Part shown: positions 1-64,000 of the stretch, in pieces
How positions within the stretch are numbered: position 1 is the first letter of the stretch
Layout of the letters: each line of letters starts with the position of its first letter
Assembly: GCA_002722955.1 (NCBI GenBank)
Contig: PBMZ01000102.1
Span: forward strand, 62,001 to 126,000
Source of the DNA: Planctomycetaceae bacterium
GTDB lineage: Bacteria > Planctomycetota > Planctomycetia > Planctomycetales > Planctomycetaceae
Reading direction: 5' to 3'
Length of the DNA: 64,000 nucleotides
The notes under the pieces: model-generated
Databases searched by the model: none
What the model saw: only the letters and a program-made list of their open reading frames with translations
Told to the model about the DNA's origin: nothing
Position numbers and translations under genes: made by a program

Positions 1-1366
1 GCGGAACTTCGTCTTCATCAACCGGACGCACGATTTGTGGCGTTACGGTGATCAGCAATTCCGTCTCGTCCTGAGTCGCATTCTTTGCGGTGAACAAAGT
101 CGGCCCAATCAGAGGAAGTTCACCGAGCCACGGAATTCGATCGTTCTCGACATTGGCTTGGTGAGAATAAAGTCCGGCCAAGGCAATGGTTTGGCCTTCG
201 CGAAGTTCCACGGTTGTGTTGACTCGCCGCGAATCGACACCAGGAATTCCACCAACGGCGTTGCCCTGATTGACTTGACTAAATTCTGGAGCGATCTGCA
301 ATCGGATCAAATCGCGATCAATGATGGTCGGAGTCACTAACAGCGAAGTACCAAAGCCACGGAACGTTGTGCCTTGGCCTTGTGCGCCATCGATTCCGAT
401 AATCGTTGGAACGGCAAACTCGCCACCCGAAAGGAAGCTTGCGCTGTGGCCGCTCAAGACAGTCAGTGTAGGTTGCGACAGAATCTTGGCCGTGCCGTTA
501 CCCGCCAACCAGTTGATCATGATTCCGATTTCGTCATTCTCGAACATGCCAACCAGCGTGCCTGGAGTACCGCCAGCAAAGGATGCCAACGAATGTCGCA
601 TGTTGTTGAACATGATTTCGTCTAAGTCCACACCCATACGTCGAAGTTGCGATCGGTTTAGCTCGGCAATTCGGCAGTGCAAGACAACTTGGAACTCGCC
701 CGGTACGGTCAACATGTTGATGATGAATTGGTTTTGGTTGTTGAATCCGTTACCAAATCCACCGGCACCAACGTTGCCTGCTTGAAAGCCCGCGCCTTGA
801 TTGCCTTGGCCGGCAAGGCTGCCGTTTCGGTCAATGAATTCACCACGAACGATCGAAAGAATGCGCTCGGCTTCTTCGCTATCCGCCGCTTGGCCCTTGA
901 CGATGATTCGTCGAGTCAGCGGAATCAATGCGACTTTGCTGTTCGGAAATAGAATCTGAAGCTTCTTTTCGAGCTTGCCGAAGTCCATCGTTCGTTGGTT
1001 TTCTGCGTCGGGGTCGCGAATTGTATCGATCAAATAGATCAGCGGATTCGGATTACCCTCGAACCAGATCGTCAGCGTTGTTGCACCAAGCTCCAAACCG
1101 ATGATTCCGATTTCGTTCTCGCTGTATTGAACGACTTCGATCACAGATGGGTCAGCGATGGCAGTCCGCAGGATGCGACTTCGAGCCCGCACCAACTTGC
1201 TGCGATGGTGGATGACTTTCAATTCCGCGTTCACTTTGGGGATCGCGGCAATGTCAGGTGGAAGCGGCATCATCTCGTCAGAGCTAGGTCCGACAACTTG
1301 TCGACTCATTGGCCGCACGAATGGCATTCTTACGTAGGGTTGGTAAGGAATTGGCTGTGCCACCAT
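1..1366 (-). CDS. Type II/III secretion system secretin, CpaC/RcpA-like (partial: runs off the left edge; N-terminal signal region missing)
   Basis: Reverse-strand reading (absent from the ORF track because there is no stop in the window) gives ...VNAELKVIHHRSKLVRARSRILRTAIADPSVIEVVQYSENEIGIIGLELGATTLTIWF... (pilus-assembly N-domain), then ...AKILSQPTLTVLSGHSASFLSGGEFAVP..., ...GTSLLVTPTIIDRDLIRLQIAPEFSQV... and ...ETELLITVTPQIVRPVDEDEVP (secretin core). Confidence 0.88.
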   Translation of the reverse strand, partial: MVAQPIPYQPYVRMPFVRPMSRQVVGPSSDEMMPLPPDIAAIPKVNAELKVIHHRSKLVRARSRILRTAIADPSVIEVVQYSENEIGIIGLELGATTLTIWFEGNPNPLIYLIDTIRDPDAENQRTMDFGKLEKKLQILFPNSKVALIPLTRRIIVKGQAADSEEAERILSIVRGEFIDRNGSLAGQGNQGAGFQAGNVGAGGFGNGFNNQNQFIINMLTVPGEFQVVLHCRIAELNRSQLRRMGVDLDEIMFNNMRHSLASFAGGTPGTLVGMFENDEIGIMINWLAGNGTAKILSQPTLTVLSGHSASFLSGGEFAVPTIIGIDGAQGQGTTFRGFGTSLLVTPTIIDRDLIRLQIAPEFSQVNQGNAVGGIPGVDSRRVNTTVELREGQTIALAGLYSHQANVENDRIPWLGELPLIGPTLFTAKNATQDETELLITVTPQIVRPVDEDEVP

Positions 1367-1369
1367 TGG

Positions 1370-2257
1370 CTGCTGATTGGCGAGACTGGGTCGGGCAAAA
1401 CATTTCTGTCGCAACTGATTCACGAAGTCTCACCGCGCCGCAATGATCCGTTCTTGCCCGTTGCCTGCGGAGCCTTGCCGGCGGAATTGATCGAGAGTGA
1501 ATTGTTTGGGCACGTTAAAGGTGCATTTACAAGTGCTCACGCGGACAAAGAGGGCAAGTTCATCGCAGCCGGTCGAGGCACCATACTGCTAGACGAAATT
1601 GACGTCTTGGGGTTGGAGCAACAAGTCAAGCTGCTGCGTGTCATCGAGACCGGCGAGTTTGAACCGGTTGGCTCGAACCAAACGCTGAAATCCGAAGCTC
1701 GCTTAGTCGTGGCGAGTAACCTGGATTTGCAACCGCTGGTCGAGAATAACAAGTTTCGGCCGGACCTTTATTATCGATTGAACATGCTCAAGTTCGAGAT
1801 TCCACCACTCCGTGAACGCAAGCCAGACATTCCTGTCTTGGTGACACGCTTCGTCAAGCAATTGGCCGAGAAGCACAACGTGCAGATCGACCGCATTGAC
1901 GATGAACTGCTGATGGCACTTTACAACTATCCGTGGCCAGGCAATGTTCGCGAGCTGGAAAACGTCATTCAACGCGCCGTCATCTACTGTCGCGAGGGTG
2001 TGTTGACCGTCGATCACTTGCCGCCGCACATCGTGATGGGCGAGGCTGGGCCAACGAACGATCCATCAGTCACGTTGAATTCCAGCCCGATGACTGTCGA
2101 CAACAAGCCCAATTCGCAAATGGCGATGACCGAACGCGAGATCATCGAGCAATCGTTGTATAAGAATAATCATAGCCGTACGAAGACCGCGAAAGACTTG
2201 GGCATCAGCCGAGTCACCTTGTACAACAAGATGAAGAAGTACGGCATGACAAAGTGA
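1370..2257 (+). CDS. Sigma-54-dependent transcriptional activator (AAA+ and Fis-type HTH), N-terminally truncated; the 995-1369 part of the tracked ORF is antisense to the secretin
   Basis: LLIGETGSGKT (Walker A), ESELFGHVKGAFTSA (GAFTGA-like), GTILLDEID, YRLNMLKFEIPPLRERKPDI, YPWPGNVRELENVIQRA, C-terminal TAKDLGISRVTLYNKMKKYG. Confidence 0.9.
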   Translation: MLIGETGSGKTFLSQLIHEVSPRRNDPFLPVACGALPAELIESELFGHVKGAFTSAHADKEGKFIAAGRGTILLDEIDVLGLEQQVKLLRVIETGEFEPVGSNQTLKSEARLVVASNLDLQPLVENNKFRPDLYYRLNMLKFEIPPLRERKPDIPVLVTRFVKQLAEKHNVQIDRIDDELLMALYNYPWPGNVRELENVIQRAVIYCREGVLTVDHLPPHIVMGEAGPTNDPSVTLNSSPMTVDNKPNSQMAMTEREIIEQSLYKNNHSRTKTAKDLGISRVTLYNKMKKYGMTK

Positions 2258-2389
2258 CATACTGAACCAGCCCCGCGAGCCGCTGCTTTGAGCTCGCGGG
2301 ACGCATCGGAAGGCGCGGCCAACGGCAAGAAATTAGCGGGCCGATCTTGGTCTAGTTGACGTCACCAACGAATGCTTGCAACTACTGCT

Positions 2390-3376
2390 TCACGAATTTC
2401 TGCAGTATGGACAGTCTTCGCCGACAAGACCTCTTGCTGCGGCGGCGGAGATGACGACCTCGGCGACGTAGAGGTCGCCGCGCGAATCGAGCCAGATGTC
2501 GTGAGGGGCTGCGAAGTCTCCGGTTGCGTAGGGATCGCGGCCGCCTCCCCAGCGAGCTACTAGGTCGCCGGAGCGGTTGAAGATGCTGACCCGGCCGCCG
2601 GTTTCGTCGGGTCTTGGATCGGGAGTTCCCGCATACCATCCTAGTTCTGCGACATAGATGTTGTCTTGTTTGTCGAACACAATGTTGCATGGTCGAGCGA
2701 TGTCGGTCCAATGTTCGATGAATTCTCCGTCGCCCGTGAACCATTGAAGGCGGCTGTTTTCTCGGTCGGCGACGACAACGTTGCCGGAGCTATCGACTCC
2801 GATCCCGTGAGGAATTTGGAACTGGCTGTCGCCTTCACCCGGTTCACCCCATGAGTTCAATAACTCGCCCGTTGGTGAAAAGCGGTGAATGCAACAGTTT
2901 CCGTAGCCGTCGCTGATGTACATGTCGCCGTTTGGTGCGAGTGCCAGGTTGGTCGGCAAGTTAAATGGCGGTCCTGGATGCGTGATGGTTCGATAGTCAC
3001 GATTCTCAACACCAGTGTCACTCGGCTGTCCGCTGGTACCCAATGTGAGCAACAGTTCGCCATCGGTCGTGTATTTCCGAACGGTGTGATCTTGGTCGTC
3101 GGTCAAGTACAGGCAGTCATCCAGTCCAATCCAGATCCCGTGCGGTCTCACGAATTGCCCCGCGCCCCAGCCTCCAACGAAGTTGCCATCCACATCGAAG
3201 ATCATCACCGAATGATCTCCACCGCGAGTGAACACGAAGAGACGATCCTTCGAGTCGGCGGCGATTCCGACTGCCTCGCCGAAATTCATGTCCTCAGGAA
3301 GCTTGTGCCACGAGTCATCGGCGGCGTAACGAAAATCGCCTTCGCCGACGAGAGTAGAAGTTGCAGAATTCGCCAT
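2390..3376 (-). CDS. NHL-repeat beta-propeller protein (peptidyl-alpha-hydroxyglycine amidating-lyase-like); probable C-terminal frameshift
   Basis: Repeated motifs FVRPHGIWIGLDDCLYLTDDQDHTVRKY, FNLPTNLALAPNGDMYISDGYGNCCIHRFSPTGELL, QFQIPHGIGVDSSGNVVVADRENSRLQ, FAAPHDIWLDSRGDLYVAEV. Confidence 0.85.
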   Translation of the reverse strand: MANSATSTLVGEGDFRYAADDSWHKLPEDMNFGEAVGIAADSKDRLFVFTRGGDHSVMIFDVDGNFVGGWGAGQFVRPHGIWIGLDDCLYLTDDQDHTVRKYTTDGELLLTLGTSGQPSDTGVENRDYRTITHPGPPFNLPTNLALAPNGDMYISDGYGNCCIHRFSPTGELLNSWGEPGEGDSQFQIPHGIGVDSSGNVVVADRENSRLQWFTGDGEFIEHWTDIARPCNIVFDKQDNIYVAELGWYAGTPDPRPDETGGRVSIFNRSGDLVARWGGGRDPYATGDFAAPHDIWLDSRGDLYVAEVVISAAAARGLVGEDCPYCRNS

Positions 3377-3412
3377 GATGTTGTTTGTTGATCGGGGGAC
3401 TTAATTGGAAGT

Positions 3413-3483
3413 AATTCGTGGTCGTCCTGAATTCGTGGGGAAATCCAGTATCCGTCCCCACGAATTCGGGGCGACCACGAATT
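3413..3483. repeat. Intergenic inverted repeat (28-nt arms, 2 mismatches, 15-nt loop), family A
   Basis: AATTCGTGGTCGTCCTGAATTCGTGGGG ... CCCCACGAATTCGGGGCGACCACGAATT. Confidence 0.85.
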
Positions 3484-3496
3484 GACTCCGTTTGGA

Positions 3497-4570
3497 TTAC
3501 CGTAACAGATTCAGGGGAACATCAAATTGTTCTGACAGCGCCAGCAAATCGGCGACTTCCTTATCGCTCAGCGGGATGCCGGTGCGCAGCCGTTCTTGTT
3601 GTGTTTCGTGTTCGATTTCTCCAGGAACGTAGACTCTGTCGTGTCCCGCGGCGGGGGCTGCTTGGTGGAGCGAGTCGATCATTGCGTCCATGGCGACTTT
3701 GAAATCGGATGGTTCGCGGAACATGTCGATGCGGAATGCTCCCATGAAGTGGGCGATCTTGTCTTGCGAGTAGCCATTGTCGCCGTCGGCCCAGCCTGCT
3801 GATAGCAGCGCGGTCATGGCTTCGACGATTATTGCCAGGCCGAAGCCTTTGTGGCCGCCGGTTTCTCGGGAGCCGCCGAGTGGGAGATAGATCTTGGCGG
3901 TTGCGGGATCGGATGTGGGATTTCCGTTTTCGTCTAAGCACCAGCCAATCGGGATTGATTCGCCGCGGTCTTTGGCGAACTCGACCTTGTTGACGGGGAC
4001 GACTGATGTCGACATGTCGAGGACAAAGGGTGGTTGCTTTTCACATGGAATCGCGACGGCGAAGGGATTCGTTCCGAACATTGGTTGCAAGCTGAATACT
4101 GGAGCCATGCCTCGTGAAGTGCCGTTGCCGTACAAGTGGCCGGACATCGATACGCCGATCATGTCATGCTCAACGGCCAAGTAGGCGAAGTAGCCGGCGG
4201 CTCCGAGATGGTTCGAGTTTCGGATGCTGACCATTCCGATTCCGGTTGCCGCTGCCTTTTCAATGGCGAGCCTCATGCCCCATGCCGACGCCACCAGACC
4301 GTTGCCATTGTTGCCGGTTGCTCTCGCGGACATTGGCGTTTCGAATTCGATGCCGATTTTCGCCTGTGGGTCGATGCTTCCGTCGACGATCGTGTCGACA
4401 TAGTACGACTTGAAATTGCGAACACCGTGGGTGTCGATGCCTCGCAAACTGGCGTAGACCAACGGCTCGATGACGTCGTCAGCGTCGTTGCTCGACAAGT
4501 CCGTTTTGGTGAGGACTTCTTGCGAGAATTGTCGAAAGTCGTTGGCAGTGATGAAGTGGTAGTCAGTCAT
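3497..4570 (-). CDS. Ldh family oxidoreductase (malate/L-lactate dehydrogenase type)
   Basis: SIRNSNHLGAAGYFAYLAVEHDMIGVSMSG, MFGTNPFAVAIPCEKQPPFVLDMSTSVV, GGHKGFGLAIIVEAMTALLSAG. Confidence 0.9.
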   Translation of the reverse strand: MTDYHFITANDFRQFSQEVLTKTDLSSNDADDVIEPLVYASLRGIDTHGVRNFKSYYVDTIVDGSIDPQAKIGIEFETPMSARATGNNGNGLVASAWGMRLAIEKAAATGIGMVSIRNSNHLGAAGYFAYLAVEHDMIGVSMSGHLYGNGTSRGMAPVFSLQPMFGTNPFAVAIPCEKQPPFVLDMSTSVVPVNKVEFAKDRGESIPIGWCLDENGNPTSDPATAKIYLPLGGSRETGGHKGFGLAIIVEAMTALLSAGWADGDNGYSQDKIAHFMGAFRIDMFREPSDFKVAMDAMIDSLHQAAPAAGHDRVYVPGEIEHETQQERLRTGIPLSDKEVADLLALSEQFDVPLNLLR

Positions 4571-4705
4571 TGGGTCCTGATGTTCGGCACAAAAGAAATT
4601 GGTCTCTTTCGAACGCGGAACAAATCCTGACAGCGGTCAATATTGCGAAGGGATGCTTCTTCAGAGCCTCTTCGAGGCTATTCTGATACGACATTTGAGT
4701 ATTAG

Positions 4706-5608
4706 TTACTTCAGCCACTGCTTGTTGATTTTGCAGACCATCGTGTACGCCGGGTCGTAGATGTTGCCAAGCTCGTAGCGGACGCACTGTGCCATCAGCA
4801 GATTCGCTCCGAGTGCGTCGAGGCCATAATCTTGCTGGAGCCATCGCAACATTTCGGTGGTGGCGTGCTGAGTGGCTTGGTCCAGCGGGCGAGCGTTTCC
4901 GACCGTCATGATCCAGTCGTCGTTTTCGGCTCGCGGCCAGCCGATTTTCTTGGCTTTGATGACTCGCAAGGTGACTCGTACGTCCATTGAGATCTCGATG
5001 CCTGAACCGACGATTTCGCCGTCGCCTTGAGCGGCGTGGCCATCGCCGAGGAAGAACAAAGCTCCCGGTTCGAAGACGGGAAAGTAAACTTTCGTGCCCT
5101 CGACGAAGCCTCGGTAATCCATGTTGCCGCCGTGTTCCGCCGAGGTCGCAGTCGAGATCGCTTGACCTCGAAACGCGGCGACACCGAAGCAGCCGATCAT
5201 CGGTTCGAGCGGAATCGTCAGTTCGCCCAACTTTGATTCGGGGGCAACCAGCCGAGCCGTCCAAGCATCGACGTCGACATCCCATTCGGCCAAACCGGCT
5301 TCGGGCAACTCGCTGATGTAAGTCGGATCGACAACATTCGGCGCAACGGCCGTTCCACAGAACCCGTAGCGGCGGTTCGGTTTAATCTCGTCCAATTCGA
5401 CGACCAGCGTCGAGCCAGGCTCGGCACCTTCGACGTAGAACGGCCCTGTTTGCGGATTACCTCGCGGCGCCGTTTGCTCGCGATTCGAGTCAAAACCGCG
5501 AGCGTCGACAGTCGTCGTGATGATCGTGTCACCATCAGCAACACGCAACACGGGCTCATGTGGTCCGAGAGAAATGTGATAATCGATCGGAGAGAAATGG
5601 TGTTCCAT
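4706..5608 (-). CDS. Acetamidase/formamidase family protein
   Basis: DYHISLGPHEPVLRVADGDTIITTTVDA, NPQTGPFYVEGAEPGSTLVVELDEI, EPMIGCFGVA, FFLGDGHAAQGDGEIVGSGIEISMDV. Confidence 0.9.
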   Translation of the reverse strand: MEHHFSPIDYHISLGPHEPVLRVADGDTIITTTVDARGFDSNREQTAPRGNPQTGPFYVEGAEPGSTLVVELDEIKPNRRYGFCGTAVAPNVVDPTYISELPEAGLAEWDVDVDAWTARLVAPESKLGELTIPLEPMIGCFGVAAFRGQAISTATSAEHGGNMDYRGFVEGTKVYFPVFEPGALFFLGDGHAAQGDGEIVGSGIEISMDVRVTLRVIKAKKIGWPRAENDDWIMTVGNARPLDQATQHATTEMLRWLQQDYGLDALGANLLMAQCVRYELGNIYDPAYTMVCKINKQWLK

Positions 5609-5881
5609 CTTGAGACTCGGGTTCAGAGGTAAGTTTCACGTAGTGGTGGCTCGCACAATACAGCGAAACATGAAGCGTATCTAATCTCTGGCCAATTTGC
5701 ACCTTTCTTTCTTCATTCTCTTAGTGGCAGCGATTTTCTAGTTTATCGGCAGGACGAAGGCGGCTACTGTGTCTATCGCAATCTCAGACCACACACCGTC
5801 GATAAGCCAACAGTTTCTATCTAACAACTGCCAACTGCAAATTCCTGACACAATACAAACTTGCCTTATAGTGATGGAAAT

Positions 5882-6689
5882 ATGATTGATGGTCTGAAAT
5901 CTTGGTGGAGCGAAGTGGGGGATGGTGATGGGGCAGTCGCCCCGCCTGATTCGATTGATTTCGAACGATTGAAGAATCCGTTTTCGACACTCCCTAATGC
6001 ACTTGAGTTGACAGCACTTCAGCAGTCGTGGCTCGAAAGGGACTTAAGCCGTACTCAATCGATGCTGACAATGATGGCCTACCAACGGGCCGCATCAATT
6101 CGTGGGCCAGAACCGAAGTACCATCAGAAGCGGCGAGAACGGCTCGCACAGTTGCAATCCAAAGCTCACAAGCTCGGGTTTCAACTACCAGAAGAATTTG
6201 TCATTTTTCTAGAAAATGATGAATACGTGAATCGATTGCGATTCGGATGTCATTGGATTCAATTGGCCGACTTTATTTGCCCTTGCCCACTCGACAATCG
6301 ATACATCATGATTTTGTTCTTGTGTGAGGCACAGGGATGTAATTACACACACACACGTGTTGCTTGAGCTCGATGGGTCACATTGCATAACGCGAACTGG
6401 GCATTGGTATGGTCATCGTCCATATCTGCCACCTGGCGTGGGTTTTTCTAATGTAGACGAACCAATTTTCCACTACGCAGATTCGTTCGCTGAGTTCATC
6501 TGTTGGGCATCGGACGAGATCCGGCGTACCGAAATATACAATGCCAATTGCCACATGAAACTCGCTGATGGAGCACGCGATTCGGGTGATTTCGATGGAG
6601 CGTTTGCAATGTATCAACTAGCACTCAGCTATAATCCCGCTTCAAAAGAGTTGCTTGATCGAATTGCGCAGCTTGAAACGACCGGATAA
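5882..6689 (+). pseudogene. SMI1/KNR4 (SUKH)-like protein split into two frames at a dinucleotide repeat
   Basis: ORF 5861..6367 ends ...RYIMILFLCEAQGCNYTHTRVA*; ORF 6324..6689 continues ...THTHVLLELDGSHCITRTGHWYG...IFHYADSFAEFICWASDEI. The junction is an (AC)6 tract at 6345-6356. Confidence 0.6.
6345..6356. repeat. (AC)6 microsatellite inside the coding region
   Basis: ttacacacacacacgtg read directly. Confidence 0.95.
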
Positions 6690-6816
6690 GACGCTGACTT
6701 GCCAGACCATGACTCGCTGACAGCCAACAACCAGATGACCTTACGACAGCACAACGCATCGGTTATCATGGATGCTTCATGTTTTCCCGCCTATGAACTT
6801 CGATGGTGACCCTGCC

Positions 6817-9800
6817 ATGATGCGATCTTTTGCGTTTGTTGCTGCGGTTTCTTTGCTTGCAACTAGTGCCTCGGCTGCTGATTTGACTTTTGAGAAAGAC
6901 ATTCGGCCGATCTTTCGGGCTCATTGTTTTGACTGCCACGGGGCTGAGGCCGAGTTGAAAGGCAAGCTCGATCTGCGGCTCGTGCGGACGATGGTCAAGG
7001 GCGGCGAGTCCGGCGCCGCGATTGTTCAAGGCAAGCCCGCGAACAGCTTTCTGTTAGAACGCATCAAGTCCGGCGAGATGCCTCCCGGAAGTCATCGCGT
7101 TCCGGATCATCAGATAGCGTTGGTTGAGAAGTGGATCGGGCAAGGAGCCAAGACGGCTCGGCCGGAGCCCGCTTCGATTGGGCCGGGGCTTGGCATCACG
7201 CCGGAAGAACGAAGCTATTGGGCGTTTCAACCGATTCGCCGACCAAGCGTGCCTAACGTCAAAGCCGCCACGCGAGTTCGCACGCCGGTTGATGCATTCT
7301 TGTTGGCTCGGATGGAAGAACAGAATCTTTCCTTCGCCGACGATGCCGAGAAGTTGACGTTGGTCCGTCGAGCTTACATGGACTTAATCGGGCTGCCGCC
7401 GACCCCCGAGCAGATCAAGAAGTTCATGGACGACACGTCAGAGACGGCTTGGGATACGCTCATCGACGAGTTGCTGCAATCGAAACATTATGGCGAGCGA
7501 TGGGGCCGGCACTGGCTGGACGTCGCGGGATACGCCGACTCGGAAGGTCACAACCGCGACGACATGCGGCCGTGGGCCTATAAGTACCGCGATTGGGTCA
7601 TCCGAGCCATCAACGCAGACATGCCCTTCGATCAATTCATCACATGGCAGTTGGCCGGTGACGAGTTGGTCAAGCCGCCTTACAAAAACATGTCGGTCGA
7701 GAACATCGACAAGCTGACGGCGACCGGCTTCCTTCGCATGGCCAGCGACGGCACGGGCCAAATCAACAACGAGGAAATTCGCAATCAAGTCGTCACTGAC
7801 ACGGTTAAGATCGTCAGTTCGTCGCTGCTGGGACTTTCCGTCGGCTGTGCTCAGTGTCACGACCATCGTTACGACCCGATCTCGCAAGTCGACTATTATC
7901 GTCTGCGAGCCGTCTTGGAACCGGCGTTGGATTACAAGAGTTGGAAGAACCCGTCGCAACGCCGCATCTCACTTTACACCGACGAGGACATCGCGAAAGC
8001 CGGCGAGATCGAAAAGGAAGCTCAGGCCAAAGGCAAGCAGCGCAACGCCAAACAGGCCGAGTACATGGAAACCGCTCTGAAAGCGGAACTGGAGAAGAAA
8101 GAAGAATCGCTTCGCAAACCGCTTGAGGATGCTTACCGAACGCCGGGCAACAAACGCACGGACGAACAAAAAGCGTTGCTCAAGCTGCACCCGAACATCG
8201 GAAACCTGAGCCCCGGAGTCCTCTATCAATACAACAAAGGCCACGCCGACAAACTGAAGGCGATGGACAAGGAAATCGCGGCCATCCGTGCCAAGAAGCC
8301 CAAGGAAGAATTCCTCAGAGTGGTCTTCGAAGGCGGCAAAGTGCCCGTGACGAAATTGTTCTATCGCGGCGACTATCGGCAGCCGAAACAAGATGTGATG
8401 CCGGGCGGCTTGACCGTGGCGGCTCCGGCGGACAGCCCGTTTTCGATCGACGGCAATTCGAAGGACTTGCCCTCTACCGGGCGACGTCTGGCGTATGCGA
8501 AATGGTTAACGAATGAAAAGCATCCGCTCGTTGCGCGCGTGTTGGTGAACCGTTTCTGGCTGAATCACTTCGGCCAGACGTTCGTGTCAACACCCGGCGA
8601 ATTTGGCAAGCTCGGCACCCCCCCCACGCATCCTGTGTTGCTCGATTGGCTAGCCGACGAATTCATGGCCAAAGGCTGGAGCCTCAAGGAGTTCCACCGG
8701 CTCGTCATGAAGTCGACCGTCTATCGGCAAAAGTCGCTGCGAACGGCCGACGCCGACGCGATCGATGGCGGCAACAATCTGTATTCGCACTTCCCAGTGC
8801 AACGCCTGGAAGCGGAAGTCATCCGCGATTCGATTCTGGCGTTAGCGGGCAAACTGACGCTAGACCAATTCGGGCCACCGACCGCGGTCTCGAAAGACGA
8901 CACGGGACAAATCATCATTAACGGGGACATGCAACGCCGCAGCGTTTATCTGACGTCGCGCCGCACCGAGCCCGTTGCCTTGCTGAAGTCGTTCGACGCG
9001 CCCGTCATGGACGTCAACTGTGCGATTCGACAATCGTCCACTGTGGCCACACAGTCACTAATGCTGATGAACAGCGATTTCATCTTGAAAGCTGCGACTG
9101 CTTTCGCCGGCCAACTGAATGCCAGTGCTGCCGGTAAGGTTGACGCCAAGCTGGTTGAAGGCCTGAAGCTGGACGTCGACGCCATCAATAAAGTCTCGCG
9201 AGATCCGTGGAGTTACGGTTACGGGTTTATCGACGAGGCCGCCGAATCCGAGATCGCCCCCGTTCGATTCACGCCCTTGCCATTCTTCGGCAACAACATG
9301 TGGAAAGGTGGAGCCAAGGTCCCAGATCCCAAACTCGGGCACTTGCTGATTCGCGCCGATGGCGGGCACCCTCAAGGCAAAACGACTCGACCGATCCGAC
9401 GCTGGACGTCTCCGATCGACGGGCAAATTGAAATCACCGGCGAGTTTCGTCACGGGTCCGATAACGGCGACGGCGTCCGCTTGACGATCTACCACAGCCA
9501 CTCGGGTCCGCACGGCTCGTGGCAGTTGAAGCACAAATCGACCAAGTACTCCGTCAAGATCGACGTGAAGAAAGGCCACACGATCGACGCTATCGTCAAC
9601 GAAGTCGGCGCGAATACCTCGGACACATATTACAACATCTACACGATCAAAGGTTTGGCCAGCAACGGCAAGGACACGCTGATGTGGAATTCGCAAAGCG
9701 ACTTCCACGGCCCCTTGAACCTGAAGAACTACGAAGCCAAATCAAGCATCGCCGAGCAAATCGCTCACGGCTGGCAACTGGCCTACGGCCGTGTGGCGAG

Positions 9801-9948
9801 CCGCGAAGAAGTCGAATTGTCCTTCAATTACGTTTCCGAACAAATCACACTGTTAGTAGAACAAAGCCACGCCAGTCCGATCCAACAAGCCATGGCAAAC
9901 TACTGCCAAGCTCTGTTGAGTTCGAATGAGTTTTTGTATGTGGAGTAA
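6817..9948 (+). CDS. Planctomycete cytochrome C (PSCyt1) / DUF1549 / DUF1553 (PSD1) domain protein with signal peptide
   Basis: Signal peptide MMRSFAFVAAVSLLATSASA; IRPIFRAHCFDCHG heme site; AYMDLIGLPPTPEQIKKF; HYGERWGRHWLDVAGYADSEGH; CAQCHDHRYDPISQ; LVARVLVNRFWLNHFG. Confidence 0.95.
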   Translation: MMRSFAFVAAVSLLATSASAADLTFEKDIRPIFRAHCFDCHGAEAELKGKLDLRLVRTMVKGGESGAAIVQGKPANSFLLERIKSGEMPPGSHRVPDHQIALVEKWIGQGAKTARPEPASIGPGLGITPEERSYWAFQPIRRPSVPNVKAATRVRTPVDAFLLARMEEQNLSFADDAEKLTLVRRAYMDLIGLPPTPEQIKKFMDDTSETAWDTLIDELLQSKHYGERWGRHWLDVAGYADSEGHNRDDMRPWAYKYRDWVIRAINADMPFDQFITWQLAGDELVKPPYKNMSVENIDKLTATGFLRMASDGTGQINNEEIRNQVVTDTVKIVSSSLLGLSVGCAQCHDHRYDPISQVDYYRLRAVLEPALDYKSWKNPSQRRISLYTDEDIAKAGEIEKEAQAKGKQRNAKQAEYMETALKAELEKKEESLRKPLEDAYRTPGNKRTDEQKALLKLHPNIGNLSPGVLYQYNKGHADKLKAMDKEIAAIRAKKPKEEFLRVVFEGGKVPVTKLFYRGDYRQPKQDVMPGGLTVAAPADSPFSIDGNSKDLPSTGRRLAYAKWLTNEKHPLVARVLVNRFWLNHFGQTFVSTPGEFGKLGTPPTHPVLLDWLADEFMAKGWSLKEFHRLVMKSTVYRQKSLRTADADAIDGGNNLYSHFPVQRLEAEVIRDSILALAGKLTLDQFGPPTAVSKDDTGQIIINGDMQRRSVYLTSRRTEPVALLKSFDAPVMDVNCAIRQSSTVATQSLMLMNSDFILKAATAFAGQLNASAAGKVDAKLVEGLKLDVDAINKVSRDPWSYGYGFIDEAAESEIAPVRFTPLPFFGNNMWKGGAKVPDPKLGHLLIRADGGHPQGKTTRPIRRWTSPIDGQIEITGEFRHGSDNGDGVRLTIYHSHSGPHGSWQLKHKSTKYSVKIDVKKGHTIDAIVNEVGANTSDTYYNIYTIKGLASNGKDTLMWNSQSDFHGPLNLKNYEAKSSIAEQIAHGWQLAYGRVASREEVELSFNYVSEQITLLVEQSHASPIQQAMANYCQALLSSNEFLYVE

Positions 9949-9956
9949 CGCATAGA

Positions 9957-10149
9957 AACCCGACGCGTCAGCGAGGGACGATCAGACGTCTTCCCGAAGG
10001 ATGTCCAACGAATTTAGGGAGACGACGAATCGGATAGTGAAATTCGTCGTCTCCCTAAATTCGTTGGAATTCATCGGCTCATACGTGTTCGCCAGCAATG
10101 TTTATTTTTTGCGAACACATGTGAGCGTCCCTCGCTCACGCGTCGGGTT
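9957..10149. repeat. Nested intergenic inverted repeats: outer 24-nt arms (9957-9980/10126-10149, 1 mismatch), inner perfect 26-nt arms (10005-10030/10042-10067), small hairpin 10085-10118
   Basis: AACCCGACGCGTCAGCGAGGGACG/CGTCCCTCGCTCACGCGTCGGGTT; CCAACGAATTTAGGGAGACGACGAAT/ATTCGTCGTCTCCCTAAATTCGTTGG; GTGTTCGC/GCGAACAC. Confidence 0.9.
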
Positions 10150-10200
10150 ATGATGTTGATCGGTCGGCTGAGACCGATCAGACGAATACAGGATCAACAA

Positions 10201-11640
10201 ATGAACGAACAAAACCTGACACGCCGAGGCTTCTTGTGCGAGAACGCGATGGGCATCGGAATGGTTGCGTTGGCAACCATTCTGAAGGACGAGCAACTCC
10301 TAGCCGTGCCGAAGAACGTGAAGCTGAAGCCGCAAGTCTTCAGCATGAAGCCGAAGCAGCCGCATCATACGCCGACGGCTAAGGCGATGATCTCGCTGTT
10401 TCAACACGGCGGGCCGGCTCACATGGACCTGATGGATCCGAAGCCAGAACTCTCGAAGTTGGACGGCAAGACCTACGACGGCAATGTCGGATACAGCTTC
10501 ATCAAGCGTGCCAGCAAACGGCTCAAGGGCACTCAATGGAAGTTCCAAAAGCGTGGCGAATGCGGCACGGAAATCTCCGAGCTGTTGCCGGAACTGAGCA
10601 CGATCGTCGATGACATCTGCATCATTCGTTCGATGCACACGGGACATAACGGTCACGAAGTTTCGATCCGCTACATGAACGCCGGCATCGCGGGAGTCAC
10701 TGGTCGGCCTTCGCTGGGAAGTTGGATCACATACGCTTTGGGCAGCGAGACGCAAAACTTGCCCGCTTACATGGTGCTCACCGATCCCGGCGGACATCCC
10801 GTCGACAGCGTCAATAACTGGTCTTGCGGCTGGATGCCGTCGCTCTTTCAAGGCACCGTGCTCCGCCCCAAAGAACCGAGAATCTTAAACCTCAACGCGC
10901 CCAAAGAACTGCGCGGCCGCGTTCAGCAGCACAATCTGTCATTCCTCGACAAGATCAATCGCCGCCACTTAAAGAAGCATCCCGGCGAGCACGACTTGGA
11001 AGCTCGAATCGCCAGCTATGAACTGGCGGCCCGCATGCAAGACGCCGCCCGCGAGGCACTCGATGTCTCGCAAGAAACGCTGGCCACGCAAAACATGTAC
11101 GGCTTGGACAAACCAGAAACCAAAGAATACGGCACGCGATGCTTGATCGCCCGCCGACTTGTTGAACGAGGCGTACGGTTCGTGCAACTGTTCCACAGCG
11201 GCCAGCCTTGGGACAATCACAACAACCTTGCCGGCGCGCTTCCGAGTGCTTGCAGGAAAACGGACAAACCGAGTGCCGCGTTGGTCAAGGATCTGAAAGA
11301 ACGCGGCATGCTGGACGAAGTGCTCGTCCACTGGGGCGGCGAGATCGGCCGCTTGCCTGTCACGGAAGGCGACCCGAAAAGCGGTGGCCGAGACCACAAC
11401 GGCCAAGGCTTCAGCACCTGGCTAGCCGGCGGCGGCATCAAGCCCGGCATCACCTACGGCAACACCGACGAAGTAGGCCACCGAGCCGCCGAAAACATCG
11501 TCAAACCGGGAGACTACCAAGCGACGGTCTTAAACCTCTTCGGCATCGACCACAAGCAGCTGTATTACATCCACAACGGCCAAGAAAAGAAGCTTGTTGT
11601 GAACAGCGGCTCAAAGGTTGTCAACGATATCATCGCGTAA
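10201..11640 (+). CDS. DUF1501 domain-containing protein
   Basis: MNEQNLTRRGFLCENAMGIG N-terminus; AKAMISLFQHGGPAHMDLMDPKPELSKLDGK; QPWDNHNNL; RDHNGQGFSTWLAGGGIKPGITYGNTDEVG. Confidence 0.95.
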   Translation: MNEQNLTRRGFLCENAMGIGMVALATILKDEQLLAVPKNVKLKPQVFSMKPKQPHHTPTAKAMISLFQHGGPAHMDLMDPKPELSKLDGKTYDGNVGYSFIKRASKRLKGTQWKFQKRGECGTEISELLPELSTIVDDICIIRSMHTGHNGHEVSIRYMNAGIAGVTGRPSLGSWITYALGSETQNLPAYMVLTDPGGHPVDSVNNWSCGWMPSLFQGTVLRPKEPRILNLNAPKELRGRVQQHNLSFLDKINRRHLKKHPGEHDLEARIASYELAARMQDAAREALDVSQETLATQNMYGLDKPETKEYGTRCLIARRLVERGVRFVQLFHSGQPWDNHNNLAGALPSACRKTDKPSAALVKDLKERGMLDEVLVHWGGEIGRLPVTEGDPKSGGRDHNGQGFSTWLAGGGIKPGITYGNTDEVGHRAAENIVKPGDYQATVLNLFGIDHKQLYYIHNGQEKKLVVNSGSKVVNDIIA

Positions 11641-11655
11641 AGGGAGAGTCGGAAG

Positions 11656-11940
11656 ATGATTACATATCGCGCGATGTACAAATTCGTCGATGGCGGCGTT
11701 CACGCGGAAGTATTGGATTTTCCCGGGACAATCAGCAGCGGTACAAACCTGGAAGCAGCTCGAACGATGTTGCAGAGTGCCTTAGTCGATATGGCCGAAA
11801 CCAACTTGTTAAACAACGAAGCACTGCCCGAACCCAATCCGCTTGCCACCGATCCAGAATCTGATCTTGAAGAGCCGATTCATTTGCTGATGACAGCAAC
11901 ATCACGTGTTGCCCATGTGCCACAGGACGCGACGGCATGA
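11656..11940 (+). CDS. HicB-family antitoxin-like protein
   Basis: MITYRAMYKFVDGGVHAEVLDFPGTISSGTNLEAARTMLQSALVDMAE matches the HicB-type partial RNase-H fold pattern. Confidence 0.65.
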   Translation: MITYRAMYKFVDGGVHAEVLDFPGTISSGTNLEAARTMLQSALVDMAETNLLNNEALPEPNPLATDPESDLEEPIHLLMTATSRVAHVPQDATA

Positions 11941-12093
11941 AACGCCGCGATCTGCTGGAAGTGAATCAGAATGTTTGAGATCGCATCGGCCTTCAAAGGC
12001 CGCTCAAGTGCGAGATTACTGAGTTGTGCGAGCGTGTTCAGATCACCAATTATCCAGCATGTTGCCCGTTGTCGGGGACTGACGTAGTTGCAA

Positions 12094-13305
12094 CTATTGG
12101 GCATCACGAGCCAAGGCCATCTTCACTTCATTCGTCTTGCCTGCAACGAGCCAGCTTGAGATGCGATCCAACCGCTCGGTGTCGTTGTTCGAATCGCGGC
12201 GTAGTTTGAAAACTTGCATTGGCAATCGTAAGTCCGCAGGTTTGAAGGCTAAGTGATTCTTGTCGTACTTGCCACGCAATGTCTGGATGGCTTCCAAGTC
12301 ACGGTAACCGAACTCTCGGCTTGGTTCGATCTGAGTGCCTTCGCCCCAGTCGTTCCATGTCGCGATTTGAACGATGTTTGCTTTGGACTGGATGGCCTTT
12401 TTCAGTGTTGATCGAAGCGTTCGGCCATTTTGATCGGGAATCTTTGGGAAACCCCTGCTAACTTTTGCTTCGCGGTAGATGTCATCGAATCGAGGGTATG
12501 CGGCTGGGATCGCTGCTGGCCACTTTGAAGACAGCGTCAGAAATTGACTGACTTGTTGCAGTCCAACATTCGGTGCCGGCCAATCGAAGCCGCCCATTGC
12601 TCCTGGCCGACGGATGTTTTCGCTGAAGTAGGAAATCGGAGACTTCAGCCGAGAAAGACAGTCGCTCCATTCTTTAACAGTCAATCCGTTGTGTCCGAAT
12701 GAAAGTAACACAGGATGGCCATTCAGTTGAACGTAACTGTGTGACTTGAACCAGTACTTACCTAACCAGTCGATCTCGTTGACCGCATGCGAAACTCGGT
12801 CGGCCGCCTTGAGCCGTTTTCCTTTGACTAGAATTGGAATTGTTTGATCTTCGTAACATATCACGAACTTCATCTTTAATCGTTCACACTGTTGCAAGAG
12901 CCGCGTTGTGTTGTGGTGGAGAATTGCGTAGTCGCGGTAATTCGTCAGTCCGTACCAATCGACGATGACTCCATCGATGCCTGCCAGCTTCATTAATAGC
13001 AAGTGATATTCGAGCACATGCGGATCGCCAGAATCGTATGGTCCGATCAGCGGGTAGTATTTCGCGGCGATCTGGCGTTGCCCATCGGACTGCTTTTCGG
13101 GATCGAAGTGATTCATTGTCCAATGCCAGCCCCAACGATCACTGAACGGCTTCGCTGTGTACCACGGCATGTAATGGGCAAGGATCAAAGGCGACCGGTC
13201 GCCTGATTTGCTGGGCCGTTTGGTGTCTTCCCCTGCGGTATCACGGGTCAACAAAAACGAGAGAACAACAATCAATGTCAGTCGTACGTAAGCTTTAGCA
13301 GTCAT
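12094..13305 (-). CDS. Secreted GH99/WbsX-like glycoside hydrolase family protein
   Basis: Signal peptide; [83 protein letters not shown]. Confidence 0.8.
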
Positions 13306-13310
13306 TATTG

Positions 13311-13943
13311 TCAGCCTTCAATCCGCTGTATTGCTTTCTCAACCGCGGCACGGATGTCGGGATCTCGGTCGTTCAACATGCGGCGAAGTTGCGGAAGTGC
13401 ATCTTTGGCATCTGGGCCAAGATCACCGAGCGTCTTGGCTGCCATGATTCTTGTGAATGAGGGAATCTCTGTGAGAGCCGATATCAATGCCGGAACGGCT
13501 CTATCAATTTTCACCTGCAAAGCCGACAATGCCACCATTGAACGAACATCTTCTTTCGAGACGGCATCCACCAGGACTGGTCCGCAAGCTTTGTTCTGCG
13601 GATCAATACTGACCAGTGCATGGGCGGTGGCTAAACGAATGCGTTGATCGGAATCTTCGAGAGCCGTGACCAGAACCGGTACGGCTGGTTGCGCGTCTTT
13701 ACCGAGGCGCCCCAAGGCAAAAACGGCCAGCCGCCGAACTTCATCGTCTGTGTCACTAACCGCATCAATCAATGCCTTCATGGCGGGGCGAGCATTCAAG
13801 TCCTCAGCGGGTTCGTCTAACGTTCTTGCGGCAGCTCGGCGAGTGGCCACTTCGTTTGCGGAGAGGTCTTGGACCAACTGTTCAACGCGAGACTGGCAAC
13901 CAACAAGAAACATGATGGTGAGCAAGCAGCCGATAAGCCGCAT
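13311..13943 (-). CDS. HEAT-repeat lipoprotein
   Basis: [18 protein letters not shown] lipobox; repeats such as [50 protein letters not shown]. Confidence 0.8.
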
Positions 13944-13971
13944 CGGCTTGCACCGGGCTTTGAGATCGCGC

Positions 13972-14904
13972 CTAGTATTCACTGCCATCAATGGCCTCGC
14001 TGCCCGCTGCCGTGACGAGTGCCTCGTAGATTCCGACATCCATCTGATCGCCAAGAAAGGTTACGCGGCCGTCTCCGAACAAGTGCAAGACGCCACCAGC
14101 ATGCTCACTGGAAGGGCCCTTGATGCAATCGATTGAATCGTAAAGCTTGTTTCCGGCCGAGTCGCGTTCGGTCAAATAGCACGGGGTGTAGTTTAGCGAG
14201 ATTTCCGGCCCGGCATAACTCGGAGGATTGGCGGGATCGAAGCGACGAGCGGCGACGGCAGCAGCACCGCCATCAATCCATACAGCGGCACCTTGCTCAA
14301 TGCACTTGGCCAAGAAAATCGTGTTCGAGAGGCCGTCGTCAACGTCCTCGATTCGTGTGCTTGACCGAGGATAAAAGACACCATCAGGCTCGCGCCATAA
14401 CTTTCCGATGTCGCTGGCTCCCATCGCGACGTAGTTTCTTAAGGCGTACCTTGTCGAGCACTGCGTGTATAGCGAATCCGTGCTGTATCTTGAGCCGGAG
14501 AAAGAAGGGCAAAAGAAAACCGGGATGATGGTCGATGCGATATCGCGATTGTCTTGACGTAAGGAAGAGAGATCGTAATCGATTTCGTCTTGAATCAATC
14601 CTTGCTCGATCTCGGGCAATAGCATGCTGGCCCAACTGTGCAAGTGATATTGGTCGGGCATCGGTCGCCATACGCCACGCTCTACATCGCTTGTGCTGCT
14701 GGGAGGCAACACGTTGTGGCCGCTGTGATAGTTCGCCAGAGCAATGCCAAGCTGTTTCAGGTTGTTGCGGCACGTTGTCATCCGTGGTTGCTCGCGCGCC
14801 TTTTGCACGGCTGGCAACAACAGGGCAATCAAAACCGAGATGACGGCAATCGTCACCAGCAATTCAATCAGAGTGAATCCAAATCGGCTTTTTGGTCTTC
14901 GCAT
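13972..14904 (-). CDS. DUF1559 domain protein with type IV prepilin-like N-terminus
   Basis: GFTLIELLVTIAVISVLIALLLPAVQKARE; CRNNLKQLGIALANYHSGHNVLPP; C-terminal SSEHAGGVLHLFGDGRVTFLGD. Confidence 0.95.
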   Translation of the reverse strand: MRRPKSRFGFTLIELLVTIAVISVLIALLLPAVQKAREQPRMTTCRNNLKQLGIALANYHSGHNVLPPSSTSDVERGVWRPMPDQYHLHSWASMLLPEIEQGLIQDEIDYDLSSLRQDNRDIASTIIPVFFCPSFSGSRYSTDSLYTQCSTRYALRNYVAMGASDIGKLWREPDGVFYPRSSTRIEDVDDGLSNTIFLAKCIEQGAAVWIDGGAAAVAARRFDPANPPSYAGPEISLNYTPCYLTERDSAGNKLYDSIDCIKGPSSEHAGGVLHLFGDGRVTFLGDQMDVGIYEALVTAAGSEAIDGSEY

Positions 14905-14952
14905 AGCGAATTCTAGGCGTGGATTCTTGCCCGATCAATTGGCGAATTGGTG

Positions 14953-15903
14953 TCAATTCTGACAGGCAACGCGCTGCTTGATTTCCTCGAACAGGCTGGC
15001 GGGGAGCGGCCCCTTTGCAGCGGCAGCAAGATTCTCGGCAAGATGTTCGTGGTTGCAAGTTCCCACGATGGTGGTGTCACAGTGAGGGTGCGTCAATGTG
15101 TAACGCAGGATCAGTTCGGCTCGCGACATCTCATCAGAGACGAGTTCATCCAATCCGGCTGCGGTCCAAACGTCGTTCAGTGCTGGCCGCTGAATCTCCG
15201 CATCAGGACCGCCGTGTGCGATCCCGCCACGAATAATGATGCCCGCGCCTGATTCGCCCGCGCGCGTGATCAATTCATTGTGCTCTGGCGAGAGACAGGA
15301 ATAGGGAATTTGGAAAGTGTCAAAGACGGCCAGGTCAATTAAGTCTGGCAGGCTGGGAAGCTTGCTGGAAGAGCCAATGAACTTGATGACGCCTTGATCA
15401 CGGTACTGAAGGAGCAAGTCGATCAATCCCGACTTTTGCAGCGTGACTGCATCGCCGCCATGAAACTGCAAGAGGTCGATGGAATCACATTGAAGGCGTT
15501 TCAGGCTGGTTTCGATATTTCGTGCAACGACATCTTTCTCCCAGACATGATCGATCTCGATGTGATCTTCGTGTTGGGTGTAGGAGCAACCGCATTTGGT
15601 CGCCAGATAGAATTCGTCGCGGCGCGAAGAGATGTAGCGGCCGATCCTCTCTTCGCTGATTCCATAATCGGGGGCCGTGTCGATGAAGTTAATTCCCGCG
15701 TCGAGCACTGCGTTTAGAAACTTGTCGGCATCTGCTTCCTCGACAACGCGCACGCCCCATGTCCGTGGTCCTCTCAGGCCCATGCTTCCGTAGCCTAACT
15801 GCGTTACCTTGAGGCCAGTGCGTCCGAGCGTTTTCTTGATCATGTTGATTCTCATCTTTGAGGGAATTGTGGATGTTGCAGAATATCGATGGCTGCGGTC
15901 CAA
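14953..15903 (-). CDS. Aldo/keto reductase
   Basis: KTLGRTGLKVTQLGYGSMGLRG; GINFIDTAPDYGISEERIGRYI; SIDLLQFHG; IIIRGGIAHGG. Confidence 0.9.
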   Translation of the reverse strand: MDRSHRYSATSTIPSKMRINMIKKTLGRTGLKVTQLGYGSMGLRGPRTWGVRVVEEADADKFLNAVLDAGINFIDTAPDYGISEERIGRYISSRRDEFYLATKCGCSYTQHEDHIEIDHVWEKDVVARNIETSLKRLQCDSIDLLQFHGGDAVTLQKSGLIDLLLQYRDQGVIKFIGSSSKLPSLPDLIDLAVFDTFQIPYSCLSPEHNELITRAGESGAGIIIRGGIAHGGPDAEIQRPALNDVWTAAGLDELVSDEMSRAELILRYTLTHPHCDTTIVGTCNHEHLAENLAAAAKGPLPASLFEEIKQRVACQN

Positions 15904-15944
15904 TAGTAGTCAGACCCAAACTTCATCTATTAACGCTTGGATTC

Positions 15945-16409
15945 ATGACTCTGAAAACGGCACTTTTTGATATCATTGATGGCTTCAACAGCGCCAACCT
16001 GAGTTATGCGGTTTGTGGTGGAATGGCTGTGGCGATTCATGGATATCCACGAGCCACTCAGGATTTGGACTTAATGATCCCAGAAGATGATTTGGAGTTG
16101 GCGACGGCGACGCTTGAGTCGCTCGGCTTTGATCTTTCTGCGGGCATGATTCCGTTCGATCTTGATCAGCCTTCAGAACGTCACATTTTTCGTGTGTCGA
16201 AGGCGGTAGGCTCGGCATTGTTGACCGTCGACTTATTGCTCGTCAACTCTTTTCTAAAGCCGATATGGGAGAGCCGAGAAACGCATGAGATTGATGGGCA
16301 TAAGTTGTGTGTTGTTTCACGCCAGGGTCTGGGAGAGTTGAAACGGATCGCGGGCCGACTCCAGGATTTGGCGGACATCGAACATTTGGGACTTGATGAT
16401 GGTTCATAA
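15945..16409 (+). CDS. Nucleotidyltransferase (AbiEii/MNT-like) protein
   Basis: LSYAVCGGMAVAIHGYPRATQDLDLMIPEDDLE (GG-x-A-x-x-x-HG...TxDxDL pattern). Confidence 0.75.
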   Translation: MTLKTALFDIIDGFNSANLSYAVCGGMAVAIHGYPRATQDLDLMIPEDDLELATATLESLGFDLSAGMIPFDLDQPSERHIFRVSKAVGSALLTVDLLLVNSFLKPIWESRETHEIDGHKLCVVSRQGLGELKRIAGRLQDLADIEHLGLDDGS

Positions 16410-16590
16410 TGTTGACAAAGCGGAAAGTCGTGGCGTTTCCGCAGACATGTCTCCCGAGGCGATTTCCCGACGACTGGACATCGTCAGCGAGTTGTATGAC
16501 TTGTGCATTACTTTGGGCCGTGCTCGGTATGTTGGCAAAGTCGAAGAGTCACCGAAAGATAAGGACGCGCAATTACCGCCGCAGAGTTAG
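16393..16590 (+). CDS. Small (65 aa) protein overlapping the nucleotidyltransferase 3' end, possible cognate partner
   Basis: MMMVHNVDKAESRGVSADMSPEAISRRLDIVSELYDLCITLGRARYVGKVEESP...; 17-nt overlap with the upstream gene. Confidence 0.5.
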   Translation: MMMVHNVDKAESRGVSADMSPEAISRRLDIVSELYDLCITLGRARYVGKVEESPKDKDAQLPPQS

Positions 16591-16598
16591 TCGCACAA

Positions 16599-17480
16599 AT
16601 GCAAGTTCCCGAAGAACTTTCGCAACTTCAGAAATGGATGCAGGCGGTGGTCACGCACCCCGATGGAATCGTCGCTGGCGTCGACTCTGAAGATGCACGC
16701 TCGGCGATCGCAGTGGACGGGGAAAGTATCGAGACCGTGGTGACTCGATCAGAGTCCCTATCTGCTGTCGGGCGTTTAGCGGTTTACGGCGACGCTTACT
16801 TCGCTCGCCTGTTGGATGTGTTGGCGGAAGAGTATCCGGCTATGGTGCATGCGCTTGGCGAAGAAGCGTTTCAGGGCTTGGCTTTTGTTTATCTTCAGCA
16901 ACACCCGTCGCAATCTTATACGTTAGGCGAATTGGGAAGCCGCTTTCCGGAATTCTTACGGACAACTCGGCCAGAGAACGATGATGCTCAGCGGCCTGAC
17001 TGGGCGGATTTCTTAGCGGACTTGGCCACGGTTGAGCGAACTTATGCCGAAGTTTTTGACGGCCCCGGTGTCGAAGGTCAAGAATTGTTGAAGCCAGATG
17101 ACTTGGCCAGCATCTCCCAAGACGCTTGGCCTGATGTGCGGTTGGAAACGGCGTGCTGTTTACGACTGCTGACATTGGACTTTCCTGCACACGGCTATGC
17201 CACAGCAGTCCGGCGAGAGACCGAGGTCTTGTTTCCCAATCCTCAACCCACGTACTTGGTTGTGAAACGAAGGGATTTCATTGTTCGCCGTGATCCTGTT
17301 GCGCTGGATGAGTACCGATTGCTAGAATCACTCATTCAAGGCAAAACGATTGGCGAGTCGATCGCGGATGTCGCCCAAAGTACAGATTCTGACTTAGACG
17401 AATTCGCCGCGAATTTGCAGAATTGGTTCTTTGAGTGGGCAGAAGCAGGCTACTTCACTGCTATAATTCATCCTGAGTGA
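16599..17480 (+). CDS. DUF2063 / HvfC-BufC N-terminal-domain-like protein (usual partner of DUF692 enzymes)
   Basis: LQKWMQAVVTHPDGI...SAVGRLAVYGDAYFARLLDVLAEEYPAMVHALGEEAFQGLAFVYLQQHPSQSYTLGELGSRFPEFL...WADFLADLATVERTYAEVFDGPG. Confidence 0.8.
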   Translation: MQVPEELSQLQKWMQAVVTHPDGIVAGVDSEDARSAIAVDGESIETVVTRSESLSAVGRLAVYGDAYFARLLDVLAEEYPAMVHALGEEAFQGLAFVYLQQHPSQSYTLGELGSRFPEFLRTTRPENDDAQRPDWADFLADLATVERTYAEVFDGPGVEGQELLKPDDLASISQDAWPDVRLETACCLRLLTLDFPAHGYATAVRRETEVLFPNPQPTYLVVKRRDFIVRRDPVALDEYRLLESLIQGKTIGESIADVAQSTDSDLDEFAANLQNWFFEWAEAGYFTAIIHPE

Positions 17481-17516
17481 CCGACTAAACGATCGAGTGG
17501 ATTCTAAGAGGTACCG

Positions 17517-18185
17517 ATGCCAAGGCTACTAATCATTCTGATGACGTTGGCTTTCGTCGCGGGGTGCGCGAACAGCACGTCGCGGACCAGTGATGTGTCT
17601 GATCGGACTCAGGTCGACGTTAGCGACAGACAGACGGATAACAGTGCCCCGCCCAACGAAGAGGCCATTGAACCAAAGGAAGTCAGCGAACCAGCCGAAA
17701 CGGTCAAAACCGACGAAGCTGCCGAGGCTCCCACGAAACAAATCAGCAAGGAGATTGCCAAAGTGACGCTGCCCAAGACTGATGCCGAATGGAAGGAAGC
17801 TCTGACCAAAGAGCAATTCCGTGTCGCTCGAAAGAAAGGCACAGAACGTGCTTTCCAAAACGAGTTTTGGGACAACAAACGAGACGGAACGTACCTTTGC
17901 GTCTGCTGCCGGCAAGCTCTGTTTAGCTCCGAACACAAATACAAATCGGGCACGGGATGGCCAAGCTATTACAAACCCGTCGTGGACGAAAACGTGGCCA
18001 TGGAAGCGGACAACAGTTTCTTCATGCGACGTGTCGAAGTGCTTTGCAGTCGCTGCGACGCTCATTTAGGGCACGTGTTTGAGGACGGGCCCGATCCGAC
18101 AGGACTGCGGTATTGCATCAACTCGGCCGCACTGATCTTCGACCCGGAAGCGGAAGACGAGCCCGAAGAGGCTGGCGGAAAGTAA
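17517..18185 (+). CDS. msrB: Peptide-methionine (R)-S-oxide reductase, lipoprotein form
   Basis: Lipobox [107 protein letters not shown]. Confidence 0.93.
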
Positions 18186-18227
18186 ACTGCCGGCTTCGTC
18201 GCTTGAGGATTTACCACTTCGCGCCAC

Positions 18228-20633
18228 TTGCTGATCTCGATCACTGTGAAGTTAGCCACCGTTTTTCATCTGAGCATCTATAGTCTTGCCTGCTTGGCCA
18301 GCTTCATCCTGGCTGTGGCTGAGGGCACCGCGATGCCTCAAGCTTTTACGATCCCGTTGGCTGTGGTGGCGTTCGCTTTGACGGAGCGACGGCGAGTGTT
18401 CTTGTTGCCGACGGGGTTGGCCAACCTCTGTGGGTTGCTGGCGTTGGGAGCGATGGGCATCGAGTTCATGGGCGAGACGTTGGAAGCGCGGTTGCTTGCC
18501 GGGGCTCACTTGTTGGTGTACTTGACTTGGATATCGATGTTCCAAGACAAGAAACCTCGGCAATACTGGTGGATGTGTGCACTGGGTGTCATGCAAGTCG
18601 CCGTGGCCTCGATCCTGACGAAACAAGGTGTCTTCGGCATTCTGCTGACCGGATACATCTTCAGCGCGCTGTGGACGCTTTCGGTATTCTCACTGTTTCG
18701 TGCGCAACAGCGTTTTGGAAAGTCGACACAATACGCGACTCAAACAGAGACGGCCGCTTCCGAAGCTCCAGCCTTTGAAGAGCCCAAGCTTTTGGAAGGC
18801 ATGCCTGCGTCGCAAAGTGTTGCCGTCGGTGGCATCCAACGCGATCACAACGATCGTTGGATCAACTTGAGATTCGCGGGCGGCGTGACTGGAATGTCCG
18901 TAATCGCGATTTTGATTGGTGCATTGTTCTTCACCTTAGTGCCGCGAATCTGGATTGGTAAGTTCAAGTTATTCGCAGGCGAGCGAGATCGAGCATCGGG
19001 ACCGTTAACGGGTTTCACCGAAGAGGTTCAGCTTGGTGAGATTGGCGAGATCCTGGAAAGCAATGAACGTGTGCTGCAAGTTCGCTGCTTCAATAACTTG
19101 ACCAATGAGCCCGTCGACGTTGAAGAGTACGCTCGGCTGATCGGTTTCGAGGAACCGCTGTTTCGTGGAAAGACCATGGGGCAGTACGAAAACGGTAGCT
19201 GGAAGACGTTTTATCCCGAGCCCAACGACATTATGAATCCGGGGGCACAAAAGAGTGCGGTGCGCCAAGAGTACGTCTTGGACCCAATCGGTACTTCCGT
19301 TGTGTTCGTGATGCAACCAGTCTTGAGTGCTCAGATTGACAGTCAAGATCCCGCTGTCAGGATCCACAAGACATCAGGTGTGATGTATCGATCCGAGTCA
19401 ACGCCGGTCAACGAGACTTTGAGGTATTCTGTTTACACCCCGCTTCCGCCAGAGAATCCACCGCCGATTGCGCTGGCGACATTTCAACGCTTTCGTTCTC
19501 ACGGCTACCTACAAATCCCACCGGGACTGGACCGATTGAGAGAACTGGCGGCGGACGTTGTTGACATGGAACCTGGAATTCGGCAATTGTCGGACTTGCA
19601 GAAGGCCACGATTCTTCGGAATCAGCCGAAAGTCGAACTCGAGGTGGCTCAAAAGCTGTTGGCTCATCTTCGCGATTCTGGCCAGTATTCGTATACGCTG
19701 GACGCATCGATTACGGATAGCAGCGTCGATCCGATTATCGACTTTCTCTTCAATCGGCGAACGGGACATTGCGAGTACTTCGCATCGGCACTGACATTGA
19801 TGCTGCGGACGACGGGGATTTACGCCCGTTTGGTGAGTGGCTTCAAGGGTGTCGTCAAGAACCAGTACAGCGGCGAGTACATCGTGCAGCAACGTCACGC
19901 TCACGCATGGGTTGAAGCCTATATCGATGGGTATTGGATTATGCTCGATCCAACTCCGTTGGCGCGTGAGGAGAGCGTCGCAAGCATGAACTCGCCCACT
20001 CCTCGCTGGAGTGATCTGCGCGACTTGTTATCGGGGATGTGGTCGCAAAACGTTGTCGACATGTCGATCGAGCAACAGCAGCAACGGATTTATGGGCCAT
20101 TGCAATCGATGCTGAGTTCGAGTTGGAAAGAACTTCAAAACGCCATCTCGTTTCCATCAATCTGGCCAACCGGAGAATCTTCCGGCGAAGGTGACGGAAA
20201 GAAAGGCGGCTGGTTGGCTACGATTGTCGTGATATGCATTCCCATTGTGCTGATCAGCTTGGTGTGGTTAGCAGTGCATTTGTTGAAAGGCTTTCGCCAA
20301 TTGAAGGCCACTCGCGCTGCGCAAATGGCAAGCGTTGTGCATGTGGAATTCTTCGAGCGTTTTCAGCGGCTACTAAAGTCGCAAGGCTTGGTTCGAGACG
20401 CTCATGAGACGCAACGCGAATTCTCGGCCAAGGTCGAAACGCGATTTGCTGTTCAGTTGCAGCCGGCGGGATTGCAGGGATTGTCCGTTAGTCTGGTCGA
20501 GGCGTTTTATGCGATCCGCTTTGGGCAAAAGCAGATCGATGCCAGCGAATTGCAGATTCTCGATGGTCAACTGAATAAACTCGAAGCGGCTTTGAAGCGT
20601 TCCACGAGCAAAGAAACGGCTGGCGAGTCGTAA
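18228..20633 (+). CDS. DUF3488/TgpA-type transglutaminase-domain membrane protein
   Basis: N-terminal TM segments; FTEEVQLGEIGEILESNERVLQVR; transglutaminase core DFLFNRRTGHCEYFASALTLMLRTTGIYARLVSGFKG...QQRHAHAWVEAYIDGYWIMLDPTP. Confidence 0.9.
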   Translation: MLISITVKLATVFHLSIYSLACLASFILAVAEGTAMPQAFTIPLAVVAFALTERRRVFLLPTGLANLCGLLALGAMGIEFMGETLEARLLAGAHLLVYLTWISMFQDKKPRQYWWMCALGVMQVAVASILTKQGVFGILLTGYIFSALWTLSVFSLFRAQQRFGKSTQYATQTETAASEAPAFEEPKLLEGMPASQSVAVGGIQRDHNDRWINLRFAGGVTGMSVIAILIGALFFTLVPRIWIGKFKLFAGERDRASGPLTGFTEEVQLGEIGEILESNERVLQVRCFNNLTNEPVDVEEYARLIGFEEPLFRGKTMGQYENGSWKTFYPEPNDIMNPGAQKSAVRQEYVLDPIGTSVVFVMQPVLSAQIDSQDPAVRIHKTSGVMYRSESTPVNETLRYSVYTPLPPENPPPIALATFQRFRSHGYLQIPPGLDRLRELAADVVDMEPGIRQLSDLQKATILRNQPKVELEVAQKLLAHLRDSGQYSYTLDASITDSSVDPIIDFLFNRRTGHCEYFASALTLMLRTTGIYARLVSGFKGVVKNQYSGEYIVQQRHAHAWVEAYIDGYWIMLDPTPLAREESVASMNSPTPRWSDLRDLLSGMWSQNVVDMSIEQQQQRIYGPLQSMLSSSWKELQNAISFPSIWPTGESSGEGDGKKGGWLATIVVICIPIVLISLVWLAVHLLKGFRQLKATRAAQMASVVHVEFFERFQRLLKSQGLVRDAHETQREFSAKVETRFAVQLQPAGLQGLSVSLVEAFYAIRFGQKQIDASELQILDGQLNKLEAALKRSTSKETAGES

Positions 20634-20886
20634 CGGCCCTCTCGTCGCTGATGTAGCATTTTGAAGTTAAGGTAGCGGAACTCGCCAAGAGTTTCGGCTC
20701 CTTGGAATTGCAGTGATCAATCACGACGTCTTAGCGACGGACGATTGCGGTGTGCGTGAAAAGGTGATAGCGCAGAGTGCAAAGTTGGCTGCCTCATTTC
20801 GCGACTTTCTAATTCGTCTATGTCTTCCTTAACATCCTCAGTTAATAAAACAATCGGTCTGGATCGCTAGCGAGTTGCCGTTGAGT

Positions 20887-21201
20887 TCACCATGGATGTC
20901 CCACCTTTAGGTTGCCCATGAATACAGACACAGTGGCTGGCTTTGCCAAGAACGTTGAGTTCGCACGCCATCGACTGATAACACCTACGGAATTAGTCAG
21001 CGGTCTACTTTTTTGCATCCAACATGCCCCATCGGCAATCAGCGAGTTGATGTCGCCGACTTCTAGAGACGCTGCGTCGATCGGCGTGACAGTACAAAGC
21101 TGGCCGCTTTCGATCTTGCCAGTCATGGACTGGCCACGTGGTCGAAATGCGGCGGTCTCACCCGCCTTCAGCCGTTCAATGTAGCGTGTTGCCCAGCCCA
21201 T
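20887..21201 (-). CDS. Short peptidase_S24-like/helical hypothetical protein, C-terminus possibly degenerate
   Basis: N-terminus MGWATRYIERLKAGETAAFRPRGQSMTGKIESGQLCTVTPIDAASLEVGDI resembles short S24-like proteins; the remainder does not. Confidence 0.4.
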   Translation of the reverse strand: MGWATRYIERLKAGETAAFRPRGQSMTGKIESGQLCTVTPIDAASLEVGDINSLIADGACWMQKSRPLTNSVGVISRWRANSTFLAKPATVSVFMGNLKVGHPW

Positions 21202-21311
21202 TGTTCACCCTGATTTTGCGTCATGCCTTATCCTTGGAGGTTCCTCCATTAAGGATACAGACACTGTGCCTGTTTCAAGGTTCGGATATGAAGCGCGCCG
21301 CGCCGACTCAT

Positions 21312-21884
21312 TCAGGTCAGCAACACAATTAGGCCGACTAGGATTGCAGCGAAGAGGCCGATGTCTCCGATGGCCGCTAGCAGGTCGCTCATTTTGATCG
21401 GTAATTCCCCGTTGGCACCGGGAAGCTTGGCAAACTCTCGGTGGCTCATGATGACTTGGTAAGCGTAGATACCGAAGTTGAATGCCAGTGAAAGAACGAT
21501 TAATGGGCCCACTCGTGCGCCGGAATTGGTGATTAACGCCAAGTCCAACAGAATGCTGACAAAGGCAAGAATTCCGAAACCGACCAGAATTGGCTTGATG
21601 GCTCTTTCGGGTGACGACACATCCAGTCGATTGCGGATTGTTCGAAAGGACCTTCTGAGTGTGTACCAACTAATAGCTGTTGTTCCAGTAACCCAGATAG
21701 CGACCCCAGGAGCGGTTCGAATTCCGCTGGTTGCCAAGATGACGAATAGCAAGTACTTGACGGGGTAAGGGATGAAGAATGCGGACTTGAGGACGTGAAG
21801 GAATGCGACCCATCCCCAGTGGCGTGCCTTCTTCGGCCGCTCGGGTTGATCGAGTGCAGTTACTTCATCATTTGATGTAGCCAC
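21312..21884 (-). CDS. Small integral membrane protein of unknown function
   Basis: 190 aa with several hydrophobic segments (FFIPYPVKYLLFVILATSG, ILVGFGILAFVSILLDLALI, IGLFAAILVGLIVLLT). Confidence 0.6.
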   Translation of the reverse strand: MATSNDEVTALDQPERPKKARHWGWVAFLHVLKSAFFIPYPVKYLLFVILATSGIRTAPGVAIWVTGTTAISWYTLRRSFRTIRNRLDVSSPERAIKPILVGFGILAFVSILLDLALITNSGARVGPLIVLSLAFNFGIYAYQVIMSHREFAKLPGANGELPIKMSDLLAAIGDIGLFAAILVGLIVLLT

Positions 21885-21928
21885 CGCGGCACCTCATTCC
21901 GCATTAGGACGATGTGATTTTTTGCGTT

Positions 21929-22054
21929 ATTCACCGAATACGGGGGGGTGGCTGGGGGTCGAGTTTTCGAGCCACCAGTTGGATCAACCAGTCTGGGGGC
22001 TCGAAGACTCGTCCACCCCTCTAGCGATCTTTCCCGCAATTCGGTGAAGAACCA
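21929..22054. repeat. Interrupted long inverted repeat in an intergenic region
   Basis: TTCACCGAATACGGGGGGGTGG...GAGTTTTCGAGCC / GGCTCGAAGACTCGTCCACCCC...GCAATTCGGTGAA. Confidence 0.5.
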
Positions 22055-22056
22055 TT

Positions 22057-22383
22057 TTATAAGCCATCAGTGAGCACCGTCGCGTCATCACTTTCGCAGA
22101 GCTCCCGAAGGTACTCCCAAGTATATAGTCCCGTGTCGTGGCGATCGCTCCAAACGATCTTCAGTGCATAGTTGCCCGTGAACGCGACGTCGGCAATTTC
22201 GATCGCTTCTGGGATGTCCTCGACATGGACCATTCGCTCGCCCGTGAATTCATTCACGCAGCCAGCACATGGGCAGCGTCCTCGTAGGAAGCGGAACGGT
22301 AGTTGCGCGTCGAGGTTGTCAGGCCAAGTGAATTGCAGGCTCTTCTCTTCAGTGATCGCGCGGATGTTACTGGGGGCAGTCAC
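22057..22383 (-). CDS. DUF971 (gamma-butyrobetaine hydroxylase-like N-terminal domain) protein
   Basis: SLQFTWPDNLDAQLPFRFLRGRCPCAGCVNEFTGER...VAFTGNYALKIVWSDRHDTGLYTWEYLRELC. Confidence 0.9.
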   Translation of the reverse strand: MTAPSNIRAITEEKSLQFTWPDNLDAQLPFRFLRGRCPCAGCVNEFTGERMVHVEDIPEAIEIADVAFTGNYALKIVWSDRHDTGLYTWEYLRELCESDDATVLTDGL

Positions 22384-22458
22384 AATGTTTCCTGTAATGA
22401 ACGGGAGACTCTTTAGTTACCCACTGAGTTTATCTCAGGGCGTTGTAAGGCCGCGCTG

Positions 22459-23697
22459 CTACGATACCGAAGTTTGATCTCGATTCAAGCGATCAATGAC
22501 GCCATTGGCCAATTGAGGTCGATGACGAAGCGCCCACGAGATCGCGTTCACCGCGGTTGTGCTTCGTAGTGTTCTCGAGATTGCTCGGCACATGCGTTGT
22601 CGGCGTCGAACTTGCCGCGCGAACGTTTTGCACCAGAACGCTTCGAAGTCAGACGCGAATTGACCGGTGTTAGGATGGAATTGCTGAGCCGCTTGCCAAG
22701 CTGACTCCAGCGCCCACGCGATTCCTTCGCCGGTGAAAGGTTCGATGTAGCCCACAGAGTCTCCCAGCAGGACGACTCGATTCGCGGCCAACGGTGTGAC
22801 CTGCCGAGTCAAATCCACGGTGCCCTTGAATTGAACGTTGGCAAGATTCACGCCCGCAATTCCCGATTGCGTCAAGATGTTGTCCACGGCGCTTGCCGGT
22901 GTGGTGTTTTCCATTAGAAGTCGCCGATCGACGGCCGCTGCCAAATTCCATTTGCCATCTTGCAGTTGGACGATGCCAACATATCCATGCTTCGACACGG
23001 CCATATGAATTGTGTTTGGTGATAACGAGAGTTCCTCGCGATCGATCATGGCACCGATGCCAAGACGAGCCCCGCGAGCTATGCTGCATCGGAAATCGCC
23101 CAGCTTCTCGACGAACTGCTTCGAGAGGCCAGTTGCGGAAAAAACAAATCGGGCTTGCGCCGAGACGGAATCGATATCGTTTTGATACAAGTCCACTTTC
23201 CGCGAGTCTTCGGCCACGTCGCCTAAGCTTGCGCGGACTCCGGGAAGAAAATCGGCTCCACTTTCGATAGCCACTTGAACTAACGCGGCGTCAAAATCGG
23301 ATCGGGCCACAGTAATCCCGGCGGGAATCGAAACTTCGAAACCTCCCAGACGGTTGTAAAGCTGAAAGGCGTCAATGGGCGAGCTTGGGAGTTTGCCGAT
23401 CCAATCATCAAGACCGGCACGCTTCAAGACGCTCAACGCGCTGCCGTTAATGCAAGCGCCGCAGACTTTCCAACGAGGAAACTGTCGTTGATCGACAAGC
23501 AAGACCTTTGCACGACGTTGGGCAAGCAAACTCGCCGCGAGAGCCCCAGCTGGACCGGCGCCGACCACGATGGCGTCCCAGATTCCTGAATCTCTCAATC
23601 GATCCCAATCAATCGAGGATGTCAGTTTGGGTCGGTTGCTGGTCAACGTCGAGCTGCTCAAGGTTTCCTCCATTCCATTAGAAACCTCTCTGGCCAA
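22459..23697 (-). CDS. NAD(P)/FAD-dependent oxidoreductase, geranylgeranyl-reductase-like
   Basis: WDAIVVGAGPAGALAASLLAQRRAKVLLVDQRQFPRWKVCGACING; VVLLGDSVGYIEPFTGEGIAWALES. Confidence 0.88.
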   Translation of the reverse strand: MAREVSNGMEETLSSSTLTSNRPKLTSSIDWDRLRDSGIWDAIVVGAGPAGALAASLLAQRRAKVLLVDQRQFPRWKVCGACINGSALSVLKRAGLDDWIGKLPSSPIDAFQLYNRLGGFEVSIPAGITVARSDFDAALVQVAIESGADFLPGVRASLGDVAEDSRKVDLYQNDIDSVSAQARFVFSATGLSKQFVEKLGDFRCSIARGARLGIGAMIDREELSLSPNTIHMAVSKHGYVGIVQLQDGKWNLAAAVDRRLLMENTTPASAVDNILTQSGIAGVNLANVQFKGTVDLTRQVTPLAANRVVLLGDSVGYIEPFTGEGIAWALESAWQAAQQFHPNTGQFASDFEAFWCKTFARQVRRRQRMCRAISRTLRSTTAVNAISWALRHRPQLANGVIDRLNRDQTSVS

Positions 23698-24434
23698 CGG
23701 TTCGAGAATGCGGCCTGTGTCAGTCCGGCACGATCACTCAACGCCCGAAACTCCTCGACTGTGAAGGCTGCTTGGATCGAGATCGGACCATCGATATGCA
23801 CAACGGGCGAACGAGAAATCAGACGCGGCACATAGTACGCCAGAAAGTACCCGAAACGACTCCGCAGGATGTCGTTGACTAAGACAAGTTGGCGTGTTGC
23901 CGCTGACATCTTTGCCAACAGCGTGACGATGTCGTCTTCGTCCAGGTGGTGCATGAACAAAGTATTGACGATGACATCGAAATCGTCGGGCATGGCGTCG
24001 TTGACCAGATCGAGCTGAAAGAACTCAACTGCTACTCCGTAAGGCTTCGCAACGTCGCGAGAGTGTTGTAGTGCCGTTTCGCTGATGTCGGCGCCATGTA
24101 CTTCGGCTGGGATGCCTCGCTTCTTTGCCGTTAAAGCCAAGCGACACGCGACATCCCCGCCACCGCAGGCGACGTCGAGAATTCGGATTGGTCGGTCTTT
24201 GATCGTGGCCGCGATCTTTCGAATCGGTCGCCACAGCGTCCGCGTTGTTAAGCTGAGCGAATTCGCCAGCCGCAAGACGTCGAGCGCTTCTCGGTGTAAC
24301 GAGTCCTGCAATTCGGGCTGATCCATGATCTCCGGTTGGCGGACTCGTGCGGGCATCTTTCGAAGCGATGGCTTCTGAATCGTGTAGTTGGAAAAGTCGA
24401 TTTCCACCTCAAGAGACCTTTGAATTCGATCCAT
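23658..24434 (-). CDS. Class I SAM-dependent methyltransferase
   Basis: RPIRILDVACGGGDVACRLALTAKKRGIPAEVHGADISETALQHSRDVA; DFDVIVNTLFMHHLDEDD. Confidence 0.85.
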   Translation of the reverse strand: MDRIQRSLEVEIDFSNYTIQKPSLRKMPARVRQPEIMDQPELQDSLHREALDVLRLANSLSLTTRTLWRPIRKIAATIKDRPIRILDVACGGGDVACRLALTAKKRGIPAEVHGADISETALQHSRDVAKPYGVAVEFFQLDLVNDAMPDDFDVIVNTLFMHHLDEDDIVTLLAKMSAATRQLVLVNDILRSRFGYFLAYYVPRLISRSPVVHIDGPISIQAAFTVEEFRALSDRAGLTQAAFSNRWPERFLMEWRKP

Positions 24435-24598
24435 AGTTGGCTGATTGATCAGGCTACCGTCGGATCGAATCGACGTCGAGTGTCACCCAACTGACGACAG
24501 ACAGTTTTTCGTCACCCTTGCCTCGCCAGAACTTGTCGATTGTCACAAGTCGATGACATGCCTTGGTTTAAGGATGCAAGTTTCGGTCGGTTTCGGAA

Positions 24599-24638
24599 TG
24601 GCACTCGGGATGCCAAAGGTGGTCGGAACTCTTGGCAT
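24599..24638. promoter_or_regulatory. Candidate regulatory palindromes upstream of the peptide gene: TGGCA-N7-TGCCA (24599-24615) and ATGCCAA-N15-TTGGCAT (24610-24638)
   Basis: TGGCACTCGGGATGCCA and ATGCCAAAGGTGGTCGGAACTCTTGGCAT read directly; 50-90 nt upstream of ATG 24687. Confidence 0.3.
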
Positions 24639-24686
24639 GGTGTGTGACCAGCTGCGTCCCCGAACCCTTTCATGAAAGGACGACCG

Positions 24687-24824
24687 ATGACCTCGACCAA
24701 GCAAAAGAAGAAGGCGGTCCGAGAGATCGCGAAGCTGCGAACGTCGGATGGCTCGAAGCGAACCGCTGAACGCGGTTTCTGTCGATGCTGCCGTTGTTGT
24801 CGTTGCCGACTGTGTTTTTTCTAA
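24687..24824 (+). CDS. Putative RiPP precursor peptide, 45 aa, Cys/Arg-rich C-terminal core (not in the ORF track)
   Basis: Translation MTSTKQKKKAVREIAKLRTSDGSKRTAERGFCRCCRCCRCRLCFF*; AAAGGA Shine-Dalgarno-like sequence just upstream (catgAAAGGAcgaccgATG); directly upstream of a DUF692/MNIO gene on the same strand. Confidence 0.75.
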   Translation: MTSTKQKKKAVREIAKLRTSDGSKRTAERGFCRCCRCCRCRLCFF

Positions 24825-24850
24825 ACATCAGTCTTTGCTGAAGCCGGCGG

Positions 24851-24877
24851 CTTCGTGATCAAACCGTGTTCACGAAG
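24851..24877 (+). other. Hairpin between precursor and DUF692 gene (8-bp perfect stem), possible attenuator/processing element
   Basis: CTTCGTGA-tcaaaccgtgt-TCACGAAG. Confidence 0.45.
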
Positions 24878-24929
24878 TCGCTTGGCGACGGATTGCGAGT
24901 TTCTCGTCTTGTTGACAAAGGGTTATGAA

Positions 24930-25754
24930 ATGCTTCCCGCTATCGGATATGCCATTCGCGAACAAAATCGAATCGTGTTGGATGATCCAGCAATTAACGC
25001 CGCGGAAATCACCTTTGAGCGAGCTGACGATCCGTTACGGATCGAACGGTACGTTGGTGACTTAGACTTCGATCATGTCAGTGTGCATGCATTGAAGCTG
25101 TCGGTGGCAAGTCCCGAGCCGCCGGCCGAACACTATCTATCGGCTCTAAAGGCGATTGCGGAAGAGAACGGAGCGATCTCCGTTAGCGATCACTTAGGGT
25201 TTACACGAGACAGCGACAACGGTGTCGAGATCGGCCACTTCGCTGCTCCGCCGTATACCGAAGCCGCGCTGACGACAACGTGTCGAAACGTTGACTACAT
25301 CCAAGAATACTTTGGCGGCATTCGATTTTACTTAGAGAACATTGCCTACCTGTTCCGGATGCAAGGCACGATGAGCGAGTCGGAGTTCTTGTCGCGAATT
25401 CTTCGCAATACCGGATGCGGCTGGTTGCTGGATGTGACCAACGTCTACGCCAACGCGACGAACTTCAATTACGACGCTTACAACTTCATCGCCGAAGTGA
25501 TGCCGTACGCCACCGATGTTCAAATTCATTTGGCCGGTGGTTACTTCGACGAACGCGCCGACATGTATGTCGACAGTCACTCGGAGCCAATCCATGACGA
25601 AGTCTGGGACTTGTACAAGTTCTCGCTGGAGGTTGGTGTCGGCAAAATCAATTCCGTCTTTTTGGAACGCGACCAGAACTTTCCCGAGGAAGAAGGTTGG
25701 CGATCCGAGATCCGTCGAACTCGAGAGATTGCCGAAGCTGTTGTCCCCGTCTAA
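24930..25754 (+). CDS. DUF692 family multinuclear iron-dependent oxidative enzyme (MNIO; MbnB/TglH/ChrH/BufB-like)
   Basis: MNIO-like ligand motifs in order: ISVSDHLGFTRD, YLENIAYLF, WLLDVTNVYANATNFNYDAYNF, VQIHLAGGY, MYVDSHSEPIHDEVWDLY, SVFLERDQNFP. Confidence 0.9.
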   Translation: MLPAIGYAIREQNRIVLDDPAINAAEITFERADDPLRIERYVGDLDFDHVSVHALKLSVASPEPPAEHYLSALKAIAEENGAISVSDHLGFTRDSDNGVEIGHFAAPPYTEAALTTTCRNVDYIQEYFGGIRFYLENIAYLFRMQGTMSESEFLSRILRNTGCGWLLDVTNVYANATNFNYDAYNFIAEVMPYATDVQIHLAGGYFDERADMYVDSHSEPIHDEVWDLYKFSLEVGVGKINSVFLERDQNFPEEEGWRSEIRRTREIAEAVVPV

Positions 25755-25774
25755 AACGCTCGGAGTCCGACACG

Positions 25775-26530
25775 ATGAAAACTGAATCCGTTCAACAAGA
25801 CTACGCCAGTGCGATAAGAGCTTGGGCACATGGAATGGCAACGGCAAAGGTATCGGCCGTGGAATCCAGTCTGGCTCTTGGCGATTCGATGGATCGAGTC
25901 AAGATGTTCGTCGAGGGAAACTATGAGAAACGAATCGACAAACTGCTTCGGCAAGCCGAGTTGCTGGAAGACGTCGTCGATGATCTCGAGGATCGTGTCA
26001 TCTCCTTTATGAAGGAAGTGCCTTTGGGGGCTTACGACACGGGGTGTAGTGATGGCGACCGCTTTCTGGGTTGGTTGCAGGATGTTGGCCAGTTGACTCT
26101 TGAACAAGAGGATCACGTCGAATGTCAGCGAGCTCGACTAAAATTGGAAGATGTCGCGCGAGCAAACCGCGTCGGTCATGTTTGGTTTCAGGACCTTTGG
26201 AGTCTGACAGAAACAGCACTCGACGAATTCGACGTCGATTCGCACGATCGAATTCACCTAAACCCGATTCACGTTGAGACTCGATTCGAAACGACATCGT
26301 TACTTGACGACGATGACGAAGCACCGACGGACGTCGTTGTCTATGCGTGTGAAAACAACATGCGCACGGCAGTCCTCGAACCGATCGCGCAGCGCGTTTG
26401 CGATGTGCTCCGTCAGGATGGTCCGAAATCAATTGACGATTTGAAGGACAAGCTCTTGGAATTCGACAAGGACGAGATATTTGAAGTCTGCCGTGATTCC
26501 GTCGAGATGGGTTTGATGGCACTGGGCTGA
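25775..26530 (+). CDS. MNIO-operon partner protein of unknown family (251 aa; helical N-terminus, winged-helix-like C-terminus)
   Basis: MKTESVQQDYASAIRAWAHGMATAKVSAVESSL...; C-terminus LEPIAQRVCDVLRQDGPKSIDDLKDKLLEFDKDEIFEVCRDSVEMGLM; starts 20 nt after the DUF692 stop. Confidence 0.7.
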   Translation: MKTESVQQDYASAIRAWAHGMATAKVSAVESSLALGDSMDRVKMFVEGNYEKRIDKLLRQAELLEDVVDDLEDRVISFMKEVPLGAYDTGCSDGDRFLGWLQDVGQLTLEQEDHVECQRARLKLEDVARANRVGHVWFQDLWSLTETALDEFDVDSHDRIHLNPIHVETRFETTSLLDDDDEAPTDVVVYACENNMRTAVLEPIAQRVCDVLRQDGPKSIDDLKDKLLEFDKDEIFEVCRDSVEMGLMALG

Positions 26531-26549
26531 GAAATACAACGGTAAATCA

Positions 26550-27467
26550 ATGTCTACAACAAACACAGCCGCGCCCACATGGGATCAATCCCTGTTCGAG
26601 AAATGCGAATTCGATGTTGCGAACGGTGTCGGAGCCAATCAGCTTTGGACACTGTTCCGGCAGCATCGTGGTCGTTTGACTTTGACCTACACGCTGTTCA
26701 ACATCGAGAACCTGCTCCGGCTAGCGCAGCCATTCGTGTTAGGCTTGGCGATCAATGACCTGCTGAATGGGACATACTTCGGACTTGGTCTTTTCATCGT
26801 CCAGCACATTGCCCACTTGACGATTAGCTCGTGTCGCCAAATGTACGACACTCGTGTTTACAGCCAGATGTATACCTCAATGGCAACCAACGTGATCGTC
26901 GAACAGCGAAGTCGCGACGTGAACGTTTCAGCGGTCGCCGCCAGATCGGCACTTTCCAGGCAGTTCATCGAGTTCTTTGAGCGATCCGTGCCGCTCACGA
27001 TTCGATCTGCCTATTCGATTGTCGGCGCGTTGATCATGCTGACGATTTACGACCCGATGTTGCTGCCGCTGTGTCTTGTGTTGTTGATTCCCGCCGCATT
27101 GATCAATCGAGTTTACGCAAGGCAAGTGTTTCGCTTGAGCGGCGGTCTACACGACACGCTGGAAAACGAAGTTGATGTGATCGAGCCCGGCAGCCGGTCT
27201 CAAGTTCGCGAGCACTTCGCAACCGCCGCAGGATGGCGGATCAAGCTATCGGACACCGAGGCGATCAACTTCTGTTTGATGGAATTGTTCGTGCTCTCGG
27301 TGATGGTTGCCGCGCTGTTGAGAATCTGTGATCCAGCGACAGTCACAGCGGGAGCGATCTTCGCGGTGTTTCGTTACGCGTTGATGTTGATCATGGGATT
27401 GGATGCCGTACCAAGGCTGGTCCAACAAATCAGTCAACTACGTGAACTCAAACGCCGGCTGGCTTAA
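26550..27467 (+). CDS. Stand-alone six-TM ABC-transporter membrane domain protein (ABC_membrane_3-like), no nucleotide-binding domain
   Basis: NGVGANQLWTLFRQHRGRLTLTYTLFNIENLLRLAQPFVLGLAINDLLNG...; about six hydrophobic segments; no Walker A/LSGGQ in 305 aa; next same-strand gene is not an ATPase. Confidence 0.75.
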   Translation: MSTTNTAAPTWDQSLFEKCEFDVANGVGANQLWTLFRQHRGRLTLTYTLFNIENLLRLAQPFVLGLAINDLLNGTYFGLGLFIVQHIAHLTISSCRQMYDTRVYSQMYTSMATNVIVEQRSRDVNVSAVAARSALSRQFIEFFERSVPLTIRSAYSIVGALIMLTIYDPMLLPLCLVLLIPAALINRVYARQVFRLSGGLHDTLENEVDVIEPGSRSQVREHFATAAGWRIKLSDTEAINFCLMELFVLSVMVAALLRICDPATVTAGAIFAVFRYALMLIMGLDAVPRLVQQISQLRELKRRLA

Positions 27468-28291
27468 ACGGCCGCGCGGACGAGAATTTCGCCCTTACCC
27501 AGTTCCAAGAAGTCACCGCAGTAGCGATCGAATTCGGCGTCAAGGACTCCGTCAGGAACAGGGAAGCCCATCGCTTTCAGCTCGAGCAAATAGAACCGCA
27601 AGAAAGTCGGTTGAAAGCGGCTCGCGCTGCGAAAGGTTGGCAGGACGCTGGGCGCGTTCTCTGTATCGAAGAGAACGATCGTGCCGCGTTTCATTCCGGG
27701 GCCAGGTCGAATGCCGGGCTCTCCAAACAATAGGATCGTGCCGGCGATCATGTTGACTCCTGGAGTGTCGCCGGATCGGCCACCGACGGCGATGAGTCCG
27801 CGCCGCATGCAATTTCCGATTTCGTTGCCGGCGTTGCCGTTGACTAAGATCTCGCCGCCGGTCATCCCTCGGTAGCCGCCGCGATAGACCGAGCCGATCA
27901 AGTGGCCGGCGTTGCCTTGAACGTGAATGCGCCCACCGTGCAACTCGGCACCAACCCAATCTCCCGCGTTGCCAGTGACGACAATTTCGCCGCCGGTCAT
28001 CTCTGCACCCAGGTGCATTCCGGCATCGCCTTCGACTCGGATGCTGCCCTTTGACAGCTTGCAGCCGATCAACTTGACCCGTGAGCAGTCGCCTTCCCAG
28101 ACGATTTGCTGGTCGTCGGCTGCCGAGCCGGATACGTCGAACAATTCGCCCAATTCCGGTTGCAGGTTGCCTTGTTGAACCAAGGTCGATTTGACTTCGT
28201 CGGCCGTTTGCGTGACGACGTTCTCTAAGCGAATCGAATCAACCTCGACGGGAATCGTGAAATCTGCGCGTTTTCTAATCGTGAGTGGCAT
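27464..28291 (-). CDS. fhcC: Formylmethanofuran dehydrogenase / formyltransferase-hydrolase complex subunit C
   Basis: GxxMxGGxIxVxGxAG repeats: GDAGMHLGAEMTGGEIVVTGNAGDWVGAELHGGRIHVQGNAGHLIGSVYRGGYRGMTGGEILVNGNAGNEIGNCMRRGLIAVGG. Confidence 0.9.
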   Translation of the reverse strand: MPLTIRKRADFTIPVEVDSIRLENVVTQTADEVKSTLVQQGNLQPELGELFDVSGSAADDQQIVWEGDCSRVKLIGCKLSKGSIRVEGDAGMHLGAEMTGGEIVVTGNAGDWVGAELHGGRIHVQGNAGHLIGSVYRGGYRGMTGGEILVNGNAGNEIGNCMRRGLIAVGGRSGDTPGVNMIAGTILLFGEPGIRPGPGMKRGTIVLFDTENAPSVLPTFRSASRFQPTFLRFYLLELKAMGFPVPDGVLDAEFDRYCGDFLELGKGEILVRAAV

Positions 28292-28364
28292 AGATCTGTT
28301 TTAGTCGGGCAAGGGGAGAACATCAACCCGTCAGCGTTTTGGCAAGATGAAACAGCGTGGCAAA

Positions 28365-28395
28365 GAAGCCCGGCTTTTTCAAAAATCCGGGCTTC
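28365..28395. repeat. Hairpin repeat, family B (GAAGCCCGG...CCGGGCTTC)
   Basis: GAAGCCCGGCTTTTTCAAAAATCCGGGCTTC in the divergent intergenic region. Confidence 0.7.
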
Positions 28396-28457
28396 TAACA
28401 GCCAAACCACGGCCAAGAGTGATTGAGCAACTTTCGCGAGCCCGATAAAATCTCGGC

Positions 28458-30449
28458 ATGGCATCTGAAGTTCAACAAGTGTCCGAACAAGCGATCGACG
28501 AAATCGAAGAGCTATTGCGCGAGTTGGCGGTTTTGGCTCAGTCGGATGTGTCGTCGAATCACTTTCATGGGGATTTGTTGTCTCGGACGGTTCAATCATT
28601 GGCGGCGTTGGCAGGGGCGATTTGGCTGATCGATGGCGACAGTGGTGACGTGCTGATCGAGACGGAACAGAACTTATCCGCCGTGCTCGACTCAGAGGCG
28701 CAATCAGCACAGCACCAGCAACTGCTGATGTGGAGCACTCAACAGAGCGAGCCCAGGGCGATTCTGCCGCAATCCAATTCGCCAGTTACGAATCCCACCG
28801 ACTGTTTACTCCTGCTGGCTCCGATCACCGTCGACGATCGGACAGTTGGAGTGATCGAGGTTTTCCAACGCAGCGAAGCATCGCCGGCAGCTCAAGCGGG
28901 CTTTTTACGATTCTTGACGGCGATTAGCGAGCTGGCTTCGGACTATCAACGACACGATCAATTGCGCAGCTTCAAAGATCGCGCCGAATCGTGGGGGCAG
29001 TTCGAGCAGTTCTCGGAACAGATCCATCAGGACTTGGACTTGGATGGAACGGCCTTTCGAGTAGCCAACGATGGACGCGTGCTGGTTGATTGCGAACGTC
29101 TTTCCGTCGGTCTGATTCACGCGGGGCGCCGTGCCAAGATCCTGGCCGTAAGCGGGCTCGACATTGTTGATCGGCGATCGAATAGTGTGCGGCGATTGGA
29201 ACAATTGATAAAGCAAGTTATTCGCGGCGGCGAGCCGCTGTGGTACTTCGATCAAGCCGCTGAACTCGCACCGCAAATCCAAAAGCCGCTCGACGCGTAC
29301 TTAGATGAATCCAAGGCGCGGCTGCTGGCCGTGTTGCCGCTTTATCGAACGTCTCGAAATACCGGTTCGAAAGAAGCCTTCGCCGCGATCGTGATCGAAC
29401 GTTTCGAAAGAGTCCAAGCCGACGACTTGTTCCGGCAGCGAGCCGAATCCGTGCGACGGCAAAGTGAATTGGCGCTGGCCAACGCCGTTCAATACAGCTC
29501 GCTACCGATGCTGTGGCTTGTGAATCTGTTGGCTCGACTGAAGTGGTACACACGCTTAAGGCAGTTACCGCGGACTCTGTTCGTGCTGGCAGTCATCAGT
29601 GCGATCATCTGGGCCGCGGTGTTTGTGAAGACTGACTTCGTGATTGAAGGCTACGGTGAACTGCAACCAGAAATCCAGCGAGAGATCTTTGCTCCGCATG
29701 ATGGCATTGTGAGTGAGCTGCCGGCAGTGCACTCGTTGGATGTCAGCCAAAACGAGACGCTCATTCAACTGACGAATGCCGACTTGGCCGTCGAATACAC
29801 GCGCGTGCTCGGCGAGATTGACGTGGTCGATCAACGTACAACTTCGATCAACACCGAGTTGCTTGGGCTACGGCAACGAAATGACCCAATGAGTGCGCAG
29901 CGAGAATCTCAACTGATCGCCGAGCAGCGCGAATTGGACAAAAAACTGGTGAGCTTGAAGAAACAACGCGATTTGATCGATGAGCAGCGTGGGCAATTGG
30001 AGTTGAAGAGTCCGATTGATGGGCGTGTTTTGACTTGGAAAGTTGCTCAACGTTTGGCGAATCGACCGGTTTCGCGCGGTGTCTCGCTGTTGAAGATCGC
30101 CAAATTGGATGGAAACTGGCTATTAGAGATTCGAGTTGCCGATGAGGATATTGGGCACGTAATGAATGCCCGCAAGGCCATCAAACCCGATCTGGATGTT
30201 TCGTTCGTCTCGGCAACAAATCCAGGGGTGACACACTACGGCACAATCTTGAAGGTGGCCAACTCGACTCAACTTGACGATTCCTTGGGGCCGTCCGTTC
30301 TTGTGACCGTCAAAATCGATCCAACCAAAATCAAACACCTGCGTCCCGGTGCTTCCGTAATCCCCAAAATCCATTGTGGTCAGGAGGCGATCGGTTATGT
30401 TTGGCTTCGGGAGTTGATCGAAGCGGTGCAGAAGCGAATACTATTCTAA
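28458..30449 (+). CDS. HlyD-type efflux adaptor with GAF-like N-terminal cytoplasmic region
   Basis: N-terminal LAALAGAIWLIDGDSGDVLIE...CLLLLAPITVDDRTVGVIEVFQRSE; TM at ~aa 375 (LFVLAVISAIIWAAVFV); then EIFAPHDGIVSELPAVHSLDVSQNETLIQL...LKSPIDGRVLTW...VSRGVSLLKIAKLDGNWLLEI. Confidence 0.8.
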   Translation: MASEVQQVSEQAIDEIEELLRELAVLAQSDVSSNHFHGDLLSRTVQSLAALAGAIWLIDGDSGDVLIETEQNLSAVLDSEAQSAQHQQLLMWSTQQSEPRAILPQSNSPVTNPTDCLLLLAPITVDDRTVGVIEVFQRSEASPAAQAGFLRFLTAISELASDYQRHDQLRSFKDRAESWGQFEQFSEQIHQDLDLDGTAFRVANDGRVLVDCERLSVGLIHAGRRAKILAVSGLDIVDRRSNSVRRLEQLIKQVIRGGEPLWYFDQAAELAPQIQKPLDAYLDESKARLLAVLPLYRTSRNTGSKEAFAAIVIERFERVQADDLFRQRAESVRRQSELALANAVQYSSLPMLWLVNLLARLKWYTRLRQLPRTLFVLAVISAIIWAAVFVKTDFVIEGYGELQPEIQREIFAPHDGIVSELPAVHSLDVSQNETLIQLTNADLAVEYTRVLGEIDVVDQRTTSINTELLGLRQRNDPMSAQRESQLIAEQRELDKKLVSLKKQRDLIDEQRGQLELKSPIDGRVLTWKVAQRLANRPVSRGVSLLKIAKLDGNWLLEIRVADEDIGHVMNARKAIKPDLDVSFVSATNPGVTHYGTILKVANSTQLDDSLGPSVLVTVKIDPTKIKHLRPGASVIPKIHCGQEAIGYVWLRELIEAVQKRILF

Positions 30450-30493
30450 TAATCGATTCGCCCGTTACACGTCCTACGACGCAGGCTTGAACC

Positions 30494-31405
30494 ATGTCTC
30501 TGACTGCCTTACTTCTTGCGGCCGCGCTGAACCAGCAGCCTTTAGACTCGAACGAAATCCCAGTCGAAAAGGCGTTGCTGACGATCATCGACGCCGTCAC
30601 TGTCGCGCCGACGGAGTCGGGAAAGCTGACGAAGGTCAGCGTCTCCGAAGGTGACATCGTCCGCAAGGGCACTTTGCTTGGGCAGCTTGACGATGAGATC
30701 GAGCGTTTAGAGTTGCAACGAGCCGCGACGGATCTGGACATCGCTAAAGAGCAAGCGGAAAACGATGTGCAAATCCGGTATGCGCGCAAGGCGTCGCAAG
30801 TTGCCGACGTCGAGTTGGAGCGGGCCAAGGAATCCAACGATCGAGTCAACAACGCGGTGACTCAAACCGAACTGGACAGTCTGCGATTGCTGTCGGAAAA
30901 GGCGAAATTGGAAATTGAGCAAGCGGAATTCGAACAACGCACTGCCAAGCTGGGCCTCAAGTTAAAAGCCAACGCTCTTGATGCCGCTCGTGTCAAAGTC
31001 GCTCGCCGAAAGATCACGTCGCCAATCGCCGGAGTGGTCGTCGAAATCAACCACCGGGCGGGTGAAGCTGTGGATACTCAGTCCAACGCATTTCGAATTC
31101 TCAACACGTCAAAGTTGCGGGCCGAGTTTCGCTTGCGAGCTTCCATGGCCAGCTTCAGTCTGAAAGGGCGTCCGGTCAAGCTGCTGACTCGCATCGCGGG
31201 AAACAAGGAGACCGAGTTCCGCGGTCGAGTTGTGTTCGTCAGCCCGGAAATCAACGCGTTGAATGGCATGGTTCGTGTCTGGGCGGAAATCGATAATCCC
31301 GATGGCTTGCTGAGGCCAGGAATTGAAGTGCCAATCACCATCATGCCCGACGGTGAAGCGACCGCTCAAAGGCCGAATTCCAAAAAAGAGGAATCCGCAC
31401 GCTAA
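30494..31405 (+). CDS. HlyD/RND efflux periplasmic adaptor subunit
   Basis: VTVAPTESGKLTKVSVSEGDIVRKGTLLGQLDDEIERLELQRA; ARRKITSPIAGVVVEINHRAGEAVDTQSNAFRILNTSKLRAEF. Confidence 0.85.
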   Translation: MSLTALLLAAALNQQPLDSNEIPVEKALLTIIDAVTVAPTESGKLTKVSVSEGDIVRKGTLLGQLDDEIERLELQRAATDLDIAKEQAENDVQIRYARKASQVADVELERAKESNDRVNNAVTQTELDSLRLLSEKAKLEIEQAEFEQRTAKLGLKLKANALDAARVKVARRKITSPIAGVVVEINHRAGEAVDTQSNAFRILNTSKLRAEFRLRASMASFSLKGRPVKLLTRIAGNKETEFRGRVVFVSPEINALNGMVRVWAEIDNPDGLLRPGIEVPITIMPDGEATAQRPNSKKEESAR

Positions 31406-31499
31406 GAAATTCATCTGGACTGCGAAGTGTTAGTGGGAGCAGCAATTCTCTTACAATGAAGGTCCAGTGATGTTTGCAGTTGATTCGAGGGAACCGGCG

Positions 31500-32009
31500 A
31501 TGGCTACCAAACGTTGTCCGCTTTGTGCTGAGGAAATCCAGGAAGAAGCGATCAAGTGTCGTTTTTGTCAATCTGTACTGGATGGTAACGACGATGGTGG
31601 ACGCAGCCCTCAACCGGAACCGCAACGGCAGACACAGGGGCAATCCCCGAACTTCAACTATTCGCCTTCACGGCGATTTCTGCGCAGCAACAGAGATCAG
31701 ATGTTGTTTGGAGTTTGCGGTGGCTTGGCTGAGCATTTCAATCTCGACGCGTTACTCGTACGAATTCTTATGGTGGCCGCCGCGGTCGGTTCAGCCGGAA
31801 CTGTTGCTTTGATCTACTTAGTCCTCGGGCTAGTAGTACCGGCAGCGGACGATTGCTCTGTTGCCGAATCCTTGCTGATTGTTGATGGGTGGGCTCTTTG
31901 GGGCGATCGAAACGCAAACACAACTTGCTGGGCAATCACCAGAAGTGTTGGATCTGGGGCCGTCATGCCGTCGTCGAGACCGTCAATGCCGCGCGTTGGC
32001 CGATTCTAG
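31500..32009 (+). CDS. Zinc-ribbon and PspC-domain protein
   Basis: MATKRCPLCAEEIQEEAIKCRFCQSVL; RRFLRSNRDQMLFGVCGGLAEHFNLDALLVRILMVAAAVGSAGTVALIYLVLGLVVP. Confidence 0.8.
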   Translation: MATKRCPLCAEEIQEEAIKCRFCQSVLDGNDDGGRSPQPEPQRQTQGQSPNFNYSPSRRFLRSNRDQMLFGVCGGLAEHFNLDALLVRILMVAAAVGSAGTVALIYLVLGLVVPAADDCSVAESLLIVDGWALWGDRNANTTCWAITRSVGSGAVMPSSRPSMPRVGRF

Positions 32010-32659
32010 AATTGCGAGTCTCTGAGAGCCTGGACGAGACCGAGCAACTTGCCATGAGTTCGTCTGCGGAATCGCAAGGAATTCCGTTCAAGGTTGAACC
32101 GAGTCACTCTCTGACCAAACTCTGCGGCACTTCCGAGCACCAAGGTTACGCCGCCAAGATGACGGAGTTTCCCTACAGCGGCATCAGCGAAGTTTTTGCC
32201 GCAAATGGTGGGAGCCAGCGGTTGGCGATCTTGGATGGCATCCAGGACCCTTACAATTTCGGCTCGATGATTCGTTCGGCTTGCGTGTTAGGTCTCGACG
32301 GAATGATCGTCGCGGACACAAATCAATGTGCGGTGACAAGTTTTGTGGCTCGCACTTCTGCCGGTGCCGTTAATCATTTGCCGATCGCTCAAGTTGACGA
32401 TTGGTCAGACTTCACCCGACGCGCTAAGGACGCGAGCTTCCGGATTTATGGAACGAGTCCCACGGACGGCGAACCGATTGGCTCAGGCACATTCGCTGAG
32501 AAATCCGCTGTCGTCATCGGCAACGAGGCTCGCGGCATTGGTGACGAGCTTCTGCAGCATTGCGATCAATTGCTGAGCATTCCGCAAAAAGGTCAGCTCG
32601 ATTCTTTGAACGCGTCGATCTCCGCGGCCATCCTGTTTTATGAAATGTCTCGTTCTTAA
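31889..32659 (+). CDS. TrmH (SpoU)-family RNA 2'-O-methyltransferase, GTG start
   Basis: CWIWGRHAVVETVNA; AILDGIQDPYNFGSMIRSACVLGLDGMIV; AVVIGNEARGIGDELLQHCDQLLSIPQKGQLDSLNASISAAILFYE. Confidence 0.93.
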   Translation: MGSLGRSKRKHNLLGNHQKCWIWGRHAVVETVNAARWPILELRVSESLDETEQLAMSSSAESQGIPFKVEPSHSLTKLCGTSEHQGYAAKMTEFPYSGISEVFAANGGSQRLAILDGIQDPYNFGSMIRSACVLGLDGMIVADTNQCAVTSFVARTSAGAVNHLPIAQVDDWSDFTRRAKDASFRIYGTSPTDGEPIGSGTFAEKSAVVIGNEARGIGDELLQHCDQLLSIPQKGQLDSLNASISAAILFYEMSRS

Positions 32660-32767
32660 GTTTGACCATCGACGATCTGTTCCGTAGCTTGGGTTCTAAC
32701 ACAAGGGTCAGGTCTCCGTGGCTGGGGCTTCCAGCCGTAGCCATTGCTCGAATCATGGAACTCAGCG

Positions 32768-35700
32768 ATGAACAGTCAATTTTGCACTTTGCGGTTCGCT
32801 TGTTTGTCTTGCCTTCTTGGCGTGCTACTGCTTGTTGATCACACAATTGCATCAGCAGCCAAATGGCAACTTGACGTCCGCGTTGACAAGGTCGTCTATC
32901 AATCAGGCGAAGCTGGTGTTGCCACCGTGATGATTGAGCAAGGCGATAAGCTGCGCGGGAAGTTACGACTGAAGAGTCACTTCAAGTACGGAATGAAGCA
33001 ACGAGTTGATCTGTCGGAAAGTGGCAAGGAACTCGCTGCTGACGCCGCCGACAAGCCAATCACGTTGAAGTTCACCGCGCCGAAAAGAGAATGGGGCTGC
33101 GCGTTTGTTGTTCGGTTGTTTGATGGCGACAAGTTGATTGCCGAAGGACGCGACATATTTGCTGTGGGCACTGACCACTTTCGGTTGGGACAACAGAGTA
33201 ACCACGGTGGGCAATTGTCGAAGTCAACAGTCGGCTTGTTCAAGCCCGGTGGCTTCTGGCCGAAGAAGTGGCTCGACATGAAAGGCACATGGAGCGAGAT
33301 CTTTGCTGGCCTTCCCAGTGAAGTGTGCGGCTTGGTGCCTGAGCATGACGAGTGGATCACGATGCAGGCAAAGTATCGGATGTCGAAAGTTGCCATCCGA
33401 GCGCATATCGAAGCCGCGCATCGGCTTGGCATGAAAGTCATGATGTACAACAACGCCACTCCCAGCGGTTGGGTGGGGACGTCGTGGGGACGCAAGCATC
33501 CTCAATGGCTATCGTACGATGCCAGTGGTGCGATGCGAGGCAACCTGCGCGTTCGGGACATCGAGGCTCAAAAGCAATGGCACGTGACACTCAAGCCCGA
33601 ACCTGAGATCTCTGCCTACGAGCCGATCTACTTAAATTTCACGAAGCCGAAGCTTGTCGAGTTTGGTTGCGATCAGATGCTCGGGGCTTGCCAAGAGTTT
33701 GGTTACGATGGTGTGCGTTTTGACGGACACTGGATTATCGGAGACGTGGCCGGCGGGATCGGCTTTGACGTTGAAGGCCGACGACCTAACCGAGGTGAAA
33801 GTGCGGACGCGGTGAGTCGCGGGATCTTACAGCAGATGAAAGATTACTGCCGCCAGCGCAAGCCGGACTTTGCTATCGGCTACAACTATGGCGACAACTA
33901 CGAACGTGGCGGCGCGAGGAACCCGGAAGCTTACCGCACTGCTTGTGCTGATGGCGGCATGATCTTGTGGGAAGGGGCTGCGTTTGGTGGTCTGTATTCC
34001 AACTGGCACCTTGGTGCTCACAAGCTGCGACGGAACGCGTTGCGCGTGCATCAAAGCGGCGGCGTCCACTACGGGCAAGTTCACATGAATTATATGGATC
34101 ACTTGCCGTGTAATGACTTTTCGCTGCGGTATTACTACATCACGAACTTCGCTTGTACGAGCCACATTTACAGCGGGCTTTATCCCGGTCATCCCAACTA
34201 TCGAGACATTCAATCTCTCTACTATCGCTTCGCCTTGCGGTATGGTGAGCTGCTTTACGACAAGAAGCTTCAACCGCTGAAAAGGCCAGCCGACTACCTC
34301 GACGTAACAGCGGATGGCAAGCAGCACGCCGATCTGTGGTGGAAACTCTACACGTATAAACGTCAACTCAACGGTCGTTATCAGATCATCACGCATCTGG
34401 TCAACATGCCCGCAGATGACGTCACCAAGGAAACATCAACTCTCGACAAACAACCGGCGCCGTTGAACAACGTGCAAGTGAGATTCGCTGGCCGACCGCA
34501 ACGCGTGTTCGTGCTCGACCCGGAAGCGGATAGCTGGATCAAGCAACACGGCAGCGTCGACTCGCTGATGATTCCAGAGCTGAAATCATGGAAGATCGTC
34601 GTCCAAGAATTCCCCGGCTCGTGTGAAGACTTGCCTGTTGAATCCGTTGGGCAGCTTTCACTGCGTGGTCTCGATCGCATCCCCGATCCCGTTGACGGCC
34701 GCGTTGTGCTACCCATTACGTTGTTTGCAACGGGCGATCACTGCACCAGTTTTTCGCCAGATCGTAATGCGTTACTTGGAATGACAACCAGATGCGAGCC
34801 ATTTGCCCTAGTCAAGCCGAAGCATCTGGTGATGTCGGGGCCGGGACAATCGCGGCCTGATGTCTTGCCGGGTCGAATTCGAACGATCTTTCGTGCCAAG
34901 GTCGCCGACAACGGCACATCAGCTCCGATCTTTTCACTGCAAGGCCGATTCGGCAAGAAGACGATTAAACAAAACGACTTCAAGGAACCTGGTGACTTTC
35001 AGGAGTTCGCATTCGAACACGATCTCAAGGAAGGCGAAAGCAATCTCATCCGGGTCGAGTTCCACGGGGGCGTCCATGCTTGGATCGACGCCATCGTGCT
35101 CGAACAATTATCACTCGCTAAGGACCGCGATCTGTTCGCTGCTCAAAGCCTCGACGTCAGTAAAGCGCCCATCAGAAAGAACAGCACAAAACGCATTCAC
35201 GTTCTTCGCGGCTTATGGCACGATTTCTTCAAGCTGGACGAAGCGGCAAAACGAACGGGACTCGAAGTCAGCAGTTCGTGGGAAAACCTATCAACCGACC
35301 ACGCCCGACTGCCGGTCGACTTTCCAATCACCATCGATGAACTGCTAGCTCACGATATGGTCGCGCTGCTCAACGTATCCTCTGATTCGCTCAAGCCCGT
35401 CCGCCGCAAAAATCTGCGCGAATACGTAATGCGCGGCGGCACACTTTTCGTCGGTGGCGGACCGCGTGCGTTCGGGCACGGCGGCTATGGCAACACATTG
35501 CTAGAAGAAATGTTGCCCGTTCAAATCACGCCGTTCGATTTGCGCGAGGCAAACGGAGATACGCAACAGCTTCAAGGCACCAGGCATCTTTCCTTTGATT
35601 CCGCAGCACGAGTCGCCTGGTATCATCAATGCAAACCGAAAGCCGGCGCGGAAGTTTTGCTCCGCACCAACACCGAGCCACTTCTAACACGTTGGAAAGT

Positions 35701-36517
35701 CGGACAGGGAACGGTCTACGCATTCACGGCAACACCATGCGGCGAACTGCCCAAAGACACGGCATGGTGGGAGTCGAAAGCTTGGAACGCGGCACTCGAT
35801 CAAATTCTCTCCGAGGCATCCAGCCTGCCCAAAGGCAACGAGCAATCGGCTGCGACGCTTCCGATACTTGCCAAACTGGATGGCTTTAACTTCATCGATG
35901 GCAACCAAAGAACGATCGAGCCCCTGGCGTTTGAAGGTGGCGTCGTACCAATGTCGAAGGGTCTGTCGTTTGGCTTTGACAAACCTGGCGTTCCCAAAGG
36001 GAAACTTGTCTTACCACCGGGACTGATCAAACCAAACGGATCGGTCGAGTTCACAATCACGCCTGGCTGGGAGACTGACTTTGCTGACTTGAACCGCACG
36101 ATCAACCTGTTTTCTGCAACTTCGAAAACTCACGGCGGCGCGTTTCAGATTTACGTCTACGTCCACTCGGCCAATAACTACGCTTTGTCCGTCCACGCTT
36201 ACACGAACGAAGTTGGCTTCAAGTCGCCCGTTGGTCATGGTGCGATGTACGCTATCAAGCGTGCTCCCGTCGGCAGTGGAAACAGTTCGTTGAAAACTTC
36301 CATCTGGAAGAAGGGCCAACCGAAGACAGTCAAGGTCGCCTGGTCGCCCTCGCAGTTGGTCATCTTCGAAGACGGCAAGAGAATGGCGGCAAGCGACTAC
36401 GCACCGGAAATGGACCTCAGCTCATTCACCGGGCCGGTACATATCGGAGGCGACGAATCAGGCCGACTGTCACGAGTCCTATTGAAGGGAATTGAGATCC
36501 GGGGCCGTGCCGAATGA
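32768..36517 (+). CDS. Large secreted putative glycoside hydrolase (TIM-barrel-like N-terminal half, ThuA/GATase-like and LamG-like C-terminal regions)
   Basis: Signal peptide CTLRFACLSCLLGVLLLVDHTIASA; AAHRLGMKVMMYNNATPSGWVGTSWGRKHPQWLSYDASG; EFGYDGVRFDGHWIIGD; FVGGGPRAFGHGGYGNTLLEEMLPV; FEDGKRMAASDYAPEMDLSSFTGPVHIGGDESG. Confidence 0.65.
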   Translation: MNSQFCTLRFACLSCLLGVLLLVDHTIASAAKWQLDVRVDKVVYQSGEAGVATVMIEQGDKLRGKLRLKSHFKYGMKQRVDLSESGKELAADAADKPITLKFTAPKREWGCAFVVRLFDGDKLIAEGRDIFAVGTDHFRLGQQSNHGGQLSKSTVGLFKPGGFWPKKWLDMKGTWSEIFAGLPSEVCGLVPEHDEWITMQAKYRMSKVAIRAHIEAAHRLGMKVMMYNNATPSGWVGTSWGRKHPQWLSYDASGAMRGNLRVRDIEAQKQWHVTLKPEPEISAYEPIYLNFTKPKLVEFGCDQMLGACQEFGYDGVRFDGHWIIGDVAGGIGFDVEGRRPNRGESADAVSRGILQQMKDYCRQRKPDFAIGYNYGDNYERGGARNPEAYRTACADGGMILWEGAAFGGLYSNWHLGAHKLRRNALRVHQSGGVHYGQVHMNYMDHLPCNDFSLRYYYITNFACTSHIYSGLYPGHPNYRDIQSLYYRFALRYGELLYDKKLQPLKRPADYLDVTADGKQHADLWWKLYTYKRQLNGRYQIITHLVNMPADDVTKETSTLDKQPAPLNNVQVRFAGRPQRVFVLDPEADSWIKQHGSVDSLMIPELKSWKIVVQEFPGSCEDLPVESVGQLSLRGLDRIPDPVDGRVVLPITLFATGDHCTSFSPDRNALLGMTTRCEPFALVKPKHLVMSGPGQSRPDVLPGRIRTIFRAKVADNGTSAPIFSLQGRFGKKTIKQNDFKEPGDFQEFAFEHDLKEGESNLIRVEFHGGVHAWIDAIVLEQLSLAKDRDLFAAQSLDVSKAPIRKNSTKRIHVLRGLWHDFFKLDEAAKRTGLEVSSSWENLSTDHARLPVDFPITIDELLAHDMVALLNVSSDSLKPVRRKNLREYVMRGGTLFVGGGPRAFGHGGYGNTLLEEMLPVQITPFDLREANGDTQQLQGTRHLSFDSAARVAWYHQCKPKAGAEVLLRTNTEPLLTRWKVGQGTVYAFTATPCGELPKDTAWWESKAWNAALDQILSEASSLPKGNEQSAATLPILAKLDGFNFIDGNQRTIEPLAFEGGVVPMSKGLSFGFDKPGVPKGKLVLPPGLIKPNGSVEFTITPGWETDFADLNRTINLFSATSKTHGGAFQIYVYVHSANNYALSVHAYTNEVGFKSPVGHGAMYAIKRAPVGSGNSSLKTSIWKKGQPKTVKVAWSPSQLVIFEDGKRMAASDYAPEMDLSSFTGPVHIGGDESGRLSRVLLKGIEIRGRAE

Positions 36518-36965
36518 GTGGCCCCGCGACTCCGTCGCGTGGCATTGAGTGGTATCGCAGAGCCACTTGGCAACCGCCTGCCTCATTCCGTTCGTACGAT
36601 TTGGATGGATTTCGATATTTCCTCAGATTCTGCTGGATCCGCCAATGTCACAGCCCTATAGTGTGCAACCAATTCAAATTGTCCATTTCACCGGCGTTAT
36701 GGCATTCCCCCATGCCTAATTGTCCGATGAGAAGAGGCGATCGGAACTCTTCACCACTTTTCAGAAGTGTTCTTTTCCGAAACGGCGAGCGGTGCAGATT
36801 GTTGAAAGCGACAGGCCAACAATCGCTCGTGACATGGGCAAGCGGGAACCTCGGCAACGGAGTTGAAGGTCAGACCTGACTTCTATACATCAACTGCACG
36901 ACGAGGCGAGTTGAAATTGCATCCTTACACCTTTGATTGACCACATTCCATAGAGGGATGTCACT

Positions 36966-38558
36966 ATGCCGTTGTCATCATGGTTGCGCTCACTGTGCGC
37001 CCATTCTCGTAACTCTCGTCGTTCCGCTCGGCAAAACAACCTCCATTGGCGCAGCGCCGAAACTCAATTACTCCGCAACCGGCGAATCGGTCCAGTTTCG
37101 GAAATGTTGGAAGAGCGAGTCTTACTCGCAGCATTCGTTGTCGACACCTCGATGGACGTCGTTGATGCGATGGACGGAGTGACTTCGTTGCGTGAAGCCA
37201 TATTCGATTCCAATGCTAGTGCCGAAGCGGACACAATTACATTTGATGCTAGCTTGGACGGAACGACGATCGCCTTGACCGTCACTGGAAACGAACAAGG
37301 CGGAGTAAGCAACGAAGTAGGCGATTTGGATATAACCGGCGATGTGACCATCACTGGCAATGGGACTGGCAACACGATCGTTGACGCGAGTGCCACCGGT
37401 GACCGGGTCTTCCACATTTCTGGGGGCACTGCGGTAGTCAACATCAGCGGTCTCACCATCCAAGGCGGCTCGGCAACCGATGGCGGCGGCATCAGCAACG
37501 ACGGCAACCTATCCTTGACCAACGTCACCGTAGGTGGCAACACGGCTAGCAACAACGGCGGCGGTATCGAAAATAACGACGGCGCAGTCACCCTGAACAA
37601 CGTCGCGCTTGATGGTAACACGGCCAATGTCAACGGTGGCGGCTTGCACATCTCTGGTTCGGGTAACGTTACCGTCAGCGGCGGTACGGTCAATGGCAAC
37701 ATCGCCAACCAAGAAGGTGGCGGCTTGTGGAACTCGCCAGGCGGTACACTTACTGTCAACGGCACAACGATCGACGGCAACACGGCCAACGGTGACGACG
37801 CAGCCACGGTCCAAGGCGGTGGCGGAATCTTCAATGTTGGCGGTACTCTGTCCATCAGTGACGCGACGATTACGCACAATGTCTCCGGAGCCACGATGGC
37901 TGGCAATGGCGGTGGCGGCGGCTTGATCGAAGGCGGCAGCAACAACACGATTTCTAACACGACGATTAGCGACAACACGGCAAACGCTGGAAGTGCAGAT
38001 GGCGGCGGCCTGTGGAATTCTGGAACCGGCTCTTTGAGTGTTGCTTCCAGTGACCCGATGGATGAGATGGCGGGAACATTGATTGCCGGCAACATTGCCG
38101 AGGGCGATGACATGGCCACGCCTCAAGGTGGTGGCGGCGTCTTCAATGTTGGCGGCACAGTAACGATTTCGGATGCTGCGATCGTCGACAATGTTTCCGC
38201 CGCGACCTTGGCTGGAAATGGCGGCGGTGGCATTTTGAACGAAGGCGGATCGTTGACCATCACCGATAGCTTCATCGGCGACAACACAGCGACTGATGGA
38301 ACGGCTGACGGTGGCGGTATTCTTGTCGCTGGTGGCATGGTGACGATCGATGGTTCGTTCCTTGGCGGAAACGCGGCGGCTCAAGCCGGCGGCGGAATCG
38401 AAGTTCAAGCCGGCGCGGGCGTGACGATTACCGAGTCACTACTCGGTGACACGGAACTCGATCCCGAGGATCCAATGTTCGATCCCGGCAACTTCGCCGG
38501 AGTCAATGGCGGTGGCTTGCACATCAGCAGCACTGGTTCGGCGACCATTTCCGACTAG
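36966..38558 (+). pseudogene. Beta-helix/polymorphic outer-membrane-like adhesin with planctomycete LEPR-XLL-type N-terminus, truncated by premature stop
   Basis: MPLSSWLRSL...MLEERVLLAAFVVDTSMDVVDAMDGVTSLREAIF; repeats such as NGNTANxxGGGLWNS; after TAG at 38556-38558 the same frame continues FVGGNSAGNEGGGLWNSAAGTLCIT* with the same repeat signature. Confidence 0.75.
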
Positions 38559-38672
38559 TTCGTCGGTGGCAACTCCGCAGGTAACGAAGGCGGCGGTCTT
38601 TGGAATTCGGCGGCCGGCACGTTGTGCATCACTTAATTTTGTTACAGTCTTGATCTCGGCAATGCGAGACTT

Positions 38673-38708
38673 GCGGTGGCCCTTTCACCTGAAGGGTCGC
38701 CGTTTTTT
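38673..38708 (+). terminator. Rho-independent terminator-like hairpin and T-tract
   Basis: GCGGTGGCCCTTTCACCTGAAGGGTCGCCGTTTTTT. Confidence 0.8.
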
Positions 38709-38859
38709 GTTTCTTCACGGAATACGGGGCTCAGGGACTACAAGCACGAAGTGCCAGCGAGTGAGTCCCGTGCAAATTCGCAGACTGATCACACGCGTTG
38801 CGTCGTGCTTATATTGTGGCTTCGCCGTTTAACCTAGATTATTCATCCATCAACACCGA

Positions 38860-38912
38860 GAATTCGTGGGCCAAATCTTCCAAACCCCACGAATTCAGGG
38901 CGACCACGAATT
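38860..38912. repeat. Degenerate copy of inverted repeat family A
   Basis: CCCCACGAATTCAGGGCGACCACGAATT (38885-38912) differs at one base from the 3456-3483 arm; the left arm is reduced to GAATTCGTGGG. Confidence 0.8.
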
Positions 38913-39041
38913 ACACTCTGTGGAAACAAGCCACTTTCGGTAAAGAACAAAGGCACAAAGTATTTTGAAACGCAGAGGCGCGGAGTACGCAGAGATTGTT
39001 GCCTCTCGGCGTACTCCGTGCCTCTGTGTTTCAAGAACAAC

Positions 39042-39082
39042 AAAGCCTGTGTGAAACTCTAGTAAGTTTCACACAGGCTTTG
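39042..39082. terminator. Strong hairpin terminator 3' of the TPR/alpha-CTD gene (possibly bidirectional)
   Basis: AAAGCCTGTGTGAAACT-ctagta-AGTTTCACACAGGCTTT followed by GTTTTTGTTT. Confidence 0.85.
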
Positions 39083-39107
39083 TTTTTGTTTAACGCATCA
39101 ACGACGG

Positions 39108-40433
39108 TTAGTCGTTTCGCAGCTTTGTTCCGAGTTCCGTCAGCTTTGTTCGAATCTCGTTCAGTGAGGTGACACCGAAGTTCTTGCTGGCGAGTAACTC
39201 GTCGGGTGTGCGGCGAACTAGCTCGCCCAGATTGGTGATTCCCAAACGAGCCATGCACTTGCGGGCTCGCACTGAGAGATTCAAGTCCGAGATGGGTCGT
39301 TCCTGCAACGCTTGTTCTTCTGGCGAGAGGTCTTGCGAAGCGAACGAATCGCGTGGTGCCGACTGATGGATGTTTTGGCCGATCTTTAGACCGTGCGTTG
39401 CCATCAGGTCGCGAATCTCTAACAGGGACGTTTCGCCGAAGTTCTTACCAGACAGAAGCTCTTGCTCGGTGACGCGAGTCAAATCGCCCAACGTGCGAAT
39501 ATCGATGTTCTCCAAGCAGTTTCGGCTGCGGACTGTCAACTCAAAGTCGGTGACAGGACGGTTCAAGAGGTGCTGCATTCGCGCCTCGTTGCGAGCCGTC
39601 TCTTCGTCGTAGTACATGTTGTTGGTGGCTTCGATGTCTTTCAGGTACAGCCGTGCTTGTTCGTTGTGCGGCTGCGTTTCCAGAATCCGCCGAAAGCAAA
39701 ACGCGGCCGCTGAATAGTTCTCGGCGTCCTCGTAAAGCAGCCCTAAGTTCAACAACGTGCCAATATGTTGTGGCGGCTTCGACAGCGAGCGCTCGTAAAG
39801 TCGAATCGCTTCGTCGTCGTTTCCGTGCAAGCAGTTTTCGTTGGCCAACGAAAACAGGGCGCGGGAATGATGAGGGTCCATGTCGACGGCACGCTCGAAG
39901 TATTCGATGGCTCCGAAGCGGTCGCCTTGATCCGAAAGGATGCAGCCCATTTGGTACGAGTATTCCGCTCGCGTGGCCCCTTCAGATGCCGTGCTTCTGA
40001 GTAGTTCTTCCGCATCGGTCACTCGACCTTGGATGCGAATCGCGCCCGCTTGCCGAAGCTTGCAGTCGACGGGATCGTAGCCGCCACGGCCCGCTTGCGC
40101 GAACTTGCCTTCGGCATCACCGGGACGTTCTAAAGACAGAAGAACCATGGCGTGAAAGTAAGCACCAACCGGATCGTTGGGCACTCGGCCTAGATAGTCG
40201 TCGGCTTCTGGGTGGCGTCCGACCAAGTACAGGCCGACGCCAACTCGCATGACGTATGTGTCGGCAGGCGAATTCGAAGCATCCACGTCGGACTTCAGCG
40301 AATCCAATTCTTGCCGCACATCAGCAGTTTGTGCACCGCTGAGGGCTTTGATTAGTTGCTTGACTTCCTCAACGTGAAAAGTCGGGCTTTCACGGAAAAG
40401 TTCACGTACGTTGATCGTTTCCAGCAATTCCAC
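39108..40433 (-). CDS. TPR protein with two tandem RNA polymerase alpha-CTD-like (HhH) domains
   Basis: TPRs: AEYSYQMGCILSDQGDRFGAIEYFERAVDMDPHHSRALFSLAN...; two copies of alpha-CTD signature: VTDFELTVRSRNCLENIDIRTLGDLTRVTEQELLSGKNFGETSLLEIRDLM and ISDLNLSVRARKCMARLGITNLGELVRRTPDELLASKNFGVTSLNEIRTKL. Confidence 0.92.
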   Translation of the reverse strand: MELLETINVRELFRESPTFHVEEVKQLIKALSGAQTADVRQELDSLKSDVDASNSPADTYVMRVGVGLYLVGRHPEADDYLGRVPNDPVGAYFHAMVLLSLERPGDAEGKFAQAGRGGYDPVDCKLRQAGAIRIQGRVTDAEELLRSTASEGATRAEYSYQMGCILSDQGDRFGAIEYFERAVDMDPHHSRALFSLANENCLHGNDDEAIRLYERSLSKPPQHIGTLLNLGLLYEDAENYSAAAFCFRRILETQPHNEQARLYLKDIEATNNMYYDEETARNEARMQHLLNRPVTDFELTVRSRNCLENIDIRTLGDLTRVTEQELLSGKNFGETSLLEIRDLMATHGLKIGQNIHQSAPRDSFASQDLSPEEQALQERPISDLNLSVRARKCMARLGITNLGELVRRTPDELLASKNFGVTSLNEIRTKLTELGTKLRND

Positions 40434-40680
40434 GGGTCGAAATCCCCTTGCACATCTTCGGCTGGGATGCGCTTAAGTAGAGAAAGATTGCGGCTGAGAG
40501 CATCGAAGGCAGGCAATGGTTGCGCAGCGAGACCCTTGGCCATGGTCACATGAGAGAAAAAGTATACAAATCCCGCAGATTCATGCAACGGAAGGGGGCG
40601 ATCGGGTTAAGAGGTGAGAGGCGAGAGTCAAGAGACCGGGAAGTTTGCTTACTCGCTGATTTTAGACGAGTCAGCCCACC

Positions 40681-40713
40681 AGAGGCCCGGCTTCTTCGAG
40701 AAGCCGGGCCTCT
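40681..40713. repeat. Perfect 15-bp-stem hairpin, family B
   Basis: AGAGGCCCGGCTTCT-TCG-AGAAGCCGGGCCTCT. Confidence 0.85.
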
Positions 40714-40948
40714 TTGACGCAATCCGTGACCCCCTTGACTCTTGTCTCTCGACTCTTGACCCATTCAGCGGATCTCTGGATTTCCGTCGCCGAGCCACCC
40801 TCAAGCTTGAATGTCGCCCAGGAGAATCGTTACGATCGTTACTTAGCGCAATACCCGTCTCATTCCACCTCCCCCAGAATGGCTGCTGTGCGTGGCTGAT
40901 CGTGGCACGACGGAGAATCGCTGCGTCAAGAGATTGGTAGGACATCGC

Positions 40949-40986
40949 GGGCTTGGTTCCTTTCAGTGGGGGCCAAGCCTTTTTTG
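40949..40986 (+). terminator. Rho-independent terminator-like hairpin with no recognised upstream + gene
   Basis: GGGCTTGGTTCCTTTCAGTGGGGGCCAAGCCTTTTTT. Confidence 0.6.
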
Positions 40987-41297
40987 TTGGACGCAGACAG
41001 CTAAGGAATGAACTGCATCGAGGCAACTCGTTGACCTATATGAGTTTGTGTAAACCCCGTCAGCTGTATGGCGGTTTTTGTTCAAACACCGTCGCCGCCA
41101 AGATTGTGCATTGTTCTTGCTAATCAAGTTTTCATCAAAAAAATTGGAATCTTCCTCACAATCGGCTTGTCCTGGCCTTCAAGCTGTGGTTAGTCTGGGT
41201 AGTTTAGGTATTTTTCATTTCTTGCGCTGATTTTGCATAAACCCTAAGATCCGTAGCGTTCACGCAAGTCATAAAGTTAGTCGTAGAAGGACCAACA

Positions 41298-44200
41298 ATG
41301 CTGTTCTCTTCCTGGCTCCGCTCTCTCCGCAACCGCATCGCCGTATCCCGCTCCTTCCGCCGCCGCAATCGTCGCCTTCAAGAACTCAAGGCCCCAGTTC
41401 AGCTCCACAACATGCCGACTCGGACGGAAATGGCACCGTTAACGGAAGAGTTGGAAGACCGTTTGCTCTTAGCATTCGATGTGAGTTTGGCTGGTGGATT
41501 GTTGAACTTGGAGTCTGACGATACTGGTCCTGAGAACTTGACGATCGCCATGACTGGTGGCGGAACGTGGGGTCTGACACTTGGTGGTGGGCAAGTATTT
41601 ACAGTGCTTCTTGATGCCGGCTCGGATATTACGGGCACGGGGACATCCGCGATTTTGATCGATGACGCCGGAATCGCCATCAACACGGTCCGCGTGACGA
41701 CATCGAATGATGCAGGGAACAGCGTCAACGTGTTAGGCACTTCGACGGTCACCATGTTGATCGACATGAGTGCCGCCACCAATGATGCATTCGTATCAGA
41801 CGGGATGTCGCTCGGTGCCTTGACGGTTATATCCGATGATATTTCGCAGACGGGAACAATCACAACAACCGGAGCGTTAGCGGTGACGGCTAATGATATT
41901 TCGACGGACATCGACTTGGGACTCGCAAACAACATTGGAGGAACGGCCACGTTTAGCGGTGGCGTTAACATCAATGATTTGAATTTTCGCAACGTGAATG
42001 CTGGCGCAACAATCAGTATCCCTGGTACGCCTGTCCTTGACGACGTTGACCTAACGTTTAACGCCACGGGAATCGCAATCCCAGGCTTTCAATCGACAAC
42101 GTTGGACGTGATTGCGGGTGGCAACATTACCGATGCGGGCGACTTGATGGTATCTGGAAATACTAGCTTCAATGCTGGTGCCAATAACATCACGCTGAAC
42201 AACAATGATAGTTTCGGGAATCTATCGCTGACGGGTAATGATGTTGTTGTGAACGATGTAAATGCGACAACGTTGTCGGCGAGCAACATCACTGGCGACC
42301 TAACGTTGACCTCCGGTGGCAATGTCAATCAAAACGGTAATGTCACCGTTGGCGGAAACGCAACATTCAACGCAGCCACTTTCGATATAAACTTCATGAC
42401 AAACACCAATAACTTTGGAACGTTCAGCGCCACGGCCGACCAAATCGATGTCAATGACTCAAACGCGATTCTGCTCGATACGATCAATGCCACGAACAAT
42501 GTGATGATTAATGCTGGTGGAACGGTTGGCATTGATACCGTCAACACGACAGCCGATTTGGACATCACAGCGGGCGGGAACATTTCACAGACGGGATCGT
42601 TTTCTGCTAACAACGCGACGTTTCGTGTCACCGCTGGCAATACCGATGCGGATCTTGATGGCTTCGCGAACGATGTTGATACCAACACGACGTTTGCGAC
42701 AGCAGGTGGTAGTTATCAAGACATTTCTTTTCGCAATGCGGACGCGACACCCACGACACCAACACTTCCCGGCTCATTTCGCAATTTCATTTTGATTCAC
42801 GACAACGCAGGCGCGGCGATTCCCGCGATCAATCTATCGGGAACGATGGACATCACTGTCAACGGTGATCTGACCGATCTCGGCAATGTCGTTGTCGCCG
42901 GAGTCACAACATTGGACACGGGGAATAATGACGTCACTTTCGATGATGCAGGTACGAACTTAAGTACGCTGACGACCGTACCGGATCAAGTCGACAATTT
43001 GACCGTCACTGATGCCAACGCCTTGACATTGGGTGCGATCCAGATCACAGGCGCAGCAACCATTGAAACGGCGACTGGAAATCTAACTCAAACGGGTGTG
43101 GTCACTGCCGATGGTGCCATCAGCTACACCGGAGCTGGCAGTGCCAGCATCGGCAACACACTGACATCCAATAACAGCACGGTCACTGTTGTTGCTACGA
43201 ATAACAACATCACTCAAACCGGTGCGGTGAACGCCGCCGGAGCCATTAGTTTCACGGCAAACTCGTCGGTCGCGATCGATAACACGGTGACATCGACGAA
43301 CAGCACGGTGACCGTTGTCGCGACGAATAACAATATTACACAAACGAACGCGGTTGCCGCTTCGCAAGCGGTCTCGTACACGGCGGATCAGGCGATTACT
43401 CATAGCGGCACGATTTCATCCACAAACAATAGCGTGACGTTCGACGCCGGCACGACCATTAATCAAAACGGCACGATCACGACGAACAACGCCGATTTAA
43501 TGTGGACATCCGGTGGCAATATGACAAGTACCGCCGCGTTGCAGATCGCCGGAGATGCAACATTTGTGAGCGACGCGAATACGATTGACGCCACTATCAA
43601 TAACGCTGGAAATGACATCAATGGGGCCGTCGCATTTAACACTGCTGACGCAGGGCAGTACGACGATATCTCATTCCGCAATGGTGACAACAACGCGGCA
43701 ACCCCAACGTTTCAGGACACGACTTTCGGTGACCTCACGCTGCAGTTGGATAATAACGATGTCACGTTCGCAAATGGTTTGACCTTGAATCAGATCACCG
43801 TGATTGCTGGCGGTGATATTTCTGATGGTGGCAACGACTTTGTCATTGCCAATGCTGCCAGCTATACGGCGAATGGTGGAAACAACATCACCCTAAATGG
43901 TGGCGCAAACGATTTTCAGGGTGGAGTGACGCTGTCAGGACAAGCCATTGCCATCAATGATGGCGTTGGTGGTTTGAGTTTTGCTTCGGTCAACTCGACT
44001 GATGACTTTACTGTGACGTCGAGGGGAACGGTGACGCAAACCGGCATCATCACGGTCACCGATCAGATTTCTGTGACGTCTACTAACGGCGACATTGACC
44101 TCGACAACGCTGCTAACAACGTTGGCGGCACTGTGACACTTCAAGTGGATTTGGATACGGCAGATATTTCGTGGCGCAACATCAATGGTGGGGCCAACAC

Positions 44201-47200
44201 GCCAACGTTGCCAGACAATCAATTCAATGACTTTACGTTGGTTCACGACACTGCAGGCGTGACCTTGCCGGCTTTGACATTGCTGGACAACGGTGGCGAC
44301 ACCGGTGACTTGTCGGTCACATCAGGTGGTGCAGTAACGCAAGCTGGAACGCTTACGATTCCAGGGACAACCACGATCAATGCCCCTGGTCAGGCGGTGA
44401 CGTTAAATGATCCAGCCAATGCATTCACGGGAGCCGTTAGCATCATTGGTACGCCCGTGACACTTACTAGCGCAGGCGACTTAATTGTCGGGACAACGAC
44501 CGTCGCTGGTGATCTGACAATCTCGACCGTTGATGGAACGATCACACAGAACGGGATCATTACGCAAACAGGCGCTGGGAACAACGTTAGCATCACCATT
44601 AATGACGCTGACATGAGTGGTGATGGAGACATCATCTTGAACACTCAAAACAATAACGTTCAAGGCGCTATTACTTTTGGGGCTGAGAATCAAGTACGCG
44701 ACATCTTTTGGCAAAACACAAGAGGTGATGCACAAGACCCCGATATTCCGCCAGTCTTCCGAAACTACTTGATCAATCACACAAACGCGCCGGTTCTGTT
44801 ACCGGAAGTTTTGCTGGTTGACGACATGGCTGCTGCACCGCTCGCATTGCAAGCCCTTGGTATCACCGTTAACGGTAGTTTGGTCGTTGGTGCTGGAGGC
44901 GGAACGAAAATGCAACAAGGGCCTGGTTCGGTAACCCCAGAAGGTCACGCAGTTCTTACTGCAGCGACAGATATCACACTGGAGCAAGCTGAAAATGCAT
45001 TCAACATCCTCTCAGCCAGCGCGAACGACATCACGATTGTTGAAGACAACCAAATCAACCTGCGGCAGATCACGGCAACAACAGATTTCACATTGACAAC
45101 CGACGGTGATGTCATCGATAGTGGTGTCATCGATGTTCGTGACGGTACGACGACGTTGAATGTTGGTAACGAGAACAACATTACGTTGGACGGAGCTGAT
45201 AACAACTTCGGCATGACCAACAACATGTTGGAGAACAACTTCTCGACCATCGTCGTGACCAGCGCGCAGAATGTGCAGATCGAAGATGTTACTCAAATAT
45301 TCCTAGGCAACGCCAACACGACCGGTTTCTACCAAGTTTCTGCAGGTGCTGCGTTGGTTGACAACGTTGGTGCGACACTGAACATCGCTGGTAATGCTAG
45401 CTTCGTAGTCGATGATGGGACGGACATCAACTTAGATGGTTTGAATGTTGGCGGAATTATCGACGTGGACACTCGCGGTGACGACAACGTCGTAGTGGGC
45501 GCTCAAGGCGACGTCACACTTGTCAATGCTCAAGACATTGTGTTCGGTGCTTCGTTTATAACCGAGAACATGTTTGTGACCTCAACCGGCGGCATCCGGA
45601 ATATCGGTCAAATCGATGTTGGAGCCAACTTGGAGTGGACGACTACGGGTGGCAACATCATCGACGATGCAGCCATCAACCTGAACAATGTGGCACAGGG
45701 TGACGCATCGTTTACGGCGAATGGAGCCGGTGCCAGTATCGACCTCGATCAACTCGAGATTATTGGCCTCATTTCCGTCAACACCAACATGGCTGACGGT
45801 GATGTCGTGATTGCGAACTCAATGGCAAGCATGACGAATGATTTGGTCTTTGGTGCCAGCAACATCGGCGGCGACTTGACGGCGACTGCAGCAGCGATGC
45901 GGCCAATCACTGACGACACAACCGTTGTCGTCGGCGGGAATGCACAGTTTAACGCCGACCAGGCAAACATCACGATGGACGGATTGACGGTCAACGGGAC
46001 GTTGGGAGTCAACGTCTTGACCGCTGGTAACGCGACTTTCACCACGACAGGAACGGTCGATTTTTCGGCCACGAATGTTAACGGTAATTTGATGGTCGAC
46101 GCTCAAAGCGGCGACATTATGGACTCTGGCTCCGTTCAAGTGACGGGTAACTTTGACGTCCGGACGCTTCAAACAAACCGCGGCATCAATTTGGATCAGT
46201 TGGATATCAACGGTGGTTCGATCGGTGTTACCACAACGGGGCCGACTGGAAACGCCGTCATTACGAATGCAACAGCAATCAACTTCCGAACAACGGATGT
46301 TGATGGAAACTTGTCAGCGACCGCGCAAACCGGCACTTTGAGGAATACAGCCGGAACGGTTTCCGTTGGAGGAAATGCTACATTTACGACTGGCACGGCT
46401 GGTGAAACTATAACCTTAGGTACGGTTCGAACTTTGGACGTTACGGGCACAACGTCAATCAATACGAGCGGTTCGACAGGTGATGCGACCGTTCAAACTG
46501 CAGTCAACCTGAACTTGGCGGCATCCTCTGTGGGTAATGACCTAACGGCGATTGCGACCACTGGCAATATGACATCCAGTGGAACGGTTGATGTGGAAGG
46601 CGATGCAAGCTTTACGACTCAGCAGAATAACGCGACTATTAATTTGCCCAACCTGGATGTCTTGGGAATGATCACTTTGTCAACGGCTGGCGCTGTTGGC
46701 GATGCGAGTATTATCAATACGACCGCTGTTGATCTAGCCGCTAGTACGATCAACGGTGACTTGAACGTCACCGCCACGACCGGAAACATCACTGATGCTG
46801 GTGCAATTGATGTTAACGCGAACGCGACATTCACGACAACTCAATCTGGTGCGGATATTCTGCTGGACCAATTGGACGTCACAGGTGAATTGGGCCTAAC
46901 GACAAATGGTGCGGATGGTAACGCCACCGTAACAAACAACAACAACGATGATGCGATCGGCATCAACTTCTCGAATTCCAATGTCGGCGGTGATTTGACC
47001 GCGACAGCCACTGTAGGCAGCGTCGAAGACGTCAATATGGGTGGCAGCATGGTTACCGTTGGTGGTGACATCAATATCGTCGCGACAGCCAATAACGCGA
47101 CGGTGACCTTGGACCGCTTGGCCGTGACCGGGCAGTTTGATTTGACGACGAATGGAACATCGGGCGATGCCACCATCGTCAATGCGACTGGTGTTGATTT

Positions 47201-50200
47201 TCTCGATAGCCAAATCCGCGGTAACTTGGACGTTACGGCGACGACAGGAGATATTACGGATACCGGTTTGGTGACTGTGACTGACGAAGCACAGTTCACG
47301 ACACTAGCGAACAATGCTGATATCAACATGAATGGCTTGATTGTCATCAACTCCATCGGCCTATCGACGGTTGGAACTAATGGTGATGCGACCATCGTCA
47401 ATGCCACGGGTATTGACCTGAAGTTGACAAACGTCGCTGGGGCATTGAATGCAACGGCCACGACTGGAAACATTTCGCAATCGGATACAGTCACCGTTGG
47501 CGGAATTGCCACCTTGACAGCAACGGCCGCCAATAACATTACATTAAACAATGCCGCCAACGACTTTAATCAAGTGCGGATCGGTAATGGCCTAGATGTT
47601 GATTTGGTCGATGCTAATGCAATCGACTTGGGAGCATCAACAATCGCTGGCACCTTGGATGTAACGACCATCAACGTCATTACGAATACTGGTGGTGCTT
47701 TGTCGGTTGGCGGAGCGACAACAGTCACGGCTGGTACTGTCAGCAATGAAGAAGACATTACATTAAACGACGCGAATAACGACTTCATGGGGACCTTCCG
47801 AGTCGTTCGGGGTGACAACGTTAACATCGTTGATATGACGGACTTGGACTTTGGCGGCGGCATTACCGATGTGGAAGGCACATTGAATGTCAATGCCGTG
47901 AATATCACGCAACAAGCTGCCGCGACCCTCTCCATTACGGGTACAACAACTCTTAACGCTTCCGCTGACATCACGTTGAATAAAGCCAATGACTTCCAAA
48001 CACTGCTACTGACAGGCGTCAACGCATCAGTTACCGACGGCGGTGCGCTTGACTTGGGGACGTCGACTCTTTCTGGCGATCTCACCGTCAACTCCGGTGC
48101 TGCGCTGAGCGATAGCGGTGCCGTCAACGTGACAGGAAATGCCGCTTTCACCGCTGGCGGTGCTGCTGACATCCTGCTCGACACGCTGAACATCACGGGC
48201 ACAACGGTTCTAACCACCAGCGGCGCTGGCAATGCGACGATCACGGACACCAACGCCAACGGCATTAACTTCGAATTCTCGACGATTGGTGGAACTCTGA
48301 CGGCAACCGCGACTGCTGGCGATATTAATGACGCCGCTGCCGTCACGGTAGGTGTCGATGCTATCTTGACGACTCAAGCAAACAACGCAGACATCGTGAT
48401 TGACGCTGGCGGCACGGTTACTGGCCAGCTCGCGGTATTCACAACGGGCAATGGCGGCGATGCAACAATCAATAACTTAGCGGATATCGACTTAACGACA
48501 TCAAATGTTGGCGGCATGTTGGTTGCCCAAGCAACCAATGGGATCATCGACAGCGGAATCGTAACGATTGGTATGAGCGGTAGCTTTACCACAACGACAG
48601 CCAATGCAGACATTGTTCTGGATACATTGGCTGCATCCGGAGCGATCGGTCTCAATACCAACGGTGACACAGGTGATGCGACGGTGATTAACTCGGTCGC
48701 TTTGGATCTCGGCACGAGTAATGTTGGAAACAACCTCAATGTGACGACGCAAACCGGCAACATTTCCACTTCGGGCACAGTGACCGTCGGTGGCAACTTC
48801 ATTGCTACGACGCAGACTGCGGATGATGACATCAACGCGAATATGTTAGACGTCACAGGTACGGTTGCGGTCACGACCGCCGGTACAGCCGGCGACGCGA
48901 CGATTGTGAACGCGACGAATTTGGATTTGGCGGCTTCAACCGTCAATGGTGACTTGAATGCCACAGCTTCTGGAGGCAACTTGGACGACAGCGGTGCGAT
49001 CGTTGTTTCGGGGGATGCCTGTTTCTTCACGACTCAAAACAATGCGGACATTGTGTTGGATAACGGGTTGGCGGTGACCGGAGCCATTGGGCTGAGCACC
49101 ATGGGCACGACCGGGGATGCCACGATCGTTAATGCGACGGGAATCAACTTCAAGGATACGGACATCGGTGGTGATCTGACGGCAACCGCAACCACCGGTA
49201 GCATTACTGATGCGGCGGCTGCTGGAGCCGGTGACAATGTCACCGTTGGCGACGCGGCGTCGTTTACGACCAGCAACAGTGCTGGCAACATTAACTTGAC
49301 CACCGCCGAAATCACCGGCGACATCAGTCTGATCACCACCGCTGGCACTGCGACTGCCGGAAATGCCACTATCGTGAATTCGACAGGTGTCAACTTGGCG
49401 GCCGCGAGCGTGAATGGCAACTTGGCCGTGACGGCAACGACCGGCAATATTTCGCAGTCGGGCAATGTGACGGCGACAGGGACCGGTAGTTTCACGACTT
49501 CTCAAGCGACCTCAACCATTACGTTGGGTGATGCTGTGCCACAGCTCAGCGTTGCGGGAACATTGAGCTTCAATACCAATGGCGCTGGTGCCGATGTGAC
49601 GTTGGTGAACCAAGTGGCCACGGACATTGGAACATCGGCGGCTGGCGGAAATCTTGTTCTTCAAGCGAACGTGGGGGACATCACGGATAGTGGTGATTTG
49701 AGCATCGACGGAACTTCGTCATTCCAAGTGGCTGGTACGCCTGGCAATCAAGATGTGATCTTGGATTCGACCGGGAACGTGTTCACTGGTGCGGTTTCGT
49801 TTGTGAGTGGTGGTACGATCCGTAACATTACGGTGTTTGATACGACACCGATCGATATCAACATTCCCACTATCAACGGTAGTCTGGATGTCACGGGACA
49901 AGGCGGCATTACGCAGAGTACTCCGATTGTGATTCAGAATCCGGGATCTGCGAGCTTCGATGCCGGCAACGGTCCGATAACGTTGACGGATGCGGCTAAC
50001 GACTTCCAAAACGGTGTCGCAGTTTCCTTGACGAATTCGGGTAACAACAACGTGGCCTTGAACGACAGCACGGGTAACTTGGACTTTGGTGCCTCGAGCC
50101 TCGGAACGGGAACGTTGACGATCACGGCTGCGGGCGCGATCACACAGTCCGGCGCAATTACTCAAGGGGCGGCTGCTGGAGCAGCCTCGTTCACCACGGG

Positions 50201-53200
50201 TGATTTCGCAGTCACGTTGGACAATGCAGCCAACGACTTTACGGGTCCGGTGTCGGTCGACAACGACAGCACGGGAACGAACGATGTCAGTATCCGTGAT
50301 GCCAACAGTATCGCCTTGGGAATCAACAGCATCGGCCAAACGCTGACAGTTCAAGCGGGTGGCGCGATCACTGACGGCAATGCGACGGCGACCGCTGACG
50401 TGACTGCGGACAACTTTGTGGCGATCAGTGTTTCTGGAGTTGGAACGAGTGCCGATCCGCTGGAATCGGTGATCGACAACTTGGAAGCAGTCGGCGGAAC
50501 GGGCGGCGTGTTCGTGAATAACACGGGCGACTTGACCATCGGCGGCATTAGCGCGACGGTTGGTGTCTCGGCCGGTGGCGGCGGTATTGGTATTTCCGCA
50601 GCGAGTGCGTTGACAGCAGACGAAACGATTGCTGAAACCGGTGGCGGCGACATTTCGTTGACCTCGACCAACGATGGTGGAGATGACGACGACTTGACTT
50701 TGAACGCCGACGTCTTGGCCACAGGCGGCGACGGCAACATCACACTCAGCGCGGGAACGGACTTGGATATCGCTGCCGGATTTTCGGTCGACGCGGCGGG
50801 TGCTGGCACGATCATGGCGAACGCTGTGCGAGAAATCAGCTTGGCGACCGGCAGTGACATCACGTCGTTGAACGGTGATATCACAATCGCGAACACAGGC
50901 ACGGGCGGCGGTGATTTTCGTGGCGTTAACCTTGACGCTGCTGACATTACTTCAACTTCAGGAAGTATCAGTGTCACGGGCGTTGGTGCCTCGAACACCC
51001 CGTCGAACGCCAATTCCGGTATCCGCTTGATCAACGACTCGATGATCACCACGGGAGTCAACGGTACGATCATCCTGGATGGTACGGGCGGCAACGGAAC
51101 GACGGACAATATCGGTGTCGACTTGCAAGGCACGAACACAGTTGTATCGGCTGTGAACGGAAACGTCATGATCACGGGTGTTGGCGGCGACGGTAACGCG
51201 ACCGGCAACCATGGTGTGGGTGTGCAGGGTGGTGCCAAGATCTCGACGTCGGGAACTGGCAACATCACCATCGTGGGAACGGGTGGAAGCGGGACGAACC
51301 AGAACCGCGGCGTTTCGTTAACGGGTAACACAACGAATATCACGACCACTGCTGGATCGATCACGATTACTGGTAATGGTGCTGGCACGGGAACGGACAA
51401 CGATGGTGTCTTCACCGACACGGGCACTTCATTGGGCTCGAACGGTGCTGGTGACGTAACCGTCACGGGCACGGCTGATGCTGGCTCGACCAGTGGTGCT
51501 GGCGTTTCCTTGTCAGGAAGTATTGGTGGTAGCGGTACAGGTGATGTCGACATCAACGGAACTGGCGTCGTTGACCCAGATATCGAATTCGGTGCGGTGA
51601 CGATTGGTAAGACGGGCGGCTCGTTCGGTTTCAACGACATAGTTTCGGGAACGACTTTGGCGGTCAATGCCGGAGCCTACTCGGTCGAGATCAACGATGG
51701 CGGCACGATTACGAATGCTGTTTCGTTTAATAACATCGGCGGAGTTATTTTGGGTGACGATGCCGCGGATTCATTGACGATCGCGGGCGGAATTACCTCG
51801 ACGGCTAGCACAACAACGATTCAAGGTACGGTAGCCACGACGGACAATCCGATGGTCTTCGGAGTCACGGTCTTGGCCAGCGCTGTGACACTCAGCAGCG
51901 ATACGGGTGCTGGCAACATCACGACCGGCAACACAACGGGCGGTCAAGCTCTCACAGTCAACGCGGGAACAGGCGACATTACCATCGGTGACGCGACCAG
52001 TGTGATTGGCGATCTGACGATCACCGGCAACGACGTGACGATCACCGAAGGCGACGACATTACTCAACCTGGCACTGGCGGAGCTTGGACGACGAACGAC
52101 GCTACTCTGACCGCGGGTGAGAATGCGATCACATTGAATGACACCACGAACGACTTTGGTGGTGTGGTCTCTTTGAACAACACCGGCACCAACAATGTCA
52201 GCATCGCGGATGCTACCGCGTTGGAATTGGGTGCCTCATCAGTCGGCGACGGCACTGTGAGCGTCACTGCTGGAGCGGGCGGAGTCACCGGGGGGATTAC
52301 CCAAAACGGCGCGACAACATTCACTCAAGCTGCGAACGCTGGGGCGGCGACCTTCGCGGGTGGTCCTGGTGCTGTTGGCTTGAGCAACAACAATGAATTC
52401 ACAGGTACGGTCAATGCCTCGGCAACTGATCAAGCAATCACGATTAACGACGCGACTGGCTTGGACGTTGGTACTGTCAATGCTGGCACAGGTGCGGTTA
52501 GCTTGACGGCAGTCGCTGCGATTACCGACGGCGATGCGGGCGCTGCAAACAATGTTACCGGCGGAAGCCTGGTGACAAGCGGAGCCACTGGTGTGGCAAC
52601 ATCCGCTGATCCTCTGGAATCAACGGTTGCTAACTTTGAAGCCGATGGTGGTACCGGCGGGGTGTTCTTGACGAACAACGGCGCTTTGGTCATCGGTGGC
52701 ATCGGCGGAGTCGTCGGTGTTTCCGCAGACTTGGACATTACCGTTGTGGCTCTTAGTCCATTGACGGCAAGTGAAACGGTCGCCAGCGACATGGGCGGCA
52801 CGATTACATTGACGGCCACAGACAATGGTGGCGACGACGATGACTTGACGATTAACGCGGCAGTCACGGCAACTGGTGGCGACGGTAACATCAACTTGAA
52901 CGCTGGAACGGACTTGGTTATCGGTGCCGTGACGATCAGTACGGTTGGCGCTGGAACGATCACGGGAACGGCAGCGGCTGGTTTTGCTTCGGCAACTGGC
53001 GCGACGATTCAAAGCGTTGATGGGGCCATAATGCTTTCGAACGTCGGTTCTGTCGCAGAGAACTCAGCTGGTGTGACGCTCAACAATACGGACATCACCT
53101 CGGCAACTGGCGCGATCACGATTATGGGCCAAGGTGGCAGTACGGGTGACGACAACGTTGGTATCTTGCTGACCGGCAACACCCATATCAGCACACCACT

Positions 53201-56200
53201 TGGTGCCTCGACGGGCATGATTACCTTGAACGGAACAGCTGGTGCGGGTGGCAATGGCAATGTCGGTGTCGAAGCCGATGATGCTCAAGTCAGCGTGACC
53301 TCGTTGAACGCGAACATCTCGATCACCGGTCAAGGTGCCGGAACGGGTACTGACAACGACGGCGTGTTCATTACAGGTGCTGTCACGGGAGCCTCGAACT
53401 CGGCCATTACCATCATGGGAACGGCGGGTGCCGGAACTTCCGATAACGTCGGTGTCACCATCGATGGTGGTACGACTTCGGTTGGAGCTGCAGACGGCGC
53501 AATCATGATCACTGGCGGCGGTGCCGGCACGGGCGCTGGCGGCGACGGCATCGTCATCTCTGGCGGTGCAGACATCGTTAGCAACCAAGCGGGCGACGTG
53601 AGCTTGAACGGTACGGCTGCTGGAACTGATGGCGATGGAGTCAACATCGGGACCGGCACTGATGTGGCTCGTACTGGTGGCGGCAACGTCGACATCACTG
53701 GAGCGTTGGCTGGAACCGGGGTTGATATTCGATTCGATACGTTGACCTTGGATAAGACTGCGGGTTCGTTCAACTTGAATTCAACTGTTGACGGCGGAAC
53801 GTTGACGGCAAACGCCGGTGCGTATGCCGTACAGATTCTTGACGGTGGCTTGATCAACAGTGCCACAACGTTTGCCAACACGGGTGGAGTCACCTTGGGC
53901 GATGCGGTCACGGATGACTTGAGCTTTGGCGGCGCGGTGAGCACGGCGAGCACGACGAGCGTTGCAGGGGCTGTGAGAACGACGAATGACACCTCGATCG
54001 CACTCGGCGCAACCACGTTGACCGCTGCCACGACATTGGATACGAACACAACTGTCGGCAACAACGTCACCGTGGGACAAATCACGGGCGGCACGAATAC
54101 ATTGACCGTCGATGCCGGAACCGCTGGCGACGTGACGGCGAATAACGCAGCCAACGTGATGGGGAACTTGACGATCACCGGTAGTACGGTCTCGATCGCG
54201 GAAGCCGACGACATTACTCAAGGCGGCGCTTGGACGGTTGGCGCGACGACTCTGAATGCGGCCGCGAATGACATCACACTGGCAGATGCCGCAAACGATT
54301 TCGTATCCGTGGCGTTGACCGCAGGCAATGCGACGATTGTTGACGCCAATGCAATTGCCGTAAATGCCTCGGCTCTTGGCGGCGACTTCAACTTGACGGC
54401 CGATTCCATCGACGTTGCAGGTGCTGTAACCGTTGGTGGAGATCTAAGCTTTGACGCATCTGGCGGAGCGGGCGACATCACCGAATCGGCGGGAACACTG
54501 GCCGTCACCGGCACGTCGACCTTCAACCAAACAACGACTGACGACGTGAACTTGCCCGGCGCCAACAACTTTGGTGGCACGGTGAGCTTCACGAATGCCA
54601 ACGACGTCACGGTCAATGACACGACAACCGCGACATCGCTGGGCACATCGACCTTGACCGGCAACTTCACACTGACGTCGGCCGGCGGCAATGTGTCTCA
54701 AACAGGCGCCTTGGACGTCGATGGCAACGTTTCGCTGACAACCTCACAAAACGACGCCACGATTACGTTGGACAATGCTGGAAACGACTTCACCGGCACG
54801 TTGACGATTAGCACGACGAGCCCGACTAATGACGCTGACGCCACGATCAACGATTCCACAGCGACCGTTCTGGGGACCTCAACAGTCGACGGCGACGCAA
54901 CCATCACATCCGGTGGCGCGATCACTGATGGCGACGGCGCTGGCGTCAATATTACAGCGATCGGCATTGATCTGACGGCAGCTTCCGGAATTGGAACGGC
55001 AACCGCTGGTGAAGAGATCGAGATCAACGCTGCAACGTTCACAGCGGATTCTGGCACCGGCGGCGTGTTCATCTCGAACAACAGCGCGGCCTTGGATGTG
55101 CAAGGTGTCGATTCGGACCAAGCCGTTGTGATCGATCAAACGGCAGGTTCCTTGACCATCAGCACAGCGAATCTGGACAGTGAAGCTGGCGGCGTCGACT
55201 TGGATGCGACGACGAGCATCGCGATCAACACCGGCGTCTTGAGCAATGGCGGAACTGTCGACGTTAGCGCTGGCACGGGAATCAGCTTTAACGCCTCAGG
55301 CATTATCAATGCCGAAACGGGAACTCCCGCCGTGAACCTAACTGCCGGGACCATGGATATCACCATGGCCGACGGTTCGATGGTCAGTGCTGCGGGTGGT
55401 CCGATCACGTTTGCGGCTCTTGGAGCCACGCAGCTTGGTCGCTTGTTGACGACGGGTGCTGTTTCGATCACTTCAACGACCGGTGCTGTGACGGATGCTG
55501 GTGATACGGGTGGAGCCGATATTCAAGCCGCGTCAGCGGTGATCTTGGCCTCAGACACCGGTATCGGAACAGCGGCGAATGCGATTGAAACTCAAATCGC
55601 AAATCTCGAAGCCGACGGCGACTTTGCCAATGACGGTACTGACGGTGAAGTGTTCATCGACAACACGGGAACACTGACAATTGGTGGCATCGGCGCGACG
55701 GTTGGTGTTTCGTCGGATGGCGACATCGGCGTTACCGCAACAAGTGGCGCGTTCAACGTCAACGAATTCGTCATTGGTGACGGTTCGATCAATTTGGAAG
55801 TCGGTGACAGCGCGGCAATCGGCGATGACTTGAGCATCGCTGCTGGCGTCACCGTTCAATCGACGGGCGCAGGCGATGATATCACTTTGTCTGCAGGCGA
55901 TATTGTCAACGTCCCCGGTGGTGGCACACCAGCTCAGATCACGTCAACGAACGATGTCTTCGTCAACATTGACTTCAACGACGCTGACACGAACGTTGGT
56001 GGAACAGCCAACTTGGCGGGCAACTTTATCGTTGGAGGCGCAAACGACGTGACAGTCACAGGTGGTGGCGACTCGGATGCCTTCAACATTACCCCCTCAG
56101 CAGCAGCTAATGCCAATGCCGATGCCGAGTTTAGTGTTGTTGGCGGCAATCCCGCGTTTCCGACGACGCCTGGTGATGTGTTGACTTTGGAATTGCTTGG

Positions 56201-59200
56201 CCTCACAAACATCGTGCAAAGCCTCAACGGCCCAACGGTTGGATCCGGCTCGTTCAGCTTTAACGCTGGTGCTGATGCAGAAGACGTGGACTACGCCCAA
56301 ATCGAAACAACTGCGTCGTTGAACGGCACGCCTGATCTTTCGTTTGACACGAATGACTTCAACTTGGAAGACGGCAACCCAGACACGATCGTGATTCGTG
56401 AAGATGGTTCCGGTTTCTTGCAAATCGTTGACGAAGTGTCAAACCAGATCTTCTTCAGCGGTAACAACCTGAATCAACTGACCATTGGTGGATCGAATGA
56501 TACAGACACGCTTGTGATCGACTTCGTTAACGGTAACCCGATTCCGGTCGGCAACATTGTCTTCGACGGCGAAGGCAACCCGGCTGACGGCGACGAACTG
56601 CGTCTCCAAGGCAACGCCACAACCATTGACACGGTCACTCATAACTTCACTAACAACAACAGTGGCAGCGTCTCAACAACAACGGGCGGGACAACTCGCA
56701 CGGTCACCTACAGCAATTTGGAACCGATCACTGACATTCTGACAGCCACCGATCGAATCTTTAATTACAACGGCACGGCGGAAACCATCACGCTGACGAA
56801 TCAAGCTGATGCCGATGAATTGAGTCAGAGCGACACGACGATCATGGCGGGAGCAGCACCAGCAACGCTGGCAACAACGTTTGATGCGTTGGACGCACCC
56901 CTCAATAACTTCGCCAATACTGATTTCATCGACTTCAATGGTGTCAATGGAAATGGCGATACGTTTTCTGGTTCATACCAGGTTACGGATATTACCAACG
57001 ATACCTTGCAAGACTTGCAAGACGCCGTGAATGCTCAGCTCGCTGGCGGTAACGCTATCGTGTCGCTCGTTGGCGGCATTTTCCAAATCGCTCCGAGCTT
57101 GGAACTTGCGGATACTGATCTCTCGCCAGACCTCGACTTGAACTTCACATCGCGAGCCGGAAACGGCGGAAACATGGCAACGAATCCATTCGGTGACTTT
57201 GGAGTCGCGACTCAAGGATCGCCAGTCTCGATGGCGGGTATGCCTCTGACGCAACGTAACTTCATCGATTCCGATCAGGGAGAGTCCGTCGTGTTCACCG
57301 CCGTGACAGGCACGATCACGATTGATACGACTGGTGGCACTGGCGCGGATACCGTTGACGTTCGAGGCGTCGATGCGAATATCAGTTCGAACTTCAGCAT
57401 CATTGGTGACGCTGACGACACAGCGACATTCTCGACGACTCCGTTGAACCTGAACGCTGGCGATTTGAACGTGATGACGAATGACATCAACGTCAATGTT
57501 GCCGTCACGACGACGGGCGATGTCACATTCAACGCCACGAATGACATCGACACAAACGGAAATACTCTTACGGCTGATGACTTGGTCGCGAATGCCGCGA
57601 GTGCTCTGACGTTGGACACGGCCGTTAACACAATTACTGCGACGGCCACGACGGGCGAAATCGACATCACGGAAGCTGACAGCGCTGCCGTGCTTAATGT
57701 GACGGCTACTGGTGGAAACGCATCGATTGACTCAACCAACGGAAGCTTGGACGTTACCACAGTGAGTGCCAACGGAACGGCGACCTTGAACGCTGGCATG
57801 GGAGCCATTACAGACGCCAACGCGGGGACCGTGAATGTAACGGCAACCAGTTTGACGTCGACGGTTCAAAGCGGCATCAGTCTCGATACCGACGTGACCT
57901 CGATCAACGTCAACTCGACGGGTGCAGGAAACATTGATATCCAAGAACTTGATACGACCAGCGCTGATGGCTTGGCCGTAACCAATGCGTCGACAGCCGC
58001 AGGAAGTGTCAACGTCACCACGGACACTGGCAACTTGGCGGTAACAACCGTTTCCGGTACGACGACGATTAACTTGTCGTCTGGCAACGCTGCCATTACT
58101 GATGCGAATGGTGCGACCAATAACGTGACTGGTGCCGACTTGACGGCGACTGCTGTTACCGGGATCGATTTGGATACGACCGTTGGGACTGTTGTCGCCA
58201 CGAACTCGGGTGCGGGCAATGTCGACATTGCCAACTCGACGGCCTTGACTGCGATCAACCTCAGCGCAGCCAATGGCAATGTGACCTTGAGTGCCGCAGG
58301 TGCTATTACAGGCGGCGACGGCGCGACTGACATTTCCGGCAACATTGCGACGGTAACGTTGTCAGCGGCAGGTGATTTCGGAACGTCAACGAATCCGATT
58401 GCTACAAATGTCAATGAGCTAAGCGTCTCGACCGACGACGGTAATCAATTCATCACGGAAACCGATGGACTGAACAACTTGAATCTGGACGCCGACAACA
58501 GTGGTACCGGTAATATCACGCTGTCAGTTGGCGGCGCGGTGACCGACGATGCTGGTGCTGGAACGGACATCAGCGGTGGCGTGGCAACGATCTCGATCGA
58601 TGTGGCGGGTGCCTTTGGCGACGTGGCGAATTCGATCGACACCAGTGTGACCGATCTCTCGGTAACGACCGTGAATAGCGATCAGTTCATCGCCGAAGCG
58701 ACTGGCTTGAACAGCATTCTGCTGAACGCTGGAACGGCTAGCGTAACCTTGACCGCTGGCGGCGACGTCTTGGATAGCGACGGCAGCGTCGATGTCCTGG
58801 CAACGAACCTGAGTGCAACCGTCAATGGCGCCTTCGGAGCCACTGGAAATTCCATCGGCACGACTGTCGACAGCCTGACCGTCAATACGTCGGCCGGCAA
58901 CGGCGGAGACGGGGGCAACCAATTCATCACCGAATCCAATAACCTGAGCGACATCGAACTCAACGCTGGCACCATGGGCGACATCACCTTGGACGTCAGC
59001 GGTTCGATCAGCGACAACGATGGTCCCAACGACATCATCGGCGACGATTTGATCTTGGCAACGGTTGGCGGCATCAACGATGGCTTGCCTGGCAACCCGC
59101 TGCAGTTGGATGTCGATCGAGCTGATATCTCGAACGCCACCAGCGGAAGCGTCTTCTTGACGAACGTTGGAGCATTGGATTTGGCTGACTTGCGACCGAA

Positions 59201-62200
59201 CGGCTTGGCACTCTCGACCGTTGCCGACGGTTCGGTTGTGGCCAACAGCCCGCTGACGATCAGTGGTGCGGTTTCGGTTGGCGGCGACTTCACACTGGAA
59301 GCCGCTGGCGACGCTGGTAACCCAGGCGACGACTTGACGATCAATGCCGCCGTGACCTTGTCCTCGGCAACAGACGCGACGTTGACGTTGCGAGCCGGCG
59401 ACGACATGGCCTTCAACAATGCGTCCGCCGACATCAACACAACCGGCGGTGGAACGCACACTGTCGATATTGACACTGACACTGACGGAGCCGGCGATGG
59501 CGATGGCGGTAGCTTGACCCAAGCCGCTGGTGCTTCGATCACCACCAACACGTTGGACATTGTCGCTCGCAATGGCGTTGGTACGGGAGCCCAAAGCTTG
59601 GTTGTTAGCGTCGACGACTTGACGGTCAACACAGCCACCGGCGGCGATCAATTCATCGCTGAAGCAACAGGTTTGAATTCGGTCAGCTTGAATGCTGGCA
59701 CAACCGGCGACATCACTTTGACCACCGGCGGCGGAATCGCTGATACGGATGGTGCGATCGACTTCACCGGTGTTGACGTGTCCGTGACGATTTCGGGAGC
59801 TGGCAACTTTGGTTCCTCGACGAATCCGATTGCCACCACGGCAAGCTCCTTGGCGGTTGACACGTCGGCCAACAATGGTAGCCAGTTCATCAATGAGTCC
59901 GATGGCTTGCCCACAGGCATTGCTTTGCTGGCCGGTTCGGGTGACATCGAACTGGACGCCGGTTTGGGCAACGTCGCCGATGGCAACGGAGCCGCTCAAA
60001 ACGTCACCGGTAACAACGTCACCATCAATACGACAAGCGGTATTGGCACCACGGCGGATGGCTTGGAAACAACCATCAGCAATCTGGAAGCCGACGGCGG
60101 CACGGGCGAGATCGTCTTGATCAACACCGTTCAACTGACCATCGGTGGTTTGGACAATACGTTGTCTGGCTTAACGGCGGACAACGGCATCTCGGTCACG
60201 ATCGCTGACACAGCCGTGACCACGGATTCCTTGATCTTCAACGAGAGCCTGGTCACTACAAACGGCTCCATCGTGATCGCCGCTGGCGACGATGTGATCG
60301 GTGGCGCGTCGGCGAACTTGCAAGCCAACACGACGATTGACATCGACGTTGATCCAACGACCGGCGATCCTGACGCCGTCGGCTCGACGGTGACAATCCA
60401 AGGCAACATCGTCAGCAACACCGGACAAGCCACAACGATCGACGGCGGTAACGACGACGACAGCTTCACATTGAAGCTCAGCACGACGTCGCCGATCACC
60501 GTCAATGGCGGCAGTCCAGTATTCCCAGCCGATCCAGGCGACACGTTGACGGTCGACGTCACTGGCGTCACCAATCCGCAACAAATCTTGCAAGGTTCGG
60601 GCAACGGTACGTTCCAATCAGCCGGTGGTCCTCCTTCGCATGCGAACTTGACGTACACCAGCATTGAAACGAACGATGCCATCGGCAATCCGAACATCAT
60701 TGTGAACGCGGATGACTTTGTCTTCGGCGGTAATGGCGGTGCGGATCAAATTCAAGTTTCACTGAATCCGGCCGGTCAACTAATCATTTCTGAACTAGTC
60801 AGCGGCTTGCAGATTTATCGCGGTACGGTCGATGCTCAGTTGACCGTCAATGGCTCGAGCGACATTGAAGCCTTGATAGTTGACTTTACGAACAACAACC
60901 CAGGTGCTGGCTTGAGCCCAATTCCGAGCGGTGGCATCGTGTTCGACGGCAACGATCCAAACGTTGCACCTGGCGATTCGATCACGCTGCGGAACAACTC
61001 GCAAACCGTCACCGACGTGACGCACACGTTTGCGACGGAGACCTCGGGACAAATCAGTGTTGATGGTCGCACGATTGACTACACGGACGTCGAGCCGATT
61101 TTGGATACGTTGACCGCCGTTAACAGGACGTTCAACTTCACCAGCACGATGGACGAGACGATTACGCTGTCCGATGACGGCAACCTTGATTCCGGTCAAT
61201 CGCAGATCGATTCGACTCAAGGCGAGAGTGTCGAGTTCGTCAATCCGACCGCGAGCTTGACGATCAACACGGGCGTTAACGGCGGTTCCGGCATGGACAC
61301 CATCGAGCTAGATGGCCTGGACATGAACGGCGCCACTCCGTTGTTCTTCGCCAACGTGACGGTTAACGGAACAAGCGACGACACAATCAACATCGACACC
61401 GCGGCGTTCAATGTCATCGGTGCCTCGATCCTCGACTTGAATGCCGGCACGATCAACGTCTCGCAAGGCGTCTCGACCGCTGGCGGCAACATCACCTTGG
61501 ATGCGGACAGCGATTTGTCCGTGACTGGTAGTGTTGATAGCAACGGCGGCGAGATCCTGTTCGAAGCTGACAACGACATCACGGTCAACAGCAGTGTTCA
61601 ATCCGGTGGTGGCAGCATCACTTTGGATGCCGATAACGACATCAACCTGCAAGCCTCGACCAGCATCGACAGCGAATCCTCGGCAACCGTCACGATTACG
61701 GCGGATGCTGGAGTTGGCGACTTGAACGGTGGAGTCAACATGACGGACGGCGCGTCCGTGAACGCTCAAGGCGGAACACTGGACGTTGACGCTGGCGACG
61801 GCGTCACGATTGGTCGCTTGATTAGTGTTGGCGGAACGGTCGACGTGGCTGTGACCAGCGGCAGCATTACCGATGCTGGCGACACGGGTGGCTCGGACGT
61901 TCAAGCTGGCTCGGCTGTGTTCGCGACGACTGGAGACATTGGAACGGGCGCGGATGCACTTGAAACCCAAGTCAGCACCGTGGCCTCTCGGAGCACGCTG
62001 GCTGGTGTGATTTCACTGGCGAACAGCGGTGCCTTGAGCATCGGAACGGTTGGCTCGCTTAGCGGTCTGCAAACGGCCGACGGCGATATCACCGTCACGA
62101 ATGACTCGACCACATCCATCGATGACGAAGTGAACGCTCGCACTAACAGCAGTGTTAGCATCACGTCGAACAACAACTTGACGATTAACAACAATACCCG

Positions 62201-64000
62201 CAGCAACGCAGCGGCAACCGGCACGGTTGGCGATGGCACTGGACTGATCACGTTGGATACAACGCTTGGCAACATCACGACCAACGGTGCGGGCCTTGTT
62301 CAAGCCACCAACGGACGCGCTTTGTTGCGAGCAGCAACGGGCATCGGCACGTTGGTCTCACCGATTCTGACATCCGTCGCCAACCTGGAAGCCACCTCGG
62401 CGATGGGCGGCATCTTCATCACGAACGCTGGAACGGTGACCATCGGCGGCGTTGACGTTGGAGTCAGCGGCATCAGCCGACCGGGTGCGGGAACCGGCGA
62501 CATTGTCATCACCACGACTGGTGGCGGCACGCTGGACGTTGCGGAATCGGTGACAAGTGGCGGCAACGGCCTCTTGCAACTGGACGCTGACAACGATCTG
62601 GACTTGTCCGCGGCTGTCTTCACTAACGGTGGAGCCATCACGTTCTTGGCTGATAACGACATCAACCTGCTCTCGGGTGCCTCGGTCGATAACCTCAGCG
62701 GTTCGTCCACCGTGACCTTGACCGCAGACCACGATGCTTCCGGAGCTGGCGGTGTGACCTTCAACGACGGTGTCGTTGTCGACGCAACCGGTGGTCTGAT
62801 CGATGTCAACTCCACCGATGATGTGACACTGGGTCGTCTGTTGACGACCGGCACGGTCACGATCAATGTCTCGAGCGGTTCGATTGTCGACGGCGGTGAC
62901 AACGGCGGTGCCGACATCACTGCTGGCTCGGCAGCTTTGGTTGCTTCGGGCAACGTCGGTACTTCGGGTGCTCAACTTGACACTCAAGTTTCAAACGTCG
63001 CTGCTAGCAGCACGACGGCTGGATCGATCGGCTTGTCGAACACGGGTGCCTTGAGCATCTCGACGGTCAACGGAGTTGTTGGACTCTCGACAACGAACGG
63101 ATCGATCACGGTCGATTCGGACAGTGCCACGACAATCAGTTCTGCCGTGAACGCTCGCACGAATGGCAGTATCACGGTAACAACGGCTTCGGGTAACCTA
63201 GCTGTGGACGCCAACGTGAATAGCAATGCGGATGCGGCCGGAACTGCTGGTGACGGAACGGGCACGATCGCCTTGACCTCAGCCGGTAGCATCACGACGG
63301 ATAACACAGGCACGATCTCTGCCAGCAATGGCGGCGTTGTGCTGACTTCGGCAACGGGTGTCGGTAGCTCGTCGAATCGCATTCAAACATCGGCTGGCAA
63401 CCTGGAAGCTGTCGGCGGCACTGGTTCGGTCTTCATCTCGAACTCAGGCGTTGTGAACATCGGCGGTGCCAGTGCGGCGACCGGAATCGATGCTGATGGC
63501 GCAATTGACTTGAGCTCGACTGGCTCGGTCACCGTCAGTGAAGCGATCGACAGCGAAAGCGGCGGCGTCTTGCTGAGTGGCTCGGATGACATTGCGGTCA
63601 ACGCAGCCATCACCAGCAACGGCGGTTCCGTGACTGTCGAAGCCAACGACAACGTCACCTTCAGTGCTTCCGGAACGATCGATGCCGAAACGGGTTCACC
63701 AACTGTGACGATCACTGCTGACAACGACTCGAACACGACGGGCTCGTTGACCATGACCAACGGTGCTGGCGTCAACGCGAGTGGCGGTACGATCGCCGCA
63801 AGCTCGGGCGGTACGGCAACGATCGCTCAGTTGATCACGACTGGCATTGTGACCGTGTCCTCGACCCTCGGTGCGATCGCCGATGCGGGTGACTCGGCCA
63901 GTTCGGTTGCAAATGGCGAGACCGAAGACATCATTGGTGCCTCGGCTGTCTTGACGGCCTTTGGCTCTGGCCTGACTGGCGTCGGTGCCGGTGCTGACTT
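41298..64000 (+). CDS. Giant repetitive secreted adhesin/filamentous-hemagglutinin-like beta-solenoid protein with LEPR-XLL-type N-terminus (partial, at least 7,567 codons, open at right edge)
   Basis: ATG at 41298; MLFSSWLRSLRNRI...LTEELEDRLLLAFDVSL...; frame sampled from start to ...ASAVLTAFGSGLTGVGAGAD at 64000 with no stop seen; Gly/Ala/Thr/Asp/Asn-rich repeats (GNITDSG, DATIVNATGIDL, ITLNDAANDF); every tracked + ORF in this span is in a different frame. Confidence 0.92.
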   Translation, partial: MLFSSWLRSLRNRIAVSRSFRRRNRRLQELKAPVQLHNMPTRTEMAPLTEELEDRLLLAFDVSLAGGLLNLESDDTGPENLTIAMTGGGTWGLTLGGGQVFTVLLDAGSDITGTGTSAILIDDAGIAINTVRVTTSNDAGNSVNVLGTSTVTMLIDMSAATNDAFVSDGMSLGALTVISDDISQTGTITTTGALAVTANDISTDIDLGLANNIGGTATFSGGVNINDLNFRNVNAGATISIPGTPVLDDVDLTFNATGIAIPGFQSTTLDVIAGGNITDAGDLMVSGNTSFNAGANNITLNNNDSFGNLSLTGNDVVVNDVNATTLSASNITGDLTLTSGGNVNQNGNVTVGGNATFNAATFDINFMTNTNNFGTFSATADQIDVNDSNAILLDTINATNNVMINAGGTVGIDTVNTTADLDITAGGNISQTGSFSANNATFRVTAGNTDADLDGFANDVDTNTTFATAGGSYQDISFRNADATPTTPTLPGSFRNFILIHDNAGAAIPAINLSGTMDITVNGDLTDLGNVVVAGVTTLDTGNNDVTFDDAGTNLSTLTTVPDQVDNLTVTDANALTLGAIQITGAATIETATGNLTQTGVVTADGAISYTGAGSASIGNTLTSNNSTVTVVATNNNITQTGAVNAAGAISFTANSSVAIDNTVTSTNSTVTVVATNNNITQTNAVAASQAVSYTADQAITHSGTISSTNNSVTFDAGTTINQNGTITTNNADLMWTSGGNMTSTAALQIAGDATFVSDANTIDATINNAGNDINGAVAFNTADAGQYDDISFRNGDNNAATPTFQDTTFGDLTLQLDNNDVTFANGLTLNQITVIAGGDISDGGNDFVIANAASYTANGGNNITLNGGANDFQGGVTLSGQAIAINDGVGGLSFASVNSTDDFTVTSRGTVTQTGIITVTDQISVTSTNGDIDLDNAANNVGGTVTLQVDLDTADISWRNINGGANTPTLPDNQFNDFTLVHDTAGVTLPALTLLDNGGDTGDLSVTSGGAVTQAGTLTIPGTTTINAPGQAVTLNDPANAFTGAVSIIGTPVTLTSAGDLIVGTTTVAGDLTISTVDGTITQNGIITQTGAGNNVSITINDADMSGDGDIILNTQNNNVQGAITFGAENQVRDIFWQNTRGDAQDPDIPPVFRNYLINHTNAPVLLPEVLLVDDMAAAPLALQALGITVNGSLVVGAGGGTKMQQGPGSVTPEGHAVLTAATDITLEQAENAFNILSASANDITIVEDNQINLRQITATTDFTLTTDGDVIDSGVIDVRDGTTTLNVGNENNITLDGADNNFGMTNNMLENNFSTIVVTSAQNVQIEDVTQIFLGNANTTGFYQVSAGAALVDNVGATLNIAGNASFVVDDGTDINLDGLNVGGIIDVDTRGDDNVVVGAQGDVTLVNAQDIVFGASFITENMFVTSTGGIRNIGQIDVGANLEWTTTGGNIIDDAAINLNNVAQGDASFTANGAGASIDLDQLEIIGLISVNTNMADGDVVIANSMASMTNDLVFGASNIGGDLTATAAAMRPITDDTTVVVGGNAQFNADQANITMDGLTVNGTLGVNVLTAGNATFTTTGTVDFSATNVNGNLMVDAQSGDIMDSGSVQVTGNFDVRTLQTNRGINLDQLDINGGSIGVTTTGPTGNAVITNATAINFRTTDVDGNLSATAQTGTLRNTAGTVSVGGNATFTTGTAGETITLGTVRTLDVTGTTSINTSGSTGDATVQTAVNLNLAASSVGNDLTAIATTGNMTSSGTVDVEGDASFTTQQNNATINLPNLDVLGMITLSTAGAVGDASIINTTAVDLAASTINGDLNVTATTGNITDAGAIDVNANATFTTTQSGADILLDQLDVTGELGLTTNGADGNATVTNNNNDDAIGINFSNSNVGGDLTATATVGSVEDVNMGGSMVTVGGDINIVATANNATVTLDRLAVTGQFDLTTNGTSGDATIVNATGVDFLDSQIRGNLDVTATTGDITDTGLVTVTDEAQFTTLANNADINMNGLIVINSIGLSTVGTNGDATIVNATGIDLKLTNVAGALNATATTGNISQSDTVTVGGIATLTATAANNITLNNAANDFNQVRIGNGLDVDLVDANAIDLGASTIAGTLDVTTINVITNTGGALSVGGATTVTAGTVSNEEDITLNDANNDFMGTFRVVRGDNVNIVDMTDLDFGGGITDVEGTLNVNAVNITQQAAATLSITGTTTLNASADITLNKANDFQTLLLTGVNASVTDGGALDLGTSTLSGDLTVNSGAALSDSGAVNVTGNAAFTAGGAADILLDTLNITGTTVLTTSGAGNATITDTNANGINFEFSTIGGTLTATATAGDINDAAAVTVGVDAILTTQANNADIVIDAGGTVTGQLAVFTTGNGGDATINNLADIDLTTSNVGGMLVAQATNGIIDSGIVTIGMSGSFTTTTANADIVLDTLAASGAIGLNTNGDTGDATVINSVALDLGTSNVGNNLNVTTQTGNISTSGTVTVGGNFIATTQTADDDINANMLDVTGTVAVTTAGTAGDATIVNATNLDLAASTVNGDLNATASGGNLDDSGAIVVSGDACFFTTQNNADIVLDNGLAVTGAIGLSTMGTTGDATIVNATGINFKDTDIGGDLTATATTGSITDAAAAGAGDNVTVGDAASFTTSNSAGNINLTTAEITGDISLITTAGTATAGNATIVNSTGVNLAAASVNGNLAVTATTGNISQSGNVTATGTGSFTTSQATSTITLGDAVPQLSVAGTLSFNTNGAGADVTLVNQVATDIGTSAAGGNLVLQANVGDITDSGDLSIDGTSSFQVAGTPGNQDVILDSTGNVFTGAVSFVSGGTIRNITVFDTTPIDINIPTINGSLDVTGQGGITQSTPIVIQNPGSASFDAGNGPITLTDAANDFQNGVAVSLTNSGNNNVALNDSTGNLDFGASSLGTGTLTITAAGAITQSGAITQGAAAGAASFTTGDFAVTLDNAANDFTGPVSVDNDSTGTNDVSIRDANSIALGINSIGQTLTVQAGGAITDGNATATADVTADNFVAISVSGVGTSADPLESVIDNLEAVGGTGGVFVNNTGDLTIGGISATVGVSAGGGGIGISAASALTADETIAETGGGDISLTSTNDGGDDDDLTLNADVLATGGDGNITLSAGTDLDIAAGFSVDAAGAGTIMANAVREISLATGSDITSLNGDITIANTGTGGGDFRGVNLDAADITSTSGSISVTGVGASNTPSNANSGIRLINDSMITTGVNGTIILDGTGGNGTTDNIGVDLQGTNTVVSAVNGNVMITGVGGDGNATGNHGVGVQGGAKISTSGTGNITIVGTGGSGTNQNRGVSLTGNTTNITTTAGSITITGNGAGTGTDNDGVFTDTGTSLGSNGAGDVTVTGTADAGSTSGAGVSLSGSIGGSGTGDVDINGTGVVDPDIEFGAVTIGKTGGSFGFNDIVSGTTLAVNAGAYSVEINDGGTITNAVSFNNIGGVILGDDAADSLTIAGGITSTASTTTIQGTVATTDNPMVFGVTVLASAVTLSSDTGAGNITTGNTTGGQALTVNAGTGDITIGDATSVIGDLTITGNDVTITEGDDITQPGTGGAWTTNDATLTAGENAITLNDTTNDFGGVVSLNNTGTNNVSIADATALELGASSVGDGTVSVTAGAGGVTGGITQNGATTFTQAANAGAATFAGGPGAVGLSNNNEFTGTVNASATDQAITINDATGLDVGTVNAGTGAVSLTAVAAITDGDAGAANNVTGGSLVTSGATGVATSADPLESTVANFEADGGTGGVFLTNNGALVIGGIGGVVGVSADLDITVVALSPLTASETVASDMGGTITLTATDNGGDDDDLTINAAVTATGGDGNINLNAGTDLVIGAVTISTVGAGTITGTAAAGFASATGATIQSVDGAIMLSNVGSVAENSAGVTLNNTDITSATGAITIMGQGGSTGDDNVGILLTGNTHISTPLGASTGMITLNGTAGAGGNGNVGVEADDAQVSVTSLNANISITGQGAGTGTDNDGVFITGAVTGASNSAITIMGTAGAGTSDNVGVTIDGGTTSVGAADGAIMITGGGAGTGAGGDGIVISGGADIVSNQAGDVSLNGTAAGTDGDGVNIGTGTDVARTGGGNVDITGALAGTGVDIRFDTLTLDKTAGSFNLNSTVDGGTLTANAGAYAVQILDGGLINSATTFANTGGVTLGDAVTDDLSFGGAVSTASTTSVAGAVRTTNDTSIALGATTLTAATTLDTNTTVGNNVTVGQITGGTNTLTVDAGTAGDVTANNAANVMGNLTITGSTVSIAEADDITQGGAWTVGATTLNAAANDITLADAANDFVSVALTAGNATIVDANAIAVNASALGGDFNLTADSIDVAGAVTVGGDLSFDASGGAGDITESAGTLAVTGTSTFNQTTTDDVNLPGANNFGGTVSFTNANDVTVNDTTTATSLGTSTLTGNFTLTSAGGNVSQTGALDVDGNVSLTTSQNDATITLDNAGNDFTGTLTISTTSPTNDADATINDSTATVLGTSTVDGDATITSGGAITDGDGAGVNITAIGIDLTAASGIGTATAGEEIEINAATFTADSGTGGVFISNNSAALDVQGVDSDQAVVIDQTAGSLTISTANLDSEAGGVDLDATTSIAINTGVLSNGGTVDVSAGTGISFNASGIINAETGTPAVNLTAGTMDITMADGSMVSAAGGPITFAALGATQLGRLLTTGAVSITSTTGAVTDAGDTGGADIQAASAVILASDTGIGTAANAIETQIANLEADGDFANDGTDGEVFIDNTGTLTIGGIGATVGVSSDGDIGVTATSGAFNVNEFVIGDGSINLEVGDSAAIGDDLSIAAGVTVQSTGAGDDITLSAGDIVNVPGGGTPAQITSTNDVFVNIDFNDADTNVGGTANLAGNFIVGGANDVTVTGGGDSDAFNITPSAAANANADAEFSVVGGNPAFPTTPGDVLTLELLGLTNIVQSLNGPTVGSGSFSFNAGADAEDVDYAQIETTASLNGTPDLSFDTNDFNLEDGNPDTIVIREDGSGFLQIVDEVSNQIFFSGNNLNQLTIGGSNDTDTLVIDFVNGNPIPVGNIVFDGEGNPADGDELRLQGNATTIDTVTHNFTNNNSGSVSTTTGGTTRTVTYSNLEPITDILTATDRIFNYNGTAETITLTNQADADELSQSDTTIMAGAAPATLATTFDALDAPLNNFANTDFIDFNGVNGNGDTFSGSYQVTDITNDTLQDLQDAVNAQLAGGNAIVSLVGGIFQIAPSLELADTDLSPDLDLNFTSRAGNGGNMATNPFGDFGVATQGSPVSMAGMPLTQRNFIDSDQGESVVFTAVTGTITIDTTGGTGADTVDVRGVDANISSNFSIIGDADDTATFSTTPLNLNAGDLNVMTNDINVNVAVTTTGDVTFNATNDIDTNGNTLTADDLVANAASALTLDTAVNTITATATTGEIDITEADSAAVLNVTATGGNASIDSTNGSLDVTTVSANGTATLNAGMGAITDANAGTVNVTATSLTSTVQSGISLDTDVTSINVNSTGAGNIDIQELDTTSADGLAVTNASTAAGSVNVTTDTGNLAVTTVSGTTTINLSSGNAAITDANGATNNVTGADLTATAVTGIDLDTTVGTVVATNSGAGNVDIANSTALTAINLSAANGNVTLSAAGAITGGDGATDISGNIATVTLSAAGDFGTSTNPIATNVNELSVSTDDGNQFITETDGLNNLNLDADNSGTGNITLSVGGAVTDDAGAGTDISGGVATISIDVAGAFGDVANSIDTSVTDLSVTTVNSDQFIAEATGLNSILLNAGTASVTLTAGGDVLDSDGSVDVLATNLSATVNGAFGATGNSIGTTVDSLTVNTSAGNGGDGGNQFITESNNLSDIELNAGTMGDITLDVSGSISDNDGPNDIIGDDLILATVGGINDGLPGNPLQLDVDRADISNATSGSVFLTNVGALDLADLRPNGLALSTVADGSVVANSPLTISGAVSVGGDFTLEAAGDAGNPGDDLTINAAVTLSSATDATLTLRAGDDMAFNNASADINTTGGGTHTVDIDTDTDGAGDGDGGSLTQAAGASITTNTLDIVARNGVGTGAQSLVVSVDDLTVNTATGGDQFIAEATGLNSVSLNAGTTGDITLTTGGGIADTDGAIDFTGVDVSVTISGAGNFGSSTNPIATTASSLAVDTSANNGSQFINESDGLPTGIALLAGSGDIELDAGLGNVADGNGAAQNVTGNNVTINTTSGIGTTADGLETTISNLEADGGTGEIVLINTVQLTIGGLDNTLSGLTADNGISVTIADTAVTTDSLIFNESLVTTNGSIVIAAGDDVIGGASANLQANTTIDIDVDPTTGDPDAVGSTVTIQGNIVSNTGQATTIDGGNDDDSFTLKLSTTSPITVNGGSPVFPADPGDTLTVDVTGVTNPQQILQGSGNGTFQSAGGPPSHANLTYTSIETNDAIGNPNIIVNADDFVFGGNGGADQIQVSLNPAGQLIISELVSGLQIYRGTVDAQLTVNGSSDIEALIVDFTNNNPGAGLSPIPSGGIVFDGNDPNVAPGDSITLRNNSQTVTDVTHTFATETSGQISVDGRTIDYTDVEPILDTLTAVNRTFNFTSTMDETITLSDDGNLDSGQSQIDSTQGESVEFVNPTASLTINTGVNGGSGMDTIELDGLDMNGATPLFFANVTVNGTSDDTINIDTAAFNVIGASILDLNAGTINVSQGVSTAGGNITLDADSDLSVTGSVDSNGGEILFEADNDITVNSSVQSGGGSITLDADNDINLQASTSIDSESSATVTITADAGVGDLNGGVNMTDGASVNAQGGTLDVDAGDGVTIGRLISVGGTVDVAVTSGSITDAGDTGGSDVQAGSAVFATTGDIGTGADALETQVSTVASRSTLAGVISLANSGALSIGTVGSLSGLQTADGDITVTNDSTTSIDDEVNARTNSSVSITSNNNLTINNNTRSNAAATGTVGDGTGLITLDTTLGNITTNGAGLVQATNGRALLRAATGIGTLVSPILTSVANLEATSAMGGIFITNAGTVTIGGVDVGVSGISRPGAGTGDIVITTTGGGTLDVAESVTSGGNGLLQLDADNDLDLSAAVFTNGGAITFLADNDINLLSGASVDNLSGSSTVTLTADHDASGAGGVTFNDGVVVDATGGLIDVNSTDDVTLGRLLTTGTVTINVSSGSIVDGGDNGGADITAGSAALVASGNVGTSGAQLDTQVSNVAASSTTAGSIGLSNTGALSISTVNGVVGLSTTNGSITVDSDSATTISSAVNARTNGSITVTTASGNLAVDANVNSNADAAGTAGDGTGTIALTSAGSITTDNTGTISASNGGVVLTSATGVGSSSNRIQTSAGNLEAVGGTGSVFISNSGVVNIGGASAATGIDADGAIDLSSTGSVTVSEAIDSESGGVLLSGSDDIAVNAAITSNGGSVTVEANDNVTFSASGTIDAETGSPTVTITADNDSNTTGSLTMTNGAGVNASGGTIAASSGGTATIAQLITTGIVTVSSTLGAIADAGDSASSVANGETEDIIGASAVLTAFGSGLTGVGAGAD
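50450..54300 (+). repeat. Tandem ~2.15-kb block duplication inside the giant adhesin ORF
   Basis: ADPLESVIDNLEAVGGTGGVFVNNTGDLTIGG (~50451) vs ADPLESTVANFEADGGTGGVFLTNNGALVIGG (~52606); EGDDITQPGTGGAWT (~52046) vs EADDITQGGAWT (~54198). Confidence 0.8.

Follow-up and report, generated by a model that had tools for sequence, protein, structure and literature searches.

Four neighbouring genes in the 64,000-nucleotide stretch of planctomycete DNA analysed here (the window) almost certainly form a RiPP cassette in which an MNIO enzyme and its partner protein very probably modify a CCR-repeat peptide chemically. For the joint reading, that the product is a RiPP, oxidised at Cys and metal-binding, we arrive at a probability of about 0.6. 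The preliminary description had proposed an MNIO RiPP pathway, and support for it comes from the presence of the peptide beside the MNIO at 30 of 36 loci, from a conserved leader, and from a partner with the fold of MNIO partners.

Gene organization of the cassette

The tightly packed array on the + strand which was noted at the outset is borne out, with all four genes at the positions first given (Table 1). The MNIO and partner genes are separated by 20 nt, the partner and PF13748 genes by 19 nt. On both flanks the genes lie on the opposite strand: a methyltransferase and a FAD enzyme to the left and a GXGXG protein to the right. Clustering of the ORFs of 28 non-redundant loci gave no conserved family besides the four genes, apart from synteny in one close group, and no metal-homeostasis gene conserved among the cassettes. 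The cassettes hold neither a protease nor an ATPase, and a PADLOC search for anti-phage defence found no match.

Table 1. Features of the cassette, in positions of the window
Feature	Position	Strand	Basis
Ribosome-binding site AAAGGA of the precursor gene	24675..24680	+	Sequence; AGG/AGGA-type sites in nearly all homologs
Precursor peptide gene, 45 aa	24687..24824	+	Homologs 5' of MNIO, codon-position bias, unique in own genome
Core repeat CRCCRCCRCRLC, presumed modification site	24780..24815	+	Cys limited to C-terminal core, RCC/CCR unit
Hairpin between precursor and MNIO genes	24843..24886	+	RNAfold z -3.1; possible partial terminator or RNA stabiliser
MNIO (DUF692/PF05114) enzyme, 275 aa	24927..25754	+	Pfam, invariant ligand positions, PDB relatives
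MNIO partner, 251 aa, PME-type 2	25775..26530	+	AlphaFold2 model, Foldseek, gene order
ABC_membrane_3 (PF13748) six-helix membrane protein	26550..27467	+	Pfam, predicted fold, gene order

A hairpin is found 3' of the precursor stop codon at many loci, in the same place and with differing sequence (z about -2.4 to -9.5); the L049-L072 group and L065 have a weaker one or none. Plausibly it acts by partial termination or RNA protection and raises the amount of precursor relative to enzyme.

The precursor peptide

The window peptide has the sequence MTSTKQKKKAVREIAKLRTSDGSKRTAERGFCRCCRCCRCRLCFF, and its ATG is preceded at a distance of 6 nt by the AAAGGA. An in-frame ATG at 24672 was rejected as the start; the homologs align from 24687, which has the ribosome-binding site. 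Judged by its sequence conservation the 45-aa ORF is a real gene, well past chance. MNIO orthologs with 64-74% identity are present in five genomes of the same family; in three of these the MNIO is immediately preceded by a homologous Cys/Arg peptide, and in one the contig ends inside the peptide. When 85,462 species genomes were scanned once, 36 MNIO ortholog loci came out. All have planctomycete names except three (L051, L060 and L062), which bear the label Candidatus Kuenenia and are metagenome bins from this phylum. At 30 of these 36 loci a homologous peptide of 40-59 aa is encoded just 5' of the orthologous MNIO. At 28 of the 30 it is of the CCR or CxxC type and lies 80-430 nt upstream of the MNIO, while the remaining two (L063 and L070) combine the same leader with a different core, AFCHGCHA. 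One locus, L046, has three tandem precursor copies. No precursor was found at loci L058, L061 and L064, of which the latter two fall in the G003 clade where the precursor is unlinked, so that absence from the locus does not mean absence from the genome. At L035 and L069 the contig end falls just inside the precursor, which there reads RCW and a stop.

In seven pairs of equal-length close relatives, which are partly non-independent, the substitutions at codon positions 1, 2 and 3 number 13, 19 and 88 and are mostly synonymous. Nearly every precursor copy has an AGGA-type ribosome-binding site before it. The outcome named beforehand as fatal to the proposal, no conserved Cys/Arg ORF 5' of the MNIO or changes that break its frame, did not occur. 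The peptide profile finds the window peptide in its own 7.1 Mb genome with E 1.6e-16 and as next best a candidate second precursor (G000:C112, HCCWCCR) with E 0.009; only the Cys part of the latter matches, and it was judged a chance match.

The family has a conserved leader, KKAVREL..LRT....K.A.RH, and a core like HRCCRCCRCCRCR. In the window peptide the leader comprises about residues 1-31 and the Cys/Arg core starts at residue 32. The core differs in length and register between members, e.g. RCCRCCRCCRCW, RCCRCCRCWF, CCCRCCRCRR and RYCRSCRSCYSCRSC, and Cys spacing is altered in L068 and L071. The 34 distinct peptides have 4-11 Cys, a net charge of +8 to +13 and a Cys-free leader. The commonest Cys contexts in these are CCR (84) and RCC (80). 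A Cys-dense C-terminus had been claimed for the window peptide, and this stands with 7 Cys in 12 residues; the CRC triplet which was taken as the unit does not, since the repeat of the family is CCR/RCC and CRC-CRC-CRC is a register peculiar to the window copy. An H/R-R/H pair ahead of the first Cys is kept in many members, and the window copy lacks the usual HR. At the C-terminus no residue is fixed, and W, R, F, H, C, K and N all occur there. Read by eye, all members have a highly charged N-terminus and no hydrophobic segment, i.e. they do not look like Sec signal peptides. A short encoded precursor with a conserved leader, a variable core and a tie to a modifying enzyme is what is found in RiPP gene clusters. 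The combination of conserved leader and variable Cys core, the triplicate at L046 and the unlinked copies in G003 and G296 also support a RiPP cassette.

The co-occurrence of peptide and MNIO was followed in a sample of 390 genomes of the phylum, in which a score above 400 bits was taken as a high-scoring MNIO ortholog. The peptide profile matches five genomes, and exactly those five have such an ortholog. If genomes are treated as independent the hypergeometric probability is 1e-11, and the support is weaker than this figure owing to the shared ancestry of the genomes. Peptide gene and MNIO are on separate contigs in G003 and G296, and G296 has two copies of the peptide gene. One genome more, G123, encodes a divergent MNIO homolog (253 bits) which has lost nearly all ligand positions, and the profile search gave no peptide match there.

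The MNIO enzyme and its partner

The enzyme belongs to the MNIO family with E 6.8e-54 against PF05114 (183 bits, cut-off 25), and its PDB relatives are 3bww, TglH and MbnB. The ligand motifs expected of an MNIO had been read in the window copy, and every putative ligand position (H54, D88, H89, E137, D169, N172, H201, D216, H218 and E247, with roles assigned by alignment to 3bww, MbnB and TglH) is invariant in 40 of 40 orthologs. These 40 form one clade, separate from the other sampled planctomycete MNIOs (31-37% identity). The closest NCBIfam models are the bufferin maturase BufB (152 bits, cut-off 310) and HvfB (140 bits, cut-off 360), and the MbnB model TIGR04159 gives 46 bits against a cut-off of 325, which does not make it an enzyme of the MbnB type. 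With scores well under all curated cut-offs (BufB, HvfB, MbnB and the rest) the reaction is not assigned by homology. Products of bufferin and HvfB maturases carry Cu-binding thiooxazoles, according to PMC12668002 and the main text of PMC12452194. That the best NCBIfam scores of the MNIO are those for the bufferin and HvfB maturases supports the joint reading.

At position 250, after the ERD motif with the presumed catalytic-base Asp, 37 of 40 orthologs have Gln. Mapped through the 3bww alignment and the ERD-x motif, this position reads as the counterpart of FonB Phe250 and BufB2 Asp251, the selectivity residue of thiooxazole-forming MNIOs which is tied to the residues flanking the modified Cys (PMC12668002). 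FonB left a Cys before a charged residue unmodified (PMC12668002). In the planctomycete core Cys precedes Cys or Arg; such sites are not of the kind which FonB favours, and speak against thiooxazoles.

The partner has no Pfam match above cut-off and none to DUF2063, the mark of a PME-type 1 partner. Matches to DUF5805 and VbhT fell under the cut-off and were set aside. A partner profile gave no usable match to PDB sequences, and the fold comparison alone was informative. In the AlphaFold2 model (pLDDT 82.5, from a six-sequence alignment) the N-terminal part consists of helices only; beta strands come next, and the C-terminus is winged-helix-like and RRE-like. The first four Foldseek matches are all MNIO partners: TglI (8hci, E 4e-4, and 8hi7, E 1.4e-3), NGO1945 (3dee, E 3e-3) and MbnC (7tcr), the last weak with E 0.52. 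What was at first an unknown partner beside the MNIO has thus a predicted fold like TglI, NGO1945 and MbnC, which makes it a PME-type 2 protein as PMC12452194 defines these; its gene follows the MNIO directly at 35 of 36 loci, the exception being L058, and it shows the NGO1945/TglI fold with no DUF2063 signature. The main text of PMC12452194 describes signal-less precursors as accompanying PME-type 2 partners, as they do in the planctomycete cassette.

The membrane protein

The fourth gene had been described as a stand-alone ABC_membrane_3 protein lacking an NBD, and the analysis agrees: the match to PF13748 has E 5.4e-50, the ORF ends at 27467 and the adjoining gene is on the opposite strand. 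The model (pLDDT 78) predicts six long helices in a fold which matches MsbA, BmrA, TAP and PCAT1 with probability 1.00. On this model the protein corresponds to the membrane domain of a type-IV ABC exporter and has no ATPase. It does not make up a complete ABC transporter, as there is no NBD on the protein or the next gene and no ATPase family conserved in the cassettes.

In 22 of 36 loci the partner gene is followed by a PF13748 gene. At four loci without an adjacent one (L042, L047, L061 and L062) the contig ends within about 1.1 kb of the MNIO, and ten loci which are not cut by a contig end have none beside the MNIO. G003 has its copy about 16 kb away and G011 on another contig, and the G383 genome has none at all; the ten uncut loci and G383 indicate that the membrane protein is not strictly required. 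Strong PF13748 matches occur in five of the 390 genomes, four of which carry the peptide; the hypergeometric figure is 2.6e-8 with genomes treated as independent, and is likewise weakened by their shared ancestry. Its place in the cassette and its distribution over genomes both tie PF13748 to the peptide-MNIO system. A literature search on PF13748 found no paper with a function.

Proposed pathway and alternatives

The pathway which we infer from the genes and the predicted folds would begin with the RRE-like domain of the partner binding the leader of the short signal-less precursor and docking the core onto the MNIO. The multi-iron centre of the MNIO would oxidise several core cysteines, most likely to 5-thiooxazoles with the loss of 4 H each. 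The product would be an Arg-rich peptide rich in Cys and azoles, most likely a ligand for copper or some other soft metal, and the membrane protein of ABC-exporter type would be its likely route over the inner membrane. These steps differ in how firmly they can be proposed. Modification of the core at Cys is to be expected with good confidence. A thiooxazole-type modification is a best guess from the nearest characterised enzymes and is slightly favoured; metal binding as the function of the product stands at a little better than even, and export by the membrane protein is an even bet. It is possible, and in our view rather doubtful, that the MNIO turns the vicinal run RCCRCCRCCRC into adjacent sulfur heterocycles with the ATPase-less ABC domain as a dedicated membrane partner. 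Such a row of adjacent heterocycles is a pattern not shown for characterised MNIOs in the literature covered, in part by main text. The missed NCBIfam cut-offs, the Gln at the selectivity position, the lack of a conserved metal gene and the lack of protease and ATPase are further points against our reading, and so are the ten uncut loci without a membrane gene beside the MNIO.

The same pathway could instead make a secreted bioactive, e.g. antimicrobial, cationic peptide for which metal binding is incidental, with the membrane protein serving as exporter or immunity protein. The high net charge of the peptides and the absence of conserved metal genes near the cassettes fit such a product, as do the resemblance of the membrane fold to peptide exporters including TAP and PCAT1, the scattered distribution (5 of 390 genomes) and a leader that is kept while core and C-terminus vary. 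We nevertheless find this unlikely: a protease and an immunity-like gene are lacking, the membrane protein carries no ATPase domain, and the nearest characterised MNIO maturases give Cu-binding products (PMC12668002).

It is also conceivable, with a still smaller probability, that the MNIO targets a residue outside the repeat, e.g. the C-terminal one or the His/Arg beside the core, and that the free thiols make the peptide a small metallothionein-like binder. Known MNIOs also act on Asp, Asn and Phe (main text of PMC12452194), the H/R-R/H before the first Cys is kept in many members, and FonB favours sites unlike vicinal Cys-Cys and Cys-Arg (PMC12668002). The freely varying C-terminal residues, however, argue against a C-terminal target, and in every core it is Cys that is multiplied, with its spacing altered in L068 and L071.

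That the ORF arose by chance or is a regulatory leader peptide (a Cys/Arg attenuator), with the MNIO acting on another substrate, is very improbable: the hairpin 3' of the ORF at many loci resembles attenuation and a run of Cys/Arg codons could stall ribosomes, but codon changes are mostly synonymous and preserve the N-terminal leader as a protein sequence, three copies lie in tandem at L046, the MNIO-partner gene follows the MNIO everywhere except in L058, and a peptide unlinked to the MNIO operon, as in G003 and G296, cannot be a cis-acting attenuator. A Cys-oxidised, metal-binding RiPP is thus the reading we retain.

Significance

The body of new peptide chemistry traced to MNIO enzymes is growing fast. 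According to the main text of PMC12452194, a recent MNIO survey, many precursors of the minor groups are still to be identified. Neither Pfam nor NCBIfam models match the precursor peptide, and no earlier description of a CCR-repeat family was found in the open literature searched, with PMC12452194 compared by its main text; within these sources the claim that it is not of a known precursor type holds. To that extent the CCR-repeat peptides are a new MNIO-RiPP family with a vicinal-Cys core and a further instance of the known MNIO-RiPP type. For a minor clade of MNIOs which seems to be limited to planctomycetes there is now a precursor family with a clean split between leader and core, together with a partner whose fold is known and a membrane protein that recurs. 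The cassette offers a direct test of whether an MNIO can modify vicinal Cys and Cys before Arg, and the ATPase-less ABC membrane family PF13748 gains a testable role.

Comparison with known systems

The membrane protein resembles PF13748 proteins of Cronobacter and Pantoea (about 32% identity over about 300 aa) which likewise have no ATPase domain; in two enterobacterial plasmid loci, in contrast, the gene has a TetR regulator next to it and no MNIO in the neighbourhood.

The methanobactin system (MbnA-MbnBC) also has an MNIO and a partner, which there modify cysteines of a short signal-less precursor, as is proposed for the planctomycete peptides. It differs in that the planctomycete MNIO scores only 46 bits to MbnB, the Cys repeat is dense and MbnC is a weak fold match (E 0.52).

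The adjamnio families of PMC12452194, seen in its main text, are predicted Cys precursors beside an MNIO, several of them signal-less and with PME-type 2 partners. As described there, adjamnio-I precursors have 122-293 aa, adjamnio-IV precursors 119-146 aa with CxxCC, and adjamnio-7 has CxxC; none of the families in that main text has CCR repeats or comes from planctomycetes.

The pearlin system (TglA-TglHI) shares the small signal-less precursor and the PME-type 2 partner, TglI being the top fold match. TglA, however, gains its C-terminal Cys post-translationally whereas the planctomycete Cys are encoded and repeated, and the planctomycete cassette has no pearlin tailoring genes.

Compared to bufferins, oxazolin and captophorins (BufABC, HvfABC, FonABC) the planctomycete cassette lacks the Sec signal, the DUF2063 signature and DoxX, its core is CCR and not EGKCG, Cys-Lys or DUF2282, its MNIO has Gln at the Phe250/Asp251 position, and an ABC-type membrane protein is added. 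It is nevertheless like these systems in the order of precursor, MNIO and partner, in the repeated core Cys, in the best NCBIfam scores of its MNIO, which are for BufB and HvfB, and in a partner fold shared with the DUF2063-RRE protein NGO1945.

Surroundings of the cassette and related MNIO genes

Between the precursor stop and the MNIO start there is a hairpin, which recurs at the same place in many of the 36 planctomycete MNIO-ortholog loci (L039-L074). Its position 3' of the precursor stop is shared and its sequence differs between loci; the stem ACTGCCGGACTGAT...AGTCCGGCAGT is well conserved in the L039/L040/L044/L073 group. The methyltransferase and oxidoreductase genes, which overlap and are divergent from the cassette, might form another small biosynthetic unit. 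On the downstream side, an opposite-strand gene separates the cassette from two adjacent genes about 1 kb away; both encode HlyD-type membrane-fusion proteins, and the first of these matches GAF weakly.

The genome of the window (G000) has two more MNIO genes, with only about 32% identity to the cassette MNIO. The MNIO homolog in genome G123 scores 253 bits against the profile of the window enzyme's orthologs and has lost nearly all metal-ligand positions; no match to the precursor was found in this genome. The homolog appears to be a pseudoenzyme, either degenerate or repurposed.

Coordinates of the features
Feature	Location	Strand
SAM methyltransferase and FAD-dependent oxidoreductase genes	window 22462-24434	minus
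Hairpin	window 24843-24886	
HlyD-type pair	window 28458-31402	plus
MNIO (L001)	G000:C1:21976-22758	
MNIO (L002)	G000:C123:17588-18370	
MNIO homolog (L118; also L098)	G123:C15, about 4102-5319	minus
Precursor variant	L063 4681-4932	
Precursor variant	L070 4340-4606	
Precursor	L071 3558-3737	
Precursor	L068 5501-5641	

Variants of the precursor core

The most divergent and longest cores are those of L071 (RCCRYCRSCRSCYSCRSCRSCRSCRSCGCH, 11 Cys) and L068 (FCRGCRRCRSCRRCRRCRC), in which the Cys spacing is CxxC, not CC. The L063 and L070 variants, about 1.1-1.4 kb from the MNIO gene on its upstream side, keep the same leader and have AFCHGCHA in place of the CCR repeat; the CHGCH of these cores also fits the CXXCH heme-attachment pattern.

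Follow-up and report, generated by a model that had tools for sequence, protein, structure and literature searches.

Four genes lie on the plus strand of the window (the whole stretch of 64,000 nucleotides analysed here) in the order peptide, MNIO, partner protein and ABC exporter membrane domain. The features of this cassette are as follows.

24675-24680, plus strand: Shine-Dalgarno-like AAAGGA, 6 nt 5' of the ATG, read from the sequence
24687-24824, plus strand: putative precursor peptide gene, 45 aa, with the stop codon TAA at 24822-24824, identified from homologs, profile matches and codon pattern
24717-24743, plus strand: leader motif V-R-E-I-A-K-L-R-T (VREL..LRT in the family), presumed to be recognised by the RRE-like partner
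24780-24821, plus strand: Cys/Arg repeat core CRCCRCCRCRLCFF ((CCR)2-4 in the family), with conserved positions and mixed codons
24843-24888, plus strand: stable RNA hairpin in the gap between precursor and MNIO, z = -3.5 to -3.8 against shuffles
24930-25754, plus strand: MNIO (DUF692, PF05114) enzyme, 274 aa, PF05114 E 6.7e-54, 183 bits against a cut-off of 25
25775-26530, plus strand: predicted MNIO partner, PME-type-2-like, with a helical domain and an RRE-like winged-helix domain, 251 aa, from an AlphaFold model and Foldseek
26550-27467, plus strand: ABC exporter transmembrane domain without a nucleotide-binding domain (PF13748), 305 aa, PF13748 E 5.4e-50

No protease is encoded in the cassette. 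Genes for a methyltransferase, an FAD reductase, FwdC and HlyD were considered as further components and rejected, as they are not conserved across the related loci. Just past the FwdC-like gene lie a GAF-HlyD fusion (28458-30449, plus strand) and a second HlyD/RND adaptor (30494-31405, plus strand), neither of which is conserved with the cassette.

The peptide gene translates as MTSTKQKKKAVREIAKLRTSDGSKRTAERGFCRCCRCCRCRLCFF*, exactly where an earlier note on this DNA had placed an open reading frame. AGGA-type sites precede most of the homologous precursors whose upstream sequences were compared, and because a second in-frame ATG at 24672 overlaps the AAAGGA of the window, 24687 is the likelier start. 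With the window peptide as the sole query, approximately 32 homologous short ORFs were retrieved (E < 1e-3) from 170 genomes of the same family, of which 30 were matched by the peptide profile at E ≤ 1e-4; in a phylum-wide draw the peptide occurs in five of 392 genomes, one of these belonging to another family of the same class. A further match (L073, E 0.004), which overlaps a long ORF but is read in a different frame, was treated as chance. Third codon positions take most of the substitutions between close precursor homologs, with 16 synonymous and two nonsynonymous codon changes between L096 and L101, and 11 and one respectively between L084 and L096. A non-coding substitution pattern had been named in the earlier note as evidence that would overturn the frame; the comparison was run and, with changes mostly synonymous, the coding status is borne out. 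Furthermore, the repeats use a mixture of codons for Cys (TGC/TGT) and for Arg (CGN and a few AGA), which implies that the repeats are kept by selection rather than being the product of recent DNA slippage. The interval 24687-24824 is a real gene, conserved and under amino-acid selection, and its case suggests that short precursor genes may escape surveys built on annotated ORFs.

The PF05114 match and a full set of predicted iron ligands identify the product of the second gene as an MNIO enzyme (MbnB_TglH_ChrH). Alignment to PDB entries 8hci and 7dz9 places H53, H88, E136, D168, N171, H200, D215, H217 and E246 at the positions of the TglH iron ligands His71, His107, Glu151, Asp184, Asn187, His216, Asp229, His231 and Glu258 (PMC10880893); all nine positions are invariant across 31 MNIO sequences of the clade, and the active site is intact. 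Among NCBIfam models, BufB (152 bits) and HvfB score best, with ApyH, MbnB and ChrH behind. A scan of GTDB genomes with the MNIO alignment identified 39 Planctomycetota loci (L074-L112) at 58-76% MNIO identity; identity then falls straight to 36% in Verrucomicrobiota (L113-L116). The planctomycete sequences group together in the MNIO tree with support of 100/100. Three MNIOs that are 43-47% identical to the window enzyme (L121 in G449, L117 in G393 and L118 in G087) fall between this clade and the remaining MNIOs; no recognisable Cys/Arg precursor lies upstream of them.

No Pfam family matched the partner protein and a sequence search of the PDB returned no homolog for it, its relationships being visible by fold search only. 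When the AlphaFold2 model (pLDDT 91, pTM 0.82) was compared by Foldseek with 350,542 PDB chains, the sole match at E < 1e-3 was TglI (8hci_A, 6.5e-5; 8hi7_A, 3.2e-4), followed by NGO1945 (3dee, 0.01) and, in fourth place, MbnC (7dz9_C, 0.36), all three of which are MNIO partners, known or proposed. The modelled fold agrees with 'PME-type 2' as defined in the survey of Antoine et al. (PMC12452194), and on the strength of this model the protein is a predicted member of that type: it lacks the DUF2063 signature, its fold resembles those of TglI and NGO1945, and it is encoded right after the MNIO. A partner gene is present at 38 of the 39 Planctomycetota MNIO loci, L095 being the one without. The ABC subunit, the model of which (pLDDT 77) resembles the membrane half of MsbA/TAP/TmrAB-type exporters, is found at 23 of the 39, some copies being truncated.

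Partner homologs were also encountered at L071 (9259-10827, in G291) and L072 (8938-9621, in G024), the former together with a homolog of the ABC subunit. No MNIO relative was detected near either, and these proteins may work with a different enzyme or be left over from a lost system. Within the window itself, 16599-17480 (plus strand) encodes a DUF2063/HvfC-like protein, a PME-type 1 partner, which adjoins an MsrB-like lipoprotein gene with no MNIO alongside; it is the sole DUF2063 match of a genome with three MNIO genes (C1, C123 and C102).

Across 29 aligned homologs of the peptide, the leader does not vary at Arg12, Glu13 and Arg18 and hardly varies at L17 and T19, and the core does not vary at C32, R33, C34, C35 and R36. 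The core of the family takes the form R-(CCR)2-4, then C plus R, W or F, or else GGR; that of the window, F-C-R-CC-R-CC-R-C-R-L-C-F-F, is a divergent member in which the first unit has one Cys only. The triplet array described in the earlier note is recovered, with the qualification that the family unit is better read as CCR (R-CCR-CCR-CCR-C) than as CRC. The expectation that Cys spacing would prove invariant while the leader drifts holds in its first half for the main group, where C-R-C-C-R is constant, but not in its second, as Arg12-Glu13 and Arg18 are also invariant and divergent members keep the leader motif while the spacing shifts to 4 or 6. Nine Lys/Arg are indeed found among residues 1-25 of the window peptide, but an unusually basic leader is not a trait of the family, given Lys/Arg contents of 2/33 in L107, 4/29 in L108 and 5/28 in L103; nor is the terminal LCFF upheld as a recognition end, as homologs finish in RW, CW, GGR, RR, FF or KKK. 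The boundary drawn between leader and core is not borne out by evidence of cleavage. By contrast, the absence of a signal peptide, set against bufferins in the same note, is confirmed, no hydrophobic stretch being visible by eye at the N-terminus of the window peptide or of 28 aligned homologs.

The leader motif is also retained in the more divergent precursors (L103, L106, L107 and L108), at which the repeat itself changes. The cores of L106 (RCCRYCRSCRSCYSCRSCRSCRSCRSCGCH) and L103 (CRGCRRCRSCRRCRRCRC) are of a CRS/CRR type with a period of 3, that of L107 from Gemmata sp. IIL30 (SCRRGCSRGCNRGCRRGCNRGCRRGCHRNCRRS) is of a CxRG type with a period of 4, and that of L108 is (LERCGR)7, in which Ala stands in place of one Cys, with a period of 6. 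Among the related loci, the Gemmata sp. IIL30 record (HG799477.1) alone is not labelled a metagenome assembly. The constancy of the leader motif while the repeats change implies that, at depth, the motif is better conserved than the spacing of the Cys residues. Cys and Arg are kept in the repeats by every core variant found, and the element common to all repeat types is an Arg no more than two residues from nearly every core Cys. The substrate grammar is very simple: a fixed leader motif and Cys/Arg repeats varying in period and number.

The association between the peptide and the MNIO extends across genomes. A precursor lies upstream of the MNIO at 31 of the 39 Planctomycetota loci, and among the 170 same-family genomes the peptide is found in 30, the MNIO in 34 and both in 28, leaving two and six discordant (Fisher p 6e-24, a value that overstates independence because the genomes tested are related). 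Four genomes (G266, G257, G427 and G428) have the operon without an adjacent precursor and instead carry one or two precursors on separate contigs; the link between peptide and MNIO is therefore no side effect of gene order, and in these cases the enzyme would act in trans. In G436, three tandem precursors stand ahead of one MNIO. For L095, L098, L105 and L104 (the last at a contig edge), no precursor was found near the MNIO and none was traced elsewhere in the genome.

Unlinked precursor copies of genus g7 (L055, L057 and L059) are located near a GAF histidine kinase, beside which lies a SpoIIE-domain response regulator in L055, while in L059 a Fic-domain gene stands in between. A regulatory link of these copies to the histidine kinase is possible. 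No common function emerges from the neighbours of the unlinked precursors, which include histidine kinase/response regulator, Fic, MatE and Omp85 genes.

Two peptide-bearing draft genomes, G475 and G476 (96% and 87% complete), have no MNIO at the threshold used. Their peptides, MSATTKIPKKVVTQLSALRTEDPRRKKADRHRCDRCCRCSRCW and a near copy, have the leader VTQLSALRT and the cores RCDRCCRCSRCW and RCGRCCRCSRCW, and have lost several Cys of the core as well as the Arg-Glu that is otherwise invariant in the leader. That the matches L064 and L066 were spurious was considered and rejected, as they are degenerate family members. The degenerate peptides in G475 and G476 amount to a small natural experiment favouring a link between enzyme and substrate.

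These distributions bear on whether the peptide is modified at all. It could be an unmodified, metallothionein-like metal chelator, with the MNIO acting on something else and merely co-inherited. The density of C-C and C-x-C spacing seen in the core is typical of metal-thiolate clusters, and free thiols bind metal without an enzyme. However, chelation leaves the invariance of the leader motif unexplained, and the co-occurrence with one MNIO clade in 28 genomes, together with the degeneration of the peptides where no MNIO was detected, argues against this explanation, as does the observation, in the MNIO survey (PMC12452194), that MNIO substrates are usually encoded immediately 5' of the enzyme. 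It is regarded as highly improbable.

Instead, a short gene with a conserved leader motif and a variable core, beside a modification enzyme and a recognition element, is found here, as would be predicted of a RiPP precursor. The peptide is considered, with a probability of roughly 0.85, to be the substrate of a RiPP pathway in which the leader docks on the RRE-like partner and the MNIO oxidatively modifies the repeat cysteines; the repeated per-Cys modification envisaged in the earlier note is in keeping with the MNIO enzyme and the RRE-type partner encoded alongside. The peptide is very probably the raw material of a new peptide natural product, which perhaps binds metal.

Docking of the leader and feeding of the repeats through the MNIO are proposed by analogy with MbnABC, in which MbnC binds the leader and a Cys of the core serves as a ligand to the iron cluster (PMC8888699). 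The motif VRExxxLRT would dock on the partner (25775-26530) at its RRE-like domain, bringing the Cys/Arg repeat at the C-terminus up to the multi-iron centre of the MNIO (24930-25754), which would oxidise cysteines repeat after repeat. The chemistry is most likely of the four-electron Cys type of bufferin and methanobactin MNIOs, giving thiooxazole or oxazolone-thioamide groups; this, along with copper chelation, is favoured because BufB and HvfB are the best-scoring MNIO families. The product would be a short polycationic peptide rich in sulfur heterocycles, probably a soft-metal (copper) ligand. It may be exported by the ABC subunit, which has no nucleotide-binding domain, in combination with an ATPase encoded elsewhere, although export is the weaker part of this proposal because several loci lack the subunit and the cassette encodes no protease. 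According to the MNIO survey, precursors without a signal peptide go with non-DUF2063 partners (PMC12452194), a correlation that the signal-less precursor and PME-type-2-like partner described here fit.

A serious alternative to Cys heterocycles is that the peptide is modified by different chemistry, for example cross-linking of Cys to Arg or to another Cys, C-beta excision or oxidation of Arg, and serves a purpose other than metal handling. To our knowledge, no characterised MNIO substrate family requires Arg close to the core Cys, and the proximity of Arg to almost every core Cys, two residues away at most whatever the repeat type, would be consistent with such chemistry, although Arg could merely supply charge and solubility. 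Similarly, the nearest fold to that of the partner is TglI, which belongs to a C-beta-excising system, and MNIO chemistry is known to diversify (PMC12452194), yet the NCBIfam scores of BufB and HvfB exceed those of ApyH, MbnB and ChrH. Other chemistry of this kind is a real possibility, though less likely than oxidation of the repeat cysteines to thiooxazole-type groups.

The hairpin downstream of the precursor has counterparts at related loci, with z < -2 in 22 of 31 homologous gaps between precursor and MNIO, as opposed to 7% of random windows; no Rfam match was found in 24400-25000. The position of a run of Cys/Arg codons directly 5' of a stable hairpin, itself before the MNIO gene, would suit a regulatory leader peptide, or attenuator, in which ribosome stalling at these codons senses charged tRNA and controls the hairpin and the expression of the MNIO operon. 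Such a role does not accord with the precursors unlinked to any MNIO gene in G266, G257, G427 and G428, nor with the three tandem copies before one MNIO in G436. The N-terminal motif VREL..LRT is, moreover, kept at the amino-acid level through synonymous codon change, the core can turn into (LERCGR)7 or (CxRG)n, and similar structure is present in the gaps between MNIO and partner. Attenuation is hence the least probable of the explanations considered, and a very remote one. The MNIO-partner gaps are comparably structured in general, and those of L084-L093, L101 and L110 form very stable RNA (z down to -8.9), as strong as that following the precursors; because of this, no specific role is claimed for the hairpin, including that of a stoichiometry device.

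Considered as a RiPP system, the cassette shares features with several that are known. The TglA-TglH-TglI system of Pseudomonas syringae (3-thiaglutamate/pearlin) likewise has a leader without a signal peptide, the same MNIO iron ligands and, in TglI, a partner with an N-terminal helical domain and a C-terminal RRE (8hci_A, the best Foldseek match). However, TglA is a reusable scaffold with one tRNA-appended C-terminal Cys, whereas several Cys are encoded here within a Cys/Arg repeat, and the conserved cassette has no gene for a tRNA-dependent Cys addition enzyme. Bufferins (Buf1/Buf2) and Buf_EGKCG/oxazolins also combine an MNIO and an RRE-bearing partner with several Cys per precursor, the window MNIO scores best against BufB, and the repeated K/R-C-G motifs of oxazolins resemble the (LERCGR)7 core of L108. 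In contrast to bufferins, the core differs, no Sec signal peptide is apparent by eye in the window peptide and 28 aligned homologs, no DUF2063 (PME-type 1) partner lies beside the MNIO of the cassette, and the BufB score of 152 bits falls far below the cut-off of 310. Methanobactins (MbnABC) have a similarly short, basic, signal-less leader, a Cys core and an RRE-like partner for the leader, but the core here is a Cys/Arg tandem repeat, the match to MbnB is weak (46 bits against a cut-off of 325) and there is no MbnC family match.

The PME-type-2-associated 'adjamnio' precursors, as presented by Antoine et al. 2025 (PMC12452194), are also signal-less, contain Cys and lie beside an MNIO, some with a PME-type-2 partner; members of their clusters I and IV are 119-293 aa in length, whereas most members here are 39-45 aa. 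The signal-less precursor clusters described in the main text of that survey have other lengths and motifs, and no Planctomycetota Cys/Arg repeat family is named in it (PMC12452194). No NCBIfam or Pfam model matched the peptide. In the literature searched, neither of the core strings CRCCRC and CCRCCR was found as a described peptide, and the work joining MNIO with Planctomycetota concerns ChrH-like enzymes. The precursor family and its core grammar are apparently new, within the MNIO RiPPs.

A more speculative proposal, put forward tentatively, is that one leader motif and one Planctomycetota-specific enzyme lineage iteratively process Cys/Arg repeats of changing period (3, 4 and 6), including adjacent Cys-Cys, to give contiguous modified Cys or Cys-Arg-derived groups unseen in known MNIO products, and thereby a modular, repeat-programmable metallophore. 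The compactness of this branch, with three to four genes and a simple grammar, would make it a natural system for MNIO walking along repeats and for double modification of adjacent Cys. New peptide chemistry is at present coming from MNIO enzymes at one of the highest rates of any source, and the cassette family would open a way into metal handling in planctomycetes, a group in which peptides of this type have received little attention.

At the far end of the window, an open frame of at least 7567 aa, starting MLFSSWLRSLRNRIAVSRSF, extends from 41298 to 63998 on the plus strand and runs off the window end; it is repeat-rich and encodes a giant repetitive protein. The many long minus-strand ORFs within 41298-63998 are shadows of this frame.
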